64,000 nucleotides of DNA from positions 89,091-153,090 of the forward strand of contig NZ_VJXQ01000006.1 in NCBI RefSeq assembly GCF_007655485.1, given 5' to 3'. Below are positions 1-64,000 of the stretch, piece by piece. How positions within the stretch are numbered: position 1 is the first letter of the stretch; the number at the start of each line of letters is the position of its first letter. Source of the DNA: Halobellus captivus. GTDB lineage: Archaea > Halobacteriota > Halobacteria > Halobacteriales > Haloferacaceae. Below the pieces are notes generated by a model. That model searched no databases. It worked only from the letters and a program-made list of their open reading frames with translations, and was not told where the DNA came from. The translations under genes were made by a program, and so were the position numbers.

Positions 1-52
<52 letters not shown>

Positions 53-141
53 GCACCGAGAGCTAACTGGTCGGCAGTGATAAGCGTTTACTCTCGGGTT
101 CCCGCCGCAGTCGGCACATCAACGTCGCAGGAGCGAACGGG

Positions 142-882
142 TCACTCGCGCGCGATCGACTCCGCGGCGAAATACTGTTCGAGGGCTTCGGACGCCAACT
201 CGCCGGGGTCGCGGTTCTCGATCGATGCGCGCCGCCGGAGTTCCCGATACGTGTCGAGCGGGAGCGACAGTTCGATCCGGCCCAGTTCGATCCCGCGGGC
301 TCTGAGGGCCTCGGCCGCGCTGGTCTCGCCGTCGACCTCGCTGGCGATCCGGCGGACCTGCCGAACCGTGAGGTCGGCGTCGACGACGGCCCACGCGAGG
401 TCGAACCGGTCGACACCAGAGACGCGCGCGATGTGCTTTGCCGCGGTCGGCGCGATGTCTCCGCGCGCGACGTGCCGCCGGATCGCCTGCGGGAGGTCGT
501 GCACGCGTGCCCACTTGCGGACGAACGAGACGGAGACGTCGCCGCCAGCGCGCTCGACCGCCTCCTTGTAGGAGCCGACGCCCCTGACGAGCGCCGCGCA
601 CGCGGCCGCGCCGCGAAGCATATACACGTTGTCCGCGGCACCGACGGTGTTCTCCGAGAACGCGCGGACCGTCTCGGCCGCGTCCGCGACGCTCTCGGGG
701 TCGTCGGGATCGAACCCGACTGCGTCCTTCGCTCGCTCGCCCGTGACCGCGGGATCGGCGCGGACGACGGGCTCACCGACGGGTTCTTCGCGGTCTGCGG
801 GGAATCGATTGCCCCGGTTCGGGCGTCGCCTGCCGCCGTCAGTAGTGCGCTGCTCGGCGCGGTCACCGGCCTCCTCGGTCAT
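142..882 (-). CDS. conserved haloarchaeal protein with ParB/KorB-like helix-turn-helix (DUF7119-like)
   Basis: A 246-residue protein when started at the ATG at 882; a GTG four codons upstream is the alternative. The N-terminal 40 residues are charged and disordered. The middle (around FVRKWARVHDLPQAIRRHVA and the following APTAAKHIARVSG) looks like the helix-turn-helix of ParB/KorB-type proteins. The C-terminal part (LSLPLDTYRELRRRASIENR) resembles a ribbon-helix-helix/CopG-like segment. I recognise it as a conserved haloarchaeal family (I believe DUF7119) but know no experimental function; DNA binding is inferred from the two motifs. It lies just downstream of the tRNA-Lys gene on the same strand. 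Confidence 0.8.
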   Translation of the reverse strand: MTEEAGDRAEQRTTDGGRRRPNRGNRFPADREEPVGEPVVRADPAVTGERAKDAVGFDPDDPESVADAAETVRAFSENTVGAADNVYMLRGAAACAALVRGVGSYKEAVERAGGDVSVSFVRKWARVHDLPQAIRRHVARGDIAPTAAKHIARVSGVDRFDLAWAVVDADLTVRQVRRIASEVDGETSAAEALRARGIELGRIELSLPLDTYRELRRRASIENRDPGELASEALEQYFAAESIARE

Positions 883-955
883 CTTCGATTCCACGTAGCG
901 AGGCCGCGAGTAAAAGGCTCTCCCTCGGTCACATCGCTTGGTTGACGAGTATCGC

Positions 956-1108
956 TCACTCCTCGCGGCTGTCCGAGAGATGTTCCCAGATTTCGGTGCA
1001 GCCCGCTCCGTCGGCGAGGTCGTCGAGGTGGCTGTACTCGTCTGTCTCCGCTTCGTCGGTCGGTTCGGCCGGGTCGTCGTCGGGTTCGTGTTCCATCGTA
1101 AGCGTCAT
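956..1108 (-). CDS. small acidic protein, second gene of a coupled pair
   Basis: A 50-residue ORF starting at ATG 1108, with a second ATG at 1096. The protein is strongly acidic (EHEPDDDPAEPTDEAETDEY) and ends in SHLDDLADGAGCTEIWEHLS, a C-terminal pattern that I associate with short haloarchaeal proteins. The start codon overlaps the stop of the upstream 55-residue ORF as ATGA, which argues for translational coupling and for this start instead of the longer open frame reaching 1510. Function unknown. Confidence 0.6.
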   Translation of the reverse strand: MTLTMEHEPDDDPAEPTDEAETDEYSHLDDLADGAGCTEIWEHLSDSREE

Positions 1109-1272
1109 CGCTGCTCCGTCGGTGCGTGGCTGCGGGTGGTCTGCTGGCTGTGCTGCGTCTCGTCTGATCCCTCGTAGAGTTCCGGAGCGGCATCTGCGGG
1201 CGCGTGCTGCCGCTGCTCGACAGCCCGTTCGCTCGTCCGTGAACGGAGACACTGTCGGCGGTGGTCTGTCAT
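1105..1272 (-). CDS. small basic/polar protein, first gene of a coupled pair
   Basis: A 55-residue ORF (MTDHRRQCLRSRTSERAVEQ at its start) rich in Gln, His, Arg and Thr, with no membrane segment. A TATA-like CTTATGC lies about 28 nt upstream of the ATG (1298-1304), fitting a leaderless transcript. Its TGA overlaps the ATG of the next ORF (956-1108) by four bases. I recognise no family. The overlap and promoter position are the only support, so it could still be fortuitous. Confidence 0.45.
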   Translation of the reverse strand: MTDHRRQCLRSRTSERAVEQRQHAPADAAPELYEGSDETQHSQQTTRSHAPTEQR

Positions 1273-1490
1273 CGAGCCACCCTATGCGACCCTCCTGCAT
1301 AAGGGACGCTTCCGGAGTAAATCGAACCACTACTCCCGGATACCGGAACTCCGTTCCGGATTCTATGACGCCGGATTCTGGGAATAATCGACAGACTGCG
1401 GGGGGATCACTCGAATCGGCTGCGTCGCCGACAGCGTCGCGGTTTGTGACCGTCGTCAGCGTTGGGGTGCTTCGGCGCGTAGGACCGAGT

Positions 1491-1823
1491 GTGACGACTC
1501 GACTCCGCATCCTCGACGACGGTGCGTGGCTCTCCGTCGACGACGCGCGACGCGTGAGCGTGAGCGAACTCTGGCGGCTCGACGCGCCGGATTTCTGCGA
1601 ATGCGACCTCGCGGATATGGTCGTCGAGAACTTCCTCGAGACGGGTGTCGACGGCCGAACCGTCCACGTGCGCGTCTACGGACAGTGTATCGTCTGCGGG
1701 ACGAAATCGACGACCGGCTGGGTTCCCGTCGGCCGCGTCGTGGACGGCGAATTCGTCGATATCGACCGCGAGGGCGTGCTCTCACAGGCGACCCGGAAAC
1801 AACCGGAAAAAAACTCCGCTTAA
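1491..1823 (+). CDS. small haloarchaeal protein with two Cys pairs (DUF8134-like)
   Basis: A 110-residue protein started at the GTG at 1491 (VTTRLRILDDGAWLSVDDAR). It has a CxC pair (DFCECDL) and a CxxC pair (GQCIVCGTKS) that could bind one zinc ion. The rest looks like a compact alpha/beta domain with the conserved-looking stretch VVENFLETGVDGRTVHVRVY. The open frame runs upstream to 942 but the residues before 1491 look like non-coding translation. I recall similar haloarchaeal proteins (possibly DUF8134) without a known role. It is codirectional with nirA, 68 nt ahead of it. Confidence 0.72.
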   Translation: MTTRLRILDDGAWLSVDDARRVSVSELWRLDAPDFCECDLADMVVENFLETGVDGRTVHVRVYGQCIVCGTKSTTGWVPVGRVVDGEFVDIDREGVLSQATRKQPEKNSA

Positions 1824-1855
1824 CGGGAGCAGCGGGAAGGGTTGACGGCACGCGT

Positions 1856-1883
1856 CCTTCTTTGAAGGTGGGGGTACTGTACC
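1856..1883 (+). promoter_or_regulatory. two palindromes directly upstream of nirA
   Basis: CCTTC-TTT-GAAGG (1856-1868) and GGTAC-T-GTACC (1873-1883) are both perfect inverted repeats and end 8 nt before the nirA ATG at 1892. No clear TATA element sits at -25 from the ATG, so a leadered transcript or a regulated promoter is possible. They are candidate operators for nitrogen control; no regulator is identified. Confidence 0.35.
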
Positions 1884-1891
1884 TGGTAAGG

Positions 1892-3640
1892 ATGCCAACG
1901 GACGTTGAAAACTGGAAATCGGAGGTCTACGGTAACGAGATACGAGAGCACCTGTTCAGGTTCGCCGAGGAGGGCTTCGACACCATCCCCGACGACGAGC
2001 GGGACGCGTGGTTCGAGCGCTTCAAATGGTGGGGGCTGTACCACCAGCGGAACGGCCAGGAGGGCTACTTCATGATGCGGATCGGGACGCCCAACGGCGT
2101 GCTCGAACCCGGTCAACTGCGGGCTATCGGCGAGATCACCGACGAGTACGCGAGAGGTCCGGGGACGAACCCGATCTTCGGCGACGCCTACGCCGACTAC
2201 TCCACCCGGCAAGCGATTCAGCTCCACTGGATCGAACTCGCTGACGTTCCGGACATCTTCGAGAAGCTCGAAGCGAACGGGCTGTCGACCCAGCAGGCCT
2301 GTGGTGACTCCTGGCGGAACATCGTCGGCAACCCCGTCGCCGGGAAGGACGACAAGGAAGTGATCGACGCGTGGCCGGTCATCCGCGAACTCAACGAGAC
2401 GTTCAAGGGCGACGATGACCACTCGAACCTCCCGCGAAAGTGGAAGGTTTCGGTGACAGGATCGGCGGACGGATCCGGCCAGGGCGACATCAACGACCTC
2501 GCCTTCGAGCCCGCGTACAAGGAGATCGACGGCGAGGAGGTCGTCGGCTTCAACGTTCGCGTCGGCGGCGGCCTCGCCCGAAACGAGCCGCGCTTCGCCC
2601 GCGACATCGACGTGTGGGTCCACCCAGACAACGTCTCCGCGGTCGCGGGCGGGATCTCCGCGCTCTTCCGCGACAACGGCGACCGCGAGGACCGCTACAA
2701 CGCCCGGATCAAGTTCCTCGTCGACGAGTGGGGCGCGGACAAGGTCCGCGAGACGCTGCAGGAGGAGTACGTCGACTTCGAGCTCCACACCGCCGGGCGC
2801 GACGTCCGCAACGAGTACACCTACAACACCGGCGGGGGCGAGCGCAACGACCTCGTCGGCGTCCACAAGCAGAAAGACGGCAACTACTTCGTCGGCCTGA
2901 ACGTCCTCGTCGGGCGGATGGGCGTCGACGACGTCTACGAACTGGCCGACCTCGCCGACGAGTACGGCTCCGGCGAGGTGCGGCTCTCCCAGCGACAGAA
3001 CGTCATCGTCACGGACATTCCGGAGTCCGATCTCGACGACTTCCTCGCAGAGGACCTGCTCGAACACTACTCGCCAGAGCCGTCGCCGTTCATGCGCGGC
3101 TCGATCGCCTGTACCGGGACGGAGTACTGTTCGCTCTCGATCGTCGAGACGAAGAACCGCCAGGTCCGCTTCGCGCGCTGGCTGAAGGAGAACGTCGACC
3201 TTCCCGACGGCGTCGAGGAGTTCCACATCCACCTCTCGGGCTGCACCGCGTCGTGCGCGCAGCCGCAGATCGCCGACGTGAGCCTCCGCGGAATGAAAAC
3301 GAGAAAGAACGGCGAGGCGGTCGAGGCGCTCGACGTCGGCCTCGGCGGCGGACTCGGCGAAGAACCGCAGTTCGCTCGCTGGGTCACCCAGCGCGTGCCC
3401 GTCGACGAGGTTCCCGGCGCGATCGCGAACCTCATCGAGAGCTTCGCCGAGGAGCGCGAGGAGGGCGAGTCCTTCCGCGAGTTCGTCGACCGCCACGACG
3501 ACGAGGAGCTCGACGCGTTCGTCGAGCCCGAAGAGACCGATTACGAGGACCCGATGATGCACAACACGAAGCTGACGTGGTACCCCTACGCCGAGGACGA
3601 CTCGATGGACGCCGCGCCGCCGATTCCCGCCGACGACTGA
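1892..3640 (+). CDS. nirA: assimilatory ferredoxin-dependent nitrite reductase
   Basis: A 582-residue siroheme/[4Fe-4S] enzyme that reduces nitrite to ammonium with six electrons from ferredoxin in the cytoplasm. It shows the duplicated ferrodoxin-like half domain plus catalytic domain of the nitrite/sulfite reductase family. The cluster/siroheme ligands are plain: C407-x5-C413 (CTGTEYC) and C451-x3-C455 (GCTASCAQ). Basic motifs typical of the substrate pocket (RLSQRQNVIV) are present. The ATG at 1892 is preferred because upstream in-frame residues are Arg-rich shadow sequence. No nitrate reductase (nasA) lies in the window; the next gene is a DUF6360 protein. Sulfite reductase is the alternative assignment, but length and motifs favour NirA. 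Confidence 0.93.
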   Translation: MPTDVENWKSEVYGNEIREHLFRFAEEGFDTIPDDERDAWFERFKWWGLYHQRNGQEGYFMMRIGTPNGVLEPGQLRAIGEITDEYARGPGTNPIFGDAYADYSTRQAIQLHWIELADVPDIFEKLEANGLSTQQACGDSWRNIVGNPVAGKDDKEVIDAWPVIRELNETFKGDDDHSNLPRKWKVSVTGSADGSGQGDINDLAFEPAYKEIDGEEVVGFNVRVGGGLARNEPRFARDIDVWVHPDNVSAVAGGISALFRDNGDREDRYNARIKFLVDEWGADKVRETLQEEYVDFELHTAGRDVRNEYTYNTGGGERNDLVGVHKQKDGNYFVGLNVLVGRMGVDDVYELADLADEYGSGEVRLSQRQNVIVTDIPESDLDDFLAEDLLEHYSPEPSPFMRGSIACTGTEYCSLSIVETKNRQVRFARWLKENVDLPDGVEEFHIHLSGCTASCAQPQIADVSLRGMKTRKNGEAVEALDVGLGGGLGEEPQFARWVTQRVPVDEVPGAIANLIESFAEEREEGESFREFVDRHDDEELDAFVEPEETDYEDPMMHNTKLTWYPYAEDDSMDAAPPIPADD

Positions 3641-3723
3641 TCGGCACGAGGGCCGAATCGACGACCGCGCCTTCGCCGCGCCGGAGCGGTAGCGACTTCC
3701 CGTTTGCCCGCCTGAACTCTCGT

Positions 3724-4077
3724 ATGCCCAACCGACTGCTCAGAGTGAACGCCTACACGACGCTCGACCTCGTCGACGCCGCCGCGCGCGGCCACGACTT
3801 CGAGGACGAGGCGGTCGCGGTGTTGAACGTAACCTCTCCACGAAAGAACCCCGATCACGTGAAGCTCCAGTTGGAACTGGACAACGGACAGCTCGAATCG
3901 GTCCCGGCGCACGCCGACGAAGTGACGCTCTCGGCCGAGGAGGCCCGGGCGGTCGCGTCGGCGCTGGAATCCCACGCGGAGAAGGTCGAGGCCGCGGCGG
4001 CGACCGACGAAGACGACTCGGTTGCGACTGATGGAGCGGATCCGACTGCGGCCGACGAAGACGACCCGTCCGAGTGA
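3724..4077 (+). CDS. DUF6360 family protein
   Basis: A 117-residue protein starting MPNRLLRVNAYTTLDLVDAA. An N-terminal domain of about 85 residues contains the conserved-looking stretch VLNVTSPRKNPDHVKLQLEL, and an acidic disordered tail follows. I recognise this as the haloarchaeal family DUF6360. It follows nirA by 83 nt on the same strand. A role linked to nitrate/nitrite assimilation is only a neighbourhood guess. Confidence 0.8.
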   Translation: MPNRLLRVNAYTTLDLVDAAARGHDFEDEAVAVLNVTSPRKNPDHVKLQLELDNGQLESVPAHADEVTLSAEEARAVASALESHAEKVEAAAATDEDDSVATDGADPTAADEDDPSE

Positions 4078-4104
4078 GTCGTAGCGCGTTTTCTGCGTCG
4101 ACGT

Positions 4105-5967
4105 TTACAGCCCCCAAATCGCGGCGATACCGACGGTTCCGACCACCGAGAGGAGCAACTGGAGCGGGCCGCCGACGCGAACGAAGTCCGTGAACTCGTA
4201 GCCGCCGGGGCCGTACACCATCAGGTTCGTCTGATAGCCGATCGGCGTCACGAACGACGTCGCCGAGGCGAACATCGCCGCCAGGAGGAACGAGAACTCG
4301 TTCGCGCCGAGGCGAGCCGCGGCGTCGACGGCGACCGGAATGGTGAGGACGACCGTCGCGACGGGGGTGATGATGCTCGCGAGGACGCCGACCGCCAGAT
4401 AGAGGACGAAGAGCGTACCCAGAAGCGGTAAGACGCCGCCGAGCGCGACGAGCAGGTCAGCCAGAAGGGCGGCTCCGCCGCTCTCGTTCAGCGCGATCCC
4501 GAGCGGGATCACGCCCGCGAGCAAAAACACGACGTTCCAGGCGACGGCGTCGTAGGCGTCAGAGGTGGTGAGACACCCGGTCAGGACCATCGCGACGACG
4601 CCGACGAGGGCGGCGATCACGATTGGGAGCAGGTCGAGCGCCGCGACCCCGACGACCGCGACGAGGATTCCGACTGCCAGTGGGGCCTTCGGTGATACCT
4701 GGTGCCGTTCATCGGGTTCACTCGCTCCGTTCCCGTGGTCGATCGCGCCGAGCCCGTCGAACGCGCGTTCGTCGGTGACGACGAGTTCGCCGGTGTCGTC
4801 GAAGTACCGGAGGGACGCCGGAGTCGTCCGAAGCAAGAGCAAATCGCCGGGCTGTAGCGTCCGTTCTCCGAGCCCCGTGCGGATCAGTTCTCCCCCGCGC
4901 CGGATAGCCAGTACCGTCGTTCGGTGGTATTCGCCGAGTCCCGTCTCGCGAATGGACTTCCCCGCGTATCGGGAGTTGTCCGGAACGATCGCTCTGGCCA
5001 GCGTGCCGTCCGTCGGCGACGATTCGAAGGTGTCCTCGGTGACGGTTTCTCTGAGAAGGTGGCTCACGTCGGCCTCCTCTCGAAACCGATTGACGGCCTG
5101 TAGCGACCCGTGGACGACGAGCACGTCGTCCGGTTCGATCGGCGTATCCGCGTGCGGACCGGCGATGGCGTTTCCATCGCGGCGAAGCTGGAGAATGCGA
5201 ATGTCCGGATGGTCCGCATCGAACGTCTCGATCGAGCGGCCGACGGCCGGAGACTCCGATCGGACGCGGACGAACGCCAGGTGATCGGAGAGATCGAACT
5301 CCGAGACGCGGTCCCCGTCGACGGGGATCCGTGCGGGCGTGAGCCACCGACCGACGGTGAGGAGATACGCGGTTCCGACGAGCAACATCCCGAGACCGAG
5401 ACCGGTGAACTCGAACATCCCGATCCCGTCGCGACCGTCGATTAGCTGTCGGGCGAAGTCGCTGGCGAGGAGGTTCGTCGACGTTCCGACGAGCGTGAGC
5501 GTCCCGCCGAGAATCGCCGCGTAGGAGAGCGGGAGCAGGAGCTTCGAGGGGCTCGTGCCCGCCCGCTTGGCGAGATCCGTGATCATCGGGATGAAGACCG
5601 CGACGACTGGCGTGTTGTTGACGACGCCTGCGATCGGTCCGGTGGTCCCGACGGTCGCGACGAGCGCGCGAAACTCGCTGCCGTCGACGAGCGCCGCGAG
5701 TGCGACACCGAGGCGACGGATGATTCCCGTCTCTTGGACGCCCGCGCTCAGCATATACATCGCGATGATCGTGACGACAGCGGGGTTGGCAAATCCGGAG
5801 ATGCCCGCACGCGGGTCGACCCCCGTCCACGGTTCGAGGACGACCAGCGCGGCGATGATTCCGATTGCCGTGACGTCGCTCGGCACGACGTCCGTAATGA
5901 ACGCGACGAGTGCGAGGAGCACCAGCGCGAAGACGACAACCACGCTGGACACCTCGAAAAGCGGCAT
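4105..5967 (-). CDS. SLC13/DASS-type permease with two central RCK-C (TrkA-C) domains
   Basis: A 620-residue integral membrane protein. The N-terminal half of the transporter (about residues 1-205) carries GVVNNTPVVAVFIPM and the loop GTLTLVGTSTNLL, both typical of the ArsB/NhaD-SLC13 fold. Residues about 205-390 are soluble and contain two RCK-C-like repeats (ending VLVVHGSLQAVNRF and LLLLRTTPASLRYF). The C-terminal half (about 430-620) holds the second hairpin-loop set, including TSFVTPIGYQTNLMVYGPG. Proteins of this layout move sulfate, dicarboxylates or other anions; the substrate cannot be read here. It converges with the DUF6360 gene, and being 2.1 kb from nirA proves nothing about nitrogen. 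Confidence 0.88.
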   Translation of the reverse strand: MPLFEVSSVVVVFALVLLALVAFITDVVPSDVTAIGIIAALVVLEPWTGVDPRAGISGFANPAVVTIIAMYMLSAGVQETGIIRRLGVALAALVDGSEFRALVATVGTTGPIAGVVNNTPVVAVFIPMITDLAKRAGTSPSKLLLPLSYAAILGGTLTLVGTSTNLLASDFARQLIDGRDGIGMFEFTGLGLGMLLVGTAYLLTVGRWLTPARIPVDGDRVSEFDLSDHLAFVRVRSESPAVGRSIETFDADHPDIRILQLRRDGNAIAGPHADTPIEPDDVLVVHGSLQAVNRFREEADVSHLLRETVTEDTFESSPTDGTLARAIVPDNSRYAGKSIRETGLGEYHRTTVLAIRRGGELIRTGLGERTLQPGDLLLLRTTPASLRYFDDTGELVVTDERAFDGLGAIDHGNGASEPDERHQVSPKAPLAVGILVAVVGVAALDLLPIVIAALVGVVAMVLTGCLTTSDAYDAVAWNVVFLLAGVIPLGIALNESGGAALLADLLVALGGVLPLLGTLFVLYLAVGVLASIITPVATVVLTIPVAVDAAARLGANEFSFLLAAMFASATSFVTPIGYQTNLMVYGPGGYEFTDFVRVGGPLQLLLSVVGTVGIAAIWGL

Positions 5968-6141
5968 ACTCCCCTCAAGCGTTACGGCCCGGTATATACG
6001 TTTCGCGAGGCGAAAACCAAGATACGCAACGCACGCTCCCGCGCCGAATCTCGAAACCCTCCTCCCAACGAGTCCCTGCTATCACTCTCGAAGTGACAAT
6101 CGTGGTAAACGCGAACCACGTATATTCGAACGGCGAGCGAA

Positions 6142-6357
6142 ATGACTCAATCCGACGCGACCACATGGATCGTTGGCGGTCTCGTTGCCCCCGTCGTCAG
6201 CGGCTATCTGCTGCACCGGGCCGCGACCGGCGGTGAACGGACCGACCCGGCGATCGACGAACTGCAGAGCGCGTACGCGCGCGGCGATCTCTCCGAGGAG
6301 GGGTATGAGCGTCGTCGTGAGCGACTCGAAGACAGCTCTTCGGGGTCCGACGAGTGA
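6142..6357 (+). CDS. small membrane protein with SHOCT domain
   Basis: A 71-residue protein: one transmembrane segment near the N-terminus (WIVGGLVAPVVSGYLLH), a short linker, then a SHOCT motif (AIDELQSAYARGDLSEEGYE, rough residues 37-57) and a charged tail. SHOCT is a short oligomerisation motif often found at the C-terminus of small membrane proteins. It is divergent from the SLC13-type permease and upstream of an Lrp-type regulator; function unknown. Confidence 0.85.
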   Translation: MTQSDATTWIVGGLVAPVVSGYLLHRAATGGERTDPAIDELQSAYARGDLSEEGYERRRERLEDSSSGSDE

Positions 6358-6484
6358 TCCTCGATATACGATACGTGACACTCTTCGACACCTAACTTCG
6401 AATTCTTCAGATATCCACCTATTCTACCTTCGAACCTGAATCCCCGTGGCAAACGCACTTCTGCTCCGCGCGCCAAGGGCCGCT

Positions 6485-7078
6485 ATGTCCACGCTCGACG
6501 AGACCGACATTCGGATCCTCGAACTGCTAGTCGAAGACGGACGGCGCTCCTACAGCGACATCGCCGAGGCGGTCGATCTCTCGCCTCCGGCCGTCTCAGA
6601 CCGGATCGAGCGGCTGCGGGAGTCGGGCGTTATCCGGCGTTTCACCGTCGACCTCGATCGATCGCAGCTCAGGGCGGGCGTTCCGGTGCTCGTGACGCTC
6701 GAACTCTCCTCACACTCCGTCGAGACCGTCCGTGACGACGTCGTCGCGGCCGACGCTGTCGAGCACGTGTTCGTCACCGCGGAGGGCGACGTGGTCTTTC
6801 ACGCGCGCCTCCGCGCGAACGCGGTTCGCGAACACCTCGACCGACTCATCGACCTCTCCCGCGTCGACGATTACGAGGTGACGATCGTCGGCGATGTCGA
6901 GTGGTCCCCGGCGGTCGGCGGCGCGGAGTTCGCGCTGTCGTGCGCGGAGTGCGGCAACACCGTCACCAGCGAGGGTCGGAGCGAGCGTATCGGCGGGGAG
7001 CGTTATCACTTCTGCTGTCCGTCGTGTCTGTCGCGGTTCCGCGAGCGCTACGAGCAGTTCGAGGCCGACGCCGCCTGA
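6485..7078 (+). CDS. Lrp/AsnC-family regulator with C-terminal TRASH metal-binding domain
   Basis: A 197-residue regulator started at ATG 6485 (MSTLDETDIRILELLVEDGR). Residues 1-60 are the AsnC winged helix-turn-helix and 65-140 a RAM-like ligand domain. The C-terminus is a TRASH domain (CAECGNTV ... YHFCCPSCLSRF) with the Cys arrangement that binds soft metals. In haloarchaea this architecture is known from copper-responsive regulation next to CopA-type ATPases. No copper ATPase or chaperone lies next to it here, so the metal and targets are unassigned. The neighbours are the SHOCT protein and an acyltransferase. Confidence 0.88.
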   Translation: MSTLDETDIRILELLVEDGRRSYSDIAEAVDLSPPAVSDRIERLRESGVIRRFTVDLDRSQLRAGVPVLVTLELSSHSVETVRDDVVAADAVEHVFVTAEGDVVFHARLRANAVREHLDRLIDLSRVDDYEVTIVGDVEWSPAVGGAEFALSCAECGNTVTSEGRSERIGGERYHFCCPSCLSRFRERYEQFEADAA

Positions 7079-7351
7079 ATTTCATCGCGGGCATCTGCTC
7101 CGGGAGCGTCCGCCCGCGAGCAGTTTGTATTCCATGGGTTTCGGGTCGGAAACGGACTGATTCGAACGAGACGATCGAGGGAGAGCGAGATCCGTACTAT
7201 CACTTCTCCGAAGCGCACTCGAAGGGACAGGCGTGCGAATCCCGGACGCTGCGCACCGCCCGCACCGCGGCTTTTTCCATCGATGACCGCGGTCGGCCGA
7301 GAGGTTCGCACAACCGAACGGATTTGCCCGATGGGTCCGAAACAGTCTCCG

Positions 7352-8254
7352 ATGACAAAAGTCAACGTCTCTCTCCCCCCGGAGGCGGAAGCGAACGTCG
7401 AGGCGTTCATCGACGAGGTCGACGACCGACTCTCCTCCTCGGAGGACACCTGCCGCGTCGTGACCGAGACGCTCGTCGACCTCCACGGGGACCGCGAGGC
7501 GTACGACCGCTGGCAGGCTGGCGAGGACGTTTCGGCGGCCGAACGCGTGCGGCTCCAGGGGTACGACCCCTGCAACGCGACGCTCGAATCCGAGTACTAC
7601 GCAGAGAAGGACGAGGAGCGCTTTCCCCGCTCGAAGTATCTCCAGTGGCTTTGGCGACAGTTCGACGCCACGCCGATGGCCGACAACGTCGCGTTCGCGC
7701 TCCGATTCCGCGCGATGCTCGCGACGCACCTGTTCGACTCCTGCGGGGACAACTGCCGGTTTTTCAAGGGGATCACGTTCACCTACGGGCACAACATCTC
7801 CGTCGGCGACAATGTCGTGATCCACGACGACCTTCACCTCGACGACCGCGGCAGGCTCACGATCGGCGACCGGGCGTCGATCTCCGACAACGTGCACCTC
7901 TACAGCCACGACCACGACGTCGTCGATCAGACCGACGTTGAAAACTTCCACACGACCGTCGGCGACGACGCCCGCGTCACCTACGACGCGATGGTCCGCG
8001 CCGGGTGCCGGATCGGCGAGAACGCCGTCGTCGGCGCGCGATCGGTCGTACAGGGCGACGTCCCCGATCACCACATCGCAGCGGGCATCCCGGCGAAGAG
8101 CGTGAAGGTCAAGCCCGGCTGGGAAGATGTCGCCGATCCGATCGACGACAAACTCACGAACCGGCAGGCCGAACGGCGGATCGACTACGATCTCCCCGAC
8201 GACCTCGACGCGTTCGACGAGTTCGAGCGCGACCGAACGCCACCCGCGGAGTGA
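7352..8254 (+). CDS. left-handed beta-helix acyltransferase (maltose/galactoside acetyltransferase-like)
   Basis: A 300-residue protein if started at ATG 7352 (MTKVNVSLPPEAEANVEAFI); ATGs at 7331 and 7283 are in frame but precede the recognisable domain. The N-terminal 40 residues look CopG-like, and the segment from about residue 65 matches the Mac domain (WQAGEDVSAAERVRLQGYDP, PRSKYLQWLWRQFD). Residues 130-245 are hexapeptide repeats (GDNVVIHDDLHLD, GDRASISDNVHLYSHDH, GENAVVGARSVV) with the active-site His in YSHDHDV. It probably transfers an acetyl group from acetyl-CoA to a sugar hydroxyl. The substrate is not evident. Confidence 0.85.
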   Translation: MTKVNVSLPPEAEANVEAFIDEVDDRLSSSEDTCRVVTETLVDLHGDREAYDRWQAGEDVSAAERVRLQGYDPCNATLESEYYAEKDEERFPRSKYLQWLWRQFDATPMADNVAFALRFRAMLATHLFDSCGDNCRFFKGITFTYGHNISVGDNVVIHDDLHLDDRGRLTIGDRASISDNVHLYSHDHDVVDQTDVENFHTTVGDDARVTYDAMVRAGCRIGENAVVGARSVVQGDVPDHHIAAGIPAKSVKVKPGWEDVADPIDDKLTNRQAERRIDYDLPDDLDAFDEFERDRTPPAE

Positions 8255-8284
8255 AGCCGGAGCGCTCGCTCGCAACCTGTTACG

Positions 8285-8491
8285 CTACCGTGCGTTTCGC
8301 ATTACGAGCAGCGACATCGGCAGACTGGCGGCGACGAGGCCGTAGACGCCACCGATCAGCGGGTCGACGCCGAACGACGGGCCCAGGAGGTACCCGGAGA
8401 GGAAACCGATCGGATCGAGCACCACTGCGAGAATGATAATCTGCTGTTCGAAGGGCTTCGCGTCGAACCATCGGGAGAGTCCGGGGAACAT
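8285..8491 (-). CDS. small haloarchaeal membrane protein
   Basis: A 68-residue protein with two hydrophobic segments (IIILAVVLDPIGFLSGYLLG and the segment GGVYGLVAASLPMSLLVM) after a short polar start, MFPGLSRWFDAKPFEQQ. No conserved catalytic motif is visible. It converges with the acyltransferase gene 30 nt away. Similar two-helix proteins are common in haloarchaea; function unknown. Confidence 0.6.
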   Translation of the reverse strand: MFPGLSRWFDAKPFEQQIIILAVVLDPIGFLSGYLLGPSFGVDPLIGGVYGLVAASLPMSLLVMRNAR

Positions 8492-8580
8492 TCGAGGGAC
8501 AGTGCGTCGATTGCGACGTCACTGACAAAGGTGTTTCCTCGCTCCGCTCGGAAAAAGCGTTACGTCCGTTCCTCGCGGAA

Positions 8581-8651
8581 TGCGCCAGCCGGGAATTGAA
8601 CCCGGGCTAGTGGCTTGGGAAGCCACTGTCCTACCACTGGACCACTGGCGC
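8581..8651 (-). tRNA. tRNA-Gly (anticodon CCC)
   Basis: A complete 71-nt cloverleaf on the minus strand: acceptor GCGCCAG pairing with CTGGCGC plus discriminator A, an anticodon stem GTGGC/GCCAC around loop TTCCCAA, and a T-arm GGGTTCAATTCCC. The CCA end is not encoded. No intron is visible. Confidence 0.96.
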
Positions 8652-8858
8652 GCTGACGACCGGACGCCGTCTTGCACTCGAAACAGAGCCCCACGCCGGA
8701 CTTAAGGATGACGGAACACCACACTGTGTACGTCTCGCGAGTGATTCCCGGGGACTCATTGCGGGATCGTCCGCTCTCTATCCAGTCGACCGCCGTCTCT
8801 TACCGCCGATCGGGGTCGCTGGGGAGGTGGTCACCGGCAACAGTCACAACCGACCGCT

Positions 8859-9422
8859 TCAGGAGTCGAGTCGGTAGAAGAGCGCCTCGAAATCCTCACC
8901 GTCGAGTTCGGCCAGGTGGGATTCCGACTGCTGTCGCAGCGTCTCGATTTCGGCTTCGAGCCGCTGATACCGCTCATCGGCGTCGAGTTGGAACTGTGGC
9001 TTTTCGGCCATCAGCGCCTCCCGCTTCGAGAGCTTCGAGAAGAACGTTTGGAGCGTATCCGTGTAGTCGGATCGACGGAGCAACCGATCGATGACGTCTT
9101 TGAGCGCCGTCTCGCCGACGGGCTTCGTGAGGTAGGCGTCGAACCCCAGTTCGAGGATGTCGAAGTCGGGGTCGACCGCGGTGATCATCGCCACGCTGCA
9201 GTCCGTCCCCCGATTTCGAATCTGCTCTAGGACCTCGTCGCCGGAGACGCCCGGCATCCGCCGGTCCAGGAGGACGACGTCGACCGTCTCGTCGAACTGT
9301 TCGAGCGCGCTGGGACCGTCGTGGGCCGTTTCGACGGTGTACTCGTCCCGCAACCACGACGCGTACAACTCCGCGAGGTCCGGCTCGTCGTCGACGACGA
9401 GGACGTGGGGATTCGCGCTCAT
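8859..9422 (-). CDS. HalX-type response regulator
   Basis: A 187-residue protein started at ATG 9422 (MSANPHVLVVDDEPDLAELY); a start at 9443 would add seven residues. The receiver domain has acidic pocket D11/D12, phospho-acceptor D53 (LLDRRMPG) and K100 (YLTKP). The C-terminal 65 residues are the HalX helical domain (LSKREALMAEKPQFQLDADE, then a coiled coil), a haloarchaeal output module of unknown mechanism. No histidine kinase lies beside it, so it is an orphan. It sits at the edge of the surface/signalling block. Confidence 0.92.
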   Translation of the reverse strand: MSANPHVLVVDDEPDLAELYASWLRDEYTVETAHDGPSALEQFDETVDVVLLDRRMPGVSGDEVLEQIRNRGTDCSVAMITAVDPDFDILELGFDAYLTKPVGETALKDVIDRLLRRSDYTDTLQTFFSKLSKREALMAEKPQFQLDADERYQRLEAEIETLRQQSESHLAELDGEDFEALFYRLDS

Positions 9423-9539
9423 ACTGACGGGTGATCGCCACATCGTTAGTTCGTCGAAGTGATAAGTTTACTCCCTCCCGCGGACTCGAATGGAGGCGAT
9501 CGTATCAAGATTTATTATTCGACTCTGTCAGTACAGTGT

Positions 9540-10397
9540 ATGACACACGACGAGGAGGACTCGTCATCCACAGACGACGCTTCGTCCTCGTCACTCGGTG
9601 AACTGGCCGATCAGTTGGACGACACTAACCAGTTATCTGATGCTTCTGGCGACTGGCGGTCGCTGTCCGAACTCGTCAACTCGATCGAACAGCGCCGTGG
9701 CGACGCGGAACCGACGGCGGATCTCGACGATCGCGACCTGGGCCGGTGGGATTTCGTGGCTCGCGAGGAGTCCGGCGAAGGCGACTCCGCGGTCGATCCG
9801 AAAACCGAGGCGCTTCTCGAACTGACCGGCGGCGCATCGAACATCCTGCTCAGCGGTCCCGGCGACTGCCCCGCCGAGCAGAACTTTTGTTCGCGGCTGA
9901 TGGAACCGCGAGTTGACGACCCCGTGAACCTCTTGGTGGTCACGATTTCGGACACCCCAAGTCAGCGGCTCTCGGTCCTCGAAAACTACCTCGAAAGCCC
10001 CGTCAACGACACCGTCGTCGTCGACGTGCGCACGTACAACCGCGAATCGAGTTACGAGGAGTACGACGGGCCAGTCGACATTCACACCGTCTCGAACGCA
10101 CAGGACCTTCGACGGCTCGGGATCGTGATCAGTAAGGTCCTCACCGAGTGGGAGGACCTGTCGGATCCGATCACGATGTGCGTTCACTCGCTGTCGGATC
10201 TGCTCGAACTGAACGAGGACCACCAGCGGGTGTTCCGGTTTCTGCACGTGCTCCGCGGACGCGTCCAGTCCGCTGACGTGCGCGCTCACTACCACTTCGA
10301 CCCGGAGCGGCACGACGACCAGGCCGTCCGAACGTTCAGCTCGCTGTTCGATACGGTGATTCAGTTCGACGAGAACGGTTCGATAGCGCTCGGTTAG
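9540..10397 (+). CDS. DUF7504 family (RecA-like, HTR-like) protein
   Basis: A 285-residue protein from ATG 9540. The first 80 residues are Ser/Asp-rich and disordered. The rest matches the haloarchaeal DUF7504 fold: NILLSGPGDCPAEQNFCSRL, LLVVTISDTPSQRL and MCVHSLSDLLELNEDHQRVF, followed by a His-rich stretch HYHFDPERHDDQ. This resembles a degenerate RecA/KaiC-like core without a clear Walker A lysine. Family members are often encoded near signalling genes; the activity is unknown. Its stop codon overlaps the stop of the convergent coiled-coil gene by four bases. Confidence 0.8.
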   Translation: MTHDEEDSSSTDDASSSSLGELADQLDDTNQLSDASGDWRSLSELVNSIEQRRGDAEPTADLDDRDLGRWDFVAREESGEGDSAVDPKTEALLELTGGASNILLSGPGDCPAEQNFCSRLMEPRVDDPVNLLVVTISDTPSQRLSVLENYLESPVNDTVVVDVRTYNRESSYEEYDGPVDIHTVSNAQDLRRLGIVISKVLTEWEDLSDPITMCVHSLSDLLELNEDHQRVFRFLHVLRGRVQSADVRAHYHFDPERHDDQAVRTFSSLFDTVIQFDENGSIALG

Positions 10398-11815
10398 CGT
10401 CCTTCCTTCTGTTCGAGATCATCGAGATCGCCGAAGGGTGAAGTCGCACTCGACGACGTATCCGTGTTCGAGTCCGGTTCGTTCGCGCTCGACGACGATT
10501 CGTTCGTCTCGCCGTCTTCGAACTCTGCCGAACCGAACTCGAACGGGGTCGTAGATTCCGACGAGTCGTCGTCTCGATCGCCCGCAGATCTCCGCGATAG
10601 CCCGTCGGTTTCGTGCTCGGCGCTCGACGGGTGCTGTCCGCGGGTGTTACGTTCACTGCCGTGCGAATCGCTTTCAGCCACGGGAATATCTCGTTCAGTG
10701 TCGCGTCTATCAGTCGGTGCGCTCGATTGCGTGCGCTCCGGCTGACGCTGTGAAGGCGCTTCTCGCGGCGACTGTTGCGGCTTCGATACCTGCGCTTCGC
10801 CTCCACGTGGTGATCCCACCGCCGCGTCCCGTCCGGAAGTCTCCGTGTCGGTGGTGACGACGGCGTCAGACAGGAACAGCCACTTCTCCCGCTTTTCGAC
10901 GCCCGACAGGGAGTTCTCACAGTTCGGGCAGTACGGCCGGGACAGCAAGTCGAGGTCGATGTCGGACGAACAGGACTCACACTCGGCCTCGTGGACGCCC
11001 AGTGCCGCCGCGTCGCGTTTGATCGACTGGAGGGTGTCGCGCTCCCACTGAAGGTCCGAGAGCGCCTCTTCGTAGCGCGATTCCGCGCTCGAAAGGTCCG
11101 ATTCCAAGTCGTCCGTCTGCGTGACGAGGTACGTGAGAATCGTCTCGAGATTGCCGAATTCGTCGTCCATCCACGCCCTGGTCTGTTTCTGCTCTGTCGC
11201 CAGATCGTCCTGTTCAGACGCGAGCGCCTCGTGCTTGTGGTCGAACTCCGATTCGAGCGAGTCGACGCGTTGTGTGAGCGAATCGTACTGCCCGGACAGC
11301 GACTGCCGCGTCGCGTCGACCTCGTTGCCGATCTCGTCGAGTTCCGCTTCGATCTCGGTCAATCGACCCGCGATCGCCTCTTTCACGCCGTCTAAGGACT
11401 GACCGCGCTCGGCTTCCGCCTCGATGTCCGCCTGCAACTCGTCGACCCGGTCGCGGAGCGTTTCGAGCTGGTCGCTCCGGCCCTCGTCGATCTCTGAGGA
11501 GTGTTGACGATCCCCCTCCTGTCCCTCGCGTGAGGGAGGGCTCGGCCGGTCGGTACTCGATCGATCAACGCTCGGTCCCCGACCACTACCGACGTCATTT
11601 CGGTCACCATCGACGGGGGACTCTCCGACCGGTGGAGGACCGTTCCCCGACTCGTCGAGTAGTTGCATCAGCTCGTTTAACGTCCAATACGACGACACGA
11701 GCCGCTCGAAGAGCTCCTCCCGTGAGATGCCCTGATTCGCGGCGTGTTGGTCGAGCCACTCCTCGAACGACGTCGTGGGAGCGCTTCCTCCGCGATCTGA
11801 GAAATCGTTAGGCAT
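10394..11815 (-). CDS. long coiled-coil protein with a zinc ribbon
   Basis: A 473-residue acidic protein when started at ATG 11815 (MPNDFSDRGGSAPTTSFEEW). The N-terminus has a small helical segment (LFERLVSSYWTLNELMQLL). A Ser/Asp linker leads to about 170 residues of coiled coil (roughly 115-285, heptads such as LETLRDRVDELQADIEAEAE). A zinc ribbon follows with CxxC pairs CESCSS and CPNCENS about 20 residues apart, then KREKWLFLSDAVV. The last 150 residues are low-complexity. I recognise no named family. The order resembles a scaffold or cytoskeletal adaptor. It is convergent with DUF7504 and divergent from DUF5305. Confidence 0.78.
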   Translation of the reverse strand: MPNDFSDRGGSAPTTSFEEWLDQHAANQGISREELFERLVSSYWTLNELMQLLDESGNGPPPVGESPVDGDRNDVGSGRGPSVDRSSTDRPSPPSREGQEGDRQHSSEIDEGRSDQLETLRDRVDELQADIEAEAERGQSLDGVKEAIAGRLTEIEAELDEIGNEVDATRQSLSGQYDSLTQRVDSLESEFDHKHEALASEQDDLATEQKQTRAWMDDEFGNLETILTYLVTQTDDLESDLSSAESRYEEALSDLQWERDTLQSIKRDAAALGVHEAECESCSSDIDLDLLSRPYCPNCENSLSGVEKREKWLFLSDAVVTTDTETSGRDAAVGSPRGGEAQVSKPQQSPREAPSQRQPERTQSSAPTDRRDTERDIPVAESDSHGSERNTRGQHPSSAEHETDGLSRRSAGDRDDDSSESTTPFEFGSAEFEDGETNESSSSANEPDSNTDTSSSATSPFGDLDDLEQKEGR

Positions 11816-11937
11816 CTCGAAATCCGTAATTAACACGTGTAAGTTCGGTGAGGACAAAAGTTTTGTTACCGTTACTACCATACGCGACGTGATGACTGTC
11901 GTCTATCGGTGTGCCGTCGCTGTCGGGGGCCTTCCAT

Positions 11938-12960
11938 ATGGCGTTTGAGCACCGGGTCAAACTGTTCATCAGCGAGAACAACCGGGCGGTCGTCGCCGCC
12001 CTTCTCCTCTGCGGCGTGCTGTGCCTCCTCGCCGCCGGGTACGTCTTCAGCACACCGACGACACAGACGGTCGTCGAACAGACGGACAGGCAGACGTTCG
12101 ACGCCGAAGTACACCCGAGCGCTCTCGTGACCCGTCCGACAGCCCTCTACGAACAGGGTGAGCGACTGGAGAACCGATCGGTGTATTTCCTCTCTGCGTC
12201 CCCCTCGCTGACCTTGCAGGCCAACACTAGCGTCCCCGACGACGAGCCCGTCGCGGTGGATACGCAACTGCAACTCGAGACGCTCGGTACGCGGAACGGA
12301 CAGCCGTTCTACCGGTCTACGCGCACGCTCATCGAAACCGAGCAGACCGCTTCTGACGGACGGGTGAGCGCCACCGAGACGGTCAACGTCTCCGCGGTCC
12401 GCCAAGAGCTGGCAGTTGTTCAGGAGGAGGTGCAAGATACGGGGCAGTTCCGGCTCCGTCTCCTGTTAGACGTCGCCTACCGCAGCGAGGCGTACGAGGG
12501 ATCGCTCAGCGCGAGTGCCCCGTTCGTCGTCAGCGACCAGTCGTACTACCTCGACGGAACCCTCGAAGCCACGGAGACCGAGTCGACGCCGGTCGAGCGA
12601 CAGATCACCCAACCACCGAGCCCGGCCGAATACGGCGGACTCGCGGTCATTGGTCTCCTCCTGTTCGGCCTCGCCGCGGCGACTGTCCGAATCGACGATC
12701 GGGTCGATACCGAGGAACTCCGGACCCAGATCGTCCACGATCAGCACGCCGAGTGGATCTCGCGCGGGCAGTTCCCGACCGATTCCCAGAAGCAGTACAT
12801 CTCGATTCTCACGCTGGAAGACCTCGTCGACGTCGCGATCGATACGAACCGACGCGTCATCCACGACCCGCAGATCGACGCCTACGCGGTGATCGACAGC
12901 ACCGAGATCTACTATTACGCCTTAGCGGACGTGCAGGCCGACGAGTGGCTCGACATCTAG
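11938..12960 (+). CDS. DUF5305 family membrane-anchored protein
   Basis: A 340-residue protein started at ATG 11938 (MAFEHRVKLFISENNRAVVA). A signal-anchor helix lies at about residues 17-36 (VVAALLLCGVLCLLAAGYVF). An extracellular beta-rich domain of about 180 residues follows, with Thr-rich strands and paired Tyr. A second helix (GGLAVIGLLLFGLAAATV) leads to a cytoplasmic tail of about 90 residues containing FPTDSQKQYISILTLEDLVD. I recognise DUF5305, which in haloarchaea is often encoded beside an S26B signal peptidase, as here (13769-14917). A role in export or assembly of the nearby TasA-like proteins is inferred from context. Confidence 0.85.
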   Translation: MAFEHRVKLFISENNRAVVAALLLCGVLCLLAAGYVFSTPTTQTVVEQTDRQTFDAEVHPSALVTRPTALYEQGERLENRSVYFLSASPSLTLQANTSVPDDEPVAVDTQLQLETLGTRNGQPFYRSTRTLIETEQTASDGRVSATETVNVSAVRQELAVVQEEVQDTGQFRLRLLLDVAYRSEAYEGSLSASAPFVVSDQSYYLDGTLEATETESTPVERQITQPPSPAEYGGLAVIGLLLFGLAAATVRIDDRVDTEELRTQIVHDQHAEWISRGQFPTDSQKQYISILTLEDLVDVAIDTNRRVIHDPQIDAYAVIDSTEIYYYALADVQADEWLDI

Positions 12961-13040
12961 TGCGACGACCCGAGTCCCCACCCGTCCCGAAGGTACAAGG
13001 CGGTCCGAACCGGTCTTGCTGACGTCCACGGCTCACCGCT

Positions 13041-13730
13041 ATGAACCGCTCGCTCTGGTATCTCGGCCTGTTGGTCATCGCCGCGGGGATCACGTTCACC
13101 GCGGTCCCGACCGGATTCGGGACGATGCTCGGCGACGGTTCGAGCCCCTTTCAGACCCCAGATCGCTCACAGGGTCCGATCACGCTCGTCGGAACGGGGA
13201 ACGAGATCACGCGTGGCGTATCGCCTTCCACCGCCTCGTCGATCTCTCTCGCCTCGTCGCCCGCGTCGTCATCTTCGGCGTCGTCGACGGCGACCTCGTC
13301 GACCCGCCGAGACGCTGAAACCGCAGCGAACCGCTCCGAAACGGTCGTAGCGGCACTCGTCAACCGGGGCGACGCGGCCGCCAACGTAACGTACGAGGCA
13401 CGTGTCGACAGCGATGCGATCGAACTTCGCACCGCGAGCGACGAGATCACGGTGCCCCGAGGCGGACAACACCTCCTGTTCGCCACATGTGCGGCTTCGG
13501 ATGGGGACGCGGGAACAGCGACCCTGACCGTCACCATCGTCGAAGCGCATGTCGGCGACGCGACTGTCACCGACCGCGACCTCAGTGCGGAACTCTCCTT
13601 CGAGTGTACGGGGACAAACACGGAAACGAGGGACACATCGGCGACGGTCGAAGAACCCGCTACGACAGTTGTCGAATACGTCGAAACCGGCGGCGTTCGA
13701 TCGTCGAACATATCCGATCCCCTACGATAG
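13041..13730 (+). CDS. exported protein sharing the head domain of the repeat protein at 18493
   Basis: A 229-residue protein with an N-terminal hydrophobic signal (WYLGLLVIAAGITFTAVPTG), a Ser/Ala-rich low-complexity stretch (residues about 58-90), then a beta domain. The domain aligns by eye with the 525-residue protein at 18493-20070: ETVVAALVNRGDAAANVTYE against NSVAVAELVNNLDGAMTIEF; GGQHLLFATC against GGRHPIYAAC; GTATLTVTIVEA against GTATLQIDVIEA. The closing Cys is in SFEC against EYDC. It ends after this domain and lacks the repeats. It sits between DUF5305 and the signal peptidase, which it converges with. Function unknown; probably a surface protein. Confidence 0.75.
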   Translation: MNRSLWYLGLLVIAAGITFTAVPTGFGTMLGDGSSPFQTPDRSQGPITLVGTGNEITRGVSPSTASSISLASSPASSSSASSTATSSTRRDAETAANRSETVVAALVNRGDAAANVTYEARVDSDAIELRTASDEITVPRGGQHLLFATCAASDGDAGTATLTVTIVEAHVGDATVTDRDLSAELSFECTGTNTETRDTSATVEEPATTVVEYVETGGVRSSNISDPLR

Positions 13731-13768
13731 GCTCGCGCTCTTCGTCAGAACACCGCCGTTGGAGGGAA

Positions 13769-14917
13769 TCAGAACAACCGCCGCTTGAGCTGCTCGATCA
13801 CCGTGATATTTCGACCCGTCGAGCGCATCCTGATAGGGCCGAACCCGACGGCGATTAGACCGCTCGTGACGGCGGTGACCAGCAGCACCAGATCGATGAC
13901 GAACACCGCGACGATCGGGTGAACGGCGTGAAGGGCCAGGATGATCGATCGCGGGAGAATAGGGAGGTACCGCCACTCGGAGATGCTGCGCGTGTACGCC
14001 CCGGTCGTATCGGGTGCCCGTATCTGCAGCGTCGTCGTCGCTTCGGAACGTCCGGGTATGAGGAACGTCGACTGCGAGACTGTGAGGCTGGGACTCCGCG
14101 GTTCGATCACCGTCAACACCGGGATGATGCCGTCGTTGGCGACGCGGTACTCGACGGTGGCGTCCTCGCCCACGCCGATGACGAGCGGGTTCTCGTTCGG
14201 CGACTCGGAGCTGACGATGTCGAACGACGTCGTCCCCGACGGGATCATCATACTCGCCGTCGCCGGTGCGAGGACGACCAACGAGAGGACGATCAAGAAC
14301 GTGGAGGTCTTGATGTAGTTCGAGCGCCGCCGACTCCGTCGGCTCTCCGGCCGGTTCCCGCCGACGGCGTCGACGACGAAGCCGATCGCGATGATCCCGA
14401 GCCCGACCACGACGAGCGATTGAGCAGACCCACCACCGCCGAGGACTGCCCCGATTCCGACCGCGCTCCACGCGCTCTGGAGGATCCCTTGGAATCCGGT
14501 GACCGTCGTTCCCAACCCGGGAATGACGACCACCTGCCCGTTGAACTGCATCGCCTCGGAGACGATCTGTCCTTCGGTGACCGGCGGCTCCGCGCCCTCC
14601 TGATCGGTGAACGGATTCGCGTCACCGCGGGTGATATACCCATCCGCTGTCTCGCCGACGACGCGGTGCGTCGTGAGCCCGCCGCCCTGCAACTCCTCGG
14701 CGACGAACACGACCACGTCGCCCTGTTCCGGCGGTCCGGTGAGCGCCGAGGGGATTGCCACGAACCCGTCGCCGGGCTCCATCGTGGGGGCCATACTCCC
14801 GGTCTCGACGTAGCCGAGGAGGACGGGCTGTCCCGCCGCCTGCCCGAACAACATCGCGGCGACGGCGAGCACGAGTAGAATGACCGCTCCGTTCGCCACG
14901 GCCGTCGAGAGCTTCAC
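13769..14917 (-). CDS. signal peptidase I, archaeal S26B (Sec11/SipW type), with C-terminal extension
   Basis: A 382-residue membrane protease that removes signal peptides on the outer side of the membrane. After a first helix (residues 8-25) comes the catalytic Ser41 in ETGSMAPTMEPGD. His84 (LTTHRVVGE) takes the place of the bacterial general-base lysine, and an Asp follows at 99 (YITRGDAN): the Ser-His-Asp pattern of the Sec11/SipW branch. Two more helices surround residues 140-185. An unusual extension of about 180 residues contains an extracellular beta domain (VEYRVANDGIIPVLTVIEPR) and two C-terminal helices. The extension and the DUF1102-like neighbours suggest a dedicated protease for this locus rather than the general housekeeping enzyme. 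Confidence 0.88.
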   Translation of the reverse strand: MKLSTAVANGAVILLVLAVAAMLFGQAAGQPVLLGYVETGSMAPTMEPGDGFVAIPSALTGPPEQGDVVVFVAEELQGGGLTTHRVVGETADGYITRGDANPFTDQEGAEPPVTEGQIVSEAMQFNGQVVVIPGLGTTVTGFQGILQSAWSAVGIGAVLGGGGSAQSLVVVGLGIIAIGFVVDAVGGNRPESRRSRRRSNYIKTSTFLIVLSLVVLAPATASMMIPSGTTSFDIVSSESPNENPLVIGVGEDATVEYRVANDGIIPVLTVIEPRSPSLTVSQSTFLIPGRSEATTTLQIRAPDTTGAYTRSISEWRYLPILPRSIILALHAVHPIVAVFVIDLVLLVTAVTSGLIAVGFGPIRMRSTGRNITVIEQLKRRLF

Positions 14918-15006
14918 GGGCGACGTAGAACAGCGATCGATTTAACGCTTAATGCGCTTGCCGTTCGACTGGGCCGGATTCGCGCTCTCACCCCTCGCTC
15001 GCGATG

Positions 15007-15369
15007 CTACGTCGTCGTCAACACCCGATCGATCGCCGCGAGTAACTCCGCTTTCGAGTAGGGCTTGATGAGATACTCGTCGGCACCCGCGTCCGTCGCC
15101 TGCGTTCGGGCGTCGTCGCCGACCGCGACCGTGCTCACGATGACCGCGGTCGACGGGTTCGCGGCAGTGATTTCGGCGGTCGCGCTGATCCCGTCGCCGC
15201 GCTTCAGACTGAGGTCCATCACCACGACGTCCGGCGAGTATTCGTCAGCGATTTCGACGGCCTCGTCTGCGGTCTCCGCGGTTCCGACGACCGAGTGGTG
15301 GTCCCGGAGGTACCGACGGAGCAGCGTCGTCTGCATCGGAATATCTTCGACGAGGAGGATGTCTGCCAT
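15007..15369 (-). CDS. single-domain response regulator (CheY-like receiver)
   Basis: A 120-residue stand-alone receiver: E8/D9 acidic pair (LLVEDIPM), phospho-acceptor D52 (VVVMDLSLKRGDG), T/S switch region (IVSTVAV) and K102 (YLIKPYSK). It lacks an output domain, so it must act by protein contact. No kinase is adjacent. It lies between the signal peptidase and the TasA-like genes, and is transcribed away from the latter. Confidence 0.92.
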   Translation of the reverse strand: MADILLVEDIPMQTTLLRRYLRDHHSVVGTAETADEAVEIADEYSPDVVVMDLSLKRGDGISATAEITAANPSTAVIVSTVAVGDDARTQATDAGADEYLIKPYSKAELLAAIDRVLTTT

Positions 15370-15710
15370 CTTGGTGACGGAGATGCGGAATCGGTCTCAA
15401 CGCGTCCGACGCGTCGTCGAGTCTCGCTCGAATGATCGGACTGTGAGCCGTTGTCGATGGTAGTGCGCTTTCCGACTTGAACGTACCGGCGTTCTGTCGA
15501 TTGAGCACCGTGTGAACGGATTCCGATTTCGCCTCAGTCGGCGACAACATCGATTAAACGACCGATTAATGGTGAATTCAGCGCCTACAAGCCCGGCTTT
15601 CGATTCTAATGCTCCAATTGAACTCGCTTCAAGCACCCGAATACAAAGTGGGTAGGGTGTTCCTATACTGGTAACGACACGGACCATCCCCGTGTTAGGA
15701 GCATACTACT
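15370..15710. other. 341-nt intergenic promoter region ahead of the TasA-like genes
   Basis: No ORF with coding character is seen. The region is visibly AT-richer than most of the window and contains a close repeat CGATTAA-N5-CGATTAA near 15550. The last 50 nt hold the promoter and leader described separately at 15663-15701. Confidence 0.5.
15663..15701 (+). promoter_or_regulatory. TATA-like element, hairpin and Shine-Dalgarno before the first TasA-like gene
   Basis: A TATA-like CTATACT near 15663-15669 is followed by an inverted repeat CACGG-N7-CCGTG (15678-15694) and then AGGAG (15697-15701), nine bases before the ATG at 15711. A Shine-Dalgarno this clear is unusual next to the leaderless promoters elsewhere in the window, and the hairpin could shield it. 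The assignment is by eye. Confidence 0.4.
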
Positions 15711-16256
15711 ATGGCAATCAGCAGACGAAACATCCTGATCGGACTGGGCGCATTGGTCGGCGGCGGCGGCGCACTCGTGAGCACGGGCGCGTTTACGACA
15801 GTGAGTGCGGAGCGCTCGGTGAGTGTTGAGACGTCCGGTGACGCAAGCGCGTTCTTGACTATTACCGGAACCAGTCAGTACGTTAACGACGACAGTGGTA
15901 GTGGAACACTGACGATTGATCTTGGTGCGCCCGGGCAAGCGGGTTTCAACGAGAACGCAATTACAACGCTCAGTGGCGTGTTCGAGATCGCAAATAACGC
16001 CGCTGATGGCTCGGATGCAGAGGTTAGTCTTTCGACTACCGGAACGAGCAATGATCCCGATACGGGATCAGGGACAGTTTCCGTCGAGTTGGATGATGCT
16101 GAAGTGACCTTCTATCTCGGTGGAATCGACTCTGCCGGGACACAGACACTTTCTACTGGCGACGCCGCCGTAGCGGTTGATGTCGAGGTCGATACAACCG
16201 GCTCCTACTCGGGTGGATCCAGTGGAAATCTGACAATTGTCGCGAACGAACCGTAA
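15711..16256 (+). CDS. exported TasA/camelysin-like (DUF1102-type) protein 1
   Basis: A 181-residue exported protein. The signal begins with a twin Arg (SRRNILIGLGALVGGGGA) and ends at STGAFTTVS, a box shared in form with the two downstream proteins. The mature start ERSVSVETSGDASAFLTI matches the head of the repeat protein at 18493 (DRPVDVSVADDSAAFVAV). The core is a beta-sandwich-like stretch with NENAITTLSGVFEIANNAAD, the N-rich turn typical of TasA/camelysin proteins. It is Thr/Ser/Gly/Asp-rich, with no Cys in the mature part. Codon use is AT-richer than neighbours. Probably a fibre or matrix subunit cleaved by the S26B peptidase; this role is inferred. Confidence 0.75.
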   Translation: MAISRRNILIGLGALVGGGGALVSTGAFTTVSAERSVSVETSGDASAFLTITGTSQYVNDDSGSGTLTIDLGAPGQAGFNENAITTLSGVFEIANNAADGSDAEVSLSTTGTSNDPDTGSGTVSVELDDAEVTFYLGGIDSAGTQTLSTGDAAVAVDVEVDTTGSYSGGSSGNLTIVANEP

Positions 16257-16283
16257 CACTGCTGTCTGACCACCATTCCATAT

Positions 16284-17075
16284 ATGAAACGACGACAAGT
16301 CATCACGGCAATCGGAACGCTCTCACTCGGTGCGGGAACGGCTCTCGGCACGGGTGCGTTCGACGCCACCTCATCAAACTCGAGTGGTGGACTTTCGGTT
16401 GTTACGCAGACCGAAAACGCGGACATCAACATCGTCCCGGGCTGGGATGAGTTCACCACCAGTAATCTGGGAGATGACCTATACGTCCCTGTTGATGGAG
16501 AGGACCCACCAGAGTACATCGCTTCGGACGGTACGATTAGCTACGAAAAGCTCTCCCGCGAGGACCTGCCGGTCGCAGTAGTCCAGAATTCCGGGTACGG
16601 GATGGCGACCGTTCAAATCGCAGTCGAAGTCGGCCGTCCGGAGACCAAGGTCGACTTCGCGAGCCTGTTAGCGGTGAACAACAACGACTCGCAAGATTAC
16701 GAACTCGGGTTTACGTATTATCAGGGGTACGGAACACCAGTTGACGACGAGGAAATCTCCGCCGGTGTTGTCAATGATACGTTCATATTTGAGGCGGCGG
16801 ACGGTACTCGGATCTCCCCGCTAAGTTCGGATTCCGAAGGAGCGGAACCTGCCAACCTGATGACTATCGACGCCGGAACGACTGAACCCGTCTCACTGAG
16901 CGTAAATACGGACCAATCGGACCTCACTGAGCAATACGCCGACGTTTACGGCAATAACTATGATGGGGCAGGGAGTTTCGTCTCCGATGGCGACGGGGCC
17001 ACGACGGAGGAACTCGTCTCCGAGGTCACCGCCGTTGCGAACGAGCTCACATCGTTCTCGGAAACGGCCGAATGA
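16284..17075 (+). CDS. exported TasA-like/DUF1102-type protein 2
   Basis: A 263-residue exported protein 27 nt after the previous gene, so probably cotranscribed. The signal is KRRQVITAIGTLSLGAGTAL ending at GTGAFDATS, the same processing-box form as its neighbours. The mature protein is acidic and rich in Asn/Asp/Tyr, with FASLLAVNNNDSQDYELGFT resembling the F-x-I-x-N-N-G strand of this family and alternating strands typical of a beta sandwich (ATVQIAVEVGRPETKVDF). No Cys. It likely belongs to DUF1102 (I am moderately sure). A structural surface role is inferred. Confidence 0.72.
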   Translation: MKRRQVITAIGTLSLGAGTALGTGAFDATSSNSSGGLSVVTQTENADINIVPGWDEFTTSNLGDDLYVPVDGEDPPEYIASDGTISYEKLSREDLPVAVVQNSGYGMATVQIAVEVGRPETKVDFASLLAVNNNDSQDYELGFTYYQGYGTPVDDEEISAGVVNDTFIFEAADGTRISPLSSDSEGAEPANLMTIDAGTTEPVSLSVNTDQSDLTEQYADVYGNNYDGAGSFVSDGDGATTEELVSEVTAVANELTSFSETAE

Positions 17076-17152
17076 AACCGTCTTTCCGTCACAGTCTGGT
17101 CTCTCTCTGATCTGGAAAACACCTCAACGACGAGCGCCCGAATTACTACCCA

Positions 17153-17761
17153 ATGCTCACCCGCCGCCAACTCGTCGCTGGCCTCGGAAGCGCCTTCGTC
17201 AGCGCGGGCGTCGTCAGTTCGACGGCGGCGTTCACCGCGACCTCCTCCAGTTCCGAGGCCTCGTTCGTCGTGGTCTACCCGGACCTGATCGAACTCACGC
17301 CCGTCAACGACCCGCCGATTCACGTCGAAGCGAACGAGAGCGGCTACGTCACGGCGATCACGCCCGGCGGCGACACGGGACTGAATCAGCGCGCGATCAC
17401 GCGCTTCGAGGACATCGTCGCGATCACCAACGCCGGAACGGTCGACCTCACGGGGCTGTACTTCGAGTTCGAAACCGATAGCGATGTCCTCGACGCGGAA
17501 ACGCTCGCGGAGGTCGAGGCTGCGTTGTCGGTGACGGCTGGCGGCCAGACACTCCGAACGAGCGGCGAATCCGGCGACGATCTGCTCGACGTGAGCGCGC
17601 ACGGGGCGGCCGATGACAGCGTGCTCACGCCCGGCGAGTCGATTCCGTTCGGCGTGCAGGTCGACCTCATCGCCGATCACGGCGCGTCGACGCGTACGGA
17701 CCTCCCCGCTCCCGGCGACCACGACGTGACGCTTCGGCTGGTCGTCGAGGGCGACGAGTGA
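17153..17761 (+). CDS. exported TasA-like/DUF1102-type protein 3
   Basis: A 202-residue exported protein, 77 nt downstream of protein 2. The signal TRRQLVAGLGSAFVSAGVV ends at STAAFTATSSSS. The core motif GLNQRAITRFEDIVAITNAG parallels GFNENAITTLSGVFEIANNA of protein 1, and is followed by VDLTGLYFEFET, the strand after the turn. Base composition returns to high GC, unlike the two genes before it. Predicted to be an extracellular subunit, or an anchor or minor component, of the same assembly; no direct evidence. Confidence 0.75.
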   Translation: MLTRRQLVAGLGSAFVSAGVVSSTAAFTATSSSSEASFVVVYPDLIELTPVNDPPIHVEANESGYVTAITPGGDTGLNQRAITRFEDIVAITNAGTVDLTGLYFEFETDSDVLDAETLAEVEAALSVTAGGQTLRTSGESGDDLLDVSAHGAADDSVLTPGESIPFGVQVDLIADHGASTRTDLPAPGDHDVTLRLVVEGDE

Positions 17762-17848
17762 GTCGCCGCACGCGCTGGCCGGTCGGTTCCGACACCGTCG
17801 CGGAATGGAGAGACTATTTGTAGGTGAAGTAATAACTTCCCCCGACGA

Positions 17849-18433
17849 ATGGGGCAGCGAGCCGAGATGGAGTCGACCGACGCGGCGTCCGCTTCCGATT
17901 TCGGATCGACCGAGGAGACGCTTCACAAAGACGAGATCTTCGAGTTGATGGGTAACCACCGTCGACGCTACGCGATCCACTACTGTAAACGGACCACGGA
18001 TCCCGTCGAACTATCCGACCTCGCAGAGCAGATCGCCGCGTGGGAGCAGGGCAAGGCGATCGCGGAGATCACCTCCGCGGAGCGCAAGACCGTCTACACG
18101 TCACTCCAGCAGACACACCTCCCGCGGCTCGATCGAGCGGGCGTGATCGAGTTCGACGGCAACGAGATCACGCTGACTGATCGGGTCGATCGACTCGATA
18201 TCTACCTCGACATCGTCCCGGAGAGCTCGATCCCGTGGAGCGTCTACTACCTCGGACTCTCCGCGATCGGGGCGCTTGTCCTTCTCGCGCTCTGGGTCGA
18301 CTTCCTGCCCACTGGTCCGCCCCCCGTGTTGCTGTATCCGACGCTCATCGTGGCCGTGTTCGCAGTCTCTGCGACATATCACGTGTACGTGAATCGCGAA
18401 AACCGGTTCGAAAACCTCGAACGTCCTCCGTAA
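17849..18433 (+). CDS. membrane-bound DUF7344 winged-helix protein
   Basis: A 194-residue protein: an N-terminal DUF7344 wHTH-like domain at residues 30-115 (EIFELMGNHRRRYAIHYCKR, LSDLAEQIAAWEQG, VIEFDGNEITLTD), then two transmembrane helices (VYYLGLSAIGALVLLALWVD and LLYPTLIVAVFAVSATYHVY). Such proteins may act as membrane-tethered regulators. An alternative start is ATG 17867. It follows the TasA-like genes by 87 nt on the same strand and could report on or regulate the locus. Confidence 0.85.
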   Translation: MGQRAEMESTDAASASDFGSTEETLHKDEIFELMGNHRRRYAIHYCKRTTDPVELSDLAEQIAAWEQGKAIAEITSAERKTVYTSLQQTHLPRLDRAGVIEFDGNEITLTDRVDRLDIYLDIVPESSIPWSVYYLGLSAIGALVLLALWVDFLPTGPPPVLLYPTLIVAVFAVSATYHVYVNRENRFENLERPP

Positions 18434-18492
18434 CGGTGCTCGTCGAGGAGCCACCGCCGCGCTGGACGGAGTCGATTCCGCTCGGAGCCGAC

Positions 18493-20070
18493 TTACCCTG
18501 CCTGCACGCTCCCTCGCGCTGGCGTCCCCTCGACGGTCACGCCGCTCGGATCGTAGGTGAGCGTCCCGTCCCGATCGTCGAGCGTCGCTCTATCGACCGA
18601 CAGGGTCGCCGACTCGACGCCGAGGGCTACCTCGGCCTGTCCGTTTGAGGAGGCGACGCGCGCCGCGTCGAGCAGCACGTCGCCCGAGGCGCTGAACGCG
18701 ATTCCGACGTTGGTCTCGAAGGCCGCGCCGCTCGCGAGGATGTCCGCGGCCGATTCGATCTCCAACTCCCCGTTCGAGCTCGTCACCGACGCCTCGCCTA
18801 ACTGGAGCGTCCCCGACTCGGCGGTCAACCCGATCCCGACGTCCGTCGAGATCGATGCGCCAGCGGCCTGGATACTCCCGCCTGCCAGATCGATCTCACC
18901 GTTCGTCGAGTCCACGGTGGCGTCGGTCAGCGTGAGCTCCCCTCCGTCTGCGGCGAGCGAGATCTCAGTATTCGTCGAAATCGCCGCCTTCGACGCGTCG
19001 ATGTTCGATCCTCCGATATCGATCGCGCCGTTTTGCGACTCGATCGTCGCCTCCGAGAGGCCCACCGATCCCGAGTCCGCGTCGAGCGAGATGGCCTCGT
19101 TCGTCCGCACGGTCGTCCGCGGCGCGTCGATCGAGCGCCCCGAGAGCTCGATCTCGCCGTTGCTCGATTCGATTGTCGAATCGCCGATCGACAGCGCTCC
19201 CGATCCCGCGTTCACGGAGATCTCCTCGTTCGTCGCGACTGTCGCGTCGGATGCGGTGACCTCGCTTCCCGAGAGTTCGATCGCGCCGTTTTGCGACTCG
19301 ATCGTCGACCCCGACATCGACAGCGTCCCTCCGTCGGCTTCCAGCGTGACTTCGCGGTTGCTCGAAAGACTCCCGTCGCCGACCGCGATCGACCGGGCGG
19401 CGATGTCGACCTCTCGGTTCCCGAACTGGACGCGCCTGCCGTCGGCCGCGATGACGAGGGCCGCGCTGTCGTCGTCGAACTCGGCCAGTTCGTTTCGGGT
19501 GACGGTCCGCTCTCCCTCGTCGTACGCGTGGTTTCCGTTCTCGTCGACGTAGGCGACAGCCCCACCCGGTGGACCGCTGGGACCGCCGGGTCCGCCCCCA
19601 CCGCCCTTCCCGGGGCAGTCGTACTCAACGAGCGTCTCCAGGGTCGCGTCCGTGACCGTCGCGGACCCGCCCCGTGCCTCGATCACGTCGATCTGGAGCG
19701 TCGCCGTCCCGCTGCCGCCGTTCGGTGGACTGCAGGCGGCGTAAATGGGATGACGGCCGCCCTGTTGGACTGTCGCGGTGTCGGAGGGGGTTTCGACCGC
19801 AACCGTACTCGAATCGATGCTCGCCTCGAACTCGATCGTCATCGCGCCGTCGAGGTTGTTCACCAGCTCTGCGACGGCGACGCTGTTTTCGGGTTGTGAA
19901 ACTGGGGTATTCGTGTTCGAGACCGCCACGAACGCCGCGCTGTCGTCCGCGACCGAAACGTCGACCGGGCGGTCGCCCGCGATGGTGCTGAAGCTCGCGG
20001 TCGGCACAATCGTCAACATCGCACCGACCAGCACGAACGCCAGCCCCACGTACAGCCACGCTCGACGCAT
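18493..20070 (-). CDS. exported repeat protein: TasA-like head, Ca-loop-like segment, six 43-residue beta repeats
   Basis: A 525-residue secreted protein. Residues 1-26 are a signal; the head (27-154) shows ASFSTIAGDRPVDVSVADDS, close to the mature start of the TasA-like protein 1, and the Cys pair shared with the 13041 protein. A Gly/Pro linker (155-170, KGGGGGPGGPSGPPGG) leads to a dockerin-like loop DENGNHAYDEGE (about 176-187). Residues 239-497 are six tandem units of 43-44 residues with the core E-S-x-N-G-x-I-E/D-L/I and T-N at each end; unit 6 is degenerate. The pattern predicts a beta helix or solenoid, as in adhesins. It is convergent with the DUF7344 gene. An adhesin or cell-surface role is inferred. 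Confidence 0.8.
   Translation of the reverse strand: MRRAWLYVGLAFVLVGAMLTIVPTASFSTIAGDRPVDVSVADDSAAFVAVSNTNTPVSQPENSVAVAELVNNLDGAMTIEFEASIDSSTVAVETPSDTATVQQGGRHPIYAACSPPNGGSGTATLQIDVIEARGGSATVTDATLETLVEYDCPGKGGGGGPGGPSGPPGGAVAYVDENGNHAYDEGERTVTRNELAEFDDDSAALVIAADGRRVQFGNREVDIAARSIAVGDGSLSSNREVTLEADGGTLSMSGSTIESQNGAIELSGSEVTASDATVATNEEISVNAGSGALSIGDSTIESSNGEIELSGRSIDAPRTTVRTNEAISLDADSGSVGLSEATIESQNGAIDIGGSNIDASKAAISTNTEISLAADGGELTLTDATVDSTNGEIDLAGGSIQAAGASISTDVGIGLTAESGTLQLGEASVTSSNGELEIESAADILASGAAFETNVGIAFSASGDVLLDAARVASSNGQAEVALGVESATLSVDRATLDDRDGTLTYDPSGVTVEGTPARGSVQAG
18580..19356 (-). repeat. six tandem 129-bp coding repeats
   Basis: Protein units R239-N281, E282-N324, E325-N367, T368-D410, V411-N454 (44 residues) and a degenerate V455-L497. 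The common core is IESxNGxIxL with a terminal STN. At the DNA level the units stay partly similar, for example the phrase GCCGTTTTGCGACTCGATCG recurs near 19030 and 19289. Confidence 0.85.
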
Positions 20071-20127
20071 TGAGTACCCTTCGCCGAACGTACAAGCCCA
20101 ACTACCTTGTGTACTTCGGCTGTCGAA

Positions 20128-20925
20128 TCACAGATCGAGGCCCTCGCTGTGGCTGTGTGCCTCGCTGGGGAACGCCCCGGATTCGACGGCGTCTCGATAC
20201 CGTTCGATCGCGGTCCGCATCTCTGCTCTGACATCGCCGAAGGCCTCGGCGAACGGGGGGATTCGATCCGACAGCCCCACCGCGTCGTCGACGACGAGCA
20301 CTTGGCCGTCGGTGTCAGGGCCCGCGCCGATTCCGATGACCGGTATGTCGAGTTCGTCGCTGGCGGCTGCGCCGACCTCTCTGGGAACGTGTTCGATCAC
20401 GAGCGAAAATGCGCCAGCTTTCTCGTGGGCCTTCGCGAGATCGAGCATCTCCGCGGCGTGCTCCGCGGTCGTTCCCTGGCGGGTGTAGCCGCCGACGCCG
20501 TGGACGTGCTGCGGCGTGAGGCCGACGTGCGCCATCACCGGAATACCGAGATCCGTCATCGCCTCGGTCAGTTCCACCGTGTGTGGTCCGGACTCGATCT
20601 TCACGGCGTGTCCCCCGGCATCTTTCAGCAGTCGGCCCGCGTTTTCGAGCGTCTGCGCCCGGTCGACACCGTAGCTGAGGAACGGGAGGTCCGTGACGAC
20701 GAGCGCGTCTTCGACGGCTCCGGCGACCGATTTCGTCGCCCGCAGCATATCGCTCATCGTCACCTGCAGGGTCGAGTCGTGACCGAAGACCGCGTTTCCG
20801 ATGCTGTCGCCGACGAGCACCATTTCGATGCCCACCTCGTCCGCCAACCGCGCGGTCGGCGCGTCGTAGGCCGTGAGCATCGTCAGCGGTTTTTCGGGGT
20901 CCTGTATGCTCGCAACGGTCGTCAT
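20128..20925 (-). CDS. panB: 3-methyl-2-oxobutanoate hydroxymethyltransferase
   Basis: A 265-residue TIM-barrel enzyme that makes ketopantoate from 2-oxoisovalerate and a methylene-folate-type one-carbon donor, early in coenzyme A synthesis. Diagnostic motifs are LTAYDAPTARLADEVGIEMV, VGDSIGNAVFGHDST, AHVGLTPQHVHGVGGY and IGIGAGPDTDGQVLV. Length is normal. Its ATG overlaps the TGA of panE by four bases (20922-20925), so the two are probably one transcript with translational coupling. Confidence 0.96.
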   Translation of the reverse strand: MTTVASIQDPEKPLTMLTAYDAPTARLADEVGIEMVLVGDSIGNAVFGHDSTLQVTMSDMLRATKSVAGAVEDALVVTDLPFLSYGVDRAQTLENAGRLLKDAGGHAVKIESGPHTVELTEAMTDLGIPVMAHVGLTPQHVHGVGGYTRQGTTAEHAAEMLDLAKAHEKAGAFSLVIEHVPREVGAAASDELDIPVIGIGAGPDTDGQVLVVDDAVGLSDRIPPFAEAFGDVRAEMRTAIERYRDAVESGAFPSEAHSHSEGLDL

Positions 20926-21920
20926 ACTCGCTCATCACCGCCGGGGGCCTTCAATGACTCCGTCTCGCGCGTGGATGGGGGACGTGAATCGGTCGACGAT
21001 GCCGGGTCGCGCAGTCCCCGCGCGGATTCCCACGTGCGAACCAGCGTCCACAGCGTCCGATTTGTCGGAACTTCTACCCCGTGCGCGTCGGCCCGATCGA
21101 CGACGTAGCCGCTGATGACGTCGATCTCGGTCCGTCCTCCGCGCTCGATATCGCGCCGCATCGACGAGTCGTTCTCGGCGGTCGCCACGACGACTTCGTC
21201 GACGGCTCCGACCGCCTCCTCGTCGGCGATGGCGACGCCGACCGCCCGGGCCGTCGACGCGACTTCGCGAGCGATCGGTTCGACGAGGTCGACACCGGGA
21301 CTGGCTCCGAGCGCTCCGTTCGGCACGCGAGTCAGCGCGGTCACCGGGTTGACAGCCGCGTTCACGGCGAGCTTTCGCCAGAGCTCTCGTCGGATCTCGT
21401 CGGCCGTCTCGACGGTCGCCGGAACGCCAGCGATCGCGAAGGCCTCGCCGACCGCAGCGGCGGTTTCGTCGGCGTCCGTCGGCTCCCACGGGCCGACCGC
21501 GAGGTCTCCCTGCCCGTTCCATTCGACTTCTCCGGGATCTCGCCGGGCGGCCCCGTAGCTGGTCGTCCCCGCCAGCACGGGACAGTCGAGATGTCGCGCG
21601 AGCGTCGCCTCGTTTCCCATCCCGTTCTGTAGCGAACACACCGCGCGAAACGATCCGGTCGCGAGCTCTCTCGCGGCCATCTCGGTGTCGAACGCCTTCA
21701 CGGTCACGAGCGCGAGATCGGCTGCGAGTCCCGTTCCGTCGGTCGTCGCTTTCGGATACACCGTGAACGAGTCGGTGCCGGTCACGCGAAGCCCCGACTC
21801 CCGAATCGCGGCGACGTGCGGATCGCGCCCCACGAGCGTCACGTCGTGTTCGGACGCCCGCGCGAGCAGCGCGCCGAAGAGACTGCCGAGGCTGCCCGCG
21901 CCGAAGACGACGATGTCCAT
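20922..21920 (-). CDS. panE: 2-dehydropantoate 2-reductase (ketopantoate reductase)
   Basis: A 332-residue NADPH-dependent reductase acting after PanB. It begins MDIVVFGAGSLGSLFGALLA with the Rossmann GxGxxG. The catalytic Lys region is in VKAFDTEM or the helix RRELWRKLAVNAAVNPVTAL. Substrate-site residues are in the C-terminal helical domain (SSMRRDIERGGRTEIDVISG). The ATG at 21920 begins right at the first Rossmann strand; the frame stays open 39 codons upstream without family-like sequence. It is followed directly by panB with a 4-nt overlap. Confidence 0.95.
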   Translation of the reverse strand: MDIVVFGAGSLGSLFGALLARASEHDVTLVGRDPHVAAIRESGLRVTGTDSFTVYPKATTDGTGLAADLALVTVKAFDTEMAARELATGSFRAVCSLQNGMGNEATLARHLDCPVLAGTTSYGAARRDPGEVEWNGQGDLAVGPWEPTDADETAAAVGEAFAIAGVPATVETADEIRRELWRKLAVNAAVNPVTALTRVPNGALGASPGVDLVEPIAREVASTARAVGVAIADEEAVGAVDEVVVATAENDSSMRRDIERGGRTEIDVISGYVVDRADAHGVEVPTNRTLWTLVRTWESARGLRDPASSTDSRPPSTRETESLKAPGGDERV

Positions 21921-22086
21921 ATCGGTGGCACGAGGTCGACCGAGAAAGCGGTTGTGTTGACTCCGGGGACGACCGGCCGCTTCGTCGACCGCTGACAGCT
22001 GGTTTCGAGACCATAGAAGTGTACGATCGTCCATCAATACGCCGGAACGGGTGAGTATTAGTGCCCCGCGACGGTATCAGTATCCG

Positions 22087-22920
22087 ATGACTACGGAGCA
22101 ACCGGTCCTCGAAGAGGACGCACCGCTCGATCTTCGCCTTTCCACGGCGGAACTCGACGCGACGGTCGACCACCTCACTGCGTTCCTCCGCGACGTCGTC
22201 GACGACGCGGGCGCCGGCGGTGCCGTTCTCGGCCTCTCCGGCGGGATCGACAGCACGACGGTGGCGTATCTCGCGGCCGAGGCCTTGGATTCGGAGAACG
22301 TCCACGGCCTCGTGATGCCGTCCGTCGCGAACACCGAGGACAATATGAGCGACGCCGAGTGGGTCGCCCAGGAACTCGGAATGGAGTACGACCTCGTCGA
22401 GGTTCAGCCCATCGCTGAGACGTTCTTCGGGACCTTCCCCGAGGCCGCGGACGACCGGATGGCCGCCGGGAACGTCTACGTCCGCGTCCGCGGGGTGTTG
22501 AACTACTTCGTCGCGAACCACGAGGGCAAGGTCGTCCTCGGCACGGGCAACCGCTCGGAGGCGCTGACGGGCTACTTCACGAAGTACGGCGATCAGGCCG
22601 TCGACTGCAACCCGATCGGCAACCTCTACAAACAGCAGGTCCGACAGCTCGCGGCGCACCTGGGCGCACCGGAGGAACTGGTGATGAAGACGCCCTCCGC
22701 GGAGATGTGGAGCGGTCAGACCGACGAGGAGGAGATGGGAATCGGATACGACACCCTCGATGCGATTCTCGCGCTCCACGTCGACGGCCCGCTGTCGACG
22801 GCCGCGACGGTTCGCCACCTCGACGTCACCGAAGCGCAGGTCGAGCGCGTCGTCGAACTCTACGAGCGCAGCGCTCACAAGCGTGAGATGCCGCCCGCTC
22901 CGGAGCCGCTGCACCGGTAG
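22087..22920 (+). CDS. nadE: NAD+ synthetase
   Basis: A 277-residue ATP pyrophosphatase that amidates deamido-NAD+. The PP-loop is LGLSGGIDSTTVAYLAAEAL. Further motifs are GTGNRSEALTGYFTKYGDQA and KTPSAEMWSGQTDEEEMGI. There is no N-terminal glutaminase domain, so the protein uses ammonia or a partner, as is common in archaea. The ATG at 22087 is chosen over 22051 because homology-like sequence begins shortly after it. Divergent from panEB. Confidence 0.95.
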   Translation: MTTEQPVLEEDAPLDLRLSTAELDATVDHLTAFLRDVVDDAGAGGAVLGLSGGIDSTTVAYLAAEALDSENVHGLVMPSVANTEDNMSDAEWVAQELGMEYDLVEVQPIAETFFGTFPEAADDRMAAGNVYVRVRGVLNYFVANHEGKVVLGTGNRSEALTGYFTKYGDQAVDCNPIGNLYKQQVRQLAAHLGAPEELVMKTPSAEMWSGQTDEEEMGIGYDTLDAILALHVDGPLSTAATVRHLDVTEAQVERVVELYERSAHKREMPPAPEPLHR

Positions 22921-22926
22921 GGAGTT

Positions 22927-22986
22927 CTCGATACCCCCACTGATTCGACCGCGATCCTCGATACCCTCTCTGCTTCGACCGCGATT
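22927..22986. repeat. 2 x 30-bp degenerate tandem repeat after nadE
   Basis: Units 22927-22956 and 22957-22986 both read CTCGATACCC-N5-TG-N-TTCGACCGCGAT with a few changes in the middle. The array begins 6 nt after the nadE stop and ends at the AT-rich promoter (TTTTATC) of the next gene. Confidence 0.8.
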
Positions 22987-23017
22987 CTTTTATCCCGACG
23001 CGCCCACTTCTCACACG

Positions 23018-23266
23018 ATGCGTCTCGGTATTCTCGGAACCATCCAACTGGCGGCGACGCTCATCTTCGCGGCACCGGTCGGCATCTTCGGCGTCACCCG
23101 ACTCGTCGAGGGCGACACGCTCATCGGCGGCGGGGCGGTCGCGATCGCCGCCGCAATGGTCCTCCTTCCCCACTACCTCACCACGCCCACCGACATCCCG
23201 ATGAAAGTCGGCGAGCGCGTCGTCAGCGCGGTCGTGAAAGAACCCGACGACGACGAGGCGTCGTAG
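23018..23266 (+). CDS. small membrane protein (DUF7533-like)
   Basis: An 82-residue protein with two hydrophobic helices (GTIQLAATLIFAAPVGIFGV and GGGAVAIAAAMVLLPHYL), then TTPTDIPMKVGERVVSAVVK and an acidic end. A TATA-like TTTTATC lies about 27 nt before the ATG, fitting a leaderless transcript. I recall a haloarchaeal family of this pattern (DUF7533); function unknown. Confidence 0.72.
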   Translation: MRLGILGTIQLAATLIFAAPVGIFGVTRLVEGDTLIGGGAVAIAAAMVLLPHYLTTPTDIPMKVGERVVSAVVKEPDDDEAS

Positions 23267-23322
23267 TCGGCTCGGCGATTCTCCTGTTCCGAGCCGGTGC
23301 GTCCGTAATCCGCCGATCAGAG

Positions 23323-24603
23323 CTACTCTCGCGGCGTGAACGCCCGTTCGCCCCCGCCGATCCGTTCGTACCCCTCGTCCGTGACGACGATGAGTTCGCT
23401 CAGGCGGACCTGACCGTGGTCGCCGTCGGTCACCGACGGGCTAACGGCGAGGATGCCGCCGGACTCGAGCGTCGCCCCTGACTGCGCCCGTGGTCGTTCC
23501 CGACGCGACAGCCCGACGCCGTGGACGATCTCTGTGGGGTCCGAGTCGGAATCAGTATTGCCTCCACTGGTCGGACCGAACCCGAACGCCGCCAGTTCGG
23601 CGGTGGCCTCTCGGCCGACGTCGGCGACTGCGGCCCCCGGTTCGATCTCGCCGAGCGCGGCGTCGAGTGCCGCCTCGCTCGCGACGTACGCGCGACGCTC
23701 CCAGCCGCCGTCGCTGTCGACGACGAACGTTCGAGAGAGCCGTCCGTGGTAGCCGCTCGGCCCGCGCGGAGCGACGTCGACGACGACCGACTCGTCCCTG
23801 TGGGCGACACCGTCCGCTCGCGGGGCATTCCCCGTGATCGCTTCGGATACGTCGCTCGACCCGGCCACACCGGTCGCTCCAGTCACGACAGTCGATCCGA
23901 CCGCGACGCTCGTGTTCCCCGCGTCGCTGACGCCGCCGCGAGCGAGTTCGGCGTTCACTTCTCGACGGAGTCGTTCGGCGGTGAGCGGTCGTCCCTTCCA
24001 TAACAGTTCGTCGGCCGCTCCCGACTCGGCCGCTGCGAGGATCCGCTCGCCGCGTCGAACGCCCCGCTCGGCAGCCCGCTGGACGGACTGAATGGCCTCG
24101 ATCTCCGCGTCTGTTTTCGTCGTTCTCGCCTCCCCGACGGCCGTCGTCGAACGCAGTTCGTAGCCCGCGCGTTCGAGATAAATCGCGGCGTCGTGTGGGA
24201 TTGTCGGCGGCACGAGGACGGTCGGCGCTCGGTCGTCGCTCGCAGGGTCGGCTTCGCGCGCGGAATCCAGCACGGCGGCGGCGCGCTCGCCCGGGTGGTC
24301 GGCGGGGCGCGCAGTGGCGATCCGCCCGTCGAACTGACGGCGCGCACGAGCCACGCAATCGGCGGGTGGGCACAGCACCCGTTCGCCTCCCGTGTGCACG
24401 TACGCGTAGCGGTCTTCGGGACCGCGGAAGCGCGTGAGATACCGGAGGTCGGCGTCGAGGCCCCCGCCGACAGCGACGTATCCCACCGCGTCTCGCTCGT
24501 CGATTTCGACATCGAGGAACGTGCCGTCGGTAGCGGGTGTGGCTACCTGTCCGATCGGACCGCGCTCGGCGACCGCCTCAGCCGGATCGCTCTCGTGGGT
24601 CAC
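23323..24603 (-). CDS. M24 (aminopeptidase P/creatinase-fold) protein with lost metal ligands
   Basis: A 426-residue protein with an N-terminal creatinase-like domain and a pita-bread domain from about residue 165. In active M24 peptidases five residues (D, D, H, E, E) bind two metals. Here the first Asp (VVVDVAPRG) and the His (EIVHGVGL) are visible. Eleven residues after the first Asp stands Gly (YHGRLSRTF), the TIEP-like Glu position reads AVSPSV, and the RIED-like position reads RLSEL. So three ligands seem absent, and peptidase activity is doubtful. It lies 4 nt downstream of the helicase gene, likely cotranscribed. Confidence 0.82.
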   Translation of the reverse strand: MTHESDPAEAVAERGPIGQVATPATDGTFLDVEIDERDAVGYVAVGGGLDADLRYLTRFRGPEDRYAYVHTGGERVLCPPADCVARARRQFDGRIATARPADHPGERAAAVLDSAREADPASDDRAPTVLVPPTIPHDAAIYLERAGYELRSTTAVGEARTTKTDAEIEAIQSVQRAAERGVRRGERILAAAESGAADELLWKGRPLTAERLRREVNAELARGGVSDAGNTSVAVGSTVVTGATGVAGSSDVSEAITGNAPRADGVAHRDESVVVDVAPRGPSGYHGRLSRTFVVDSDGGWERRAYVASEAALDAALGEIEPGAAVADVGREATAELAAFGFGPTSGGNTDSDSDPTEIVHGVGLSRRERPRAQSGATLESGGILAVSPSVTDGDHGQVRLSELIVVTDEGYERIGGGERAFTPRE

Positions 24604-24607
24604 TCGC

Positions 24608-26464
24608 CTACGCGTCGGGTTCCGGCATCGGAACGTCCCCGTCCTGAGCGTCGTTGAGGAGGTCCTCGATCGACTCCTCGCGAATCTCGTTGTGCAGCAG
24701 GACGCTCACCGGGAGCGTCGGCGCGCCGCTGACGAGGTTTTCGAGGAGGATGAGCCGCTCTCGCGCACGCGACATCCCGACGTAAAACACGCGCCGCTCG
24801 TTGTCCGTGAGGATCGGCACGGGATCCGTCGTCGAGGTGAACTCCTCGACGCCGGGGACGTCCTCGTCCTCGACCGACGCGGCCATCTGCTCGACGACCT
24901 TCTCGGTCAGGTCGGTCGCGACGAAGACGTGGTCGGCCTCGCGACCCTTCGCGGAGTGGATCGTCCCGATCCGGACGCGATTGGGGTCCATCCCCTGGTA
25001 CTCGCCGGAGAAGTACGCCTCGACTGACTTCCGCTGGAACGAGGTGACCTTCCGGAGCATATCCCCCGCGTCCTTCGTGTCGGGGGCGAACGGCGCGAAC
25101 TCCGAGATCACGTCGGGATCGACTTTGAGGTCCGTCAGGTCCTCGACGCCCGCGTTCTCCTGGAGTTCGTCGATGCGATCGAACAGTTCGTCCCGGTCGT
25201 TCGCGCCGAATGCCGAGTCCTGCAGCATATCCGCGAGCCGCCGCGCCTGCAGCCCGTCGAGATCATCGCCGCGTTCGAGCGCCTCGACGGCGCGGACGTA
25301 CTGCGTCAGTCGATCGGTCCACATCCGCTGGTCGGTGAGCGCCGAGAAGGGCATCCCCAGCGGGAGGAACTCGTCGATGAACTGGAACAGCTGATACCGC
25401 GCGCGGAACAGGACCATAATCGTCTCGTCGTCGTCGCCCTCCTCGATCGTGTACCGGACGTTCCGCGCGAGATCCAGCATCGACGGCGACTCGATTCCCT
25501 CGACGACGCCGCCCTCCTTTCGCGGGCGGAGATCCTTCTCCTGGCGCTTGTCGATGTGCCGGATCTCCTGATTGACGACGTTGAGAACCCGCGACGGGAG
25601 TCGGTAGGAGTTCGGCAGGACCACGTCCTCGTCGCGGTCGGCGTCGAGCAGGAGATTGGGGTCTGCGCCCTGCCAGGCGTAGACGACCTGGTCGTCGTCA
25701 CCGGCGATGAGGACGCGCTTCATATGCGGCTTCCACTCCTCGTAGACGTCGTACTGGAGGGTCGTGATGTCCTGGAACTCGTCGATGACGAGGTAGTCGA
25801 CGTGCGGGACGAGCGAGCGTTGCTTCACGCGCTCGAGCATATCCGCGAAGCCGACGAGCCCGTGTTCGCCCTTGTAGGACCGCCACGCGCGGATGACGTC
25901 GGGCACGTCGATCCGGTCGTCGTCCGCCGACCACGTCGGCGTGTACTTGTTGCCCTCCTGGGCGTTCGGATCGATCTCGGGCGGGAGTCGAACCTCCTCG
26001 ACGTTCCACTGGAAGGGCACGTCGTACCAGTCGGAGACGTCGCGGCGCGTTCGCTGCAGCCACTGGCTCGTCGCGATGATCTTGTTCCCGATCGTCGTCG
26101 AGCGCGCGGTTCGACGGCCCGCACCGCCGTACTCGTCTTCGAACTCGATGCCGTAGTCCTCGCAGAACTCCTTTTTGTCCTTCTCGCCGACCACGTCGTT
26201 CCGCGAGAGATCCAGGAGTTCGTACGCCTTCGCGTGCATCGTCGCGACGTTGCCCTTCAGCGAGCGCGGCGAGACGTCGAGTCGTTCCGCGAGCCGCTCG
26301 CGGACCTCCGCGGCGGCCGCTCGGGTGTACGAAACGACGAGAATGTCGCGGATAGTGATGTCATCGTCTTCGAGGAGTTCGTCAACCCGATCGAGTAACG
26401 CCGTCGTCTTCCCGCTGCCGGGGCCACCGAATAGGCGGGTGACCGTCGCGTCCGAGTCGCTCAT
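24608..26464 (-). CDS. UvrD/Rep-type superfamily 1 DNA helicase
   Basis: A 618-residue ATP-dependent 3'-5' helicase for DNA repair or replication restart. Motif I is GGPGSGKTTALLDRV near residue 14, motif Ia VVSYTRAAAAEVRERL, motif II VIDEFQDITTLQ, motif III AGDDDQVVYAWQGADP, motif IV NSYRLPSRVL, motif V IGTIHSAKGREADHVFV and motif VI FYVGMSRARERLIL. This is the standard haloarchaeal UvrD/REP form, starting at the ATG 26464. Followed closely by the M24-fold gene. Confidence 0.94.
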   Translation of the reverse strand: MSDSDATVTRLFGGPGSGKTTALLDRVDELLEDDDITIRDILVVSYTRAAAAEVRERLAERLDVSPRSLKGNVATMHAKAYELLDLSRNDVVGEKDKKEFCEDYGIEFEDEYGGAGRRTARSTTIGNKIIATSQWLQRTRRDVSDWYDVPFQWNVEEVRLPPEIDPNAQEGNKYTPTWSADDDRIDVPDVIRAWRSYKGEHGLVGFADMLERVKQRSLVPHVDYLVIDEFQDITTLQYDVYEEWKPHMKRVLIAGDDDQVVYAWQGADPNLLLDADRDEDVVLPNSYRLPSRVLNVVNQEIRHIDKRQEKDLRPRKEGGVVEGIESPSMLDLARNVRYTIEEGDDDETIMVLFRARYQLFQFIDEFLPLGMPFSALTDQRMWTDRLTQYVRAVEALERGDDLDGLQARRLADMLQDSAFGANDRDELFDRIDELQENAGVEDLTDLKVDPDVISEFAPFAPDTKDAGDMLRKVTSFQRKSVEAYFSGEYQGMDPNRVRIGTIHSAKGREADHVFVATDLTEKVVEQMAASVEDEDVPGVEEFTSTTDPVPILTDNERRVFYVGMSRARERLILLENLVSGAPTLPVSVLLHNEIREESIEDLLNDAQDGDVPMPEPDA

Positions 26465-26537
26465 TGGACACGTTCACGCGCTTGTGCGTGATAAACTACC
26501 GGTTTCGAAAAAACCCGTACGGTCGGCTTCGACCCGA

Positions 26538-26720
26538 TCAGATTCGGGGATCCCAGCCGCAGACGGTGCAGTCGGCCGCACCGTCGTCGTGGAGTGCACC
26601 GCACTCCGGACACTGTTTCTTGTTATACGACGTCTCCCAGTCTACCGTCTCGATCTCGTGACCGCGGTCGTCGAGGAACTGGTCGAACAGCGCGTCGTCG
26701 GAGGTCGGTGCTGAGGCCAT
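26538..26720 (-). CDS. HVO_0416-family zinc finger protein
   Basis: A 60-residue protein from ATG 26720 (MASAPTSDDALFDQFLDDRG) ending in a rubredoxin-like zinc knuckle, SYNKKQCPECGALHDDGAAD then CTVCGWDP. I recognise the HVO_0416 family of haloarchaeal small zinc finger proteins. The frame opens at an ATG at 26744, but those eight codons coincide with the palindrome at 26728-26744, so the inner start is preferred. Function not known. Confidence 0.85.
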   Translation of the reverse strand: MASAPTSDDALFDQFLDDRGHEIETVDWETSYNKKQCPECGALHDDGAADCTVCGWDPRI

Positions 26721-26727
26721 ACACGCT

Positions 26728-26744
26728 ATGGTATGTCTTACCAT
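26728..26744. promoter_or_regulatory. perfect palindrome ATGGTA-N5-TACCAT upstream of the zinc finger gene
   Basis: ATGGTATGTCTTACCAT has 6-bp arms and a 5-bp spacer. It lies 8 nt before the chosen ATG of the HVO_0416-family gene, where the start of transcription would be. It contains the same TGGTA-N5-TACCA core as the site at 45518. Candidate operator. Confidence 0.45.
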
Positions 26745-26859
26745 TACTTAGTCCTACTGCCGAACCCCGTTCGTCGAGAACGAACTCGAAGCCATCCACC
26801 GAGGTTCGAGGCGATTGAACGCAACTCAAAAATCGCTCAGAAGTACGAATTCACCCAAA

Positions 26860-28422
26860 TTACGCCGATTCGAGGTCGTAGAGCGCGCCGTACTTTTCGG
26901 TGACGTAGTCGATGAACGCGTCGGCGGTGAAGTCCGATCCCGTCGCGCGCTCGACGAGTTCGTTCGTCTCGTAACGCGCGCCGTGGCGGTGGACGTTCTC
27001 CGTCAGCCACTCGTGGAGCGCGTCGAACTCGCCCGCAGCGACGTCGTCGTCCAACGCGCCCAGTTCCGCTTCGGCCGCGGCGTACAACTGTGCCGCCATC
27101 GCCGATCCAAGAGAGTACGTCGGGAAGTAGCCGAAGTTGCCGTGGCTCCAGTGGATGTCCTGCAGACAGCCCTCCGAATCCGTCTCGGGCCGAATACCGA
27201 GGTACTCCTCGTACTTGTCGTTCCACACTTCGGGGACGTCTGCGACGTCGAGTTCGCCGCGGACCAGCGCGCGCTCGATTTCGAAGCGGACGACGATGTG
27301 GAGGTGATAGGTGAGTTCGTCGGCCTCGACGCGGATGAGGTTGTCTTCGTACACCTGATTTGCGGCCTCGTAGGCCTCGCGCGGCGTCACGTCCGAACTC
27401 TTCGGGAAGTGCTCTGTGACCGTCGGCAGGAACCCCGTCCAGAACGGTTGGGAGCGCCCGATGTGGTTCTCCCAGAGCCGCGACTGGGACTCGTGGACCG
27501 AGAGGTCGCGGTCCTCGCCCAGCGGCGTCCCGTACTGCTCGTCCGGCAGGCCGTGGGTGTAGGTCGCGTGGCCGAACTCGTGGATCGTCGAGGTCAGCGA
27601 CCCGAGCGGGTCGGATTCGTCGAACCGCGTCGTCACCCGTGCGTCGAACGTCGTCCCGGTCGAGAACGGGTGGGCGGCGGTGTCGAGGCGACCGCGTTCC
27701 CACGGGTACCCCAGCGTCGTGAGCACGTCGCGACAGAGCGCCTCCTGCTCTCCTTCGGGATACGTTCCCAGCGAGGTGAACGCGTCGGTCGCGAGGTCGA
27801 CCTCTGATTCCCTGATCTCCTCGATCATCGGCACGAGCGCCTCCCGAATCGATTCCAGAATGGACTCGGCGCGGTCGAGCGAGAGACACGGCTCGAAATC
27901 CTCGAAGAGCACCTCGTAGGGGTCGCGGTCGGGGTCGATGTGCTCGGCGTACTCGCGCTTCAGTTCGACGTGTTTGCGCAGGTACGGCGCGAACTGCTCG
28001 AAGTCGTCCTCGGCTTTCGCCGACTCCCACACGGGGAGCGCCTCTGAGGCGGTCGTCGAAATCTCCTCGACGAGCGCCGAGGGAACGGCGACCGCGCGGT
28101 CGTGTTGACGGCGGATCTCGCGGACGACGGCCGCCTCTTCGTCGGTCAGATCCCCGCTCACCGTTGTCGATTCGAGGTCGTCGAGCGCGTCGCCCACGTC
28201 GTCATCGGTGAGCAGTTCGTGCGCGAGCGACGACAGCGTCGAGATCTGTTGGGACCGCGCGGGCGTCCCTCCTTCGGGCATCATCACCTGCTGGTCCCAC
28301 CGCAGGATGCCGGTCGCGTTGCGGACGTTCGATATGCGACGGTACGCGTCGAGGAGCGCCTCGTAGGCGTCGGGGCCGGTTTCGTCTGTGTTCCCTCCCG
28401 CTTCGCTCGTTCCTGCTGTCAT
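26860..28422 (-). CDS. M32 family zinc carboxypeptidase
   Basis: A 520-residue metallo-carboxypeptidase (Taq/Pfu carboxypeptidase family) that trims C-terminal residues from peptides in the cytoplasm. The family's signatures are all there: HEFGH at 281-285 (zinc ligands and Glu), the HESQSR box at 310-315, DPLGSLTSTIHE before the zinc site, and IRVEADELTYHLHIVVRFEI with the conserved downstream Glu/His. Length is normal. ATG 28422 is preferred to 28440. No signal peptide. Confidence 0.95.
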   Translation of the reverse strand: MTAGTSEAGGNTDETGPDAYEALLDAYRRISNVRNATGILRWDQQVMMPEGGTPARSQQISTLSSLAHELLTDDDVGDALDDLESTTVSGDLTDEEAAVVREIRRQHDRAVAVPSALVEEISTTASEALPVWESAKAEDDFEQFAPYLRKHVELKREYAEHIDPDRDPYEVLFEDFEPCLSLDRAESILESIREALVPMIEEIRESEVDLATDAFTSLGTYPEGEQEALCRDVLTTLGYPWERGRLDTAAHPFSTGTTFDARVTTRFDESDPLGSLTSTIHEFGHATYTHGLPDEQYGTPLGEDRDLSVHESQSRLWENHIGRSQPFWTGFLPTVTEHFPKSSDVTPREAYEAANQVYEDNLIRVEADELTYHLHIVVRFEIERALVRGELDVADVPEVWNDKYEEYLGIRPETDSEGCLQDIHWSHGNFGYFPTYSLGSAMAAQLYAAAEAELGALDDDVAAGEFDALHEWLTENVHRHGARYETNELVERATGSDFTADAFIDYVTEKYGALYDLESA

Positions 28423-28499
28423 TACCGTATCGCAGATCACGGACAGGTATCAAGCCGACGGCTCTCGTCGCCGCGAGCGCGACGCACTCGACCCGCGTC

Positions 28500-29630
28500 T
28501 CACTCCTGCGGCCAGCGCTCTGCGAGGTCCTGGTAAATCCGCCGACACCGTCTCAACACGTCGATAGAGACGCTTTCGGTGGCCGTGTGAGCCTCGCCCG
28601 GCTCGGACGCGCCCACGACGACGCAGTCGGTTCCGGCGGCCGCGAGCCACCCGGCATCGGTCGCGTGCGGTTTCGTGACGTGGTCTGGCGTCGCCGACTG
28701 CGCCCCGTCGGCGGCGGCGAGCGCGGCGTCGGCGAACGCCTCGTCGCGACACGCCATCGGCGGGAGGTCCTGATCGACAGTCCACTCGACGCCGTCGACT
28801 TCCTCGACCCGTTCGAGCGGCGCTCGCTCGCCGGGCACGGTGCGTTCGTCGACCGTCGCGGTGCAGCGCTCGGGGATGACGTTCCACGCCGTTCCACCCG
28901 CGATCTCGGTGACGACGACGCTCCCGCGAACCCGCTCGCCGAGGACCGTCGCCTCCGGTGCGTCGAGACCGCGGACGACGCCGACGGCGTCGCAGGCGCG
29001 GTAGACGGCGTTCTCGCCGGACTCGGGTTCGCTCGCGTGGGCGGCAGCTCCGCGCGCCGTGATCGTCGAGCCGCGTCGGCCGCGGTGGGCGATCACGACG
29101 TCGGTCTGGTCGTCGCCCGCGTAGTTCGTCGATCCCTCGCCGACGACGGCGTAGTCGGGCGCGAAGCCGTCGGCGATGGCTGCGCGCGCGCCCACGCCTC
29201 CCCGCTCCTCGCCGACGAACGAGGCGAAGACGAGTTCGCCCGCCGGGTCGGCGTCGCGGAACGCTACCATTGCAGCCGCCAGCGATCCCTTCATATCGGC
29301 CGTGCCGCGGCCGTAGAGTCGCCCGTCGCGTTCGTCGACGACGTACCCGGGGTCGGTTTCGGTACCGTCGACGACCTGTGATTCCTCGGGTGTGACGAGC
29401 TGCGAGTCGTCGGGCGCGACGACGTCGTGGTGGCCGACGAGCGCCAGCGACGCCTCCCCGTCGCCGCGTCGCGCGAGGACGTTCCCGCTCCTGTCTCGCG
29501 TCACGGCGGCATCGGTTTCCCCGCGCAGCCACGATTCGATGGCGTCGCCGGCGGCGGTCTCGTCCTCGTGACTCGGGATCGAGACCAGCCGTCGGGTTAG
29601 CGCCACCAGCTCCGTTCGGTTCGCGCTCAC
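28500..29630 (-). CDS. M20 family metallopeptidase (DapE/ArgE-like)
   Basis: A 376-residue zinc amidohydrolase when started at GTG 29630 (VSANRTELVALTRRLVSIPS). An ATG at 29678 would add a 16-residue Arg-rich lead with no family character. The metal site is formed by VGHHDVV (His/Asp), GRGTADMKG (bridging Asp) and VGEERGG (catalytic and metal Glu); the dimerisation lid has AAAHASEPESGENAV. The substrate could be an N-acyl amino acid or succinyl-diaminopimelate; it cannot be assigned by sequence. Located 77 nt from the M32 gene on the same strand. Confidence 0.9.
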   Translation of the reverse strand: MSANRTELVALTRRLVSIPSHEDETAAGDAIESWLRGETDAAVTRDRSGNVLARRGDGEASLALVGHHDVVAPDDSQLVTPEESQVVDGTETDPGYVVDERDGRLYGRGTADMKGSLAAAMVAFRDADPAGELVFASFVGEERGGVGARAAIADGFAPDYAVVGEGSTNYAGDDQTDVVIAHRGRRGSTITARGAAAHASEPESGENAVYRACDAVGVVRGLDAPEATVLGERVRGSVVVTEIAGGTAWNVIPERCTATVDERTVPGERAPLERVEEVDGVEWTVDQDLPPMACRDEAFADAALAAADGAQSATPDHVTKPHATDAGWLAAAGTDCVVVGASEPGEAHTATESVSIDVLRRCRRIYQDLAERWPQE

Positions 29631-29777
29631 GCTCGGCCTTCGCTCGCGTCGATAGAAAAGCGTCGGGGTCGCAGCCATCGCTGGCGTTCGCGTTCGTCAG
29701 AAGCCCCTGGTCTGGGGCAGCGTGTTCCCGTCGATCGGGGGGCAGGCGGTGATTCAACATCTCACCCGAGGATCGAA

Positions 29778-29990
29778 GTGCCAGAAGCGCGACGATCGGA
29801 ACGAACCAATGCGAGTCTACGAAGTCAGAGAGGGCGACCCCGACTACGAGAGCGTCGTACGGGCCGGGCACGCCCGCGAAAACCGCGCGTTCGATGGGCG
29901 GCAACGTCGACGGCGACCTCGGCGCGGGAGGCGTACCGGTACGTCGATCGGGGAGCACACCAGGGCAAGGTCGTCATCAGCGTCGACTGA
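29778..29990 (+). pseudogene. possible remnant of an MDR (zinc alcohol dehydrogenase-type) C-terminus
   Basis: The last residues of this open frame, AYRYVDRGAHQGKVVISVD, resemble the usual end of medium-chain dehydrogenases (AHRYL...GKVVL). The rest is Arg-rich and does not resemble the family. Another frame (from about 29810) reads MRVYEVREGDPDYESVVRAG, which could be a decayed beginning. No full gene can be built, so this is at best a deletion remnant. The surrounding 29631-30027 interval contains no other candidate gene. Confidence 0.3.
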
Positions 29991-30027
29991 ATGTGCGCCT
30001 GGGCAGTGACTCCCCTTTCTCCGCGTC

Positions 30028-30624
30028 TCAGGCCTCGACGGCTTGCTCTTCGAAGAACGCGAGGTCGTGGATCCGGCTGTCATCCGTCAGTTCGGGGTGG
30101 AACGCGGTCCCGACCACCGGGCCGTCGCGGACGGCGACCGGGCGGCCGTCCCACTCCGCGAGGACGTCGACGCCGTCGCCGATCTCGTCGATGGCGGGCG
30201 CGCGGATGAACACCGCGGGGAATGGTTCCCCGAGACCGACGACGTCGAGTGGTGCCTCGAAGCTGTCGACTTGTCGACCGAACGCGTTGCGGTCGACGCT
30301 CACGTCGAGGAGGTCGAGCGTGTCGACGCGCTCGTCGTTGGCGTCTCGGGAGGCGACGATGAGGCCCGCACAGGTCGCGAGGACCGGCTTGCCCGCGGCG
30401 ACGTGCTCGCGGACCTCCGCGTCGATTCCCTCGCGGGCCAAGAGCCGGGAGATGGCCGTCGACTCGCCGCCGGGGAGCAACAGCACGTCGCAGTCGGGGA
30501 CGCGCCCGGACTGTCTGATCTCGACGACGTCGACCTCTTCGCCGTGCGCCTCGGCGGCGCGCCGGATGGCCGCTGCGTGCTCTGTGACGTCGCCCTGGAC
30601 GGCGACGACACCCGCTCGTAACAT
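30028..30624 (-). CDS. pdxT: pyridoxal 5'-phosphate synthase glutaminase subunit
   Basis: A 198-residue class I-type glutaminase that supplies ammonia to PdxS (not in the window). It starts MLRAGVVAVQGDVTEHAAAI. The oxyanion motif is LLLPGGESTAISRLL, the nucleophile Cys is in ATCAGLIV, the conserved NAFGRQVDSFEAPL is present, and the His/Glu pair is in GTAFHPELTDD. Length is normal. Next upstream on the same strand is the Sec61beta gene. Confidence 0.95.
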   Translation of the reverse strand: MLRAGVVAVQGDVTEHAAAIRRAAEAHGEEVDVVEIRQSGRVPDCDVLLLPGGESTAISRLLAREGIDAEVREHVAAGKPVLATCAGLIVASRDANDERVDTLDLLDVSVDRNAFGRQVDSFEAPLDVVGLGEPFPAVFIRAPAIDEIGDGVDVLAEWDGRPVAVRDGPVVGTAFHPELTDDSRIHDLAFFEEQAVEA

Positions 30625-30735
30625 ACCCGTCGCTCGGGGTCGAATCGACAAAAAGCGTCCGTTGTTCGCGCGCGGTCTGAACCGGCCGCGATCAGCGGTC
30701 TGCGCGGTTTGCGTCTCCTCCGCCGCTCGTCCGAC

Positions 30736-30900
30736 TCAGATCGCGACGGCGTTGAGGAGGAGCACGCCTACACCGAAGAGGAGACCGAATGCGAAGACGG
30801 TTTTCGGATCGATGCGGATGGCGTTTCGGTCCTCGGCGTCGAAGTAGCGGACGAGTCCCGCACTGGACATCAACCCGCCGCTGTTCTGGCCACTGCTCAT
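30736..30900 (-). CDS. preprotein translocase subunit Sec61beta (SecG)
   Basis: A 54-residue tail-anchored protein read directly from the [23 protein letters not shown] at the start, [20 protein letters not shown] at the end. One C-terminal transmembrane helix follows a cytosolic segment with the family's [13 protein letters not shown] signature. It is the small subunit of the SecY/Sec61 channel. It is divergent from thioredoxin, with pdxT downstream. Confidence 0.92.
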
Positions 30901-31068
30901 ACTCTCCCCTCGTCGGTGGCGCGCCTAAACGTTTCGGATCGCTGGGGTTCGGAACCGATTGACGTGGTTCGAGGCGGTTCTCCCCCGGCGAGTACCGGGT
31001 ATAAACAAAAAAAACTCGGATGGTGGAAACGCTTATGCGACGCCCCGCGTTACGTCGCTACGCATACG

Positions 31069-31347
31069 ATGACCGTCCGAATACTCGATTTCTACGCCGA
31101 TTGGTGCGGCCCGTGCAAGAAGCAGGACCCGATTTTAGAGGAGCTGGAAGCCGAATACGGCGACGTCGCGTTCGAGAAGATCGACGTCGACGAGGAACAG
31201 GACGTCGCGAACCAGTACCAGGTCCGGTCGCTCCCGACGATCGTGATCGAACGCGACGGCGAGATCGTCGACCGGTTCGTCGGCTTCACACAGCGCGAGG
31301 ACATCGAAGCGGCGCTCGACGGTGCCGCACAGCCCGCAGGCGCGTAA
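31069..31347 (+). CDS. thioredoxin
   Basis: A 92-residue thioredoxin with the active site WCGPCKK at the N-terminal end of helix 1, a cis-Pro in RSLPTIVI, and the FVGFTQREDIEAAL C-terminal helix. TATA-like GCTTATGC (31031-31038) lies 31 nt before the ATG, so a leaderless transcript is likely. The in-frame extension upstream to 30709 has no thioredoxin character. Confidence 0.93.
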   Translation: MTVRILDFYADWCGPCKKQDPILEELEAEYGDVAFEKIDVDEEQDVANQYQVRSLPTIVIERDGEIVDRFVGFTQREDIEAALDGAAQPAGA

Positions 31348-31352
31348 TCGCT

Positions 31353-31412
31353 TTTCACTTCGATCGTTGTAGCTTCACTTCGATCGTTGTAGCTTCACTT
31401 CGATCGTTGTAG
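31353..31412. repeat. 3 x 20-bp perfect tandem repeat after thioredoxin
   Basis: The unit CTTCACTTCGATCGTTGTAG occurs three times head to tail (31353-31372 with one change at its first base, 31373-31392, 31393-31412), starting 5 nt after the thioredoxin stop. Each unit contains the palindrome CGATCG. Confidence 0.95.
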
Positions 31413-31525
31413 CCGTCATCGGAGGCCTCGCTTCCTGCCGTCTCGCGTTCTCGACGCCGCCGACGCACGACACCCCCGTCGACCGTCTCGCAAGCGTTAT
31501 ACTCCCGCATCCGGAAACGATCCGT

Positions 31526-31675
31526 ATGGCTAAGAACGAAGCTGCGGTCGATCGGACGCTGGAAAAGCAGATCTGTATGCGCTGCAACGCCCGCAACCCG
31601 CAGCGCGCAACCGCCTGCCGAAAGTGCGGTTACAAGAAACTTCGACCCAAGTCGAAGGAACGCCGCGCGGCGTAG
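31526..31675 (+). CDS. rpl40e: 50S ribosomal protein L40e
   Basis: A 49-residue ribosomal protein ([20 protein letters not shown], then [20 protein letters not shown]). The four Cys (CMRC and CRKC) form a zinc finger; the tail is basic ([10 protein letters not shown]). TATA-like GTTATAC about 33 nt before the ATG. It does not carry a ubiquitin fusion. Confidence 0.95.
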
Positions 31676-31710
31676 ATCGAATCGTCCTCCCGAAGATCGG
31701 ACTGCACCCC

Positions 31711-32343
31711 TTATTCGTCGGGATACTTCGGTTCGCGGCGCTCCGCCCGTTCGAGCGCTCGCTCTATGACCTCCCGAACGGAGTCGTTCTCACCCGCCGG
31801 ATCCGCGCGGTAGACGTCGCCGTGACCCGCATACAGCGCCGCAACCGTGTCTGGGAGACGATCCAGGAGCGTCTCTAAACTCCCGATGAGCCGCTCGCGC
31901 GACTGGCCAGGCAGGTCGGTACGGCCGAAACTCCCGTCGTCGAACGCGCCGTCGTTGTAGACGACGACGTCGCCGCTGAACACCCGTTCCTCGCCGACGA
32001 ACGCGACGTGATCCTCGGCGTGCCCCGGCGTGTACACCACCTCGTAGGGCTCGCCGCACAGATCGACGGTTTGGCCGTCTTCGAGGCCCGCGGTCCGTCG
32101 CGGGTGGTCGTCGAAGGCGTAGAGGTCCGCGTCGAAGCGGTCGAGCACCGCGTCGAGTTCGCCGACGTGATCACGGTGCTGGTGCGTGAGGTAGACCGCG
32201 TCGAGGTCGTCGACGTGTTCGGCGACGACGGATTCGACGCCCGGCATCGTTCCGGCGTCGACGAGGACGGGATCGGGGCCGTCGAGCAGGTACGCGTTGC
32301 AGGTGAACTCCGTTGCACCCTCGGTGACCGTGTGGATCTCCAT
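31711..32343 (-). CDS. MBL-fold metallohydrolase (glyoxalase II-like)
   Basis: A 210-residue protein starting MEIHTVTEGATEFTCNAYLL. The metal box is THQHRDHVGE (HxHxDH), with the further ligands in YTPGHAEDHVAFVGEERVFSG (His and Asp SGD) and LYAGHGDVY. Probably hydrolyses a thioester or a similar small substrate. The long upstream open frame to 32655 is Arg-rich shadow sequence. Confidence 0.9.
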   Translation of the reverse strand: MEIHTVTEGATEFTCNAYLLDGPDPVLVDAGTMPGVESVVAEHVDDLDAVYLTHQHRDHVGELDAVLDRFDADLYAFDDHPRRTAGLEDGQTVDLCGEPYEVVYTPGHAEDHVAFVGEERVFSGDVVVYNDGAFDDGSFGRTDLPGQSRERLIGSLETLLDRLPDTVAALYAGHGDVYRADPAGENDSVREVIERALERAERREPKYPDE

Positions 32344-32408
32344 ACCCGTTCGTTCCGCCGCGGCGACGAAAAAGTCTCGGCTGTCCGCGTCGGTTGCGCC
32401 TCCTCGGT

Positions 32409-33254
32409 TCACTGAGGGAGATCCGGGTGTCGTCGTAGGTGGTCTGGAAGCCCTCGTCGGGCCAAACTGTCGGCCGCGATCGCTTCTCGACGTTCCTGCC
32501 ACTCCTCGTGGCGGACCATAATCCACACCGGAATCGCGTCCACGTCTAACAGCTTTGCGATCGCCAATCTGTTCCGTCCGTCGAAAAAGAGGAGGTCCCC
32601 CTCTCGGCCGATACAGACCGCGATTTCGTCGAGGGCGGAGGGCGGAGCAGCCCACGGTTGTTCGCTCTCGACGTATCCGTCCGGATTCACGCGCGCCAGT
32701 CGGTCGCGCGAGAGATACCCGTAAGACCGTATCGATTCGTAGAGCTCGTCAACCTTCGTACACCGTTGTTCGAACTCCGCTCGGTTCGTACAGCCCCACA
32801 TCACGACCCCGTCCTCGATGAAACCGACGACGCGGTCGAAAAACTCCGTCTCGGTCCAGGGAACCCCGTGGTCGAAATGGGCCTCGAACGACCGGTAGAT
32901 CTCCGTGTCTTCGAAACGCGTCTCACACCGGTCCCACTCTCCGCCGCGAACGGTGCCCGCGTACTTGAACTTCGAATCGGGAAACTCCACCGTCTCGTGC
33001 GTTTGGCAGGGGTACCCGTCCTTCTCGACCAGGAACTCGATCTGGTCGGGATCGACGCTGACGACCTCGAACGGCGACAGGTTGGTATGGCGTGCGTACT
33101 GCAGGGAATCTCTGAAACAGACGAGGGTTCCATAAGTGCGGCGATAGGCCTGCCACCCCTGAAGCACGGGACGGCGAAGCGGCGGGTACCGATCGACGAC
33201 GTCTCGCCCGAGCGACCGGATGAGCGTTTCGAGATGGGATATGTAGTGTTTCAT
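32409..33254 (-). CDS. haloarchaeal protein with ParB/sulfiredoxin-like C-terminal motif
   Basis: A 281-residue protein from ATG 33254 (MKHYISHLETLIRSLGRDVV). The C-terminal quarter has LLFFDGRNRLAIAKLLDVDA followed by IPVWIMVRHEEW, resembling the DGHHRLxAAKxLG-xxIPV element of ParB/sulfiredoxin-like folds. The N-terminal part is Tyr/Arg-rich, with acidic-Cys segments (GGEWDRCETRFED). I do not recognise a named family. Similar proteins occur near surface polysaccharide genes in haloarchaea, but none is adjacent here. Confidence 0.65.
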   Translation of the reverse strand: MKHYISHLETLIRSLGRDVVDRYPPLRRPVLQGWQAYRRTYGTLVCFRDSLQYARHTNLSPFEVVSVDPDQIEFLVEKDGYPCQTHETVEFPDSKFKYAGTVRGGEWDRCETRFEDTEIYRSFEAHFDHGVPWTETEFFDRVVGFIEDGVVMWGCTNRAEFEQRCTKVDELYESIRSYGYLSRDRLARVNPDGYVESEQPWAAPPSALDEIAVCIGREGDLLFFDGRNRLAIAKLLDVDAIPVWIMVRHEEWQERREAIAADSLARRGLPDHLRRHPDLPQ

Positions 33255-33499
33255 TCTGTGACTGGACCGCGTGACGGGTTGGGGGGCGCGGTGAGTGCTG
33301 ATCGGATCTGTCAAGAACTACCCCTACGAGGGAAACGTCTTCGATGACTTTGAAGAAGGTCCTCAGTTACAATTGCTGAAACTGCGATCGTTCGAGGATA
33401 GATTACACCGACTCTCTCGGTCTCCGTTACCCGTCTCATCGGACCCGAGAGTCGAGAAAGCGACGTATAACAATGGTGTTGATCCCGGTACCAGCGCGT

Positions 33500-33916
33500 A
33501 TGACGGATTCGGACTGGGAGGCTGGAAACCTCCTCGACGTTCTCGGAGATCCACTCTGTCGGCAGGCGCTCGTGATCGCCCACGAATCGCCAGTCTCGGC
33601 GACGACATTGGCCAACCGATTGGACGTGTCTCCGCCGACCGTGTACCGACGCGTCAACAGTCTCGTGGAACACGAACTAGTTCAGGAACACCGACGAATC
33701 GACGCCGACGGCAACCACTACCGACTGTTCGAAGCCTCGCTGGATCGCGTTGAGATCGCCCTCACGAGGGATGGATACCGGGTCAGTATCCGCCACCGAC
33801 AGGACCTCGGTGACCGGTTCGACGAGTTCTGGACTGCGTTCGGCTCCTCCGAGTTCCCGAGTCGCACTGAGCGATCGACGGATCACGATTCGAGAACCGA
33901 CCCCTCACCATTATAA
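33500..33916 (+). CDS. ArsR-like winged-helix regulator
   Basis: A 138-residue protein from ATG 33500 (MTDSDWEAGNLLDVLGDPLC). The wHTH is plain: LVIAHESPVSATTLANRLDV, SPPTVYRRVNSLVEHELVQE, then a wing with DADGNHYRLFEASLDRVEIA. The C-terminal 40 residues are disordered. The next gene, a DUF7521 membrane protein, starts 5 nt after its stop. This regulator/membrane pair is recurrent in haloarchaea. Confidence 0.87.
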   Translation: MTDSDWEAGNLLDVLGDPLCRQALVIAHESPVSATTLANRLDVSPPTVYRRVNSLVEHELVQEHRRIDADGNHYRLFEASLDRVEIALTRDGYRVSIRHRQDLGDRFDEFWTAFGSSEFPSRTERSTDHDSRTDPSPL

Positions 33917-33921
33917 CCGAG

Positions 33922-34287
33922 ATGGCTTGGATAGATATCTTCGTCCTCGCAAACATCCTTCAGTTTGCGTTCGGGGTTTCGATCACGGGAATCAGCTACT
34001 GGGCGTACCGTTCGAACCACAGGAAAGCCTCGTTCCGAAATTCGACAGTGGGATTTCTCTTCATCACCGTCGGTGGCGTCCTGGCTCCCATCTACGAACT
34101 CGGAATCAAATCCGACTACACCATCACCGCCCAGGAACTGCTCAAACTACAGATTATCGAAGGAACGGTGATCGGTGTCGGACTCGCGTTTCTCCTCGTT
34201 TCGGTATACAGCCACAGCGGTGGGACCGACCACCATCGACATATCCAACTCGACGTCCGCGACGGAGGGCGGGAGACAGAGCGCTGA
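33922..34287 (+). CDS. DUF7521 family membrane protein
   Basis: A 121-residue protein with three hydrophobic segments (IFVLANILQFAFGVSITGIS, TVGFLFITVGGVLAPIYELG, IIEGTVIGVGLAFLLVSVYS) and a His/Arg-rich cytoplasmic end. It is coupled to the preceding wHTH gene. The pair probably forms a one-component sensing unit; the ligand is unknown. Confidence 0.83.
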   Translation: MAWIDIFVLANILQFAFGVSITGISYWAYRSNHRKASFRNSTVGFLFITVGGVLAPIYELGIKSDYTITAQELLKLQIIEGTVIGVGLAFLLVSVYSHSGGTDHHRHIQLDVRDGGRETER

Positions 34288-34339
34288 CGAATGGATATCC
34301 CAGCGGACGGCGAGCATTTATCACCTATCGAGCGGCCAG

Positions 34340-34580
34340 CACCCGCGTGACGTAGATCTTCCCCCGCGTCGGGCCGCGGTTGTCTGGCACGTCGACGCGG
34401 GTACAACAGCGACGACGGTAGGCCGAGGATCGTCGTCGACGGCGGGTGCCAGCTGTTCGCCACCTCGTACAGTCGGTTCTGTCGGCTCTCCTCTGTCGAT
34501 CCACCGGCTCTTCCCCATCCGTTCCGTCGGCTCTTCCCTATCCGTTCCGTCAACTCCCCAATTCCTGCGTGTGTTTTTTG
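34340..34580 (+). ncRNA. possible structured RNA in the 319-nt gap 34288-34606
   Basis: No coding ORF is seen in this gap. It holds a TATA-like ATTTATC at about 34317, a perfect 9-bp inverted repeat CCCGCGTCG/CGACGCGGG (34363-34371, 34393-34401), a second CGACGAC/GTCGTCG (34410-34416, 34432-34438), the tandem repeat at 34505-34550, and a T6 run near 34572. The arrangement is compatible with an RNA gene but also with a plain leader of the DUF5786 gene. Boundaries are approximate. Confidence 0.22.
34505..34550. repeat. 2 x 23-bp tandem repeat
   Basis: 34505-34527 and 34528-34550 are identical except one base (CGGCTCTTCCCCATCCGTT versus CGGCTCTTCCCTATCCGTT), followed by a partial third, CAACTCCCCAATTCC. 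It lies upstream of the DUF5786 gene. Confidence 0.9.
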
Positions 34581-34606
34581 TCGGTCACCCTCGTATTACC
34601 ACTTGT

Positions 34607-34789
34607 ATGGGATTTGGGAGCTACGACGAGTCCGAACAGGAGAACCAGGACTTCGACACCGATCTCGAAGACGACGATGGGATCGCGACCTCCCAGGCAG
34701 ACCATCGGGGCGACGTCGAGTTCGAGATCGGCGCGTCGAACGACGAACTCCTGGATCGTCTCAAAGACATCAAAGACGAGGGCGAGTGA
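34607..34789 (+). CDS. DUF5786 family protein
   Basis: A 60-residue acidic protein: MGFGSYDESEQENQDFDTDL at its start, then HRGDVEFEIGASNDELLDRL. I recognise it as the haloarchaeal DUF5786 family, known only as a conserved small protein. It lies 39 nt ahead of the DUF99 gene on the same strand. Confidence 0.85.
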   Translation: MGFGSYDESEQENQDFDTDLEDDDGIATSQADHRGDVEFEIGASNDELLDRLKDIKDEGE

Positions 34790-34828
34790 CGTCTCCACCC
34801 GAGTGGCGTCCGAGGGAGTGAGCCCCCG

Positions 34829-35473
34829 GTGAAGCCCGGTACGCGGGCGCTCGGTATCGCGGAATCGACCGACGAGCGGAGCGGTCGCTGTGTGTTCTGC
34901 GGGGCGGTCGTCCGCGCCGACCGCGTCGTCGACGGCGTCGCCTTCGCGACGGCCAGCGTCGGCGGTCTCGACGCTACTGACGCCGTCTGTACGCTGTTCG
35001 AGCGACTGCAACGCGAGGATGTCCGGTACCTTCTGGTCTCGGGCGTCGCCCCCGCGTGGTTCAACCTTCTCGATCTGGACCGGATCGCCGCGTCGACGGA
35101 GCGTCCGGTACTCTCGGTTTCGTTCGAGGAGAGCCCGGGACTGAATCCCGCGCTTCGCGAGCAGTTCGACGGGGAGGGGCTCGACGACCGCCTCGGGATC
35201 TACGAGCGGCTGCCACCGCGTCGCCGCCTCCGCGTGAACGACGAGAGACTGTTCGTCCGATACATCGGTTTCGACGACGGGGAACCGGATACCGACGCCG
35301 CCAGCGATGCCGCCAGTGATGACGATGGCGTCCCGGAGGAGATCACGCGCGTCGTTCGCGCGTACACGCCCGTCGGCGGTCGACCGGAACCGATCCGCGT
35401 CGCGCGTCTCGCCGCGCGCGCTGCTCGGCAGTGGCGTGCCGAGCCGTTCAAGAACACCGACCGGAGCGAGTAA
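34829..35473 (+). CDS. DUF99 family protein (endonuclease V-fold relative)
   Basis: A 214-residue protein started at GTG 34829 (VKPGTRALGIAESTDERSGR). It contains FCGAVVRADRVVDGVAFATA and the later DVRYLLVSGVAPAWFNLLDL, both matching the archaeal DUF99 family, whose fold is related to endonuclease V. The C-terminal quarter carries an acidic insert before EEITRVVRAYTPVGGRPEPI. Biochemical activity is unknown. Confidence 0.88.
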   Translation: MKPGTRALGIAESTDERSGRCVFCGAVVRADRVVDGVAFATASVGGLDATDAVCTLFERLQREDVRYLLVSGVAPAWFNLLDLDRIAASTERPVLSVSFEESPGLNPALREQFDGEGLDDRLGIYERLPPRRRLRVNDERLFVRYIGFDDGEPDTDAASDAASDDDGVPEEITRVVRAYTPVGGRPEPIRVARLAARAARQWRAEPFKNTDRSE

Positions 35474-35564
35474 TGGAACGGTGACGCGCTATCGACGCCG
35501 ACCGTCGCGGGGAACTGCCAGCGCGGACCGTCACGGGTAAGTCGGTTCCGTACGCGCGTCCGGT

Positions 35565-36200
35565 ATGACTGGCGAGGACACCGACACAGTCGGGAACGGC
35601 GACGGCGGAGCGATGGACGGACTCGTCGTCCGCGGCTGCGAACGCTGCCCCCAACTCGTCGAGTCGCGCTCGCGGATCGTCAACGGAGTCGGACCCGAAG
35701 ACGCCGATCTCGTGTTCCTCGGGGAGGCTCCCGGCGCGAACGAGGACGAACGGGGCGAGCCGTTCGTGGGCCGGTCCGGAAGCATCCTCGATGACGCCCT
35801 CCGCGATGCGGGACTCGATCGGACCGACGTTCGGATCACGAACTGCGTTCGGTGTCGGCCGCCGGACAACCGCGATCCGATGCGCGAGGAGCTTGCGAAC
35901 TGCAGGGGGTACCTCGAACGGGAGCTCGACCTCGTCGACCCGGCGCTCGTCGTCACGCTCGGAAAAGTCCCCTCCGAGCACCTGCTGGACCGATCGGTCG
36001 CCGTCACGAAGGAGGCGGGCGACGTCGTCGACGTCCGCCTCGGAGAGCGCTCCTACCGCGTTGTCGTCTCCGTGCACCCGGCGGCGACGTTGTACGACGG
36101 CAGCCAGCGAGAGACGTTCTTCGAGACGATCGCGCACGCCGCCGACCTCGCTGGCGTCAGTGCCAGCGACAGCGGACAGGCGAACCTCGGCGACTTCTGA
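35565..36200 (+). CDS. family 4 uracil-DNA glycosylase
   Basis: A 211-residue [4Fe-4S] glycosylase that removes uracil from DNA. The motif GEAPGANEDERGEPFVG is the family 4 active site and HPAATLYDG the second motif. Cluster Cys are in CERCPQLV, CVRCRPPDNRDP and ANCRGYL. ATG 35565 gives a short acidic lead before the fold. Confidence 0.93.
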   Translation: MTGEDTDTVGNGDGGAMDGLVVRGCERCPQLVESRSRIVNGVGPEDADLVFLGEAPGANEDERGEPFVGRSGSILDDALRDAGLDRTDVRITNCVRCRPPDNRDPMREELANCRGYLERELDLVDPALVVTLGKVPSEHLLDRSVAVTKEAGDVVDVRLGERSYRVVVSVHPAATLYDGSQRETFFETIAHAADLAGVSASDSGQANLGDF

Positions 36201-36340
36201 GCCGTCGGGGGTTTCTGAGCCGGAGAGAGGCGTTGTGCCGCAGCGGTCTCTGAGCCGCGTCGATTCATCTCCGAGCGAGCCGCCTACCGCCAACGTGGGG
36301 TGTCGGAAACGATTTGACCCGCCGCTGCGAACCTGCACGT

Positions 36341-36985
36341 ATGAGCGTTCAGACGGTAGCGGATGTCGTTCTCGTGGATTACGGCCTCGGAAACCTCCGC
36401 AGCGCCCAGCGAGGGCTGGAACGCGCCGGTGCGTCGGTGTCGATATCCGACGACCCGGCCGACTTCGAGGCGGTCGACGGGATCGTTCTCCCCGGCGTGG
36501 GTGCGTTCAGCGAGGGAATGGAGAACGCCGGGCCGTTCCGCGAGCCGCTCGCGGCGGCCGCCGAACGCGGCCAGCCGATCTTCGGGATCTGCCTCGGGAT
36601 GCAGATGCTGCTCACGACCAGTGAGGAGGCCGACTACGCCGGACAGGGCCAAGTCGAAGGCCTCGATTTCATCCCCGGAACCAACGTCCGATTCTCTCAG
36701 GGACAGAAGGTGCCGCATATGGGATGGAACGAGCTGAACGTCGAGCGCGAGCACCCGCTCGTCGAGGGAATCGACGGCGAGTACGCGTACTTCGTCCACT
36801 CCTACTACGCCGAACCCGACGATTCCGAGGCAGTGGTCGCGACGACCGACTACGACGTGACGTTCCCGGCGGTGATCGCCAACGAGACAGGGAACGTCTT
36901 CGGCACCCAGTTCCACCCCGAGAAGTCCGGCGAGACCGGGCTTCGAATCCTCCGGAACTTCGTCGACTACTGCGCCGAGCGGTGA
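36341..36985 (+). CDS. hisH: imidazole glycerol phosphate synthase glutaminase subunit
   Basis: A 214-residue class I glutaminase that feeds ammonia to HisF for histidine and AICAR synthesis. The nucleophile Cys is in IFGICLGMQMLL, the early motif is VLVDYGLGNLRSAQRGLERA, PGVGAFSEGM is the oxyanion region and TQFHPEKSGETGLRIL carries His/Glu. ATG 36341. No other his gene is in the window. Confidence 0.95.
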   Translation: MSVQTVADVVLVDYGLGNLRSAQRGLERAGASVSISDDPADFEAVDGIVLPGVGAFSEGMENAGPFREPLAAAAERGQPIFGICLGMQMLLTTSEEADYAGQGQVEGLDFIPGTNVRFSQGQKVPHMGWNELNVEREHPLVEGIDGEYAYFVHSYYAEPDDSEAVVATTDYDVTFPAVIANETGNVFGTQFHPEKSGETGLRILRNFVDYCAER

Positions 36986-37096
36986 GTCCGCTGCGGCGAT
37001 TTGCAGGCCAACCGCGCCGATTCGTCGACAATCGGCTCCGCGGGTCGGTGCGTTCTCCCCGACGGGCTTTTAGGATCCCACAGAGTACACCGCGCT

Positions 37097-37903
37097 ATGC
37101 AGGTTGTCACGTTGGGCCCCGAAGGAACGTACTCCCACCGCGCCGCCCGCGCCGTCGACGAGGACGTCGTGTTCCGCGAGTCGGTCTCGGGAATCGTCGA
37201 GGCGGTCGACAGCGGCGAGTACGACCGCGGCGTCGTCCCTATCGAGAACAGCATCGAGGGCAGCGTCACCGAGACGCTCGACGCCATCGCCAACGCGGAT
37301 ATCGCGGTCATTCAAGAGATCGTCACGCCGATCCGACACGCCCTCCTCGCGCAATCGCCGAACTTCGATACGGTCGCTTCGCACTCACAAGCGCTCGCGC
37401 AGTGTCGCTCCTACCTCGAACGCGAGTACCCCGACGTCGCGTTAGAACCGGTGGCGAGCACCGCTCGCGGCGTCGAATACGCTCGCGAGGACGCAACCGT
37501 CGCGGGAATCGGCCATCCGGACAACGCTGGCGACGACCTCACAGTCATCGCCGAGGACATTCAGGACCGCTCCTCGAACGCGACGCGGTTCCTGGTGATC
37601 GCGCCGCTCGAAGAGCGCGCGGACGGCGGCGGCAAGTCCACGGTCGTCGTCTACCCGAACGCGAACTACCCCGGGCTCCTGCTCGAACTGCTCGAAGCGT
37701 TCGCCGAGCGCGACATCAACCTCTCGCGGATCGAGTCGCGGCCGAGCGGCAACCGCCTCGGTGACTACCTCTTCCACATCGACTTCGACGCGGGCTTCTA
37801 CGAGGACCGCGCGCAGGACGCGCTCGAAGACATCGAAGAGATCGCGGAGAACGGCTGGGTCAAGCGACTCGGCTCGTACGACAAGCGCCACGTGCTGTAT
37901 TAA
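37097..37903 (+). CDS. pheA: prephenate dehydratase
   Basis: A 268-residue monofunctional enzyme converting prephenate to phenylpyruvate. The PDT domain shows LGPEGTYSHRAARAV, VPIENSIEGSVTETLD and SSNATRFLVI (the TRF motif). The C-terminal ACT domain has GLLLELLEAFAERDINLSRI and ESRPSGNRLGDYLFHIDF (ESRP phenylalanine site), so feedback inhibition by Phe is expected. There is no chorismate mutase part. ATG 37097 is preceded by a 111-nt gap. Confidence 0.95.
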   Translation: MQVVTLGPEGTYSHRAARAVDEDVVFRESVSGIVEAVDSGEYDRGVVPIENSIEGSVTETLDAIANADIAVIQEIVTPIRHALLAQSPNFDTVASHSQALAQCRSYLEREYPDVALEPVASTARGVEYAREDATVAGIGHPDNAGDDLTVIAEDIQDRSSNATRFLVIAPLEERADGGGKSTVVVYPNANYPGLLLELLEAFAERDINLSRIESRPSGNRLGDYLFHIDFDAGFYEDRAQDALEDIEEIAENGWVKRLGSYDKRHVLY

Positions 37904-37964
37904 AACAACCCGATAGAATCTCCGATCCGATGTCGAATTAGGGGTCTTCAGGCGCTATACTGTG

Positions 37965-37998
37965 TGATCTGCGATCATATATCCTATCAAATTTATTA
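37965..37998 (+). promoter_or_regulatory. palindrome and TATA element of the Hsp20 promoter
   Basis: TGATC-TGC-GATCA (37965-37977) is a perfect 13-bp inverted repeat. A TATA-like TTTATTA (37992-37998) begins 15 nt later and 36-42 nt before the Hsp20 ATG, giving a short leader. The palindrome sits where an archaeal regulator would touch BRE/TATA assembly; candidate heat-shock operator. Confidence 0.4.
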
Positions 37999-38033
37999 TC
38001 CCTGCGGTCGTATCTCTCTGTCGGTGAAATACA

Positions 38034-38474
38034 ATGATGAGACGTTCCCCCAGTTTCGATAACTTCGAGTTTGACGACCTCTTCGACCGGATGTCCCGAC
38101 AGTTCGAGGAGATGAGCCGCCAGTTCGACGGCACCCGCTCCTTCGGTCGCGAGATGGCCGTCGACCTCCGCGAGGACGCAGAGTCCTTCGTCGCGATCGT
38201 CGACCTTCCGGGATTCGAGAAGAGCGATATCGACCTTATGGTGACCGACGAAACGCTGACGATCGAGGCCACTCGCTCCGAAGCCTCCGACGAGGAATCG
38301 GAGCACTACGTCCACCGCGAGCGCCGGTCCGACGCGGTCCGTCGCTCGATCCGTCTCCCGTCCTCGGTCCGCGCCGACGACGCGTCGGCGACGTACAACA
38401 ACGGCGTCCTCTCGGTGACGCTGCCGAAACTCCACGTCGAGGACGAGGACGCTCACCACATCGACGTCGAGTGA
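38034..38474 (+). CDS. small heat shock protein (Hsp20/alpha-crystallin)
   Basis: A 146-residue ATP-independent holdase. The N-terminus contains RQFEEMSRQFDG, a low-complexity helix. The alpha-crystallin domain runs from about residue 40 (MAVDLREDAESFVAIVDLPG) to 135 and includes YNNGVLSVTLPKL, the family's A-x-x-x-N-G-V-L signature. The C-terminus is short and lacks a clear I-x-I motif. Confidence 0.94.
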   Translation: MMRRSPSFDNFEFDDLFDRMSRQFEEMSRQFDGTRSFGREMAVDLREDAESFVAIVDLPGFEKSDIDLMVTDETLTIEATRSEASDEESEHYVHRERRSDAVRRSIRLPSSVRADDASATYNNGVLSVTLPKLHVEDEDAHHIDVE

Positions 38475-38524
38475 CCGCTCCGGAGTGACTGCTTCGGAGT
38501 GACCGCTTCTGATACCGCTCCCGA
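38469..38524. repeat. 14-bp degenerate tandem repeat spanning the hsp20 stop codon
   Basis: The units GAGTGACCGCTCCG (38469-38482), GAGTGACTGCTTCG (38483-38496) and GAGTGACCGCTTCT (38497-38510), plus a weaker fourth, begin inside the last codon and copy the stop TGA each time. A second array of 2 x 15 bp (cGGTTTCTCACATTC type) lies at 38543-38572. Confidence 0.85.
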
Positions 38525-38564
38525 TTTCTGACGTTTCTCTCCCGGTTTCTCACATTCCGATTTC

Positions 38565-38987
38565 TCACATTCTCCTCGAGTAGCGCTCACGAGCGACGTA
38601 GAGCGTTTCCCCTCCGACGATCGACTCCGTCGAACACGGCACGGCGGGCGAATCGTACCCCAGCGTCGTGAACAGGAAGTCGGCGTCGACAGCGTCGGCG
38701 ACCGCCCGAGTCGGTCGGTGGAGTTCCGGCGGCAGATTCAATCCGTATATCAGGTCAGCGTGATAGCACTCGCCTGGATCGTCGCGCTCGCTGGCCTCGA
38801 CGATGTCGTCGCGGACGAACGAAACCGAGTCGGGGACGTCGACTGCGGCCATGTCCGTGGCAGTGACTGTCACTCCCTCTTCGACGAGGCCGACGGCGAC
38901 CTCCGGACGGCGACCGATCCCGATCTCGACCGCGGTATCGTACGTCGAAAATCGGGCGACTAGGGCGGTATCACGCGGCGTAATCAC
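38565..38987 (-). CDS. UPF0146 family protein
   Basis: A 140-residue protein with a Rossmann-like methyltransferase remnant fold: VEIGIGRRPEVAVGLVEEGV, TATDMAAVDVPDSVSFVRDD, ADLIYGLNLPPELHRPTRAV. This is the archaeal UPF0146 family, of unknown function. It is convergent with Hsp20, and divergent from archaemetzincin with only 39 nt between the starts. Confidence 0.9.
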   Translation of the reverse strand: MITPRDTALVARFSTYDTAVEIGIGRRPEVAVGLVEEGVTVTATDMAAVDVPDSVSFVRDDIVEASERDDPGECYHADLIYGLNLPPELHRPTRAVADAVDADFLFTTLGYDSPAVPCSTESIVGGETLYVARERYSRRM

Positions 38988-39026
38988 GGCGCGGTATTTA
39001 TTAATCCGCCCCGCTTAAGCCCTTCT
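38988..39026. promoter_or_regulatory. 39-bp shared divergent promoter of UPF0146 and amzA genes
   Basis: TATTTATTA (38995-39003) lies 24-32 nt before the ATG of amzA (39027). A CTTAAG element (39013-39018) lies 26-31 nt before the ATG at 38987 on the other strand. Both transcripts would be leaderless, and each TATA element falls in the other gene's initiation region, so they probably interfere. Confidence 0.5.
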
Positions 39027-39548
39027 ATGCTCGTCGACATCGTGCCGATCGGGGACCTCTCCGCGCAAGTAAAGCGCGAAGCGTCGGCCGCGCTCAGAGG
39101 GGTCTACGACTGCGACGTCACGGTTCAGGAGGAACAGTCGATCCCCGACGGCGCGTTCGACCGCAGTCGGAACCAGTACCGTGCCGAGCAGTTCATCGAA
39201 CTGGCGAGTCGAGTCGGGACCGGCGAGAAGAACATCGGTATCACCTCCCAGGACCTCTACTACCGACGCCGAAACTACGTTTTCGGGCTCGCATATCTGA
39301 ACGGTAACGGCTCCGTGATCTCGACGCACCGGCTTCAAACGTCCTCGGACGGCGGGATCACGTCGAAACCCCAATCGGAGGTGTTCGCAGACCGCGTTCG
39401 CAAGGAGGTCGTCCACGAGATCGGCCACACGTTCGGCCTCGAACACTGCGATAACAGCAAGTGCGTGATGTCGTTCTCCCCGACGGTCCGCGAAGTCGAC
39501 GTCAAAGAGGAGAACCTCTGCGGCACGTGTAGTCAGCTTCTGTACTGA
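39027..39548 (+). CDS. amzA: archaemetzincin family zinc protease
   Basis: A 173-residue compact metalloprotease. The metzincin motif starts at H130 (HEIGHTFGLEHC) and continues into CVMSFSP and, after a spacer, CGTC: the H-E-x-x-H-x-x-G-x3-C-x4-C-x-M-x17-C-x-x-C pattern of archaemetzincins, with a second structural zinc on four Cys. No signal peptide; cytoplasmic. The natural substrate is unknown. Confidence 0.95.
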   Translation: MLVDIVPIGDLSAQVKREASAALRGVYDCDVTVQEEQSIPDGAFDRSRNQYRAEQFIELASRVGTGEKNIGITSQDLYYRRRNYVFGLAYLNGNGSVISTHRLQTSSDGGITSKPQSEVFADRVRKEVVHEIGHTFGLEHCDNSKCVMSFSPTVREVDVKEENLCGTCSQLLY

Positions 39549-40162
39549 TTTTCGGATTGTTATCGCTCGCTTCGCTGACGTGGATCTCTTTTATGATCAA
39601 AATATAGTCATTTAGCGAGAAATATAGAAAGATTGATTGATAATGGAAGCTTCGTTTTTGGATAACGCCTCGATGATGGATACGCCCCCTCTGGCACTAT
39701 CGCGAATCGTCTGCGAAAGGTGGCACAGACTGAAGACGCTTCAATGGTCTTCATCGGCAGTGAAAACGCTGGCCGTCTCGTTACCGCGGTGAGTAGTATC
39801 GGTGGATTCGTGGCGACAGACCAGTCCTATGACGTTGTCATTGTTCGCGATCGCAGTCCTGCGAAGATTGCCAAACTCAGGAACGCCTCGCCGCAGAAAA
39901 ACCAAAATCGGATTTCTACCTCCCCAAATGAATCTGAAACCTGTTCGTAGTAGCGGAGTTCAGCAAGGAATTCTGAAATATATAAAATAACTTAGATTCA
40001 TATATAACAAACATATCTAGGTAGCAGAAAATCTCCAAAACCGCGAGTTTCATTCAACGAAATAATATGTCTACACCTGTTATACCGCTGTCTGTTTTGG
40101 AAGTACGCTGCTCGGATTCGACAGTGTGACACGTTTATTATCGAACGACGAGAGGCGATAGT
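39549..40162. other. AT-rich 614-nt junction at the start of the catabolic island
   Basis: Apart from the UspA-like remnant this interval is much AT-richer than the flanks (runs such as AAAATATAGTCATTTAG and TATATAAAATAACTTAG). The last 30 nt carry CGTTTATTATCG (40132-40143), a TATA element placed for a leaderless transcript of the LarA-like gene at 40163. Confidence 0.55.
39666..39950 (+). pseudogene. remnant of a universal stress protein (UspA-like) domain
   Basis: The open frame reads APSGTIANRLRKVAQTEDAS followed by MVFIGSENAGRLVTAVSSIG and later SYDVVIVRD, which resembles the second half of a UspA-type fold (regular helix, then the G-S-x-N-A-G-R nucleotide-loop relative, then the final strand VVIVR). 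A stop codon at 39663 removes the first half, and the tail becomes Asn/Ser-rich. The 39549-39665 sequence ahead of it is AT-rich with no recovered N-terminus. Confidence 0.42.
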
Positions 40163-41512
40163 ATGGACCAGAACGACGTCGTCAGTGCGCTGTCTGTCCC
40201 CGAGGAGACGATCCTGGACGCGTGCGGCGACCCGCCACTGCCCGAAATGGGTGTGATCGAGCAGATTTGGGAGACGGAGGCGATCCCCGAGGCCGAGGTC
40301 CGCCACCGTGCGGCCGAGGCCGCGGAATCGCTTCCGATCGAATCGGTGCCAGATGGCGGTGAAATCGCGATCGGGGCCGGTAGCCGGGGGATCGCGAACC
40401 TCTCCGAAATCGTCGCGGGCGTCGTCGACGCGGTCGCCGACGCGGGATACTCGCCGTTCGTCTTCCCCGCAATGGGGAGTCACGGGGGGGCGACCGGCGA
40501 GGGCCAGCGGGAGATGCTCAACGAACTCGGCGTGACCGAGGACGCGATCGGCTGCGAGATCCGCTCCAGTATGGAGGTCGTCGAAGTCGGTCGGACGCCC
40601 GAGCGGGACGTCCCGGTCGTCGCCGACGCGAACGCGGCGGCGGCCGACGGCATCATCCCGATCAACCGCATCAAGCCCCACACGGACTTCGACGGCGTCG
40701 TCGAGAGCGGTCTCTCGAAGATGCTCGTGATCGGGATGGGAAAGCAGCGAGGGGCGAAGATCGCCCACGACTGGGCCGTCGACTGGTCGCTCCGGGAGAT
40801 GATCCCCGAGATCACCGAGCGACTGCTCTCGGAACTCCCGGTCGTCGGCGGCGTCGCGATCGTCGAAGATCAACACGACGACACGGCGCTTCTCGAGGGC
40901 GTTCTGCCCAGCGGCTTCCTCGACCGGGAGGCCGAACTACTGGAAACCGCCTACGAGATAATGCCGAAGATCCCGTTCGAGGATGTCGACGTTGCGGTCT
41001 TCGATCGCCAGGGAAAGGACATCAGCGGACAGGGCCTGGACACGAACGTCATCGGACGGCGACCGTTCGCGATCAACGAGCCGGAACCGGAGCGCCCGCG
41101 GCTCAAGCGGATCTACGTTCGCGGGCTCACCGAGACGACCCACGGGAACGCGATGGGCGTCGGTTCCGCGGACGTGATCCACGAAGATATCGTCGCCGAA
41201 CTCGACGCGCCGACGACGCTCATCAACGCGCTCACCGCGAGTACGATCCGCGGCGTCCGACTCCCGCCGGTTGTCGAGACCGATCGGGCCGGACTCGTCG
41301 CCGCGCTCTCCACTATCGGTGTCGTCGATCCCGACACGGTTCGCGTCCTGCGCGCCCCCGATACGATGCACCTCCATCGACTCGTTGCTTCCAAAGCACT
41401 CGTCGAGGAAGCCCGCTCGCGCGAGGATCTCCGTGTGGTGCGTGAGCCCTCGCCGATCGAGTTTGCCGACGGCGCGTTCGACGCGCCCGGATACGGGGAC
41501 GCTTCGGAGTGA
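40163..41512 (+). CDS. LarA-like nickel-pincer racemase family protein
   Basis: A 449-residue protein of the lactate racemase (LarA/DUF2088) family, whose members invert 2-hydroxyacids with a covalently bound nickel-pincer nucleotide. Residues that seem to correspond to LarA's cofactor and catalytic ones are H107 (MGSHGGAT), H173 (IKPHTDFDG), K186 (SGLSKMLV) and H202 (AKIAHDWA); the K-to-H spacing of 16 equals that from K184 to H200 in LarA. The N-terminal D-x-x-R contact reads AGSR, so its Asp is missing. No larB/C/E cofactor gene is in the window. Its stop is 1 nt from that of the convergent FAH-family gene. The precise substrate is unknown. Confidence 0.83.
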   Translation: MDQNDVVSALSVPEETILDACGDPPLPEMGVIEQIWETEAIPEAEVRHRAAEAAESLPIESVPDGGEIAIGAGSRGIANLSEIVAGVVDAVADAGYSPFVFPAMGSHGGATGEGQREMLNELGVTEDAIGCEIRSSMEVVEVGRTPERDVPVVADANAAAADGIIPINRIKPHTDFDGVVESGLSKMLVIGMGKQRGAKIAHDWAVDWSLREMIPEITERLLSELPVVGGVAIVEDQHDDTALLEGVLPSGFLDREAELLETAYEIMPKIPFEDVDVAVFDRQGKDISGQGLDTNVIGRRPFAINEPEPERPRLKRIYVRGLTETTHGNAMGVGSADVIHEDIVAELDAPTTLINALTASTIRGVRLPPVVETDRAGLVAALSTIGVVDPDTVRVLRAPDTMHLHRLVASKALVEEARSREDLRVVREPSPIEFADGAFDAPGYGDASE

Positions 41513-41513
41513 C

Positions 41514-42242
41514 TCAGTTCGAGGAACCCGCCTCGACGACCGTGTTCCGCAGCGTTCCGACGCCCTCGTACGTGATCTCGATTTCATCGCCCGGTTCGAT
41601 CGTGCCCGGGTTCGCCGGACTTCCGAAGGCGATCACGTCGCCGGGGCGGAACGTGAACCGCCGCGAGAGGTACGAAACGACCTCGTAGGGATCGAACAGC
41701 ATCAACTCGGTGTTGGCGTCTTGGCGCACCTCGCCGTTTATCTCTGTCCGGATGTCGAGATCGTACGGGGTGACGTCGGTCTCGATCCACGGCCCCAGCG
41801 GCGCGGAGGTGTCGAACGCCTTCCGCGCGGTTCGCCCCTGCTGGTCGAGCGCGTCGACGTCGTTCAGGACCGTGTACCCCCGGATCATCTCTGGAACCTC
41901 CTCGGGGTCGACGTCGTGACACCGCTCGTCGACGACGGCCGCGAGTTCCCCGGCGTACGTCAGTTCGTCCGTCCACGATGGGTACCGAATCGGCCGGTCG
42001 GGGCCGATGAGAGACGTTTGAGGCTTGATGAAGAAGTCCGGTTCCTCGGGGCGGTCGTAGTCCATCTGATCGAGCGTCTCGGCGTAGTTGCGGCCGACAC
42101 AGTACAGCGCTGAGGGCGAGCAGGGGTAGCCGAGCGCGCCGTCGCGGCCGACCGCGTACGTCCCGTCGTCTGCGACGACGGTCCCGTCCTCGTAGCGTCC
42201 TGTGACCGGCCCGTCGGGGGTCTGTATTCGTGCGATTCGCAT
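41514..42242 (-). CDS. fumarylacetoacetate hydrolase (FAH) family protein
   Basis: A 242-residue FAH-fold enzyme from ATG 42242. It starts MRIARIQTPDGPVTGRYEDG; the FAH core begins around SALYCVGRNYAETLDQMDYD. The metal/substrate segments are FFIKPQTSLIGPDRPI, YAGELAAVVDERCHDV and FTFRPGDVIAFGSPAN. Family members include hydratases, isomerases and decarboxylases (HpaG, acylpyruvase and others). It follows the TRAP permease gene on the same strand by 94 nt, so it may be part of that operon. Substrate not assigned. Confidence 0.9.
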   Translation of the reverse strand: MRIARIQTPDGPVTGRYEDGTVVADDGTYAVGRDGALGYPCSPSALYCVGRNYAETLDQMDYDRPEEPDFFIKPQTSLIGPDRPIRYPSWTDELTYAGELAAVVDERCHDVDPEEVPEMIRGYTVLNDVDALDQQGRTARKAFDTSAPLGPWIETDVTPYDLDIRTEINGEVRQDANTELMLFDPYEVVSYLSRRFTFRPGDVIAFGSPANPGTIEPGDEIEITYEGVGTLRNTVVEAGSSN

Positions 42243-42336
42243 ACGGCGAGTTCGTCGCAACGCTGCAAAAGTCCAACGGAACGGCGAAAACTCACGAGGG
42301 CCGTCGATCTCGACGGGAAAAAAGCGGAGAGAGTCG

Positions 42337-44373
42337 CTAGTTGTTCGCCTCGGCCGCCCGCGGCGACTTCGTGAGATACTGCGAGTACAGCCGTGAGACG
42401 CCCGGTATCGTCTTGAACGCCGTCGAGACGACGAGCACGAGGATGGCGACCCCGATGAGCGCCTGCACGCTGTGGTCGAAGAACCCGAAGTACGGGCCGA
42501 AGAAGCTCAGCACGGCCAGCACGACGTAGATCGACCGTCCCACGACGGAGAGTCGGCTACTGCCGTCGTAGCCGAAGATCGTGATACAGAGCGCGACGAC
42601 GCCCATCAGGACCCCGAAGGTAACCATAACCGTCGCTGGGAACTCCCAGTAAATGATCACGTCGTTCGCGACGAATATGAACGGGATGACGAACCCGGGA
42701 AGCGCGAGCTTCGAGGATTTGACCGCCGTGTCGAGATACTCCGCTTCGGCGATCTTCGCGGCGACGATCGTCGACGGCCCGACCGGCGGTGTGAGCGAGG
42801 AGTACATCGCGAAGTAGAACACGAACATGTGTGCCACCAGCTCTTGGACGCCGAAACGGACCATCGCTGCGCCCGCGAGCGACGCGACGAGGACGTACGC
42901 CGCCGGTGCTGGCATCCCGAGACCGAAGATGAGGCTCACGGCCATCGCCAAGAGCAGGAGCAGGAGAATGCTCCCGCCAGCGAGGCTGATCATCAGCGTG
43001 TTCAGCCGCTGGGCGAATCCCGTCTGCGTGAACACGCCGATGATGACGCCGATCACGCCGAGGATGACGAGCAGCGGTGCCATATCTTCCGATCCGAGTT
43101 TCATCCCTTCGACGGTGTCCCGCACCGCGCTCTTCGCACCGGCGGACTTCTCCTCGTACACGTACTTTACGAAGACGAACCCGACCAACGCGAGCGTGGT
43201 GTAGAAGCCCGCCGTCAGCGGCGTGTACTGCAGCACGCCGAGTAGGTAGATCAGGACGGCGAAGGGGGCCACGTACCAGAGAATTTCGAGGAAGACCCCG
43301 TAGTCGACGTCGCTGACGTTACGCTCCGTCGACCAGCCGAACTTGTAGATCAGGAGCTGCACGGAGACGATGATGCTGAAGTAAAACAGGATGGCCGGGA
43401 TCAGCCCCGCCTGAATGATTCTGACGTACGGCAGTCCCAGGAGATCCGCCATAATGAACGCCGCGATGCCCATAATCGGGGGGACGAGCTGACCGCCGAT
43501 AGAGGCGACCGTCTCGATTCCGCCCGCGTAGCCCTTGTCGACCCCCTGATCTTTCATCAGCGGGATCGTGAAGCTCCCCGTGGTCGCCGTGTTGGCGGCC
43601 GACGCGCCGGTGATCGATCCGAAGGCTAAGCTGGCGAGCACCGCAGCGTGCACGATGCCAGATTTGAACAGCTTGCTCACCTCTTTGCTCACGATCATCA
43701 GGTAATCTAAGATGCCGTACGCCTTGGTGAACCCGGCGAGAAGCAGGAAGATCGCGACCCACGTCGCACCGATCTGGAGGATGAAGCCGTAGACGCCCTG
43801 CATCCCCAGCACGGTCAGTCGGAGCAACTGCATCGTGTCCATCCCGCTGTGGTACAACGCACCGGGCATGTACGGACCGAGGTAGCCGTACAGGAAGCCG
43901 ATCGGGACGATAGACGCCATCAGTTTCCCGAACGAACGAACCGTCACGTCGGTACAGAGGTAGATTATCACGGCTCCGACGACGTAATCGATCGTTCGGT
44001 ACCCGACGATCGGGCCCTCTTCCATCCAGCGCACGTGATGTACGTCCACGTACGCGACTACGCCCAACGAGACGATGGCTAACGAAACGAACAGTATCGG
44101 TCGGACGAATCGGCTGTACGCGTTCTGCACGGTCTGCGGGAGGTAGTTCAGATACGTCGCCGCCTCGGTCGCGTCAGGATCCAACGCGTCACGAAAGAGA
44201 CCGATGTAGAAAATCGCCAAACAGAGCCCTAACACGAGGTTCGTGTGACGGACTCGCGATCCGTAGAACGATTCGGCGTAGTACAGCAGCAGCAGCGCTA
44301 GGCCTACGCCGAGGACGTAGATGCTTCCATCGGCGAATTTTCGGATGCGTCTCCTTCTTGGGTGATCACTCAT
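42337..44373 (-). CDS. TRAP transporter fused permease (TAXI-type, DctQM fusion)
   Basis: A 678-residue integral membrane protein with roughly 17-18 helices. An N-terminal small-subunit-like part (about residues 15-165) is followed by the large DctM-like part (GATWVAIFLLLAGFTKAYGI, FGSITGASAANTATTGSFTI, GLGMPAPAAYVLVASLAGAA, SLTPPVGPSTIVAAKIAEAE). This fusion is typical for TAXI TRAP systems, which use an ion gradient and an extracytoplasmic binding protein. The binding protein is encoded 29 nt upstream. Confidence 0.93.
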   Translation of the reverse strand: MSDHPRRRRIRKFADGSIYVLGVGLALLLLYYAESFYGSRVRHTNLVLGLCLAIFYIGLFRDALDPDATEAATYLNYLPQTVQNAYSRFVRPILFVSLAIVSLGVVAYVDVHHVRWMEEGPIVGYRTIDYVVGAVIIYLCTDVTVRSFGKLMASIVPIGFLYGYLGPYMPGALYHSGMDTMQLLRLTVLGMQGVYGFILQIGATWVAIFLLLAGFTKAYGILDYLMIVSKEVSKLFKSGIVHAAVLASLAFGSITGASAANTATTGSFTIPLMKDQGVDKGYAGGIETVASIGGQLVPPIMGIAAFIMADLLGLPYVRIIQAGLIPAILFYFSIIVSVQLLIYKFGWSTERNVSDVDYGVFLEILWYVAPFAVLIYLLGVLQYTPLTAGFYTTLALVGFVFVKYVYEEKSAGAKSAVRDTVEGMKLGSEDMAPLLVILGVIGVIIGVFTQTGFAQRLNTLMISLAGGSILLLLLLAMAVSLIFGLGMPAPAAYVLVASLAGAAMVRFGVQELVAHMFVFYFAMYSSLTPPVGPSTIVAAKIAEAEYLDTAVKSSKLALPGFVIPFIFVANDVIIYWEFPATVMVTFGVLMGVVALCITIFGYDGSSRLSVVGRSIYVVLAVLSFFGPYFGFFDHSVQALIGVAILVLVVSTAFKTIPGVSRLYSQYLTKSPRAAEANN

Positions 44374-44402
44374 AATTTAATAATATGGGGCTGCCGATAG
44401 CC

Positions 44403-45533
44403 TCAGTTCAGGCCGTACTCGTCGAAGAAGTCCTGAGCGGCGGCGTGGTAGTCGAAGCCAGGGTGCGGTTCGTTCGTCCAGTGGTCGTCATCCGTGTAGA
44501 ACGACAACAGTTCGTGGTATTCGCCCATCGACTCGCGGTTCTGGTACATCGTGTCCAGCATATTGTAGACCGGTTCCTCCGGCGTCTCGGCGGTTCCGTA
44601 GATCCACGTCACCTGCGACATCGAGCGGGGCGTGTCGGGCACGTGGGCCCATCCCTCGGAATCCACCTCGAACTCGAAGGAGTTACCCCATCCCTGATCG
44701 TTCACGTTGCCTTGGAGTTCCGACGGGATTTCGAGGAGCCGGGCGTCCACGGTCCCCTTGATCTCCTGTACCCAACCGGGCGTGACGGTGCCGACCAACA
44801 CGTTGGTGAACGCGCCGAGCGCGACGTCGACACGGCCTTCCGCAACCGCGGCGCCCATGTCCCCGTACCCGACGTTCCGCTCTTGGTATTCGATGCCTCT
44901 GAGTTCGAGGACGCGGCGGACCATATCCGTGACGCGCGATCCGGCCGGTCCGGGCGCGACGTAGTCGTCCGGTCCGATGTCGTCGATGCTCGAGAACCGC
45001 TCGTCTTCGGCGAAGAGGAACCAGTCCGACGTGGAGCCGTGGACGAGAAGCTGGAGGTCGACGCCGACGTCCCCGAACGGCTCGTTGCCCTCGTTGACGT
45101 CGTGTGCGGTCGTGCTCTCGACCAACGCGACGTCGATTTCGTCGTTCTCGAGTCGCCCGACGTTCGCGGCCATCGAGGCGCTCGGACGGACGTCGAGGTA
45201 CACCTCGTCGTTGTTCTCGTTGACGACGCCGCCGAGTCCCGACATCATCGCGAAGTTCGCGCTCACTTCCGAGGCCGTCCCCATAATGAGCGTCTCTTCG
45301 GTGCTGCCCTCGTCGGAGCCCGAATCGGAGTCGCCCCCGCTGTTCCCGCCGCTGTCGCTCCCGCCGCTGTCCCCACCGGAGGAGCCGCCGTCGCTACCCC
45401 CGTCGCTCGAGGAGTCGTCGTTTCCACCCATACATCCTGCGAGACCGACGGTCCCGAGAAGTCCGGCCTTTTTCAGAAAGCCACGGCGACGAGCGGTGCT
45501 ACGGCTATCGTTATCTCTGGTACCATTTACCAT
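44403..45533 (-). CDS. TAXI-family TRAP transporter solute-binding lipoprotein
   Basis: A 376-residue lipoprotein. The Tat-type signal has RRRGFLKKAGLLGTVGLAGC, with Cys34 for lipid attachment, then a Ser/Gly/Asp spacer to about residue 80. The binding domain has the TAXI features MGTASEVSANFAMMSGLGGV, ENDEIDVALVESTTAHDV and LGAFTNVLVG. TAXI proteins bind carboxylates such as glutamate or 2-oxoglutarate, but the ligand here cannot be read. It precedes the fused permease. TATA-like sequence in TTATATTATAAT lies about 25 nt before the ATG. The palindrome at 45518 overlaps its first codons. Confidence 0.92.
   Translation of the reverse strand: MVNGTRDNDSRSTARRRGFLKKAGLLGTVGLAGCMGGNDDSSSDGGSDGGSSGGDSGGSDSGGNSGGDSDSGSDEGSTEETLIMGTASEVSANFAMMSGLGGVVNENNDEVYLDVRPSASMAANVGRLENDEIDVALVESTTAHDVNEGNEPFGDVGVDLQLLVHGSTSDWFLFAEDERFSSIDDIGPDDYVAPGPAGSRVTDMVRRVLELRGIEYQERNVGYGDMGAAVAEGRVDVALGAFTNVLVGTVTPGWVQEIKGTVDARLLEIPSELQGNVNDQGWGNSFEFEVDSEGWAHVPDTPRSMSQVTWIYGTAETPEEPVYNMLDTMYQNRESMGEYHELLSFYTDDDHWTNEPHPGFDYHAAAQDFFDEYGLN
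45518..45532. promoter_or_regulatory. palindrome TGGTA-N5-TACCA over the TRAP binding-protein start
   Basis: TGGTACCATTTACCA has perfect 5-bp arms with a 5-bp spacer and covers the first codons (start ATG at 45533) and, with a leaderless transcript, the initiation site. That is a classic repressor position. The same form recurs at 52758, 52784 and 26728. Confidence 0.5.
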
Positions 45534-45632
45534 AGAAGAAAAGATACAATCATTATAATATAAGTGTTTTGGTCGCGTGCGATCGTACCCTCCGGGGAAC
45601 GTGTGTCGGATGTCCTCGAACGAGGGATTCAG

Positions 45633-47207
45633 CTACTGTTCGGATTCCCCGACGGACCGTTCCTTGATGGCTGTGCGGTCCAGTTTGTCGCTGGCCGTCC
45701 GCGGGAGCGTACTCTCATAGAAGTGATAGGCACGCGGCCGTTCGTATCGAGAGAGCGAGTCGCTCTGCAAGCACCACTCGTCGAGGTCCTCGGCCGTGAG
45801 GTCAGCGTCCGTCGCGTGCACGGCCGCGGTCACCCGCTCGCCGTACTCCTCGTCTTCGACGCCGAAGACCGCGGCCTCGACCACGTCGGGATGGGCGTTG
45901 AGTCGCTCCTCGACCGGCGTCGGGAACACTTTGATGCCCTTCGAGAGGATCATATTGTCGTCTCGGCCCTCGATGAAGAGGTAGCCCTCCTCGTCCTGGT
46001 AGCCGAGGTCCCCGGAGTACCACCAGCCGTCCTCGAAGGATTCCCGCGTTTTTTCGGTATCTTCCCAGACCCACACGGCGGACTCGGCGGATTTCACGAT
46101 GATCTCTCCGACCTCGCCGGGATCGACGACGTCGTCGGGTGATCCCCCGCTCTCGATCACGCGTACCTGTACGCCGAGATGCGGTTTCCCGACGCTGTCG
46201 ATTCGGTCTCCCTGCATCTCCTCGGCATCGATGTACGTGCCGCAGACCTCGGTCGCGGAGTACGATTGCGACACCGACGGCGAGATGCGTTCCTGGAGTT
46301 GCTCTAGCGTGGTCGTCGTGAGCGTTTCGCCGCCCGATTCGACCGTCACGAGGCTGCTCAGGTCGTACTCCTCGAGGTCGGGCACGCGGAGCACTTCTCG
46401 CCACATCGTCGGTACCAGGTTGGAACTGGTGATCGAACGCTCCTCGACGAGTTCGACGTACGCCTCGGGACTCCACTGTTTCACGTAGTACGACGACCCG
46501 TTCGCGAGCATCGTCGGCAACGTCGTCGAGTACCACGCGGCGAACGAGGGCGTGAAGAAGTTCGACACGCGGGTCAATCTGGTGGTCCCCTTCTTGTGTG
46601 CGAGCTTCATCGCGCGGAGGACGAGGCTCCGGTTGGTGTGGCACCACCCCTTCGGCTTGCCGGTCGTTCCGGAAGTCCACATCACGGCTGCGACGTCGTC
46701 GGGGTCGCTCGTGACATCGGGTTCGTCAGCGGGTTGATCGGTCGTGAAAGACGACAGCGGTCGCTCGTACTCCGTCTGTGATTCGCCCGTCGTGACGACT
46801 GCGGCGATATCTGTCGAAACCGAGTCGTAAACGTGTTCTTCGACGAACTCGGAGCGCTCTTCGTCCACCACGAGCACTCGCGGACGGAGCGAGTCGATGC
46901 ACGTGCGAACGCTCTCCGGCGAGCCGCGCACGTGAAGATTCGAGACGATACACCCCGCCTTCAGGCCAGCGTTCCAGAGTATCGTTTGTTCGACGCTCGC
47001 CTCGGTGAGGTAGGCGATTCGATCGCCCTGCCTGACGTGCTCTCGGAGGGCGTTGGCCGCGCGCTTGCTCTCCGCATCGAACTCGGCCCACGTGATCTCC
47101 CGACCGGAGATCCCGTTTCCGAACGCGACACGGTCCGGGTTGGTTTCGGCGGCGATGCTGGATAACTCTCGAACCGCTGGCAGCTCAACTCTGGGTGATA
47201 CCTGCAT
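45633..47207 (-). CDS. AMP-forming acyl-CoA synthetase, copy 1 of a duplicated operon
   Basis: A 524-residue ANL-family ligase that activates a carboxylic acid to its CoA thioester. Motifs are MWTSGTTGKPKGWCHTNRSL (A3), SYSATEVCGTY (A5), YSGDLGYQDEEGYLFIEGR (A7), DDNMILSKGIKVFPTPVEE (A8) and TASDKLDRTAIKE with the A10 Lys. The KGWCHTNR variant of the A3 flank is shared with copy 2 at 60986. It begins 9 nt after the amidohydrolase stop, so they are cotranscribed. Substrate unknown. Confidence 0.92.
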   Translation of the reverse strand: MQVSPRVELPAVRELSSIAAETNPDRVAFGNGISGREITWAEFDAESKRAANALREHVRQGDRIAYLTEASVEQTILWNAGLKAGCIVSNLHVRGSPESVRTCIDSLRPRVLVVDEERSEFVEEHVYDSVSTDIAAVVTTGESQTEYERPLSSFTTDQPADEPDVTSDPDDVAAVMWTSGTTGKPKGWCHTNRSLVLRAMKLAHKKGTTRLTRVSNFFTPSFAAWYSTTLPTMLANGSSYYVKQWSPEAYVELVEERSITSSNLVPTMWREVLRVPDLEEYDLSSLVTVESGGETLTTTTLEQLQERISPSVSQSYSATEVCGTYIDAEEMQGDRIDSVGKPHLGVQVRVIESGGSPDDVVDPGEVGEIIVKSAESAVWVWEDTEKTRESFEDGWWYSGDLGYQDEEGYLFIEGRDDNMILSKGIKVFPTPVEERLNAHPDVVEAAVFGVEDEEYGERVTAAVHATDADLTAEDLDEWCLQSDSLSRYERPRAYHFYESTLPRTASDKLDRTAIKERSVGESEQ

Positions 47208-47216
47208 ACGGCGGCG

Positions 47217-48317
47217 TCAGATGTATTCCGGGAAGAGCCGCTTGTGCGGCGGTTCGATGTCGAGCAGGCGGCAGACGTTTCCGCCCATCATCAGATTGAG
47301 GTCGTCGGCCGGGATGTCGGCCTCGCGGACGTACTTGTCGATCTGCCGCATCGAGGTGCCCCACGCGTCGCACTGGTGGGCCTGCAGGCCTCGGCTCTTG
47401 ATCTGGGTCCATCGCGACGGCGGGTAGTCGTACTCGCCGGTCGAGCGGTTCGCCGGGTTGTTGGTCGCGATCCACGACGCGCCCCAGTCGGTCCCCCAGA
47501 TCAGCTGCTCGGGGCCGATGTTCGGGTCGTTCATCGGCCGCTTGAGGAGGTCCGCCCAGTAGTTACCGATCTCGATGTAGACGTTGTCGTACGTCGCGGC
47601 GACGTTACAGGAGTCCTCGACGTTCTTCCGCCAGTTGCCCTGGACGCCGCCGTGGTCGATGATGACCGGGACTTCCGGGTACTCGAGGTGGAGGTCGATT
47701 GCGTACTTGATGTCGCGTCGGTCGGGCAGGAGCGTGCCGGGGTCGCGCTCGTAGCCGCCGTTGACGGAGCCGGGGTGCCAGCGAACCGGCACGTCGTGCT
47801 TCGCCGCGACGTCGTAGATCTTTCGGAGCTGGTCGTGGCGCTCCTCCCACGGGATTCGCTCGGCGCGGTCGGTGATCGTCGGATCGAACGGCAGCATCTC
47901 GCCGATGCCGACGAAGCCGTCCTGGCTGAGCCGTTCGTCCATCTCCTCGCAGGCGCGGTCGATGTCCCACTCCTCCTCGCCAGCGACCGCCTTTCGGTTG
48001 GTCTCGTAGGGGTGGGCGAACGCGACGAACTTGTCGGGGTGCTCTTCGACCATCTTCCCGTGAAGTCGGTCGCTGAACCCGAACCCGGGCTGGAGACAGA
48101 CCATATCGACGCCGTAGAGGTCCATATCGTACAGGAGCCGATCCGTGTTACGGTACGTGACGATTTCGGCGTCGTCGTCCGCCTGATCGGCGTCCTGCGC
48201 GTTCCACATTAGTCTGGAAAGCGTGGCGTAATCCGGCTTCTCGTCTCTATCCTGGAAGTTCACGGCGACCCGCTGGCCGTGAACGTGTGTATCAATAACG
48301 AATCTTCCCATTCGCAT
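47217..48317 (-). CDS. amidohydrolase (ACMSD/resorcylate-decarboxylase-like family), copy 1
   Basis: A 366-residue TIM-barrel metal enzyme from ATG 48317 (MRMGRFVIDTHVHGQRVAVN). Metal ligand positions are HVHGQ (HxH), VRWHPGS, IIDHGGVQGNWR and IWGTDWGAS. The family (amidohydrolase 2) includes decarboxylases, lactonases and hydratases of small acids. It is the first gene of a unit with the acyl-CoA synthetase; the TRAP system and FAH gene follow. Close in plan and sequence to the 59890 copy (DTHVHGQR, RWHPG, MNDPxIGPxQLxWGTDWGAS, EPPHKRLFPE). Divergent from the MDH-like gene. Confidence 0.92.
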   Translation of the reverse strand: MRMGRFVIDTHVHGQRVAVNFQDRDEKPDYATLSRLMWNAQDADQADDDAEIVTYRNTDRLLYDMDLYGVDMVCLQPGFGFSDRLHGKMVEEHPDKFVAFAHPYETNRKAVAGEEEWDIDRACEEMDERLSQDGFVGIGEMLPFDPTITDRAERIPWEERHDQLRKIYDVAAKHDVPVRWHPGSVNGGYERDPGTLLPDRRDIKYAIDLHLEYPEVPVIIDHGGVQGNWRKNVEDSCNVAATYDNVYIEIGNYWADLLKRPMNDPNIGPEQLIWGTDWGASWIATNNPANRSTGEYDYPPSRWTQIKSRGLQAHQCDAWGTSMRQIDKYVREADIPADDLNLMMGGNVCRLLDIEPPHKRLFPEYI

Positions 48318-48400
48318 AGCAACTGATCGGTTGATTATCGTCATATATTATATTGTCGGTCGGTCACGTGCGACGCGGTAGGTTGGGTAGCGTTGACAAT

Positions 48401-48462
48401 TGCGTGGCGATCGCGGAATTGGCCGGTGGATCACCTGCGTGGTCGCGGAATTGGCCCGGGGA
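48401..48462. repeat. direct repeat in the amidohydrolase/MDH-like divergent region
   Basis: TGCGTGGCGATCGCGGAATT continuing GGCCGG (48401-48430) recurs as TGCGTGGTCGCGGAATTGGC continuing CCGGGG (48436-48462), differing by a 3-nt indel and few substitutions. It lies 73 nt before the ATG at 48535. Could be a regulatory duplication or leftover of local duplication. Confidence 0.7.
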
Positions 48463-48534
48463 ACCATCCGATCGCGACTGTACCGGGTCCGTTCATCCTA
48501 TGGAACTATACTCGTCAACGGTGAGGGTCGTGGT

Positions 48535-49527
48535 ATGCACGTTGGTATTATCGGCGGCGCGAGTACGATCGGTTCGACGCTTGCGTACAGTCTCGTCTGC
48601 GACGACCCGAGCAATTCTATCACGCTGTTCGAGAAATCGCTCGACGCTGCGTGGGGCCACACGACCGACTTGACGCACGCGAACTACCATTCGGCCGATG
48701 CCCCGCGTTCACCACCGGCGGGCCACACGACCGCAGCGGACACCGACGCCGGATCGGTCACTTACGCGCCGACCGAGGAGATCGGAGAGTACGACCTCGA
48801 CGCCGTCGTCATCACTGCACGCGTTCCGCCGCGTGAGGACGACACACAGCGGAGTGCGCGCGGCGCACGGTCGCGGGAGTTGGAGGCCAACGTCCCGCTC
48901 ATCGACGCCATCGCCCAATCGCTTGATGGGATCGACCCGGTTCCGACGGTCGTCGTGACAAACCCTGTCGACCGCATCGTCTATCGGCTCTGGACGCGGC
49001 TCGGGTGGGACCGATCGAAGTTCCTCGGCTTCTCGTTGGCCGAGACCGCACGGGTCGCCGACGCCATCGCACGGCGATACGAGGTCCACCCGACCAGCGT
49101 CTCGTGTCCGACGATGGGTGAGCACGGCGAGCACGTCGTTCCCGTCTTCTCGCGGGCCTCGATCGGCGGCGAACCGATCTCGCTGTCGCCCGACGAACGG
49201 GACGAAATCGTCACCGACATTCTGGAAATCCCGTTCGAAATCGCGAAGAAGCGCGGGCTCCAGGACTCCTCTCGCTGGGTGAGCGGCGCGGGCCTCCTTC
49301 GGGTGCTCAGAACGATCTCGTCTCCCGACCTCACCGACCCGCTCTGTCTCTCCACGGTGCTGGATGGAGAGTACGGCTTCGAGGACGGCTGTCTGAGCAT
49401 CCCGGTAACGCTGACGGCCGACGGGATCGATCGGCGAATCGAGTGGGATCTCCCGGACAGCGAGAGAAAGCGACTACGCGAGGCCCACGACGCGATCTGG
49501 ACGGATATCGAGCGGATCGAATCCTGA
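48535..49527 (+). CDS. lactate/malate dehydrogenase-like protein
   Basis: A 330-residue NAD(P)-dependent dehydrogenase fold. Motifs: IIGGASTIGSTLAYSL (dinucleotide), VVVTNPVDRIVYRLW, and the catalytic His in TMGEHGEHVVPVFS. The Arg/Asp region reads LAETARVAD, where classical LDH/MDH have LDSAR, so Glu replaces Asp. The substrate loop (TARVPPREDDTQRSARGARS) is Arg-rich and longer than in typical MDH. It likely oxidises a 2-hydroxyacid with an unusual side chain. The neighbouring racemase, ThDP enzyme and aminotransferase fit 2-hydroxy/2-oxoacid metabolism. Confidence 0.82.
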   Translation: MHVGIIGGASTIGSTLAYSLVCDDPSNSITLFEKSLDAAWGHTTDLTHANYHSADAPRSPPAGHTTAADTDAGSVTYAPTEEIGEYDLDAVVITARVPPREDDTQRSARGARSRELEANVPLIDAIAQSLDGIDPVPTVVVTNPVDRIVYRLWTRLGWDRSKFLGFSLAETARVADAIARRYEVHPTSVSCPTMGEHGEHVVPVFSRASIGGEPISLSPDERDEIVTDILEIPFEIAKKRGLQDSSRWVSGAGLLRVLRTISSPDLTDPLCLSTVLDGEYGFEDGCLSIPVTLTADGIDRRIEWDLPDSERKRLREAHDAIWTDIERIES

Positions 49528-49690
49528 GCCGACTCCGCGGTTCGACCGGGTGATCCTTCCGAAGTTACCGGAGACGCTCGCGACAGTCGATCGTGCTTTC
49601 TGGGCGGTCCGTACTCGGTTCCGAGAGCGAACCCTGCTCGCGTTCTCAGAGCGAACCCCTATATACGATTATCAAAAATAGACCGACGAG

Positions 49691-51415
49691 ATGGGTGACG
49701 CCGCAGCGGACGTGACGGGCGACGACGAACAGACCGCCGCCGAGGTGATGCTTCGATCCCTCCGCGCGTACGGCGTGGAGTACGTCTTCGGCAACTTCGG
49801 AACCGACCACCCGCCGCTCCTGGAGGCGGCGGCGCGACTCCGGGAAGACGACCCCGATGCGATTCCGGAGTTCGTGCTGTGCCCGCACGAGTCCGGCGCG
49901 CTCGCCGCGGCGTCCGGATACGCGGCGGTGACCGGGGAACCGCAGGCGGTGTTCGTCCACGTCGACGTCGGGACGCAGAACCTCGGAGCGATGGTCCACA
50001 ACGTCCACCGCGGCGACGTCCCCGTGTTCATCTTCGCCGGGCTCGCGCCGATCACGCACGGCGGCGAACCGGGCGCGCGATCGAGCGGCATCCAGTACAT
50101 CCAGGACGTCTACGACCAGGACGCGATCCTCGAACAGTACTGCCGGTGGACCGGCGAGTACCGTCCCCCCGCCGATCCCGACGAGTTCGTCGCGCGGGCG
50201 CTGACGCTCGCGTCGACGCCGCGTCGGGGTCCGAGTTACCTCACCGCGACTCGCGAAGCGCTGGAGACGACCGTCCAGTCGACGGCCGGATCGCGCTCGC
50301 TCACGACGGCCGAACCCGCACCGGCGGACGAGGCGACGATCGATCGGCTCGCGTCGATAGTGCGCGAGGCCAGCGCGCCGCTCGTCATCACCAGTAAGCT
50401 CGGCGCGAACCGCCCCGAGCAGTCGGTCGACCAACTCGTCCGGTTCGCGGAGGCCGCGGGCGCGGGTGTCGTCGAACAGCGACCGACGGCGCTGAGCTTC
50501 CCGCGCACGCACGACCTTCACGTCGGTTTCGGGCCGCGCGACGCGATGTCGGACGCCGACCTCGTCGTGCTGGCCGACACGGACGTGCCGTGGGAACCGG
50601 CGTCGGAGCCGCCCCTCGACGCCGACGTGCCGATCGTGCACGTCGATCTCGATCCCGAAAAGCGACACTACCCGCTCTGGGACTTCGAGGCCGATATCGC
50701 CGTCCGAGCCGATCCCGGGTCGACGCTCGCCGCCGTCGCAGACCGTCTCGGATCGGACGCCGCCCAGCGAGATGGGGGTTTATGGCGCGATCAGCACGAG
50801 CGAAGTAGGCGAGCGCGCGCCGACGCGCTCGACGCGCAGTACGCTGACGACACGCTGACGCCTGCCGTCCTCACGGACGCGATCAACGAGGTCGTCGACG
50901 AATCGACGATCGTCCTCAACGAGACGACGACGAACAAGCGAACCGTGTTAGAGCACCTCGACCTCGACCGGCCGGGAAGTTATCTCTCGCCGTACGGTTC
51001 CGGGTTGGGCTGGGCCCCTGGCGCGGCGACCGGCGTCAAGATGGCCGCGCCCGACGACACGGTAATCACGCTCGTCGGCGACGGTTCCTACGTCTTCTCG
51101 AACCCGACGGCGTCGGCGTGGATGGGGACCGCCCGCGACGCGCCGTCGCTGACGGTGGTGTACAACAACTCGCGGTGGAACGCCGTTCGCACGTCCACGC
51201 TCGATCAACACCCCGACGGGAGTGCCGCCGCCGCGGACGTCCCCGAGAGCAAATTCGACCCGATTTTGGATCTCTCCCACGCAGCGCACGTCGTTGACGC
51301 GTACACGGAGGTGGTCGAGTCGGTGGAGTCACTCGACAGCGCCCTTCGGAAGGGTCTCGACGCCGTCGAACGCGGCGAGCAGGCCGTGCTGGACGTCAGA
51401 GTCGAACAGGAGTAG
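49691..51415 (+). CDS. thiamine diphosphate-dependent enzyme (acetolactate synthase/decarboxylase family)
   Basis: A 574-residue ThDP enzyme. E67 (CPHESGALAAASGYAAVTG) is the activating Glu. The ThDP fold is completed by VGDGSYVFSNPTASAW ... VYNN, the GDG-N motif that holds Mg-diphosphate. The central domain (VDLDPEKRHYPLWDFEADIA) has the usual third Rossmann fold. Such enzymes decarboxylate or ligate 2-oxoacids (benzoylformate, sulfopyruvate, oxalyl-CoA, acetolactate types). No small subunit is present. Substrate unknown, but it sits between a 2-hydroxyacid dehydrogenase-like gene and an aminotransferase. Confidence 0.9.
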   Translation: MGDAAADVTGDDEQTAAEVMLRSLRAYGVEYVFGNFGTDHPPLLEAAARLREDDPDAIPEFVLCPHESGALAAASGYAAVTGEPQAVFVHVDVGTQNLGAMVHNVHRGDVPVFIFAGLAPITHGGEPGARSSGIQYIQDVYDQDAILEQYCRWTGEYRPPADPDEFVARALTLASTPRRGPSYLTATREALETTVQSTAGSRSLTTAEPAPADEATIDRLASIVREASAPLVITSKLGANRPEQSVDQLVRFAEAAGAGVVEQRPTALSFPRTHDLHVGFGPRDAMSDADLVVLADTDVPWEPASEPPLDADVPIVHVDLDPEKRHYPLWDFEADIAVRADPGSTLAAVADRLGSDAAQRDGGLWRDQHERSRRARADALDAQYADDTLTPAVLTDAINEVVDESTIVLNETTTNKRTVLEHLDLDRPGSYLSPYGSGLGWAPGAATGVKMAAPDDTVITLVGDGSYVFSNPTASAWMGTARDAPSLTVVYNNSRWNAVRTSTLDQHPDGSAAAADVPESKFDPILDLSHAAHVVDAYTEVVESVESLDSALRKGLDAVERGEQAVLDVRVEQE

Positions 51416-51445
51416 TCACCGTCGGTCGAAAAAAGAACGAAACGC

Positions 51446-51532
51446 TCGTTTTCGCAGGCGTTGGCGCGGTTCACGTTTCGTTTTTGCGGACGTTGACGCG
51501 CCTCTGACTTCGTTTCGCGGACGTGGGCCCGG
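51446..51532. repeat. 32-bp period degenerate tandem repeat after the ThDP gene
   Basis: Three imperfect copies start at 51446 (TCGTTTTCGCAGGCGTTGGC), 51478 (TCGTTTTTGCGGACGTTGAC) and 51510 (TCGTTTCGCGGACGTGGGCC), equally spaced by 32 bp, in the gap between convergent genes. Confidence 0.75.
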
Positions 51533-51563
51533 AGCAGACTTCGATCGGAGAGATGGGCGCGCT

Positions 51564-52706
51564 TCAGGCCTCGTAGCCCTGGTTCGCCAGCGCCTCTTCG
51601 AGCGCCGAGAGCACGAACTCGATATTCTTCCGCTGCGCCGAGTAACCCATACAGCCGATCCGCAGGATCTCACCTTCGAGGTCGCCGAGTCCGCTGGCGA
51701 TTTCGAGGTTGTGCTCCTCTTGCAGTTCGGCGAGCAGTTGCCCGTCGTCGACGCTATCGGGGATGCGTACCGCGTTCAGCGACGGCAGCCAGAACTCGTC
51801 ATCGGAGTTCATCTCCAGGCCGAGCCCTTCGAGTCCGGCCTTCAGCTCGCCTGCGACGGTCCGGTGTCGCTCCCAGCGGTTTTCGAGGCCTTCCTCGGCG
51901 ACCAACTGGAGGGACTCGCGCAGCGCGTAGACGTTCGTGATCGGCGCGGTGTGGTGATACGACCGGTCGTCGCCCCAGTAGCCTTCGAGCAGCGAGAGGT
52001 CCAGATACCACGAGCGGACCTCGGTATCGCGGTCGAGCACCTTCTCCATCGTCCGGTCGTTGACGGTGAGCGGGCTCGCGCCCGGCGGACAGGAGAGACA
52101 CTTCTGGCCGCCCGAGTAGGCGACGTCGATGCCCCACTCGTCGACGCGGAGTTCGACGCCGCCGAGCGACGTCACGCAGTCCGCGATCACGTACGCGTCG
52201 TGCTCGTGCGCGATGCTCGTGAGTTCGGACACGTGCGGTTGAAGCACGCCCGTGCTCGTCTCTGCGTGGACGAACCCGAAGATATCGGGGTCGTGACGGT
52301 CGAACGCCTCGGCGACGTCCTCGGGATCGAGCGGCTCGCCCCACGGCGCTTCGACGCGGACGACCTCGCCGCCCGCTCGCCGTGCCATCGACGCCATTCG
52401 ACCGCCGAAGTACCCGTTCGTCGGCACGAGAACGGTGTCGCCGGGTTCAACGACGTTCGCGAACGCCGTCTCCATCGACGCCGAACCGGTTCCGCTCACG
52501 GGGATCGTCCAGCGGTTCTCCGTCTGGAACGTGTACCGGAGGAGGTCCTGAACCTCGTTCATAATCTCGATGAACGCCGAATCGAGGTGGCCGATGAGCG
52601 GTGCGCTCATAATTCGAAGCACTCGCGGATGGACCTCGCTCGGTCCCGGTCCCATTAGCGTCCGTTCCGGCGGATTAAGCGGGTCGGTCTCTGGTGGTTG
52701 CAGCAT
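51564..52706 (-). CDS. class V aminotransferase (alanine-glyoxylate/serine-pyruvate type)
   Basis: A 380-residue PLP enzyme from ATG 52706 (MLQPPETDPLNPPERTLMGP). Motifs: GPGPSEVHPRVLRIMSAPLI, PVSGTGSASMETAFANVV, VHAETSTGVLQP, IADCVTSLGG and the PLP lysine in YSGGQKCLSCPPGASP, plus the closing IGCMGYSAQRKNIEFV. This is the alanine-glyoxylate/phosphonate-type clade. In the island it may transfer an amino group between a 2-oxoacid and glyoxylate or pyruvate. Divergent from the EamA gene; the region between carries two TGGTA-type sites. Confidence 0.93.
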   Translation of the reverse strand: MLQPPETDPLNPPERTLMGPGPSEVHPRVLRIMSAPLIGHLDSAFIEIMNEVQDLLRYTFQTENRWTIPVSGTGSASMETAFANVVEPGDTVLVPTNGYFGGRMASMARRAGGEVVRVEAPWGEPLDPEDVAEAFDRHDPDIFGFVHAETSTGVLQPHVSELTSIAHEHDAYVIADCVTSLGGVELRVDEWGIDVAYSGGQKCLSCPPGASPLTVNDRTMEKVLDRDTEVRSWYLDLSLLEGYWGDDRSYHHTAPITNVYALRESLQLVAEEGLENRWERHRTVAGELKAGLEGLGLEMNSDDEFWLPSLNAVRIPDSVDDGQLLAELQEEHNLEIASGLGDLEGEILRIGCMGYSAQRKNIEFVLSALEEALANQGYEA

Positions 52707-52757
52707 ACGAGTCCATACGTGACACGGGGTGAATAAAACTATGTGCATCCCTTCGAT

Positions 52758-52798
52758 TGGTACCGCTTACCGCGATTGATTACTGGTACCACTCACCA
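52758..52798. promoter_or_regulatory. two TGGTA-N5-TACC-like sites in the aminotransferase/EamA divergent region
   Basis: TGGTACCGCTTACCG (52758-52772) and TGGTACCACTCACCA (52784-52798) are each one base off the perfect 5-5-5 palindrome and are 26 bp apart. They lie upstream of a TATA-like GTATTAG (52816) for the EamA gene and of a TTTTATTC (about 52730) for the aminotransferase. Confidence 0.45.
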
Positions 52799-52846
52799 AG
52801 AACGGTTGCGAAAGAGTATTAGAGCGGGACGGAAATCCTATGAAAA

Positions 52847-53755
52847 ATGGTCGAGATCTCACATCTTCTGGCGGTCGGTCTCGCGATCGGCGCGGCGGTT
52901 TCCTCGGCGACGTCGAATCTGAGCGTCAGGCAGGGCACGGACAGCGGCCGGACGAAAGACGCGATTTTCGTTGTTTCGATCGTCAACGTACTCGTTCTCC
53001 TCCCCATCGTAGCGGTTCGGTTCTACCCCGAGTACGGGCTGACGCGGCTCTCGCTGGTCTCCTTTGCGATTGCCGGAATCCTCGGAACGCTGATCGGGCG
53101 CGCGCTGAACTTCGCCAGCATCGACAAGATCGGAGCGAGTCGGACCGCGCCGATCCTCGCGTCGTGGGCGCTCATCTCGACCGTTCTCGGCGTTATCTTC
53201 CTCGGTGAGACGCTCACAGCGATTCACGGCGTGGGGATCTTCCTCGTCGTCGGTGGCGTCGCCGTCATCGCGTGGAAGACGAGCAACGACAATCCCGAGG
53301 ACCTCCCCCGACCCGAGCTCCTGATCGGGCTGTTGATCCCGTTCGGGGCCGCGGTCGCGGTCGGCTGGGAGCCGATCTTCGCGAACGTCGGCTTCGACGA
53401 GGGGACGCCGCCGCTCGTCGGACTCGCCGTGAAGTCGATCGCCGCCGCGCTCGGCTTCGCGCTGTACCTCTGGTGGGACGACGACCTCCCCGACCGCTCG
53501 GTCGTCCGCGGTACCAACGCGCGGTGGTTCGTGTTCGCGGGCCTCACGAACACGCTCTTTCTCCTCGGCTACTACGTCGCGCTGTCGATCGCGCCGGTGA
53601 ACATCGTGAGTCCGATCGTCGTGACGAACACGCTGTTCGTCGTCGTGCTCGCGGCGCTGTTTATGCCAGAACGACTCGAACGGGTCACGTGGCAGATTAT
53701 GGCCGCCGCGCTCGTCGTCGTCGCGGGCGTGCTGTTGATCACCGCGTTCGGGTGA
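52847..53755 (+). CDS. EamA/DMT-family membrane transporter
   Basis: A 302-residue protein with ten transmembrane helices arranged as two EamA repeats (SSATSNLSVRQGTDSG then GILGTLIGRALNFASIDKIG in the first half; SPIVVTNTLFVVVLAALFMP near the end). Members export amino acids or metabolites, or import organic solutes. In the island it probably handles a product or substrate of the pathway. Its promoter shares the divergent region with the aminotransferase. Confidence 0.9.
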   Translation: MVEISHLLAVGLAIGAAVSSATSNLSVRQGTDSGRTKDAIFVVSIVNVLVLLPIVAVRFYPEYGLTRLSLVSFAIAGILGTLIGRALNFASIDKIGASRTAPILASWALISTVLGVIFLGETLTAIHGVGIFLVVGGVAVIAWKTSNDNPEDLPRPELLIGLLIPFGAAVAVGWEPIFANVGFDEGTPPLVGLAVKSIAAALGFALYLWWDDDLPDRSVVRGTNARWFVFAGLTNTLFLLGYYVALSIAPVNIVSPIVVTNTLFVVVLAALFMPERLERVTWQIMAAALVVVAGVLLITAFG

Positions 53756-53850
53756 GACGGCTCGGCGTTCGACTCGGCCGGTTGAGGTGATCCGATTCGG
53801 TATTCGACGCGGCCCGGTGATCCGAGTGGGCGTTTGTCGCGGTCGGATGA
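53751..53850. repeat. degenerate tandem repeat spanning the EamA stop codon
   Basis: Copies of about 30 nt begin at 53751 (GGTGAGACGG), 53786 (GGTGATCCGATTCGG) and 53816 (GGTGATCCGAGTGGG), each followed by a TTCGACGCGGCCC-like or related stretch. The first copy includes the TGA stop at 53753-53755. Confidence 0.75.
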
Positions 53851-53932
53851 TTTGCCCCGACTCAATTCGCGTCCGCTCGAACCCGGCGACACATCCCCCA
53901 ACTTTACATCGTCGCATCGCTACCGCTGACGT

Positions 53933-56917
53933 ATGTCACAAAAGACCGTCCCGCAAGCCGACGGACCCGCATCGGCTCCGTCGCCACGGGACGACGCATC
54001 GGAGTATCGGGAATTGGCCGCGGATCTCCGCGCGGACGTCGACGGTTCGGTACGCTTCGACGAGTACGCACAGATCCTGTACGCGACGGACGGGAGTATC
54101 TATCAGGCACGCCCCGCCGGAGTCGTCGAACCGAGGGACATCGACGACGTCCGCGCGGCGGTTTCGATCGCCGCCGATCACGAAATCCCCGTGATTGCGC
54201 GCGGAACGGGCTCCTCGCTCGGCGGGCAGGCTGTCGGTCCCGGCTGTCTCGTCATCGACGTGTCCACACATTTGAACGACATCGTCGAGATCCGCGCCGA
54301 CGAGAAGCGCGCGGTCGTCCAACCCGGCGTCGTGCAGGACCACCTCGACGAGCGACTCGCCGAGGATGGGTTGAAGTTCGCGCCGGACCCGGCCTCCTCG
54401 AACCGCGCCACGATCGGCGGCGGCATCGGTAACAACTCTACCGGCGCGCACTCCGTCCGGTACGGCATCACCGACGCGTACACCGAGCGGCTGAAAGTGG
54501 TCCTCGCGGACGGCAGCCTCATCGAGACGCGAGAGGTCGTTCTCGACGGCCCAGAGTGGGAGGAACTCGTCGAGGGGGACACGCGCGAGGCCGAGATCTA
54601 CCGCACCGTCCGCCGCTTGGTCGAGGAGAACGCCGACGAGATCGACGCGAAGTACCCTGACCTGAAGCGGAACGTCTCCGGGTACAATCTCAACAAGGTC
54701 GTCTACGAGAACGACGACGGCGAGCGCGTCATCAACCTCTCGAAGCTGTTTGTCGGCGCGGAGTCCACTCTCGGCGTCGTCGTCGAGGCCGAGCTGTCGC
54801 TCGTCACGAAGCCCGAAGCAACCGCGTTGGCGCTGTACTGCTTCGACGACCTGATCGCCGCGCTGGAAGCCGTCCCCCGCGCGCTCGAACACGAGGTGAG
54901 CGCGGTCGAGTTGATGGACGCGGAGGTGTTCAGACTGGCCAGGGAGTCCGAACAGTACGCCCGATACGAGGAACCGATCCCTGACGGTACGGCGGCGACT
55001 CTTATGATCGAGTTCGACTCCGAACTCGTCGACGACTTCGAGGGCGCCATCGCCGAGGTGACCGAGCGGTTCGTCGCGGAGGGCGATGCCTTCGACGTGA
55101 TCGAAGCCTACACCGACGAGGCGCAGGCCGACCTCTGGAAGCTCAGGAAGGCGGCGATCCCGCTGCTGATGAGCCTCGAAGGCGACCCGAAACCGTACCC
55201 GTTCATCGAGGACGCGACCGTCCCGCCCGCGGAACTCGCCGAATACACGCAGAAGTTTATGGACATCCTCGACGATCACGGGACCTCCGCGGCGTACTTC
55301 GCACACGCGGGCAGCGGCACGCTGCACATCCGCCCGATCCTCTCGTTGAAAGAGGACGACGGAGTCCAGACGATGCGGTCGATCACCGACGACGTCACCG
55401 ATATCGTCGTCGAGCATCACGGGGCGTTTTCCGGCGAGCACGGCGACGGCCTCGCGCGCACGGAGTTCAACCCTAAGATGTACGGCGAACGGCTCTGGAC
55501 GGCGTTCCAGGAGCTCAAAACCGCGTTCGACCCCGACTGGCGGATGAACCCGGGTAAGGTCGTCTACCGCGACGACAACCCGACAGATATGCGGGAGCAC
55601 CTGCGCTACGGCGAGGGGTACGCTTCGATCGAACCGCAGACGAAACTGGACTTCGACGATCAGGGCGGCTTCTCGCACCTCGTCGAACTGTGCAACGGCT
55701 GCGGGACGTGTCGCCAGCAGGACACCGACGTGATGTGCCCGACGTACCGCGCGACGGGCGACGAACTGGCGACGACGCGCGGCCGGGCGAATATGCTCCG
55801 CGCCGCGATCAGCGGCGAAATTCCCGAGGAGCGGCTGACGTCGCCCGAGTTCCAAGAGGACGTGTTAGATCTCTGTGTCGGTTGCAAGGGCTGTAAGTCG
55901 GACTGCCCGACCGGCGTCGATATGGCGAAGCTCAAGTCCGAACTCAAACACCAGTACCACGAGGAGCGCGGGCCGAGCCTTCGCACGAAGCTGTTCGGCA
56001 ATATCGACACCGCCTCGAAGTGGGGCTCCCGGTTGGCTCCGTTCTCCAACTGGGCGATGTCGGTTCCGGGATCCGACATCGTCGCCGAGAAACTCTTCGG
56101 TATCGCTCCCGATCGGTCGCTGCCGCCGTTCGCCGACGAGTCGCTCGTCGAATGGTTCCATCGACGACAACCGAGCATATCGGAAGCAGATGCCGACAGA
56201 AAAGTCGTGCTGTTCCCGGACACGTACACGAACTACAGCTACCCCGAACCCGGGAAGGCGGCCGTCCGCGTGCTCGAAGCCGCCGGAGTCTCCGTGCACA
56301 TTCCGACCGATCTCGCCCCCAGCGGACGGGCGGCGTACTCGGTCGGTCTCTTGGACCACGCCGCCGACCGGGCGCAGACGAACGTCGACGCCTTCTCGGC
56401 GTACCTCGACGACGGGTGGGAGATCGTCGCGGTCGAACCGAGCGACGCCGTGCTCTTCCAGGACGAGTACACCACGCTCCTGAACACGGAGGCCGCAGAG
56501 CGCGTGTCACAGCACGCATACGGCGTCTGTGAGTATCTCGACGTCCACCGACTGGTCTCCGAGTTACCGGTGCGGGAGGGACTCATCGAAGAGACGCTCA
56601 CGTATCACGGCCACTGTCACCAGCACGCGGCCGGAAAAGACCACCACGCGGTCGGCGTCCTTCGCCGGACGGGGTACGACGTCGACCCGCTCGATTCGGG
56701 CTGCTGTGGAATGGCCGGAAGTTTCGGCTACGAGGCCGAGCACTACGACGTCTCGAAGTCGATCGCCGAACTGTTGTTCGAGAAGATCCGCGCGAGCGGG
56801 GGGACACAGGTCGTCGCACCCGGCGGGTCGTGTCGGAGTCAGATCGGCGACAGTTCGCTCGTCGACGAGCATCCGCCGCATCCGATAGAACTGGTCGCGC
56901 GGGCAGTCGAACGATAA
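53933..56917 (+). CDS. FAD-linked oxidase fused to an Fe-S protein (GlcD-GlcF type D-2-hydroxyacid dehydrogenase)
   Basis: A 994-residue fusion. Residues about 40-540 are the FAD-binding type 4/FAD-oxidase C pair: RGTGSSLGGQAVGPG, PASSNRATIGGGIGNNSTGA, HAGSGTLHIRPIL and HGDGLART. Residues 590-665 hold two [4Fe-4S] clusters (CNGCGTCRQQDTDVMCP and CVGCKGCKSDCPTG). The C-terminal 300 residues are CCG-type domains (HGHCHQHAA, SGCCGMAGSFGYE). This layout is used by D-lactate, glycolate and D-2-hydroxyglutarate dehydrogenases that feed quinones. It sits beside 2-hydroxyacid genes. Confidence 0.94.
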   Translation: MSQKTVPQADGPASAPSPRDDASEYRELAADLRADVDGSVRFDEYAQILYATDGSIYQARPAGVVEPRDIDDVRAAVSIAADHEIPVIARGTGSSLGGQAVGPGCLVIDVSTHLNDIVEIRADEKRAVVQPGVVQDHLDERLAEDGLKFAPDPASSNRATIGGGIGNNSTGAHSVRYGITDAYTERLKVVLADGSLIETREVVLDGPEWEELVEGDTREAEIYRTVRRLVEENADEIDAKYPDLKRNVSGYNLNKVVYENDDGERVINLSKLFVGAESTLGVVVEAELSLVTKPEATALALYCFDDLIAALEAVPRALEHEVSAVELMDAEVFRLARESEQYARYEEPIPDGTAATLMIEFDSELVDDFEGAIAEVTERFVAEGDAFDVIEAYTDEAQADLWKLRKAAIPLLMSLEGDPKPYPFIEDATVPPAELAEYTQKFMDILDDHGTSAAYFAHAGSGTLHIRPILSLKEDDGVQTMRSITDDVTDIVVEHHGAFSGEHGDGLARTEFNPKMYGERLWTAFQELKTAFDPDWRMNPGKVVYRDDNPTDMREHLRYGEGYASIEPQTKLDFDDQGGFSHLVELCNGCGTCRQQDTDVMCPTYRATGDELATTRGRANMLRAAISGEIPEERLTSPEFQEDVLDLCVGCKGCKSDCPTGVDMAKLKSELKHQYHEERGPSLRTKLFGNIDTASKWGSRLAPFSNWAMSVPGSDIVAEKLFGIAPDRSLPPFADESLVEWFHRRQPSISEADADRKVVLFPDTYTNYSYPEPGKAAVRVLEAAGVSVHIPTDLAPSGRAAYSVGLLDHAADRAQTNVDAFSAYLDDGWEIVAVEPSDAVLFQDEYTTLLNTEAAERVSQHAYGVCEYLDVHRLVSELPVREGLIEETLTYHGHCHQHAAGKDHHAVGVLRRTGYDVDPLDSGCCGMAGSFGYEAEHYDVSKSIAELLFEKIRASGGTQVVAPGGSCRSQIGDSSLVDEHPPHPIELVARAVER

Positions 56918-57084
56918 CTGGTTTCCGACGAAATTCGTTTTACGATGTAAAAATTCCTTCTCCGATGTACTTCCGATAGCAAACGCCGACTGATTCGCAG
57001 ACTGAATGACAAATGTACGTATGTTATTCTCGACCTGTTTGCCGAATGGATTATTGCGATTTTGGCACGATTATGACTCGTCGG

Positions 57085-57849
57085 TCACGAGTACGCGATC
57101 CGCAGTTCGATGAGGTTCGCGGTGTTCTTGATCTCGTCGACGTACCGCTGTCGCTCGTCTTCGCTCGCGAGCTGGCTCTTCGGCACGGAGAGGCTGATCG
57201 CACCTTTGACGACGCCTTCGTCGGTGAGAATCGGGGCGGCGACGCAGCGCAGTCCACGCCAGTTCTCCTCGTCGTCGAACGCGTAGCCCTGCGCTGTAAT
57301 ATTGTCGAGTTCGTCGAAGAGCGTGTCCTCGTCGGTGATGGAGTTCTCGGTCGACGCCGGAAGCCCTCGCTCGGCGATTATTTCCTCCACGCGCGAGCGC
57401 GGAAGGTGCGCGAGTATCGCCTTGCCGAGGCCCGAATTGTGCAGCGTGAGCTGGCTTCCGACGTGGGTGTCAATTTCGACGGCCTCGTCGCCTTTCGCGC
57501 GGTAGAGTACGATCCCTAACCCTCGCTCGTGGGTTGCGAGCGTTACGAGCTCGCCCGTATCCTCGGCGAGCTGATCGAGTTTCGATTTCGCGGCGTCGTA
57601 GAGATCGACTTCGTTGCGGAGGACGCCGCCGATATGAAGAAACTGCAGGCTCAGACGGTACTCGTCGCCCTCTTTGACCACGTATTCGTGCTCGCGGAGC
57701 GTCGACAGGTGATTGTGGACGGTGCTCTTGTTCAACTCCAACTCGTCGGCGATATCCCGCAGGTGGGCGGATCGACGCCGCTTGAGGACATCGATGATCC
57801 CGACCGTTTTTTCGAGGGATTTTATCGGGTGATTCGCTTGCGCGGCCAT
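57085..57849 (-). CDS. IclR-family transcriptional regulator 1
   Basis: A 254-residue regulator from ATG 57849 (MAAQANHPIKSLEKTVGIID). The wHTH (RSAHLRDIADELELNKSTVH, HLSTLREHEYVVKEGDEYRL) is followed by the IclR effector domain with LGKAILAHLPRSRVEEIIAE and a Cys in GLRCVAAPIL. It is divergent from the GMC oxidoreductase gene (267-nt gap) and so probably controls it or the island. Binding sites are not known; the TGGTA-type palindrome is a candidate. Confidence 0.93.
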   Translation of the reverse strand: MAAQANHPIKSLEKTVGIIDVLKRRRSAHLRDIADELELNKSTVHNHLSTLREHEYVVKEGDEYRLSLQFLHIGGVLRNEVDLYDAAKSKLDQLAEDTGELVTLATHERGLGIVLYRAKGDEAVEIDTHVGSQLTLHNSGLGKAILAHLPRSRVEEIIAERGLPASTENSITDEDTLFDELDNITAQGYAFDDEENWRGLRCVAAPILTDEGVVKGAISLSVPKSQLASEDERQRYVDEIKNTANLIELRIAYS

Positions 57850-58116
57850 ATCCGTTCGTAACGGCTGGTTCCACATCAATGTTTAGTATTGGATAATTCA
57901 ATCTCGTATTACGATCGTGAGGTGTTTCCAGCTATCTCCCATCATCTGGGTTAAAACGGGGTTATACGTTGAAATTTCAGGTCCGATGAGAATGTGACGC
58001 CTGTGATTCATAAAATACGGTTTTACAATAGTGAATTCCGAGTGGGTCATTGGTTACCGCCCTGACTACTCCGCCGCAAGCGCCACGCTCATTACCGTCC
58101 GGAATGATCGGGATCT

Positions 58117-59709
58117 ATGCCCAAACGATCGGAGTCGTACGATTATGTCGTGGTCGGTGCGGGAACCGCGGGCTGTGCAGTTTCGACCCGGCTATCAGAA
58201 CAATCGGATCAACGCGTGCTCGTCTTAGAGGCCGGGGAGCCGGATCACGATCGATCGATTCACGTTCCGGCAGAGGTCGGGCAGTTGATGCGGAGTTCGG
58301 TCGACTGGGAGTACTACACCGAACCGCAGTCGGAGATGCACGATCGAGAACTCTACTGGCCGCGCGGGAAGGCGCTCGGCGGGTCGAGTTCGATGAACGC
58401 GATGATTCACATTCGCGGTCATCCCGGCGACTTCGACGAGTGGGCCGACCGAGGAAACGACGGGTGGAGTTACGAGGAACTCCTTCCGTACTTCAAGCGA
58501 AGCGAGACGAACCGCGCGCGTCGATCTGAGTACCACGGCCTCGGGGGGCCGCTCAACGTCGCCGACCTCCAGTCGCCGTATCACCTCTCCCGGGTATTCG
58601 TTGAGGCGGGAGCCGAGGCTGGATACCCCCGAAACGACGACTTCAACGGGGCGACACAGGAAGGCGTGGGGCTGTATCAGGTGACTCAGAAGGACGGCAA
58701 GCGCCACAGTGCCGCCGCCGCGTACCTCAAGCCTGCGCTACTAGAGCGCTCGAACCTGACCGCACGGACCGGCGCACAGGCCTCGAAGCTCGTTTTCGAC
58801 GGCGACCGCGTGGTCGGCGTCGAGTACGAAGACGACGATGGCCGACACGTTGTCGAGGCCGAAGAGGAAGTGATTCTCTCGGCGGGCGCGATCAACACGC
58901 CACAGCTGTTGTTGCTGTCGGGGGTCGGTCCAGCGGAGCACCTCCGGTCGCACGGTATCGACGTCCAGACCGACCTCCCGGGCGTGGGACAGAACCTGCA
59001 GGATCACCTCCTGATCGCCGTCAATTACTCGTGCACGGGCGCGGTCACCCGCGACGACACGGGAACGCTCGATGACATCGTCGAGTACCACGTCCACGGG
59101 TCCGGTCGTCTCTCCTCTAACGGCGGCGAGGCGGGCGGGTTCGTTCGGTCCGATCCGTCGCTGGACCGCCCGGACATACAGTTCCACTTCGGTCCGGGCT
59201 ACTTTATGCGTCATGGGTTCGAGAACCCCGATGACGGGAATGGGTTCTACATCTCCGCGACGCAGACCCGTCCGGAGAGCCGCGGGCAGATCGAACTTCG
59301 ATCCGACGACCCGTTCGACGATCCGAAAATCGATCCGCGGTATCTGACCGAGCGCGAGGACCTCGACGTGCTGATCGAGGGCGTCCGCAGGGCCAGAGAG
59401 ATCGCACGGGCGGAACCGTTCGACGAGTACCGCGGCGAGGAGGTCTGGCCCGGCGAGGATGCCGAAAGCGACGAAGCGATCGCGGAATACATCCGCGAAC
59501 GCGCCCAGACGATCTACCACCCCGTCGGGACGTGCAAGATGGGCGACGACGGGACGGCCGTCGTGGACGATCGCCTGCGAGTCCGCGGGGTTTCGGGGCT
59601 CCGCGTCGTCGACGCGTCGGTGATGCCCCGAATCGTCGGCGGCAACACGAACGCGGCGACGCTCGCGATCGCGGAGAAGGCGGCGGACCTCCTCGCCGAA
59701 GGCGAGTAA
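58117..59709 (+). CDS. GMC-family FAD oxidoreductase (choline dehydrogenase-like)
   Basis: A 530-residue flavoenzyme oxidising an alcohol. It begins with YDYVVVGAGTAGCAVSTRLS (FAD dinucleotide fold). GMC signatures are WPRGKALGGSSSMNAMIHIR and SAGAINTPQLLLLSGVGP. The catalytic His is in TIYHPVGTCKMGDDG and the second His/Asn position is GGNTNAATLAIAEKA. Full length. Not followed by betaine aldehyde dehydrogenase, so choline is not favoured. It is upstream of amidohydrolase copy 2 on the same strand. Confidence 0.93.
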   Translation: MPKRSESYDYVVVGAGTAGCAVSTRLSEQSDQRVLVLEAGEPDHDRSIHVPAEVGQLMRSSVDWEYYTEPQSEMHDRELYWPRGKALGGSSSMNAMIHIRGHPGDFDEWADRGNDGWSYEELLPYFKRSETNRARRSEYHGLGGPLNVADLQSPYHLSRVFVEAGAEAGYPRNDDFNGATQEGVGLYQVTQKDGKRHSAAAAYLKPALLERSNLTARTGAQASKLVFDGDRVVGVEYEDDDGRHVVEAEEEVILSAGAINTPQLLLLSGVGPAEHLRSHGIDVQTDLPGVGQNLQDHLLIAVNYSCTGAVTRDDTGTLDDIVEYHVHGSGRLSSNGGEAGGFVRSDPSLDRPDIQFHFGPGYFMRHGFENPDDGNGFYISATQTRPESRGQIELRSDDPFDDPKIDPRYLTEREDLDVLIEGVRRAREIARAEPFDEYRGEEVWPGEDAESDEAIAEYIRERAQTIYHPVGTCKMGDDGTAVVDDRLRVRGVSGLRVVDASVMPRIVGGNTNAATLAIAEKAADLLAEGE

Positions 59710-59728
59710 CGCTGCGTTCATCGGAACC

Positions 59729-59804
59729 GATCGTACCGTCACATCCACTATACGTGACTCCGCGTCCGCCGATCATACCGTCACGTCCGTTGGTACCGTT
59801 TCGC
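59729..59804. promoter_or_regulatory. direct repeats upstream of amidohydrolase copy 2
   Basis: GATCGTACCGTCACATCC (59729-59746) and GATCATACCGTCACGTCC (59771-59788) differ at two bases and are 42 bp apart, about four helical turns. Next to the second is TTGGTACCGTTTCGC (59790-59804), sharing TGGTACCGNTT with the 52758 site. All lie 86-161 nt before the ATG at 59890. Confidence 0.45.
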
Positions 59805-59889
59805 AACGCGCGGAGTCGAAGGTGAACCCCTCGATACGTTCGCTCTCAACGGAACGGTTATTATGATTCGTCCGAACCGCTCAGACGGT

Positions 59890-60984
59890 ATGAAACTCGG
59901 ACGATTCGTCGTTGACACCCACGTTCACGGGCAGCGACACGCGGTCAGATTTAGCCAGAGCGACGAGGACGCGGAGTACTCCCGACTCGGGGAGTTGATG
60001 CACACGGCGACGCCCGCCGACGAGGCCGACGAGGACGATGCGGTCATCGTCTACGACAACTCCGATCGGCTCGTCTACGATATGGACACCTACGGTGTGG
60101 ACATGTCGCTGCTCCTCCCCGCCTTCGGGATGACGAACAAGATCAACAAACAGATCATCGACAAACACCCCGACAAGTTCGTGGCCTGCGCGTACCCGGT
60201 CCAGACCAAGAAGGCCGCGATGCGCGGCGAGGAGGAGTGGACCACGGAACGGGCCGTCGAGGAACTCGACGAAGTGCTCTCGTGGGACGGGATGGTCGGC
60301 ATCGGCGAATTCATGCCGTCGGATCCGTTGGTGGAAGAGCGGATGACCTGGCGGGAGCGCAAAAAGGAGATCCGACAGTTCTTCGACGTCGCGGCGAAGC
60401 ACGACGTGCCGATTCGCTGGCATCCCGGCGCGGCCTCGGGTTATCAGGCGGGCGGGCTCAGAGAGCAGGACAAACTCCCGGACTGGCGCGACCCGCTCAA
60501 CGCGACGGACATCATCCACGAGTACCCCGACGTCGACCTCGTGTTCGAGCACGGCGGCATCCAGGGCCACTGGCGGTATAACGTCGAGCGCGCGTGTATG
60601 GTCGCGGCACAGCACGACAACGTCTACCTCGAAGTCGGCCTGTGGTGGGACGACATCCTCAACCGACCGATGAACGACCCCGACATCGGCCCCGACCAAC
60701 TCCTCTGGGGCACCGACTGGGGCGCGTCGATGATCGCAAAATCGAACAACTCCGAGAGTCCGATGGACTACCCGTCGATCCGCTGGGAGCAGTTCAGCGC
60801 CGACGGCATCCCGGCCCACCAGCCCGATTACTGGGGGACGTCGCTGCGGATGCTGAACAAGTACGCGATGGACCACGACATCCCGCAGGACGAACTCAAC
60901 AAGATCCTCGGCGGCAACTTCTGCGACATCTACGACATCGAGCCGCCGCACAAGCGTCTCTTCCCGGAGTTCATCGAGCAGTAG
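59890..60984 (+). CDS. amidohydrolase, copy 2 of the duplicated operon
   Basis: A 364-residue paralogue of the 47217 protein from ATG 59890 (MKLGRFVVDTHVHGQRHAVR); upstream ATG 59863 gives an unneeded nine-residue lead. The metal ligand positions HVHGQ, IRWHPGAA, VFEHGGIQGHWR and LWGTDWGASM are kept. Shared phrases with copy 1 include YDMDxYGVDM, HPDKFVA, EEEWxxxRA, MNDPxIGPxQLxWGTDWGAS and DIEPPHKRLFPE. Its ligase partner begins 1 nt after its stop. Substrate unknown; differences in the loop after HPG (YQAGGLREQDKLPDW) suggest a related but distinct substrate. Confidence 0.92.
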   Translation: MKLGRFVVDTHVHGQRHAVRFSQSDEDAEYSRLGELMHTATPADEADEDDAVIVYDNSDRLVYDMDTYGVDMSLLLPAFGMTNKINKQIIDKHPDKFVACAYPVQTKKAAMRGEEEWTTERAVEELDEVLSWDGMVGIGEFMPSDPLVEERMTWRERKKEIRQFFDVAAKHDVPIRWHPGAASGYQAGGLREQDKLPDWRDPLNATDIIHEYPDVDLVFEHGGIQGHWRYNVERACMVAAQHDNVYLEVGLWWDDILNRPMNDPDIGPDQLLWGTDWGASMIAKSNNSESPMDYPSIRWEQFSADGIPAHQPDYWGTSLRMLNKYAMDHDIPQDELNKILGGNFCDIYDIEPPHKRLFPEFIEQ

Positions 60985-60985
60985 T

Positions 60986-62530
60986 ATGCACCGGATTCAC
61001 AACGAACTTCCGGCGCTCAAAGACCTCTCCGCGCACAACGCGGCCAAGAGCGGCGACTCGATCGCGTTCGAGGACGCCACCGAGTCGGTCACGTGGGCGG
61101 AGTTCGAAGAACGGAGCCGCAAGGCCGCGAACGTCTTCGCCGATTACGTGAGCAAGGGCGATCGAATCGCGCTGTTCTCGAAACCGTCCGTCGAGCACGC
61201 GACTCTGTTCAACGGCGCGCTCAAGGCCGGTGCGGTGACGACGAACCTCCACAAGCGGATCGCCCCCGGGTCCTTCCGCGAGTGTCTCGACCGGACGAAA
61301 CCGAAGATCGCGGTCATCGATTCGGACCTCTCGGAGTCGTTCGCGGAGTTGGTCGGTCCTGACCAACTGGACCGACTGACCGCGGTGTTCAGCACCGGTG
61401 AACCGCAACAGGAGTACGAGACGGGGCTCTCGGAGAGGCTCGCAGCGGCCGATCCCGTCGAACCCAACGTGCTCGTCGAGGAGGACGATATCGTGACGAT
61501 CGCGTGGACGTCGGGGAGTACGGGCCACCCGAAGGGCTGGTGTCACACCAACCGAACGATGTTCCTCAAGGGGATGGAACTCGGCACGCGCTCGGGCTTT
61601 TCCCGCTCGGACAAACAGTTGGTCGTCAACCGACCGTCGTTCCTGATCTGGACGAGCTTTCTCACTCGTTCGCTGCTCGGCTGTGAGAGCACGTACTACA
61701 TACCCGAGTGGGATCCCGAGCGATGGTTGGAGATCGTCGACGAGCGGGACATCACCCGAGCCGTGCTCGTTCCGACGATGTGGAAGGAGATTCTCGACAG
61801 CGATCCCGAGCGCTACGACCTCGATTCGCTTCGCTCGATCAACTCCACCGGCGAGAAGCTGAACCCGTCGACGCTGAGCGAACTCCGAGACCGGATCTGC
61901 GAGAATATCAACCAGTCGTACGGCTCGACGGAGATTCACTCGACAGTCCTCTACAACAACGAGTTGACCGAGGAACGCATCGAGAGCGTGGGCAAGCCCC
62001 AGTCGGGGACGCAGGTTCGGATCCTGGATCCCGACGGTACGGTCGACGACACGCTGCCGCCGAACGAGAGCGGCGAGATCGCCGTCAAGAGCTATCAGGC
62101 ACCCGCGTGGATGTGGGAGGACGAGCGCGGTGAAGCCGCGTTCGAGGACGGTTGGTGGCGTTCCGGCGACAAGGGATCTCTCGACGAGGAGGGCTTCCTC
62201 TACATCGAGGGTCGCATCGACTTCCAGATCAAATCGAAGGGTGTGAAGATCACGCCCGAACCGATCGAAGAGGAACTCGAACGGCATCCCGACGTCACGA
62301 ACGCCGCCGTCGTTGGCGTCGACGACGCGGAGTACGGCCAGAAGGTGACGGCGATCGTCGAGGGGAGCGACGACCTGACCGAAGAGACGCTCGACGCGTG
62401 GATTCGAGAGAGCGACACTGTCGCCAGCCACGAACGCCCGCGCGCCTACTACTTCGTGGCCGAGATCGATCGGACGCCGAGCGGAAAGCTCGATCGAAAC
62501 GGAACGAAAGCGCGTCTGGACCTCGACTAA
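60986..62530 (+). CDS. AMP-forming acyl-CoA synthetase, copy 2
   Basis: A 514-residue ANL ligase paralogous to the 45633 protein. A3 AWTSGSTGHPKGWCHTNRTM, A5 SYGSTEIHSTV, A7 RSGDKGSLDEEGFLYIEGRI, A8 DFQIKSKGVKITPEPIEE and A10 TPSGKLDRNGTKARL. Both copies share KGWCHTNR, LVPTMWxE and the AVWVWED/APAWMWED phrase. One base separates it from the amidohydrolase gene. It should activate a product of that enzyme, or feed one into it; which is not known. Confidence 0.92.
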   Translation: MHRIHNELPALKDLSAHNAAKSGDSIAFEDATESVTWAEFEERSRKAANVFADYVSKGDRIALFSKPSVEHATLFNGALKAGAVTTNLHKRIAPGSFRECLDRTKPKIAVIDSDLSESFAELVGPDQLDRLTAVFSTGEPQQEYETGLSERLAAADPVEPNVLVEEDDIVTIAWTSGSTGHPKGWCHTNRTMFLKGMELGTRSGFSRSDKQLVVNRPSFLIWTSFLTRSLLGCESTYYIPEWDPERWLEIVDERDITRAVLVPTMWKEILDSDPERYDLDSLRSINSTGEKLNPSTLSELRDRICENINQSYGSTEIHSTVLYNNELTEERIESVGKPQSGTQVRILDPDGTVDDTLPPNESGEIAVKSYQAPAWMWEDERGEAAFEDGWWRSGDKGSLDEEGFLYIEGRIDFQIKSKGVKITPEPIEEELERHPDVTNAAVVGVDDAEYGQKVTAIVEGSDDLTEETLDAWIRESDTVASHERPRAYYFVAEIDRTPSGKLDRNGTKARLDLD

Positions 62531-63037
62531 CCGACCGTCCGCGTTTCTTCGTCGATCGGTCCCGGGGTGACGGCTGCGTCGTTGCGGCTTTTCACTGGTC
62601 CCGTCGCTCGTTTTCTGGCTACCGTTCGAAAATACAAACCTCTATAGAAAACCACGTTTCTAATAGAGCTTTGACTAGTTACGTTTACGCCTCTCAGAGA
62701 TCGAACCGAGGCAAAATATCCGAAACACGCGCTATTTAGCGGGTATCGCGCGTTATCTCGCGGTGTTCTCACGGGAGGACGTATCGTATATTTGTGAACG
62801 TTAGTATCTGCTCAGGATACATATTTATCCAATTGTAATGTACTCTCTGACTTCTCGTTCGATATTCTCCGAAACGTTCTCCGGCGACTTGTCGGTTCTC
62901 GCGTCTCTGCTCTCTGCTAGACATTACAACTTTATTCTTGTAATTCTTTATGTTCGTTTATTTCGAAACCGGAGGACAGACAAGACCGATCGAGTGCGAC
63001 GTACTGCTGAATGAGAACGAGGGGATGCCGAAATCGA
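62531..63037. other. 507-nt AT-rich intergenic region between ligase copy 2 and IclR 2
   Basis: The first 90 nt are GC-rich; the remainder is AT-rich, with TATA-like runs (ATATTTATCCAATTG near 62820, TTTATTCTTGTAATTCTTTA near 62930). I find no ORF with haloarchaeal coding character and no tRNA. The two genes on its sides converge, so a promoter here would serve neither; a non-coding RNA or decayed sequence is possible. Confidence 0.45.
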
Positions 63038-63811
63038 CTACTGAGGGGTGGGCTGCTGAAACGAGAACTCGATTCGGTTCGCCGCGCCGGTCACGAGGTT
63101 CGGGAGCTCCTCGGTGAAGAACTGGCCCGTGAGCCGTTTCGACGGCGCGCCGAGAGTGATGGCTCCCAGGACGGAATCACCGTCGATGATCGGCGTGGCG
63201 ACCCCTCGAATTTCGGCCCGCCGCTCGCCCCGGCTGAACGCGACGCCACGCTCGCGGATCGTCTCAAACTCGGCGCGAAGCTCCTCGCGGTCAGTGATCG
63301 TGTTGTCGGTGAACGCCGGGAGCCCGTGTCTGTCGATGATCTCATCGACGCGTTCGTCGGGGAGGTGCGCCAAAATCGCTTTTCCGGCCGCAATACAGTG
63401 GAGGTGTTCTCGGGTCCCCGATTTGTTGAAGGTGTACAGCACCCGGTCGCCCGAGTAGTGGTCGACGTACACGGCCTTTCCGTTCTCTTCGACGACGAAC
63501 CAGATGTTTTCTCCCGTCTCATCGCCGATCTCTTTGAGGGCGGGCTTGACCTCTTTCCACGCCGTTCGATCGAGTTTTGCACGGTTCCCCAAATTGAGGA
63601 ACTCCAGTGAGAGATAAAACGCACCGTCGTCCCGCACCACATAGCCCATCTCGATCAGCGTCTGGAGGTAGTCGTACAGCGTACTCCGTGCCAGGTCGAT
63701 TTCCCCGTCGAGTTCGTCCAACGTCGCTCCCTCGTACTGGTGAAGTGTTCGGATAATATCGAACACGTTGGCGGCCGTCTTGATTCTGTATGCGGGGCGT
63801 TCTCTTGGCAT
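63038..63811 (-). CDS. IclR-family transcriptional regulator 2
   Basis: A 257-residue regulator (MPRERPAYRIKTAANVFDII). The wHTH reads LHQYEGATLDELDGEIDLAR, STLYDYLQTLIEMGYVVRDD, and the effector domain has AAGKAILAHLPDERVDEIID, PAFTDNTITDREEL and RGVATPIIDGDSVLGAITLG. It converges with the amidohydrolase/ligase copy 2 operon and may regulate it in trans or something beyond the window edge. The last 189 nt of the window hold no ORF that I can support. Confidence 0.93.
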   Translation of the reverse strand: MPRERPAYRIKTAANVFDIIRTLHQYEGATLDELDGEIDLARSTLYDYLQTLIEMGYVVRDDGAFYLSLEFLNLGNRAKLDRTAWKEVKPALKEIGDETGENIWFVVEENGKAVYVDHYSGDRVLYTFNKSGTREHLHCIAAGKAILAHLPDERVDEIIDRHGLPAFTDNTITDREELRAEFETIRERGVAFSRGERRAEIRGVATPIIDGDSVLGAITLGAPSKRLTGQFFTEELPNLVTGAANRIEFSFQQPTPQ

Positions 63812-64000
63812 AAGACAACAACTATCTCGGTACAGTTAACATTTGATGTCTCCGTCTGGGGAGATACACGGACTCCGTCTGTGTGAACCGAACCCGCCTG
63901 AACCCCGCGTCGTACTGCACTTCTCGAAGGCGACTCGCGGGTTGGAATGATCCCACTCGTAATTCGATATTCTCCAACCGGATTTCGTCGATAAATCCGC

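Follow-up and report, generated by a model that had tools for sequence, protein, structure and literature searches.

A locus of Halobellus captivus, at positions 11938-20070 of the window that we have analyzed (a 64,000-nucleotide stretch of contig NZ_VJXQ01000006.1), very probably makes a surface fimbria of the tafi type, the Tat-fimbriae of haloarchaea (Galeva et al. 2025, iScience 28:111793, as cited in PMC12687288). Tafi fibres are already known and were described recently; the locus is a divergent new member, and the fibres are distant relatives of those holding bacterial biofilms together. An earlier note, made from the DNA letters, had taken it for a haloarchaeal fibre or biofilm-matrix locus served by a dedicated S26B signal peptidase. 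All the open reading frames it named are found where it placed them, and the analysis supports the fibre reading, with tafi and its solved pilus 9p0a as the closest known system. The features are collected in Table 1, and we name each protein after the first coordinate of its gene.

Table 1. Features of the fimbria locus and its flanks, in window coordinates.
Feature	Position	Strand	Evidence
DUF7504 protein, accessory neighbour	9459..10397	+	PF24336 E=2.5e-38; synteny
Coiled-coil protein with zinc-ribbon-like CxxC pair, accessory neighbour	10394..11881	-	conserved beside DUF5305 in related loci
DUF5305 membrane protein, core partner of the peptidase	11938..12960	+	PF17231 E=6.6e-46, above Pfam cut-off
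Head-only paralogue of the 18493 protein, exported, without twin-Arg	13041..13730	+	homology to 18493
S26B signal peptidase with a membrane-anchored, exported beta domain at its C-terminus	13769..14917	-	TIGR02228 53 bits, above cut-off; SipW model 24 bits
CheY-like single-domain response regulator, accessory	15007..15369	-	PF00072 E=1e-25
Tat-exported fimbrial subunit	15711..16256	+	TafE 63 bits, TafA 37 bits; 9p0a E=1.3e-13; fold match
Mature N-terminal peptide FTTVSAERSVSVETSGDASAF, putative donor strand	15792..15854	+	common to 18493 in register; start = 9p0a chain start
Tat-exported Taf-family protein, minor subunit candidate	16284..17075	+	TafA E=3.5e-6, TafE E=8.6e-6, both under cut-off
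Tat-exported Taf-family protein, minor subunit or adapter candidate	17153..17761	+	TafE E=6.9e-6
DUF7344 protein, winged-helix-like domain and C-terminal hydrophobic spans, core neighbour	17849..18433	+	PF24035 E=6.9e-29
TafC-like exported protein	18493..20070	-	TafC E=5.6e-11 (42 bits), under cut-off; model pLDDT 88.7; VIA-align matches

The signature that the earlier note had seen in three consecutive exported proteins is specific to them within the window. Translated in all six frames, the window holds three instances of a twin-Arg motif followed by a T-[GA]-A-F box, all of them in the 15711, 16284 and 17153 proteins, where shuffled sequences would lead us to expect 0.05; the N-x2-A-I-T... 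motif has two instances (15948 and 17384), against an expectation of 0.0. The twin-Arg motifs themselves (S-RR-NIL, K-RR-QVI and T-RR-QLV) are retained in all aligned orthologues. By profile comparison the 16284 and 17153 proteins match the 15711 family at 97% and 97.8%, and the TafE model matches 33 of 33 family members.

For all four exported proteins of the window, the 18493 protein included, the NCBIfam models TafE, TafA and TafC are the sole meaningful matches, and none reaches its curated cut-off (TafA 37 vs. 190 bits, TafC 42 vs. 410, TafE 63 vs. 155). A near-copy of the solved pilin likewise scores under these cut-offs, and thus they delimit one lineage rather than the tafi kind as a whole. 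The 15711 protein, probably the main filament subunit, is a homologue of the chain named 'Pilin' in 9p0a, from the Tafi pilus of Natrinema sp. J7-2. Queried against the PDB with phmmer, the peptidase and the 17153 and 18493 proteins gave nothing usable.

The neighbourhood points the same way. In N. altunense the near-copy, which matches the solved pilin with 395 bits, lies about 1.4 kb from a peptidase 47% identical to that of the window, with DUF5305 and DUF7344 nearby. TafA scores above its curated cut-off in two genomes, and there it lies 3-5 kb from a relative of the 13769 peptidase. Of 60 full-length loci around the peptidase, DUF5305 is present in 56, which supports it as a core partner, TafE-like proteins in 56, and DUF7344 in 54. 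The conserved core consists of the peptidase, DUF5305 and DUF7344, a likely regulator. CheY is accessory; as a core component it is ruled out, being adjacent in some Halobellus loci only, as a lineage-specific neighbour.

Could the exported proteins instead be monomeric, secreted or associated with the S-layer, with a peptidase that merely processes them and no filament at all? The subunits could fold alone, and in the monomer model of the 15711 protein the N-terminal strand does belong to the protein's own sandwich. But the homology of this protein to a pilin solved as a filament, and the neighbourhood common to the window and the near-copy of that pilin, make such an explanation very improbable.

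The peptidase has the catalytic residues that the earlier note had assigned, Ser41, His84 and Asp99, invariant in 18 relatives. It is a dedicated enzyme, separate from the housekeeping one: the archaeal signal peptidase model has a stronger match elsewhere in the genome, at C1:101377 (112 bits), in addition to one peptidase per fibre locus. Its DUF5305 partner has two membrane spans flanking an exported domain, by inspection, and the genome encodes it just twice, once in each fibre locus. DUF5305 is found in none of 14 control genomes, so the control genome of Haloferax volcanii probably has no such locus; a divergent Halobellus/Haloferax version of the locus occurs in Haloferax gibbonsii and relatives. 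A search for DUF5305 in a collection of papers found nothing. We consider that DUF5305 probably assists at the membrane, in export, in processing or in assembly, and that the DUF7344 protein is likely a local, membrane-bound regulator.

How close is the system to TasA and camelysin, the kinship that had been proposed from the sequence? For the mature 15711 protein, whose fold was predicted with a pLDDT of 80, the best VIA-align match is the archaeal bundling pilin 7ueg, with Z 8.3 over 114 aligned residues and 11% identity, followed by 9p0a (Z 7.9, 120 aligned) and FimA (Z of about 6), where Z of about 8 is near the level at which the tool warns of background. Foldseek gives modest TM-scores (0.4-0.47) and, going by E-value, places FimA ahead of 9p0a. 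The kinship would hold at the level of the fold, by way of the bundling pili, which are TasA relatives (PMC9674648), and through weak DUF1102 matches in 5 of 33 relatives (best E=4e-5); as sequence membership it finds no support: the window proteins have no DUF1102 or camelysin match at E<=1. TasA chains are absent among the structural matches listed, and the fit of the 15711 model to 7ueg is that of a monomer only.

A true TasA/camelysin matrix system, that is, biofilm-matrix fibres processed by a SipW orthologue, would also be in line with the SipW match of the peptidase (E=2e-5). This match, however, is far under the SipW equivalog cut-off of 190 bits, and the peptidase carries an extra exported domain. 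Moreover, the signals of the window are of the Tat type, which TasA is not known to have. We regard this explanation as unlikely, and a divergent tafi locus as the better description.

In the TasA system, the mature N-terminus is the donor strand, and it is common to major and accessory proteins (PMC9674648). A similar sharing is observed here. The earlier note had the 18493 protein carrying the mature head of the 15711 protein; what the two have in common, at identical spacing, is the signal box plus roughly 21 residues from the mature start, but not the whole globular head, as the predicted domains differ. The alignment of the two mature heads scores above every one of 20,000 shuffles. A BLASTP comparison of the two proteins without composition correction was discarded as unreliable.

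The chain of 9p0a has 188 residues and ends at 215, and therefore starts at residue 28, the Phe that follows TGA in the TGAF box. Its match to the 15711 monomer model begins at residue 46 (mature residue 19), opposite residue 19 of the model, and leaves the first 18 residues of the chain outside. Because of this start and these unmatched residues, we infer that the shared N-terminal peptide is a donor strand. Self-complemented FimA chains match the same model from residues 1-7. All this would fit if the N-terminal strand, folded back in the monomer model, lay elsewhere in the fibre.

The 18493 protein is predicted to consist of a donor-strand-like N-terminus, a PapD-like beta-sandwich head, a linker, and a beta-solenoid of repeats of about 38 residues. 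As modeled, it shares the N-terminal peptide of the 15711 protein and not the subunit fold. Twin-Arg is not kept in its orthologues, so it is probably exported by Sec. The 13041 protein is indeed a head-only paralogue, 31% identical to the 18493 head over 190 aa (E=1e-21). One may then ask whether these two proteins are filament parts, or extracellular assembly chaperones whose shared peptide caps the subunits, as TapA does for TasA. In Bacillus, TapA is described as a strand-complementing chaperone (PMC10151520), and the 18493 head model resembles chaperones of the FimC/SfaE/PapD type, with Z of about 9 over 97-100 residues, although Ig-like folds of this sort (PapD-like, MSP, ASH) are widespread and, as the tool warns, the match may be one of arrangement only. 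The model begins at residue 43, so that the first 16 mature residues fall outside it, and a beta-solenoid of 350 residues suits an adhesin better than a chaperone. We find the chaperone role rather doubtful; judging from the model, the 18493 protein is likely a tip or anchor adhesin.

We can now describe how such a fimbria might assemble. Subunits 15711, 16284 and 17153 would be exported by Tat through their twin-arginine signals. The 13769 peptidase would cut each of them between the Ala and the Phe of the T-[GA]-A-F box, freeing an N-terminal peptide that, as in TasA and the archaeal bundling pili, may slot into a neighbouring subunit as its donor strand. Polymerisation by such strand insertion would need no energy input. 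A filament end would be occupied, as adhesin or anchor, by the 18493 protein, which combines the same peptide with another head and a beta-solenoid; for the head-only 13041 protein a role as cap or base is possible. The function of the fibre would be adhesion or biofilm formation. With this locus one can test whether carrying the cleaved N-terminal peptide is by itself enough to direct a protein into the fibre.

The same genome has a second, paralogous Sec-type locus (G000:C1:478000-497500). DUF7504 is retained there, as it is in the Halobellus/Haloferax-type loci. We tentatively suggest, with less than even confidence, that the peptidase/DUF5305 machine was duplicated in this genome to give two fimbria systems, one Tat and one Sec, with a common cleaved donor strand that, also borne by non-pilin proteins, would act as a portable incorporation tag. 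As part of the same suggestion, Tat would serve folded subunits in the window and Sec unfolded ones in the second locus, and the non-pilin carriers of the strand would be adhesins with a PapD-like head and a beta-solenoid. The pair of loci offers a way to test why Tat serves one of two related fibres and Sec the other.

Compared to chaperone-usher pili, there is a FimA-like beta-sandwich in the subunit and a FimC/PapD-like fold in the 18493 head, but the organism has neither usher nor outer membrane and identities are about 10-18%; the resemblance is probably convergent or very distant. With the Bacillus TasA-TapA-SipW system, the locus has in common a dedicated S26B peptidase beside its fibre substrates, and differs in its Tat-type signals, in the exported C-terminal domain added to the peptidase, and in the DUF5305 partner; by sequence, it gives no match to TasA or camelysin. 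The archaeal bundling pili provide the best structural match to the predicted 15711 subunit, although 7ueg comes from a hyperthermophile and not a haloarchaeon. Relative to tafi, the window subunits fall under all NCBIfam Taf cut-offs, the gene order differs, CheY, DUF7504 and coiled-coil proteins are neighbours, and the TafC-like protein has a PapD-like head and a beta-solenoid. What the locus shares with tafi are twin-Arg signals, the same signal box, a homologous pilin, and the S26B peptidase, DUF5305 and DUF7344 that also neighbour the near-copy of the solved pilin. Loci of this type show which genes travel with tafi: an S26B peptidase with an exported tail, DUF5305 and DUF7344.

Every gene that the earlier note had named at 11938-20070 is found in the window, and the locus is real, well delimited and was correctly spotted. 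For its four exported proteins, which we name by their starts (15711, 16284, 17153 and the repeat protein 18493), the sole meaningful matches are TafA, TafC and TafE, NCBIfam fimbrial families. The 15711 protein also matches PDB 9p0a (E = 1.3e-13), titled 'Structure of Natrinema sp. J7-2 Tafi pilus', where Tafi stands for the Tat-fimbriae that, according to the citing text, were described by Galeva et al. (iScience 2025, 28:111793, cited in PMC12687288). A near-copy of the 9p0a pilin (395 bits) in Natrinema altunense adjoins a peptidase 47% identical to that of the window, with DUF5305 and DUF7344 nearby, and in two genomes TafA proteins over the curated cut-off lie 3-5 kb from such a peptidase. 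Because of these matches, this neighbourhood and this linkage, the window locus and the experimentally known tafi are of one kind, and the window locus is a divergent member of it.

The combination of a twin-arginine signal and a T-[GA]-A-F box occurs window-wide only in 15711, 16284 and 17153 (3 observed, 0.05 expected), and the motif N-x2-A-I-T is confined to two of these (0.0 expected). The residues proposed for the peptidase, Ser41, His84 and Asp99, are invariant across 18 relatives. The repeat protein had been said to carry the same mature head as 15711: the two do have the signal box in common, as well as mature residues 1-21, in register (F-x2-[VI]-x3-R-x-V-x-V-x4-D-x2-A-F, with a mature-peptide score unmatched by any of 20,000 shuffles), but the folded domains that follow differ. 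The mature peptides are of two types, x-R-x-V-x-V in 15711 and 18493 and F-x-A-T-S-S in 16284 and 17153, which may reflect the order of the subunits. Since its orthologues do not keep the twin-Arg, 18493 is, judging by sequence, probably exported by Sec.

Features of the window and of related loci
Feature	Location	Position	Remark
tRNA-Gly	window	8581-8651	
HalX-type response regulator	window	8859-9443	between tRNA-Gly and DUF7504 gene
DUF7504	window	9459	
DUF5305	window	11938	
S26B signal peptidase	window	13769-14917 (-)	
Second half of peptidase	window	residues about 190-382	conserved; exported domain between two membrane spans; outside signal peptidase models
CheY-like	window	15007	
Mature N-terminal peptide, 15711	window	15792-15863	
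Mature N-terminal peptide, 16284	window	16359-16430	
Mature N-terminal peptide, 17153	window	17231-17302	
DUF7344	window	17849	
Second, paralogous fimbria-type locus (L011)	own genome (G000), C1	478000-497500	
Third signal peptidase gene	own genome, C1	101377	
18493 orthologue of a relative (G009)	locus L041	4192-5774	two overlapping frames; either a gene frameshift or a sequencing error

The model of mature 15711 is a beta-sandwich (pLDDT 80, pTM 0.74). Its top VIA-align match is the Pyrobaculum bundling pilin 7ueg (Z 8.3, rmsd 3.2, 114 aligned), followed by 9p0a (Z 7.9, rmsd 3.1, 120 aligned) and then FimA (Z about 6); a Z near 8 is by itself weak, and the sequence homology between 15711 and 9p0a gives independent support. 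The 9p0a chain has 188 residues and ends at 215, and thus begins at residue 28, the Phe of the TGA|F box, which we read as a fibre subunit mature exactly at that Phe. Residue 46 of 9p0a, the 19th of the mature chain, is the first to align with the 15711 monomer model, where it pairs with residue 19; for self-complemented FimA monomers the alignment already begins at residues 1-7. From this we infer that the N-terminal strand fills the groove of its own subunit in the monomer and that of a neighbour in the fibre; such behaviour has been shown for TasA (PMC9674648). The conserved first 21 mature residues would then be the donor strand.

In the 18493 model (pLDDT 88.7), which omits the first 16 mature residues, the head is a beta-sandwich that comes nearest to PapD-type chaperone domains (Z about 9, 97-100 residues), although PapD-like Ig folds are common and the match may be one of mere arrangement. 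The best matches of its beta-solenoid, built of about 38-residue repeats, are depolymerases and beta-helical enzymes (Z 18.6 across 305 residues, rmsd 4.6). A donor peptide on a different head would fit a place at the filament end, where 18493 could serve as anchor, nucleator or tip adhesin. TapA, with an N-terminus similar to the donor strand of TasA (PMC9674648), is a comparable case.

By inspection, the second half of all these peptidases runs from one membrane span through about 90 exported residues to a final span. The strongest archaeal signal peptidase match of the own genome is a third gene, probably the housekeeping enzyme. Around the peptidase, we fetched 60 full-length named loci; a TafE-like protein is present in 56, DUF5305 in 56 and DUF7344 in 54. 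The window set (DUF7504, coiled coil, DUF5305, peptidase, three Taf-like proteins, DUF7344 and repeat protein) is seen again in Halobellus clavatus and in Haloferax profundi, marinum, prahovense, marisrubri and gibbonsii (L073-L079, the contig of L074 terminating inside the set). The CheY-like regulator is adjacent in only some Halobellus loci, which rules it out as a core component. Several relatives within the genus also have, beside DUF7504, an ORF that matches the CheY query.

The own genome (3.35 Mb, haloarchaeal) has exactly two copies of DUF5305, one per fibre peptidase; none was found in the Haloferax volcanii control genome. The second locus has the same machinery (a peptidase 43% identical, DUF5305, DUF7344, DUF7504 and coiled coil), and its TafE-like proteins, without twin-Arg, are Sec-type; beside them is a protein of 1336 residues that carries PKD domains and four ASH/choice-of-anchor-D domains. 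Three loci of this kind were found (L011, L049 and L058), with peptidases in one supported group of six that is not exclusive to them. Among 188 subunit-like proteins classified, 171 have a twin-Arg (one an artefact, an L058 protein with RR upstream of the start codon) and 17 have none.

In the mechanism we propose, folded subunits carrying the Tat motif would be exported by Tat and cut at A|F, a site backed by the solved homologue chain, by the local S26B peptidase, to which linkage points. The subunits would then exchange strands, and end proteins bearing the same peptide would be joined on. Co-occurrence suggests DUF5305 as the peptidase's membrane partner, and DUF7344 may be a regulator.

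The locus had been likened to TasA and its peptidase SipW. The DUF1102/camelysin profiles have no match among the window proteins, although DUF1102 does weakly match 5 of the 33 relatives, and the SipW model, with its cut-off of 190 bits, gives the peptidase 24; identity as TasA/SipW is thus not supported by sequence. The logic and the remote fold are alike, so that what stands, by analogy, is a locus that would work like TasA/SipW.
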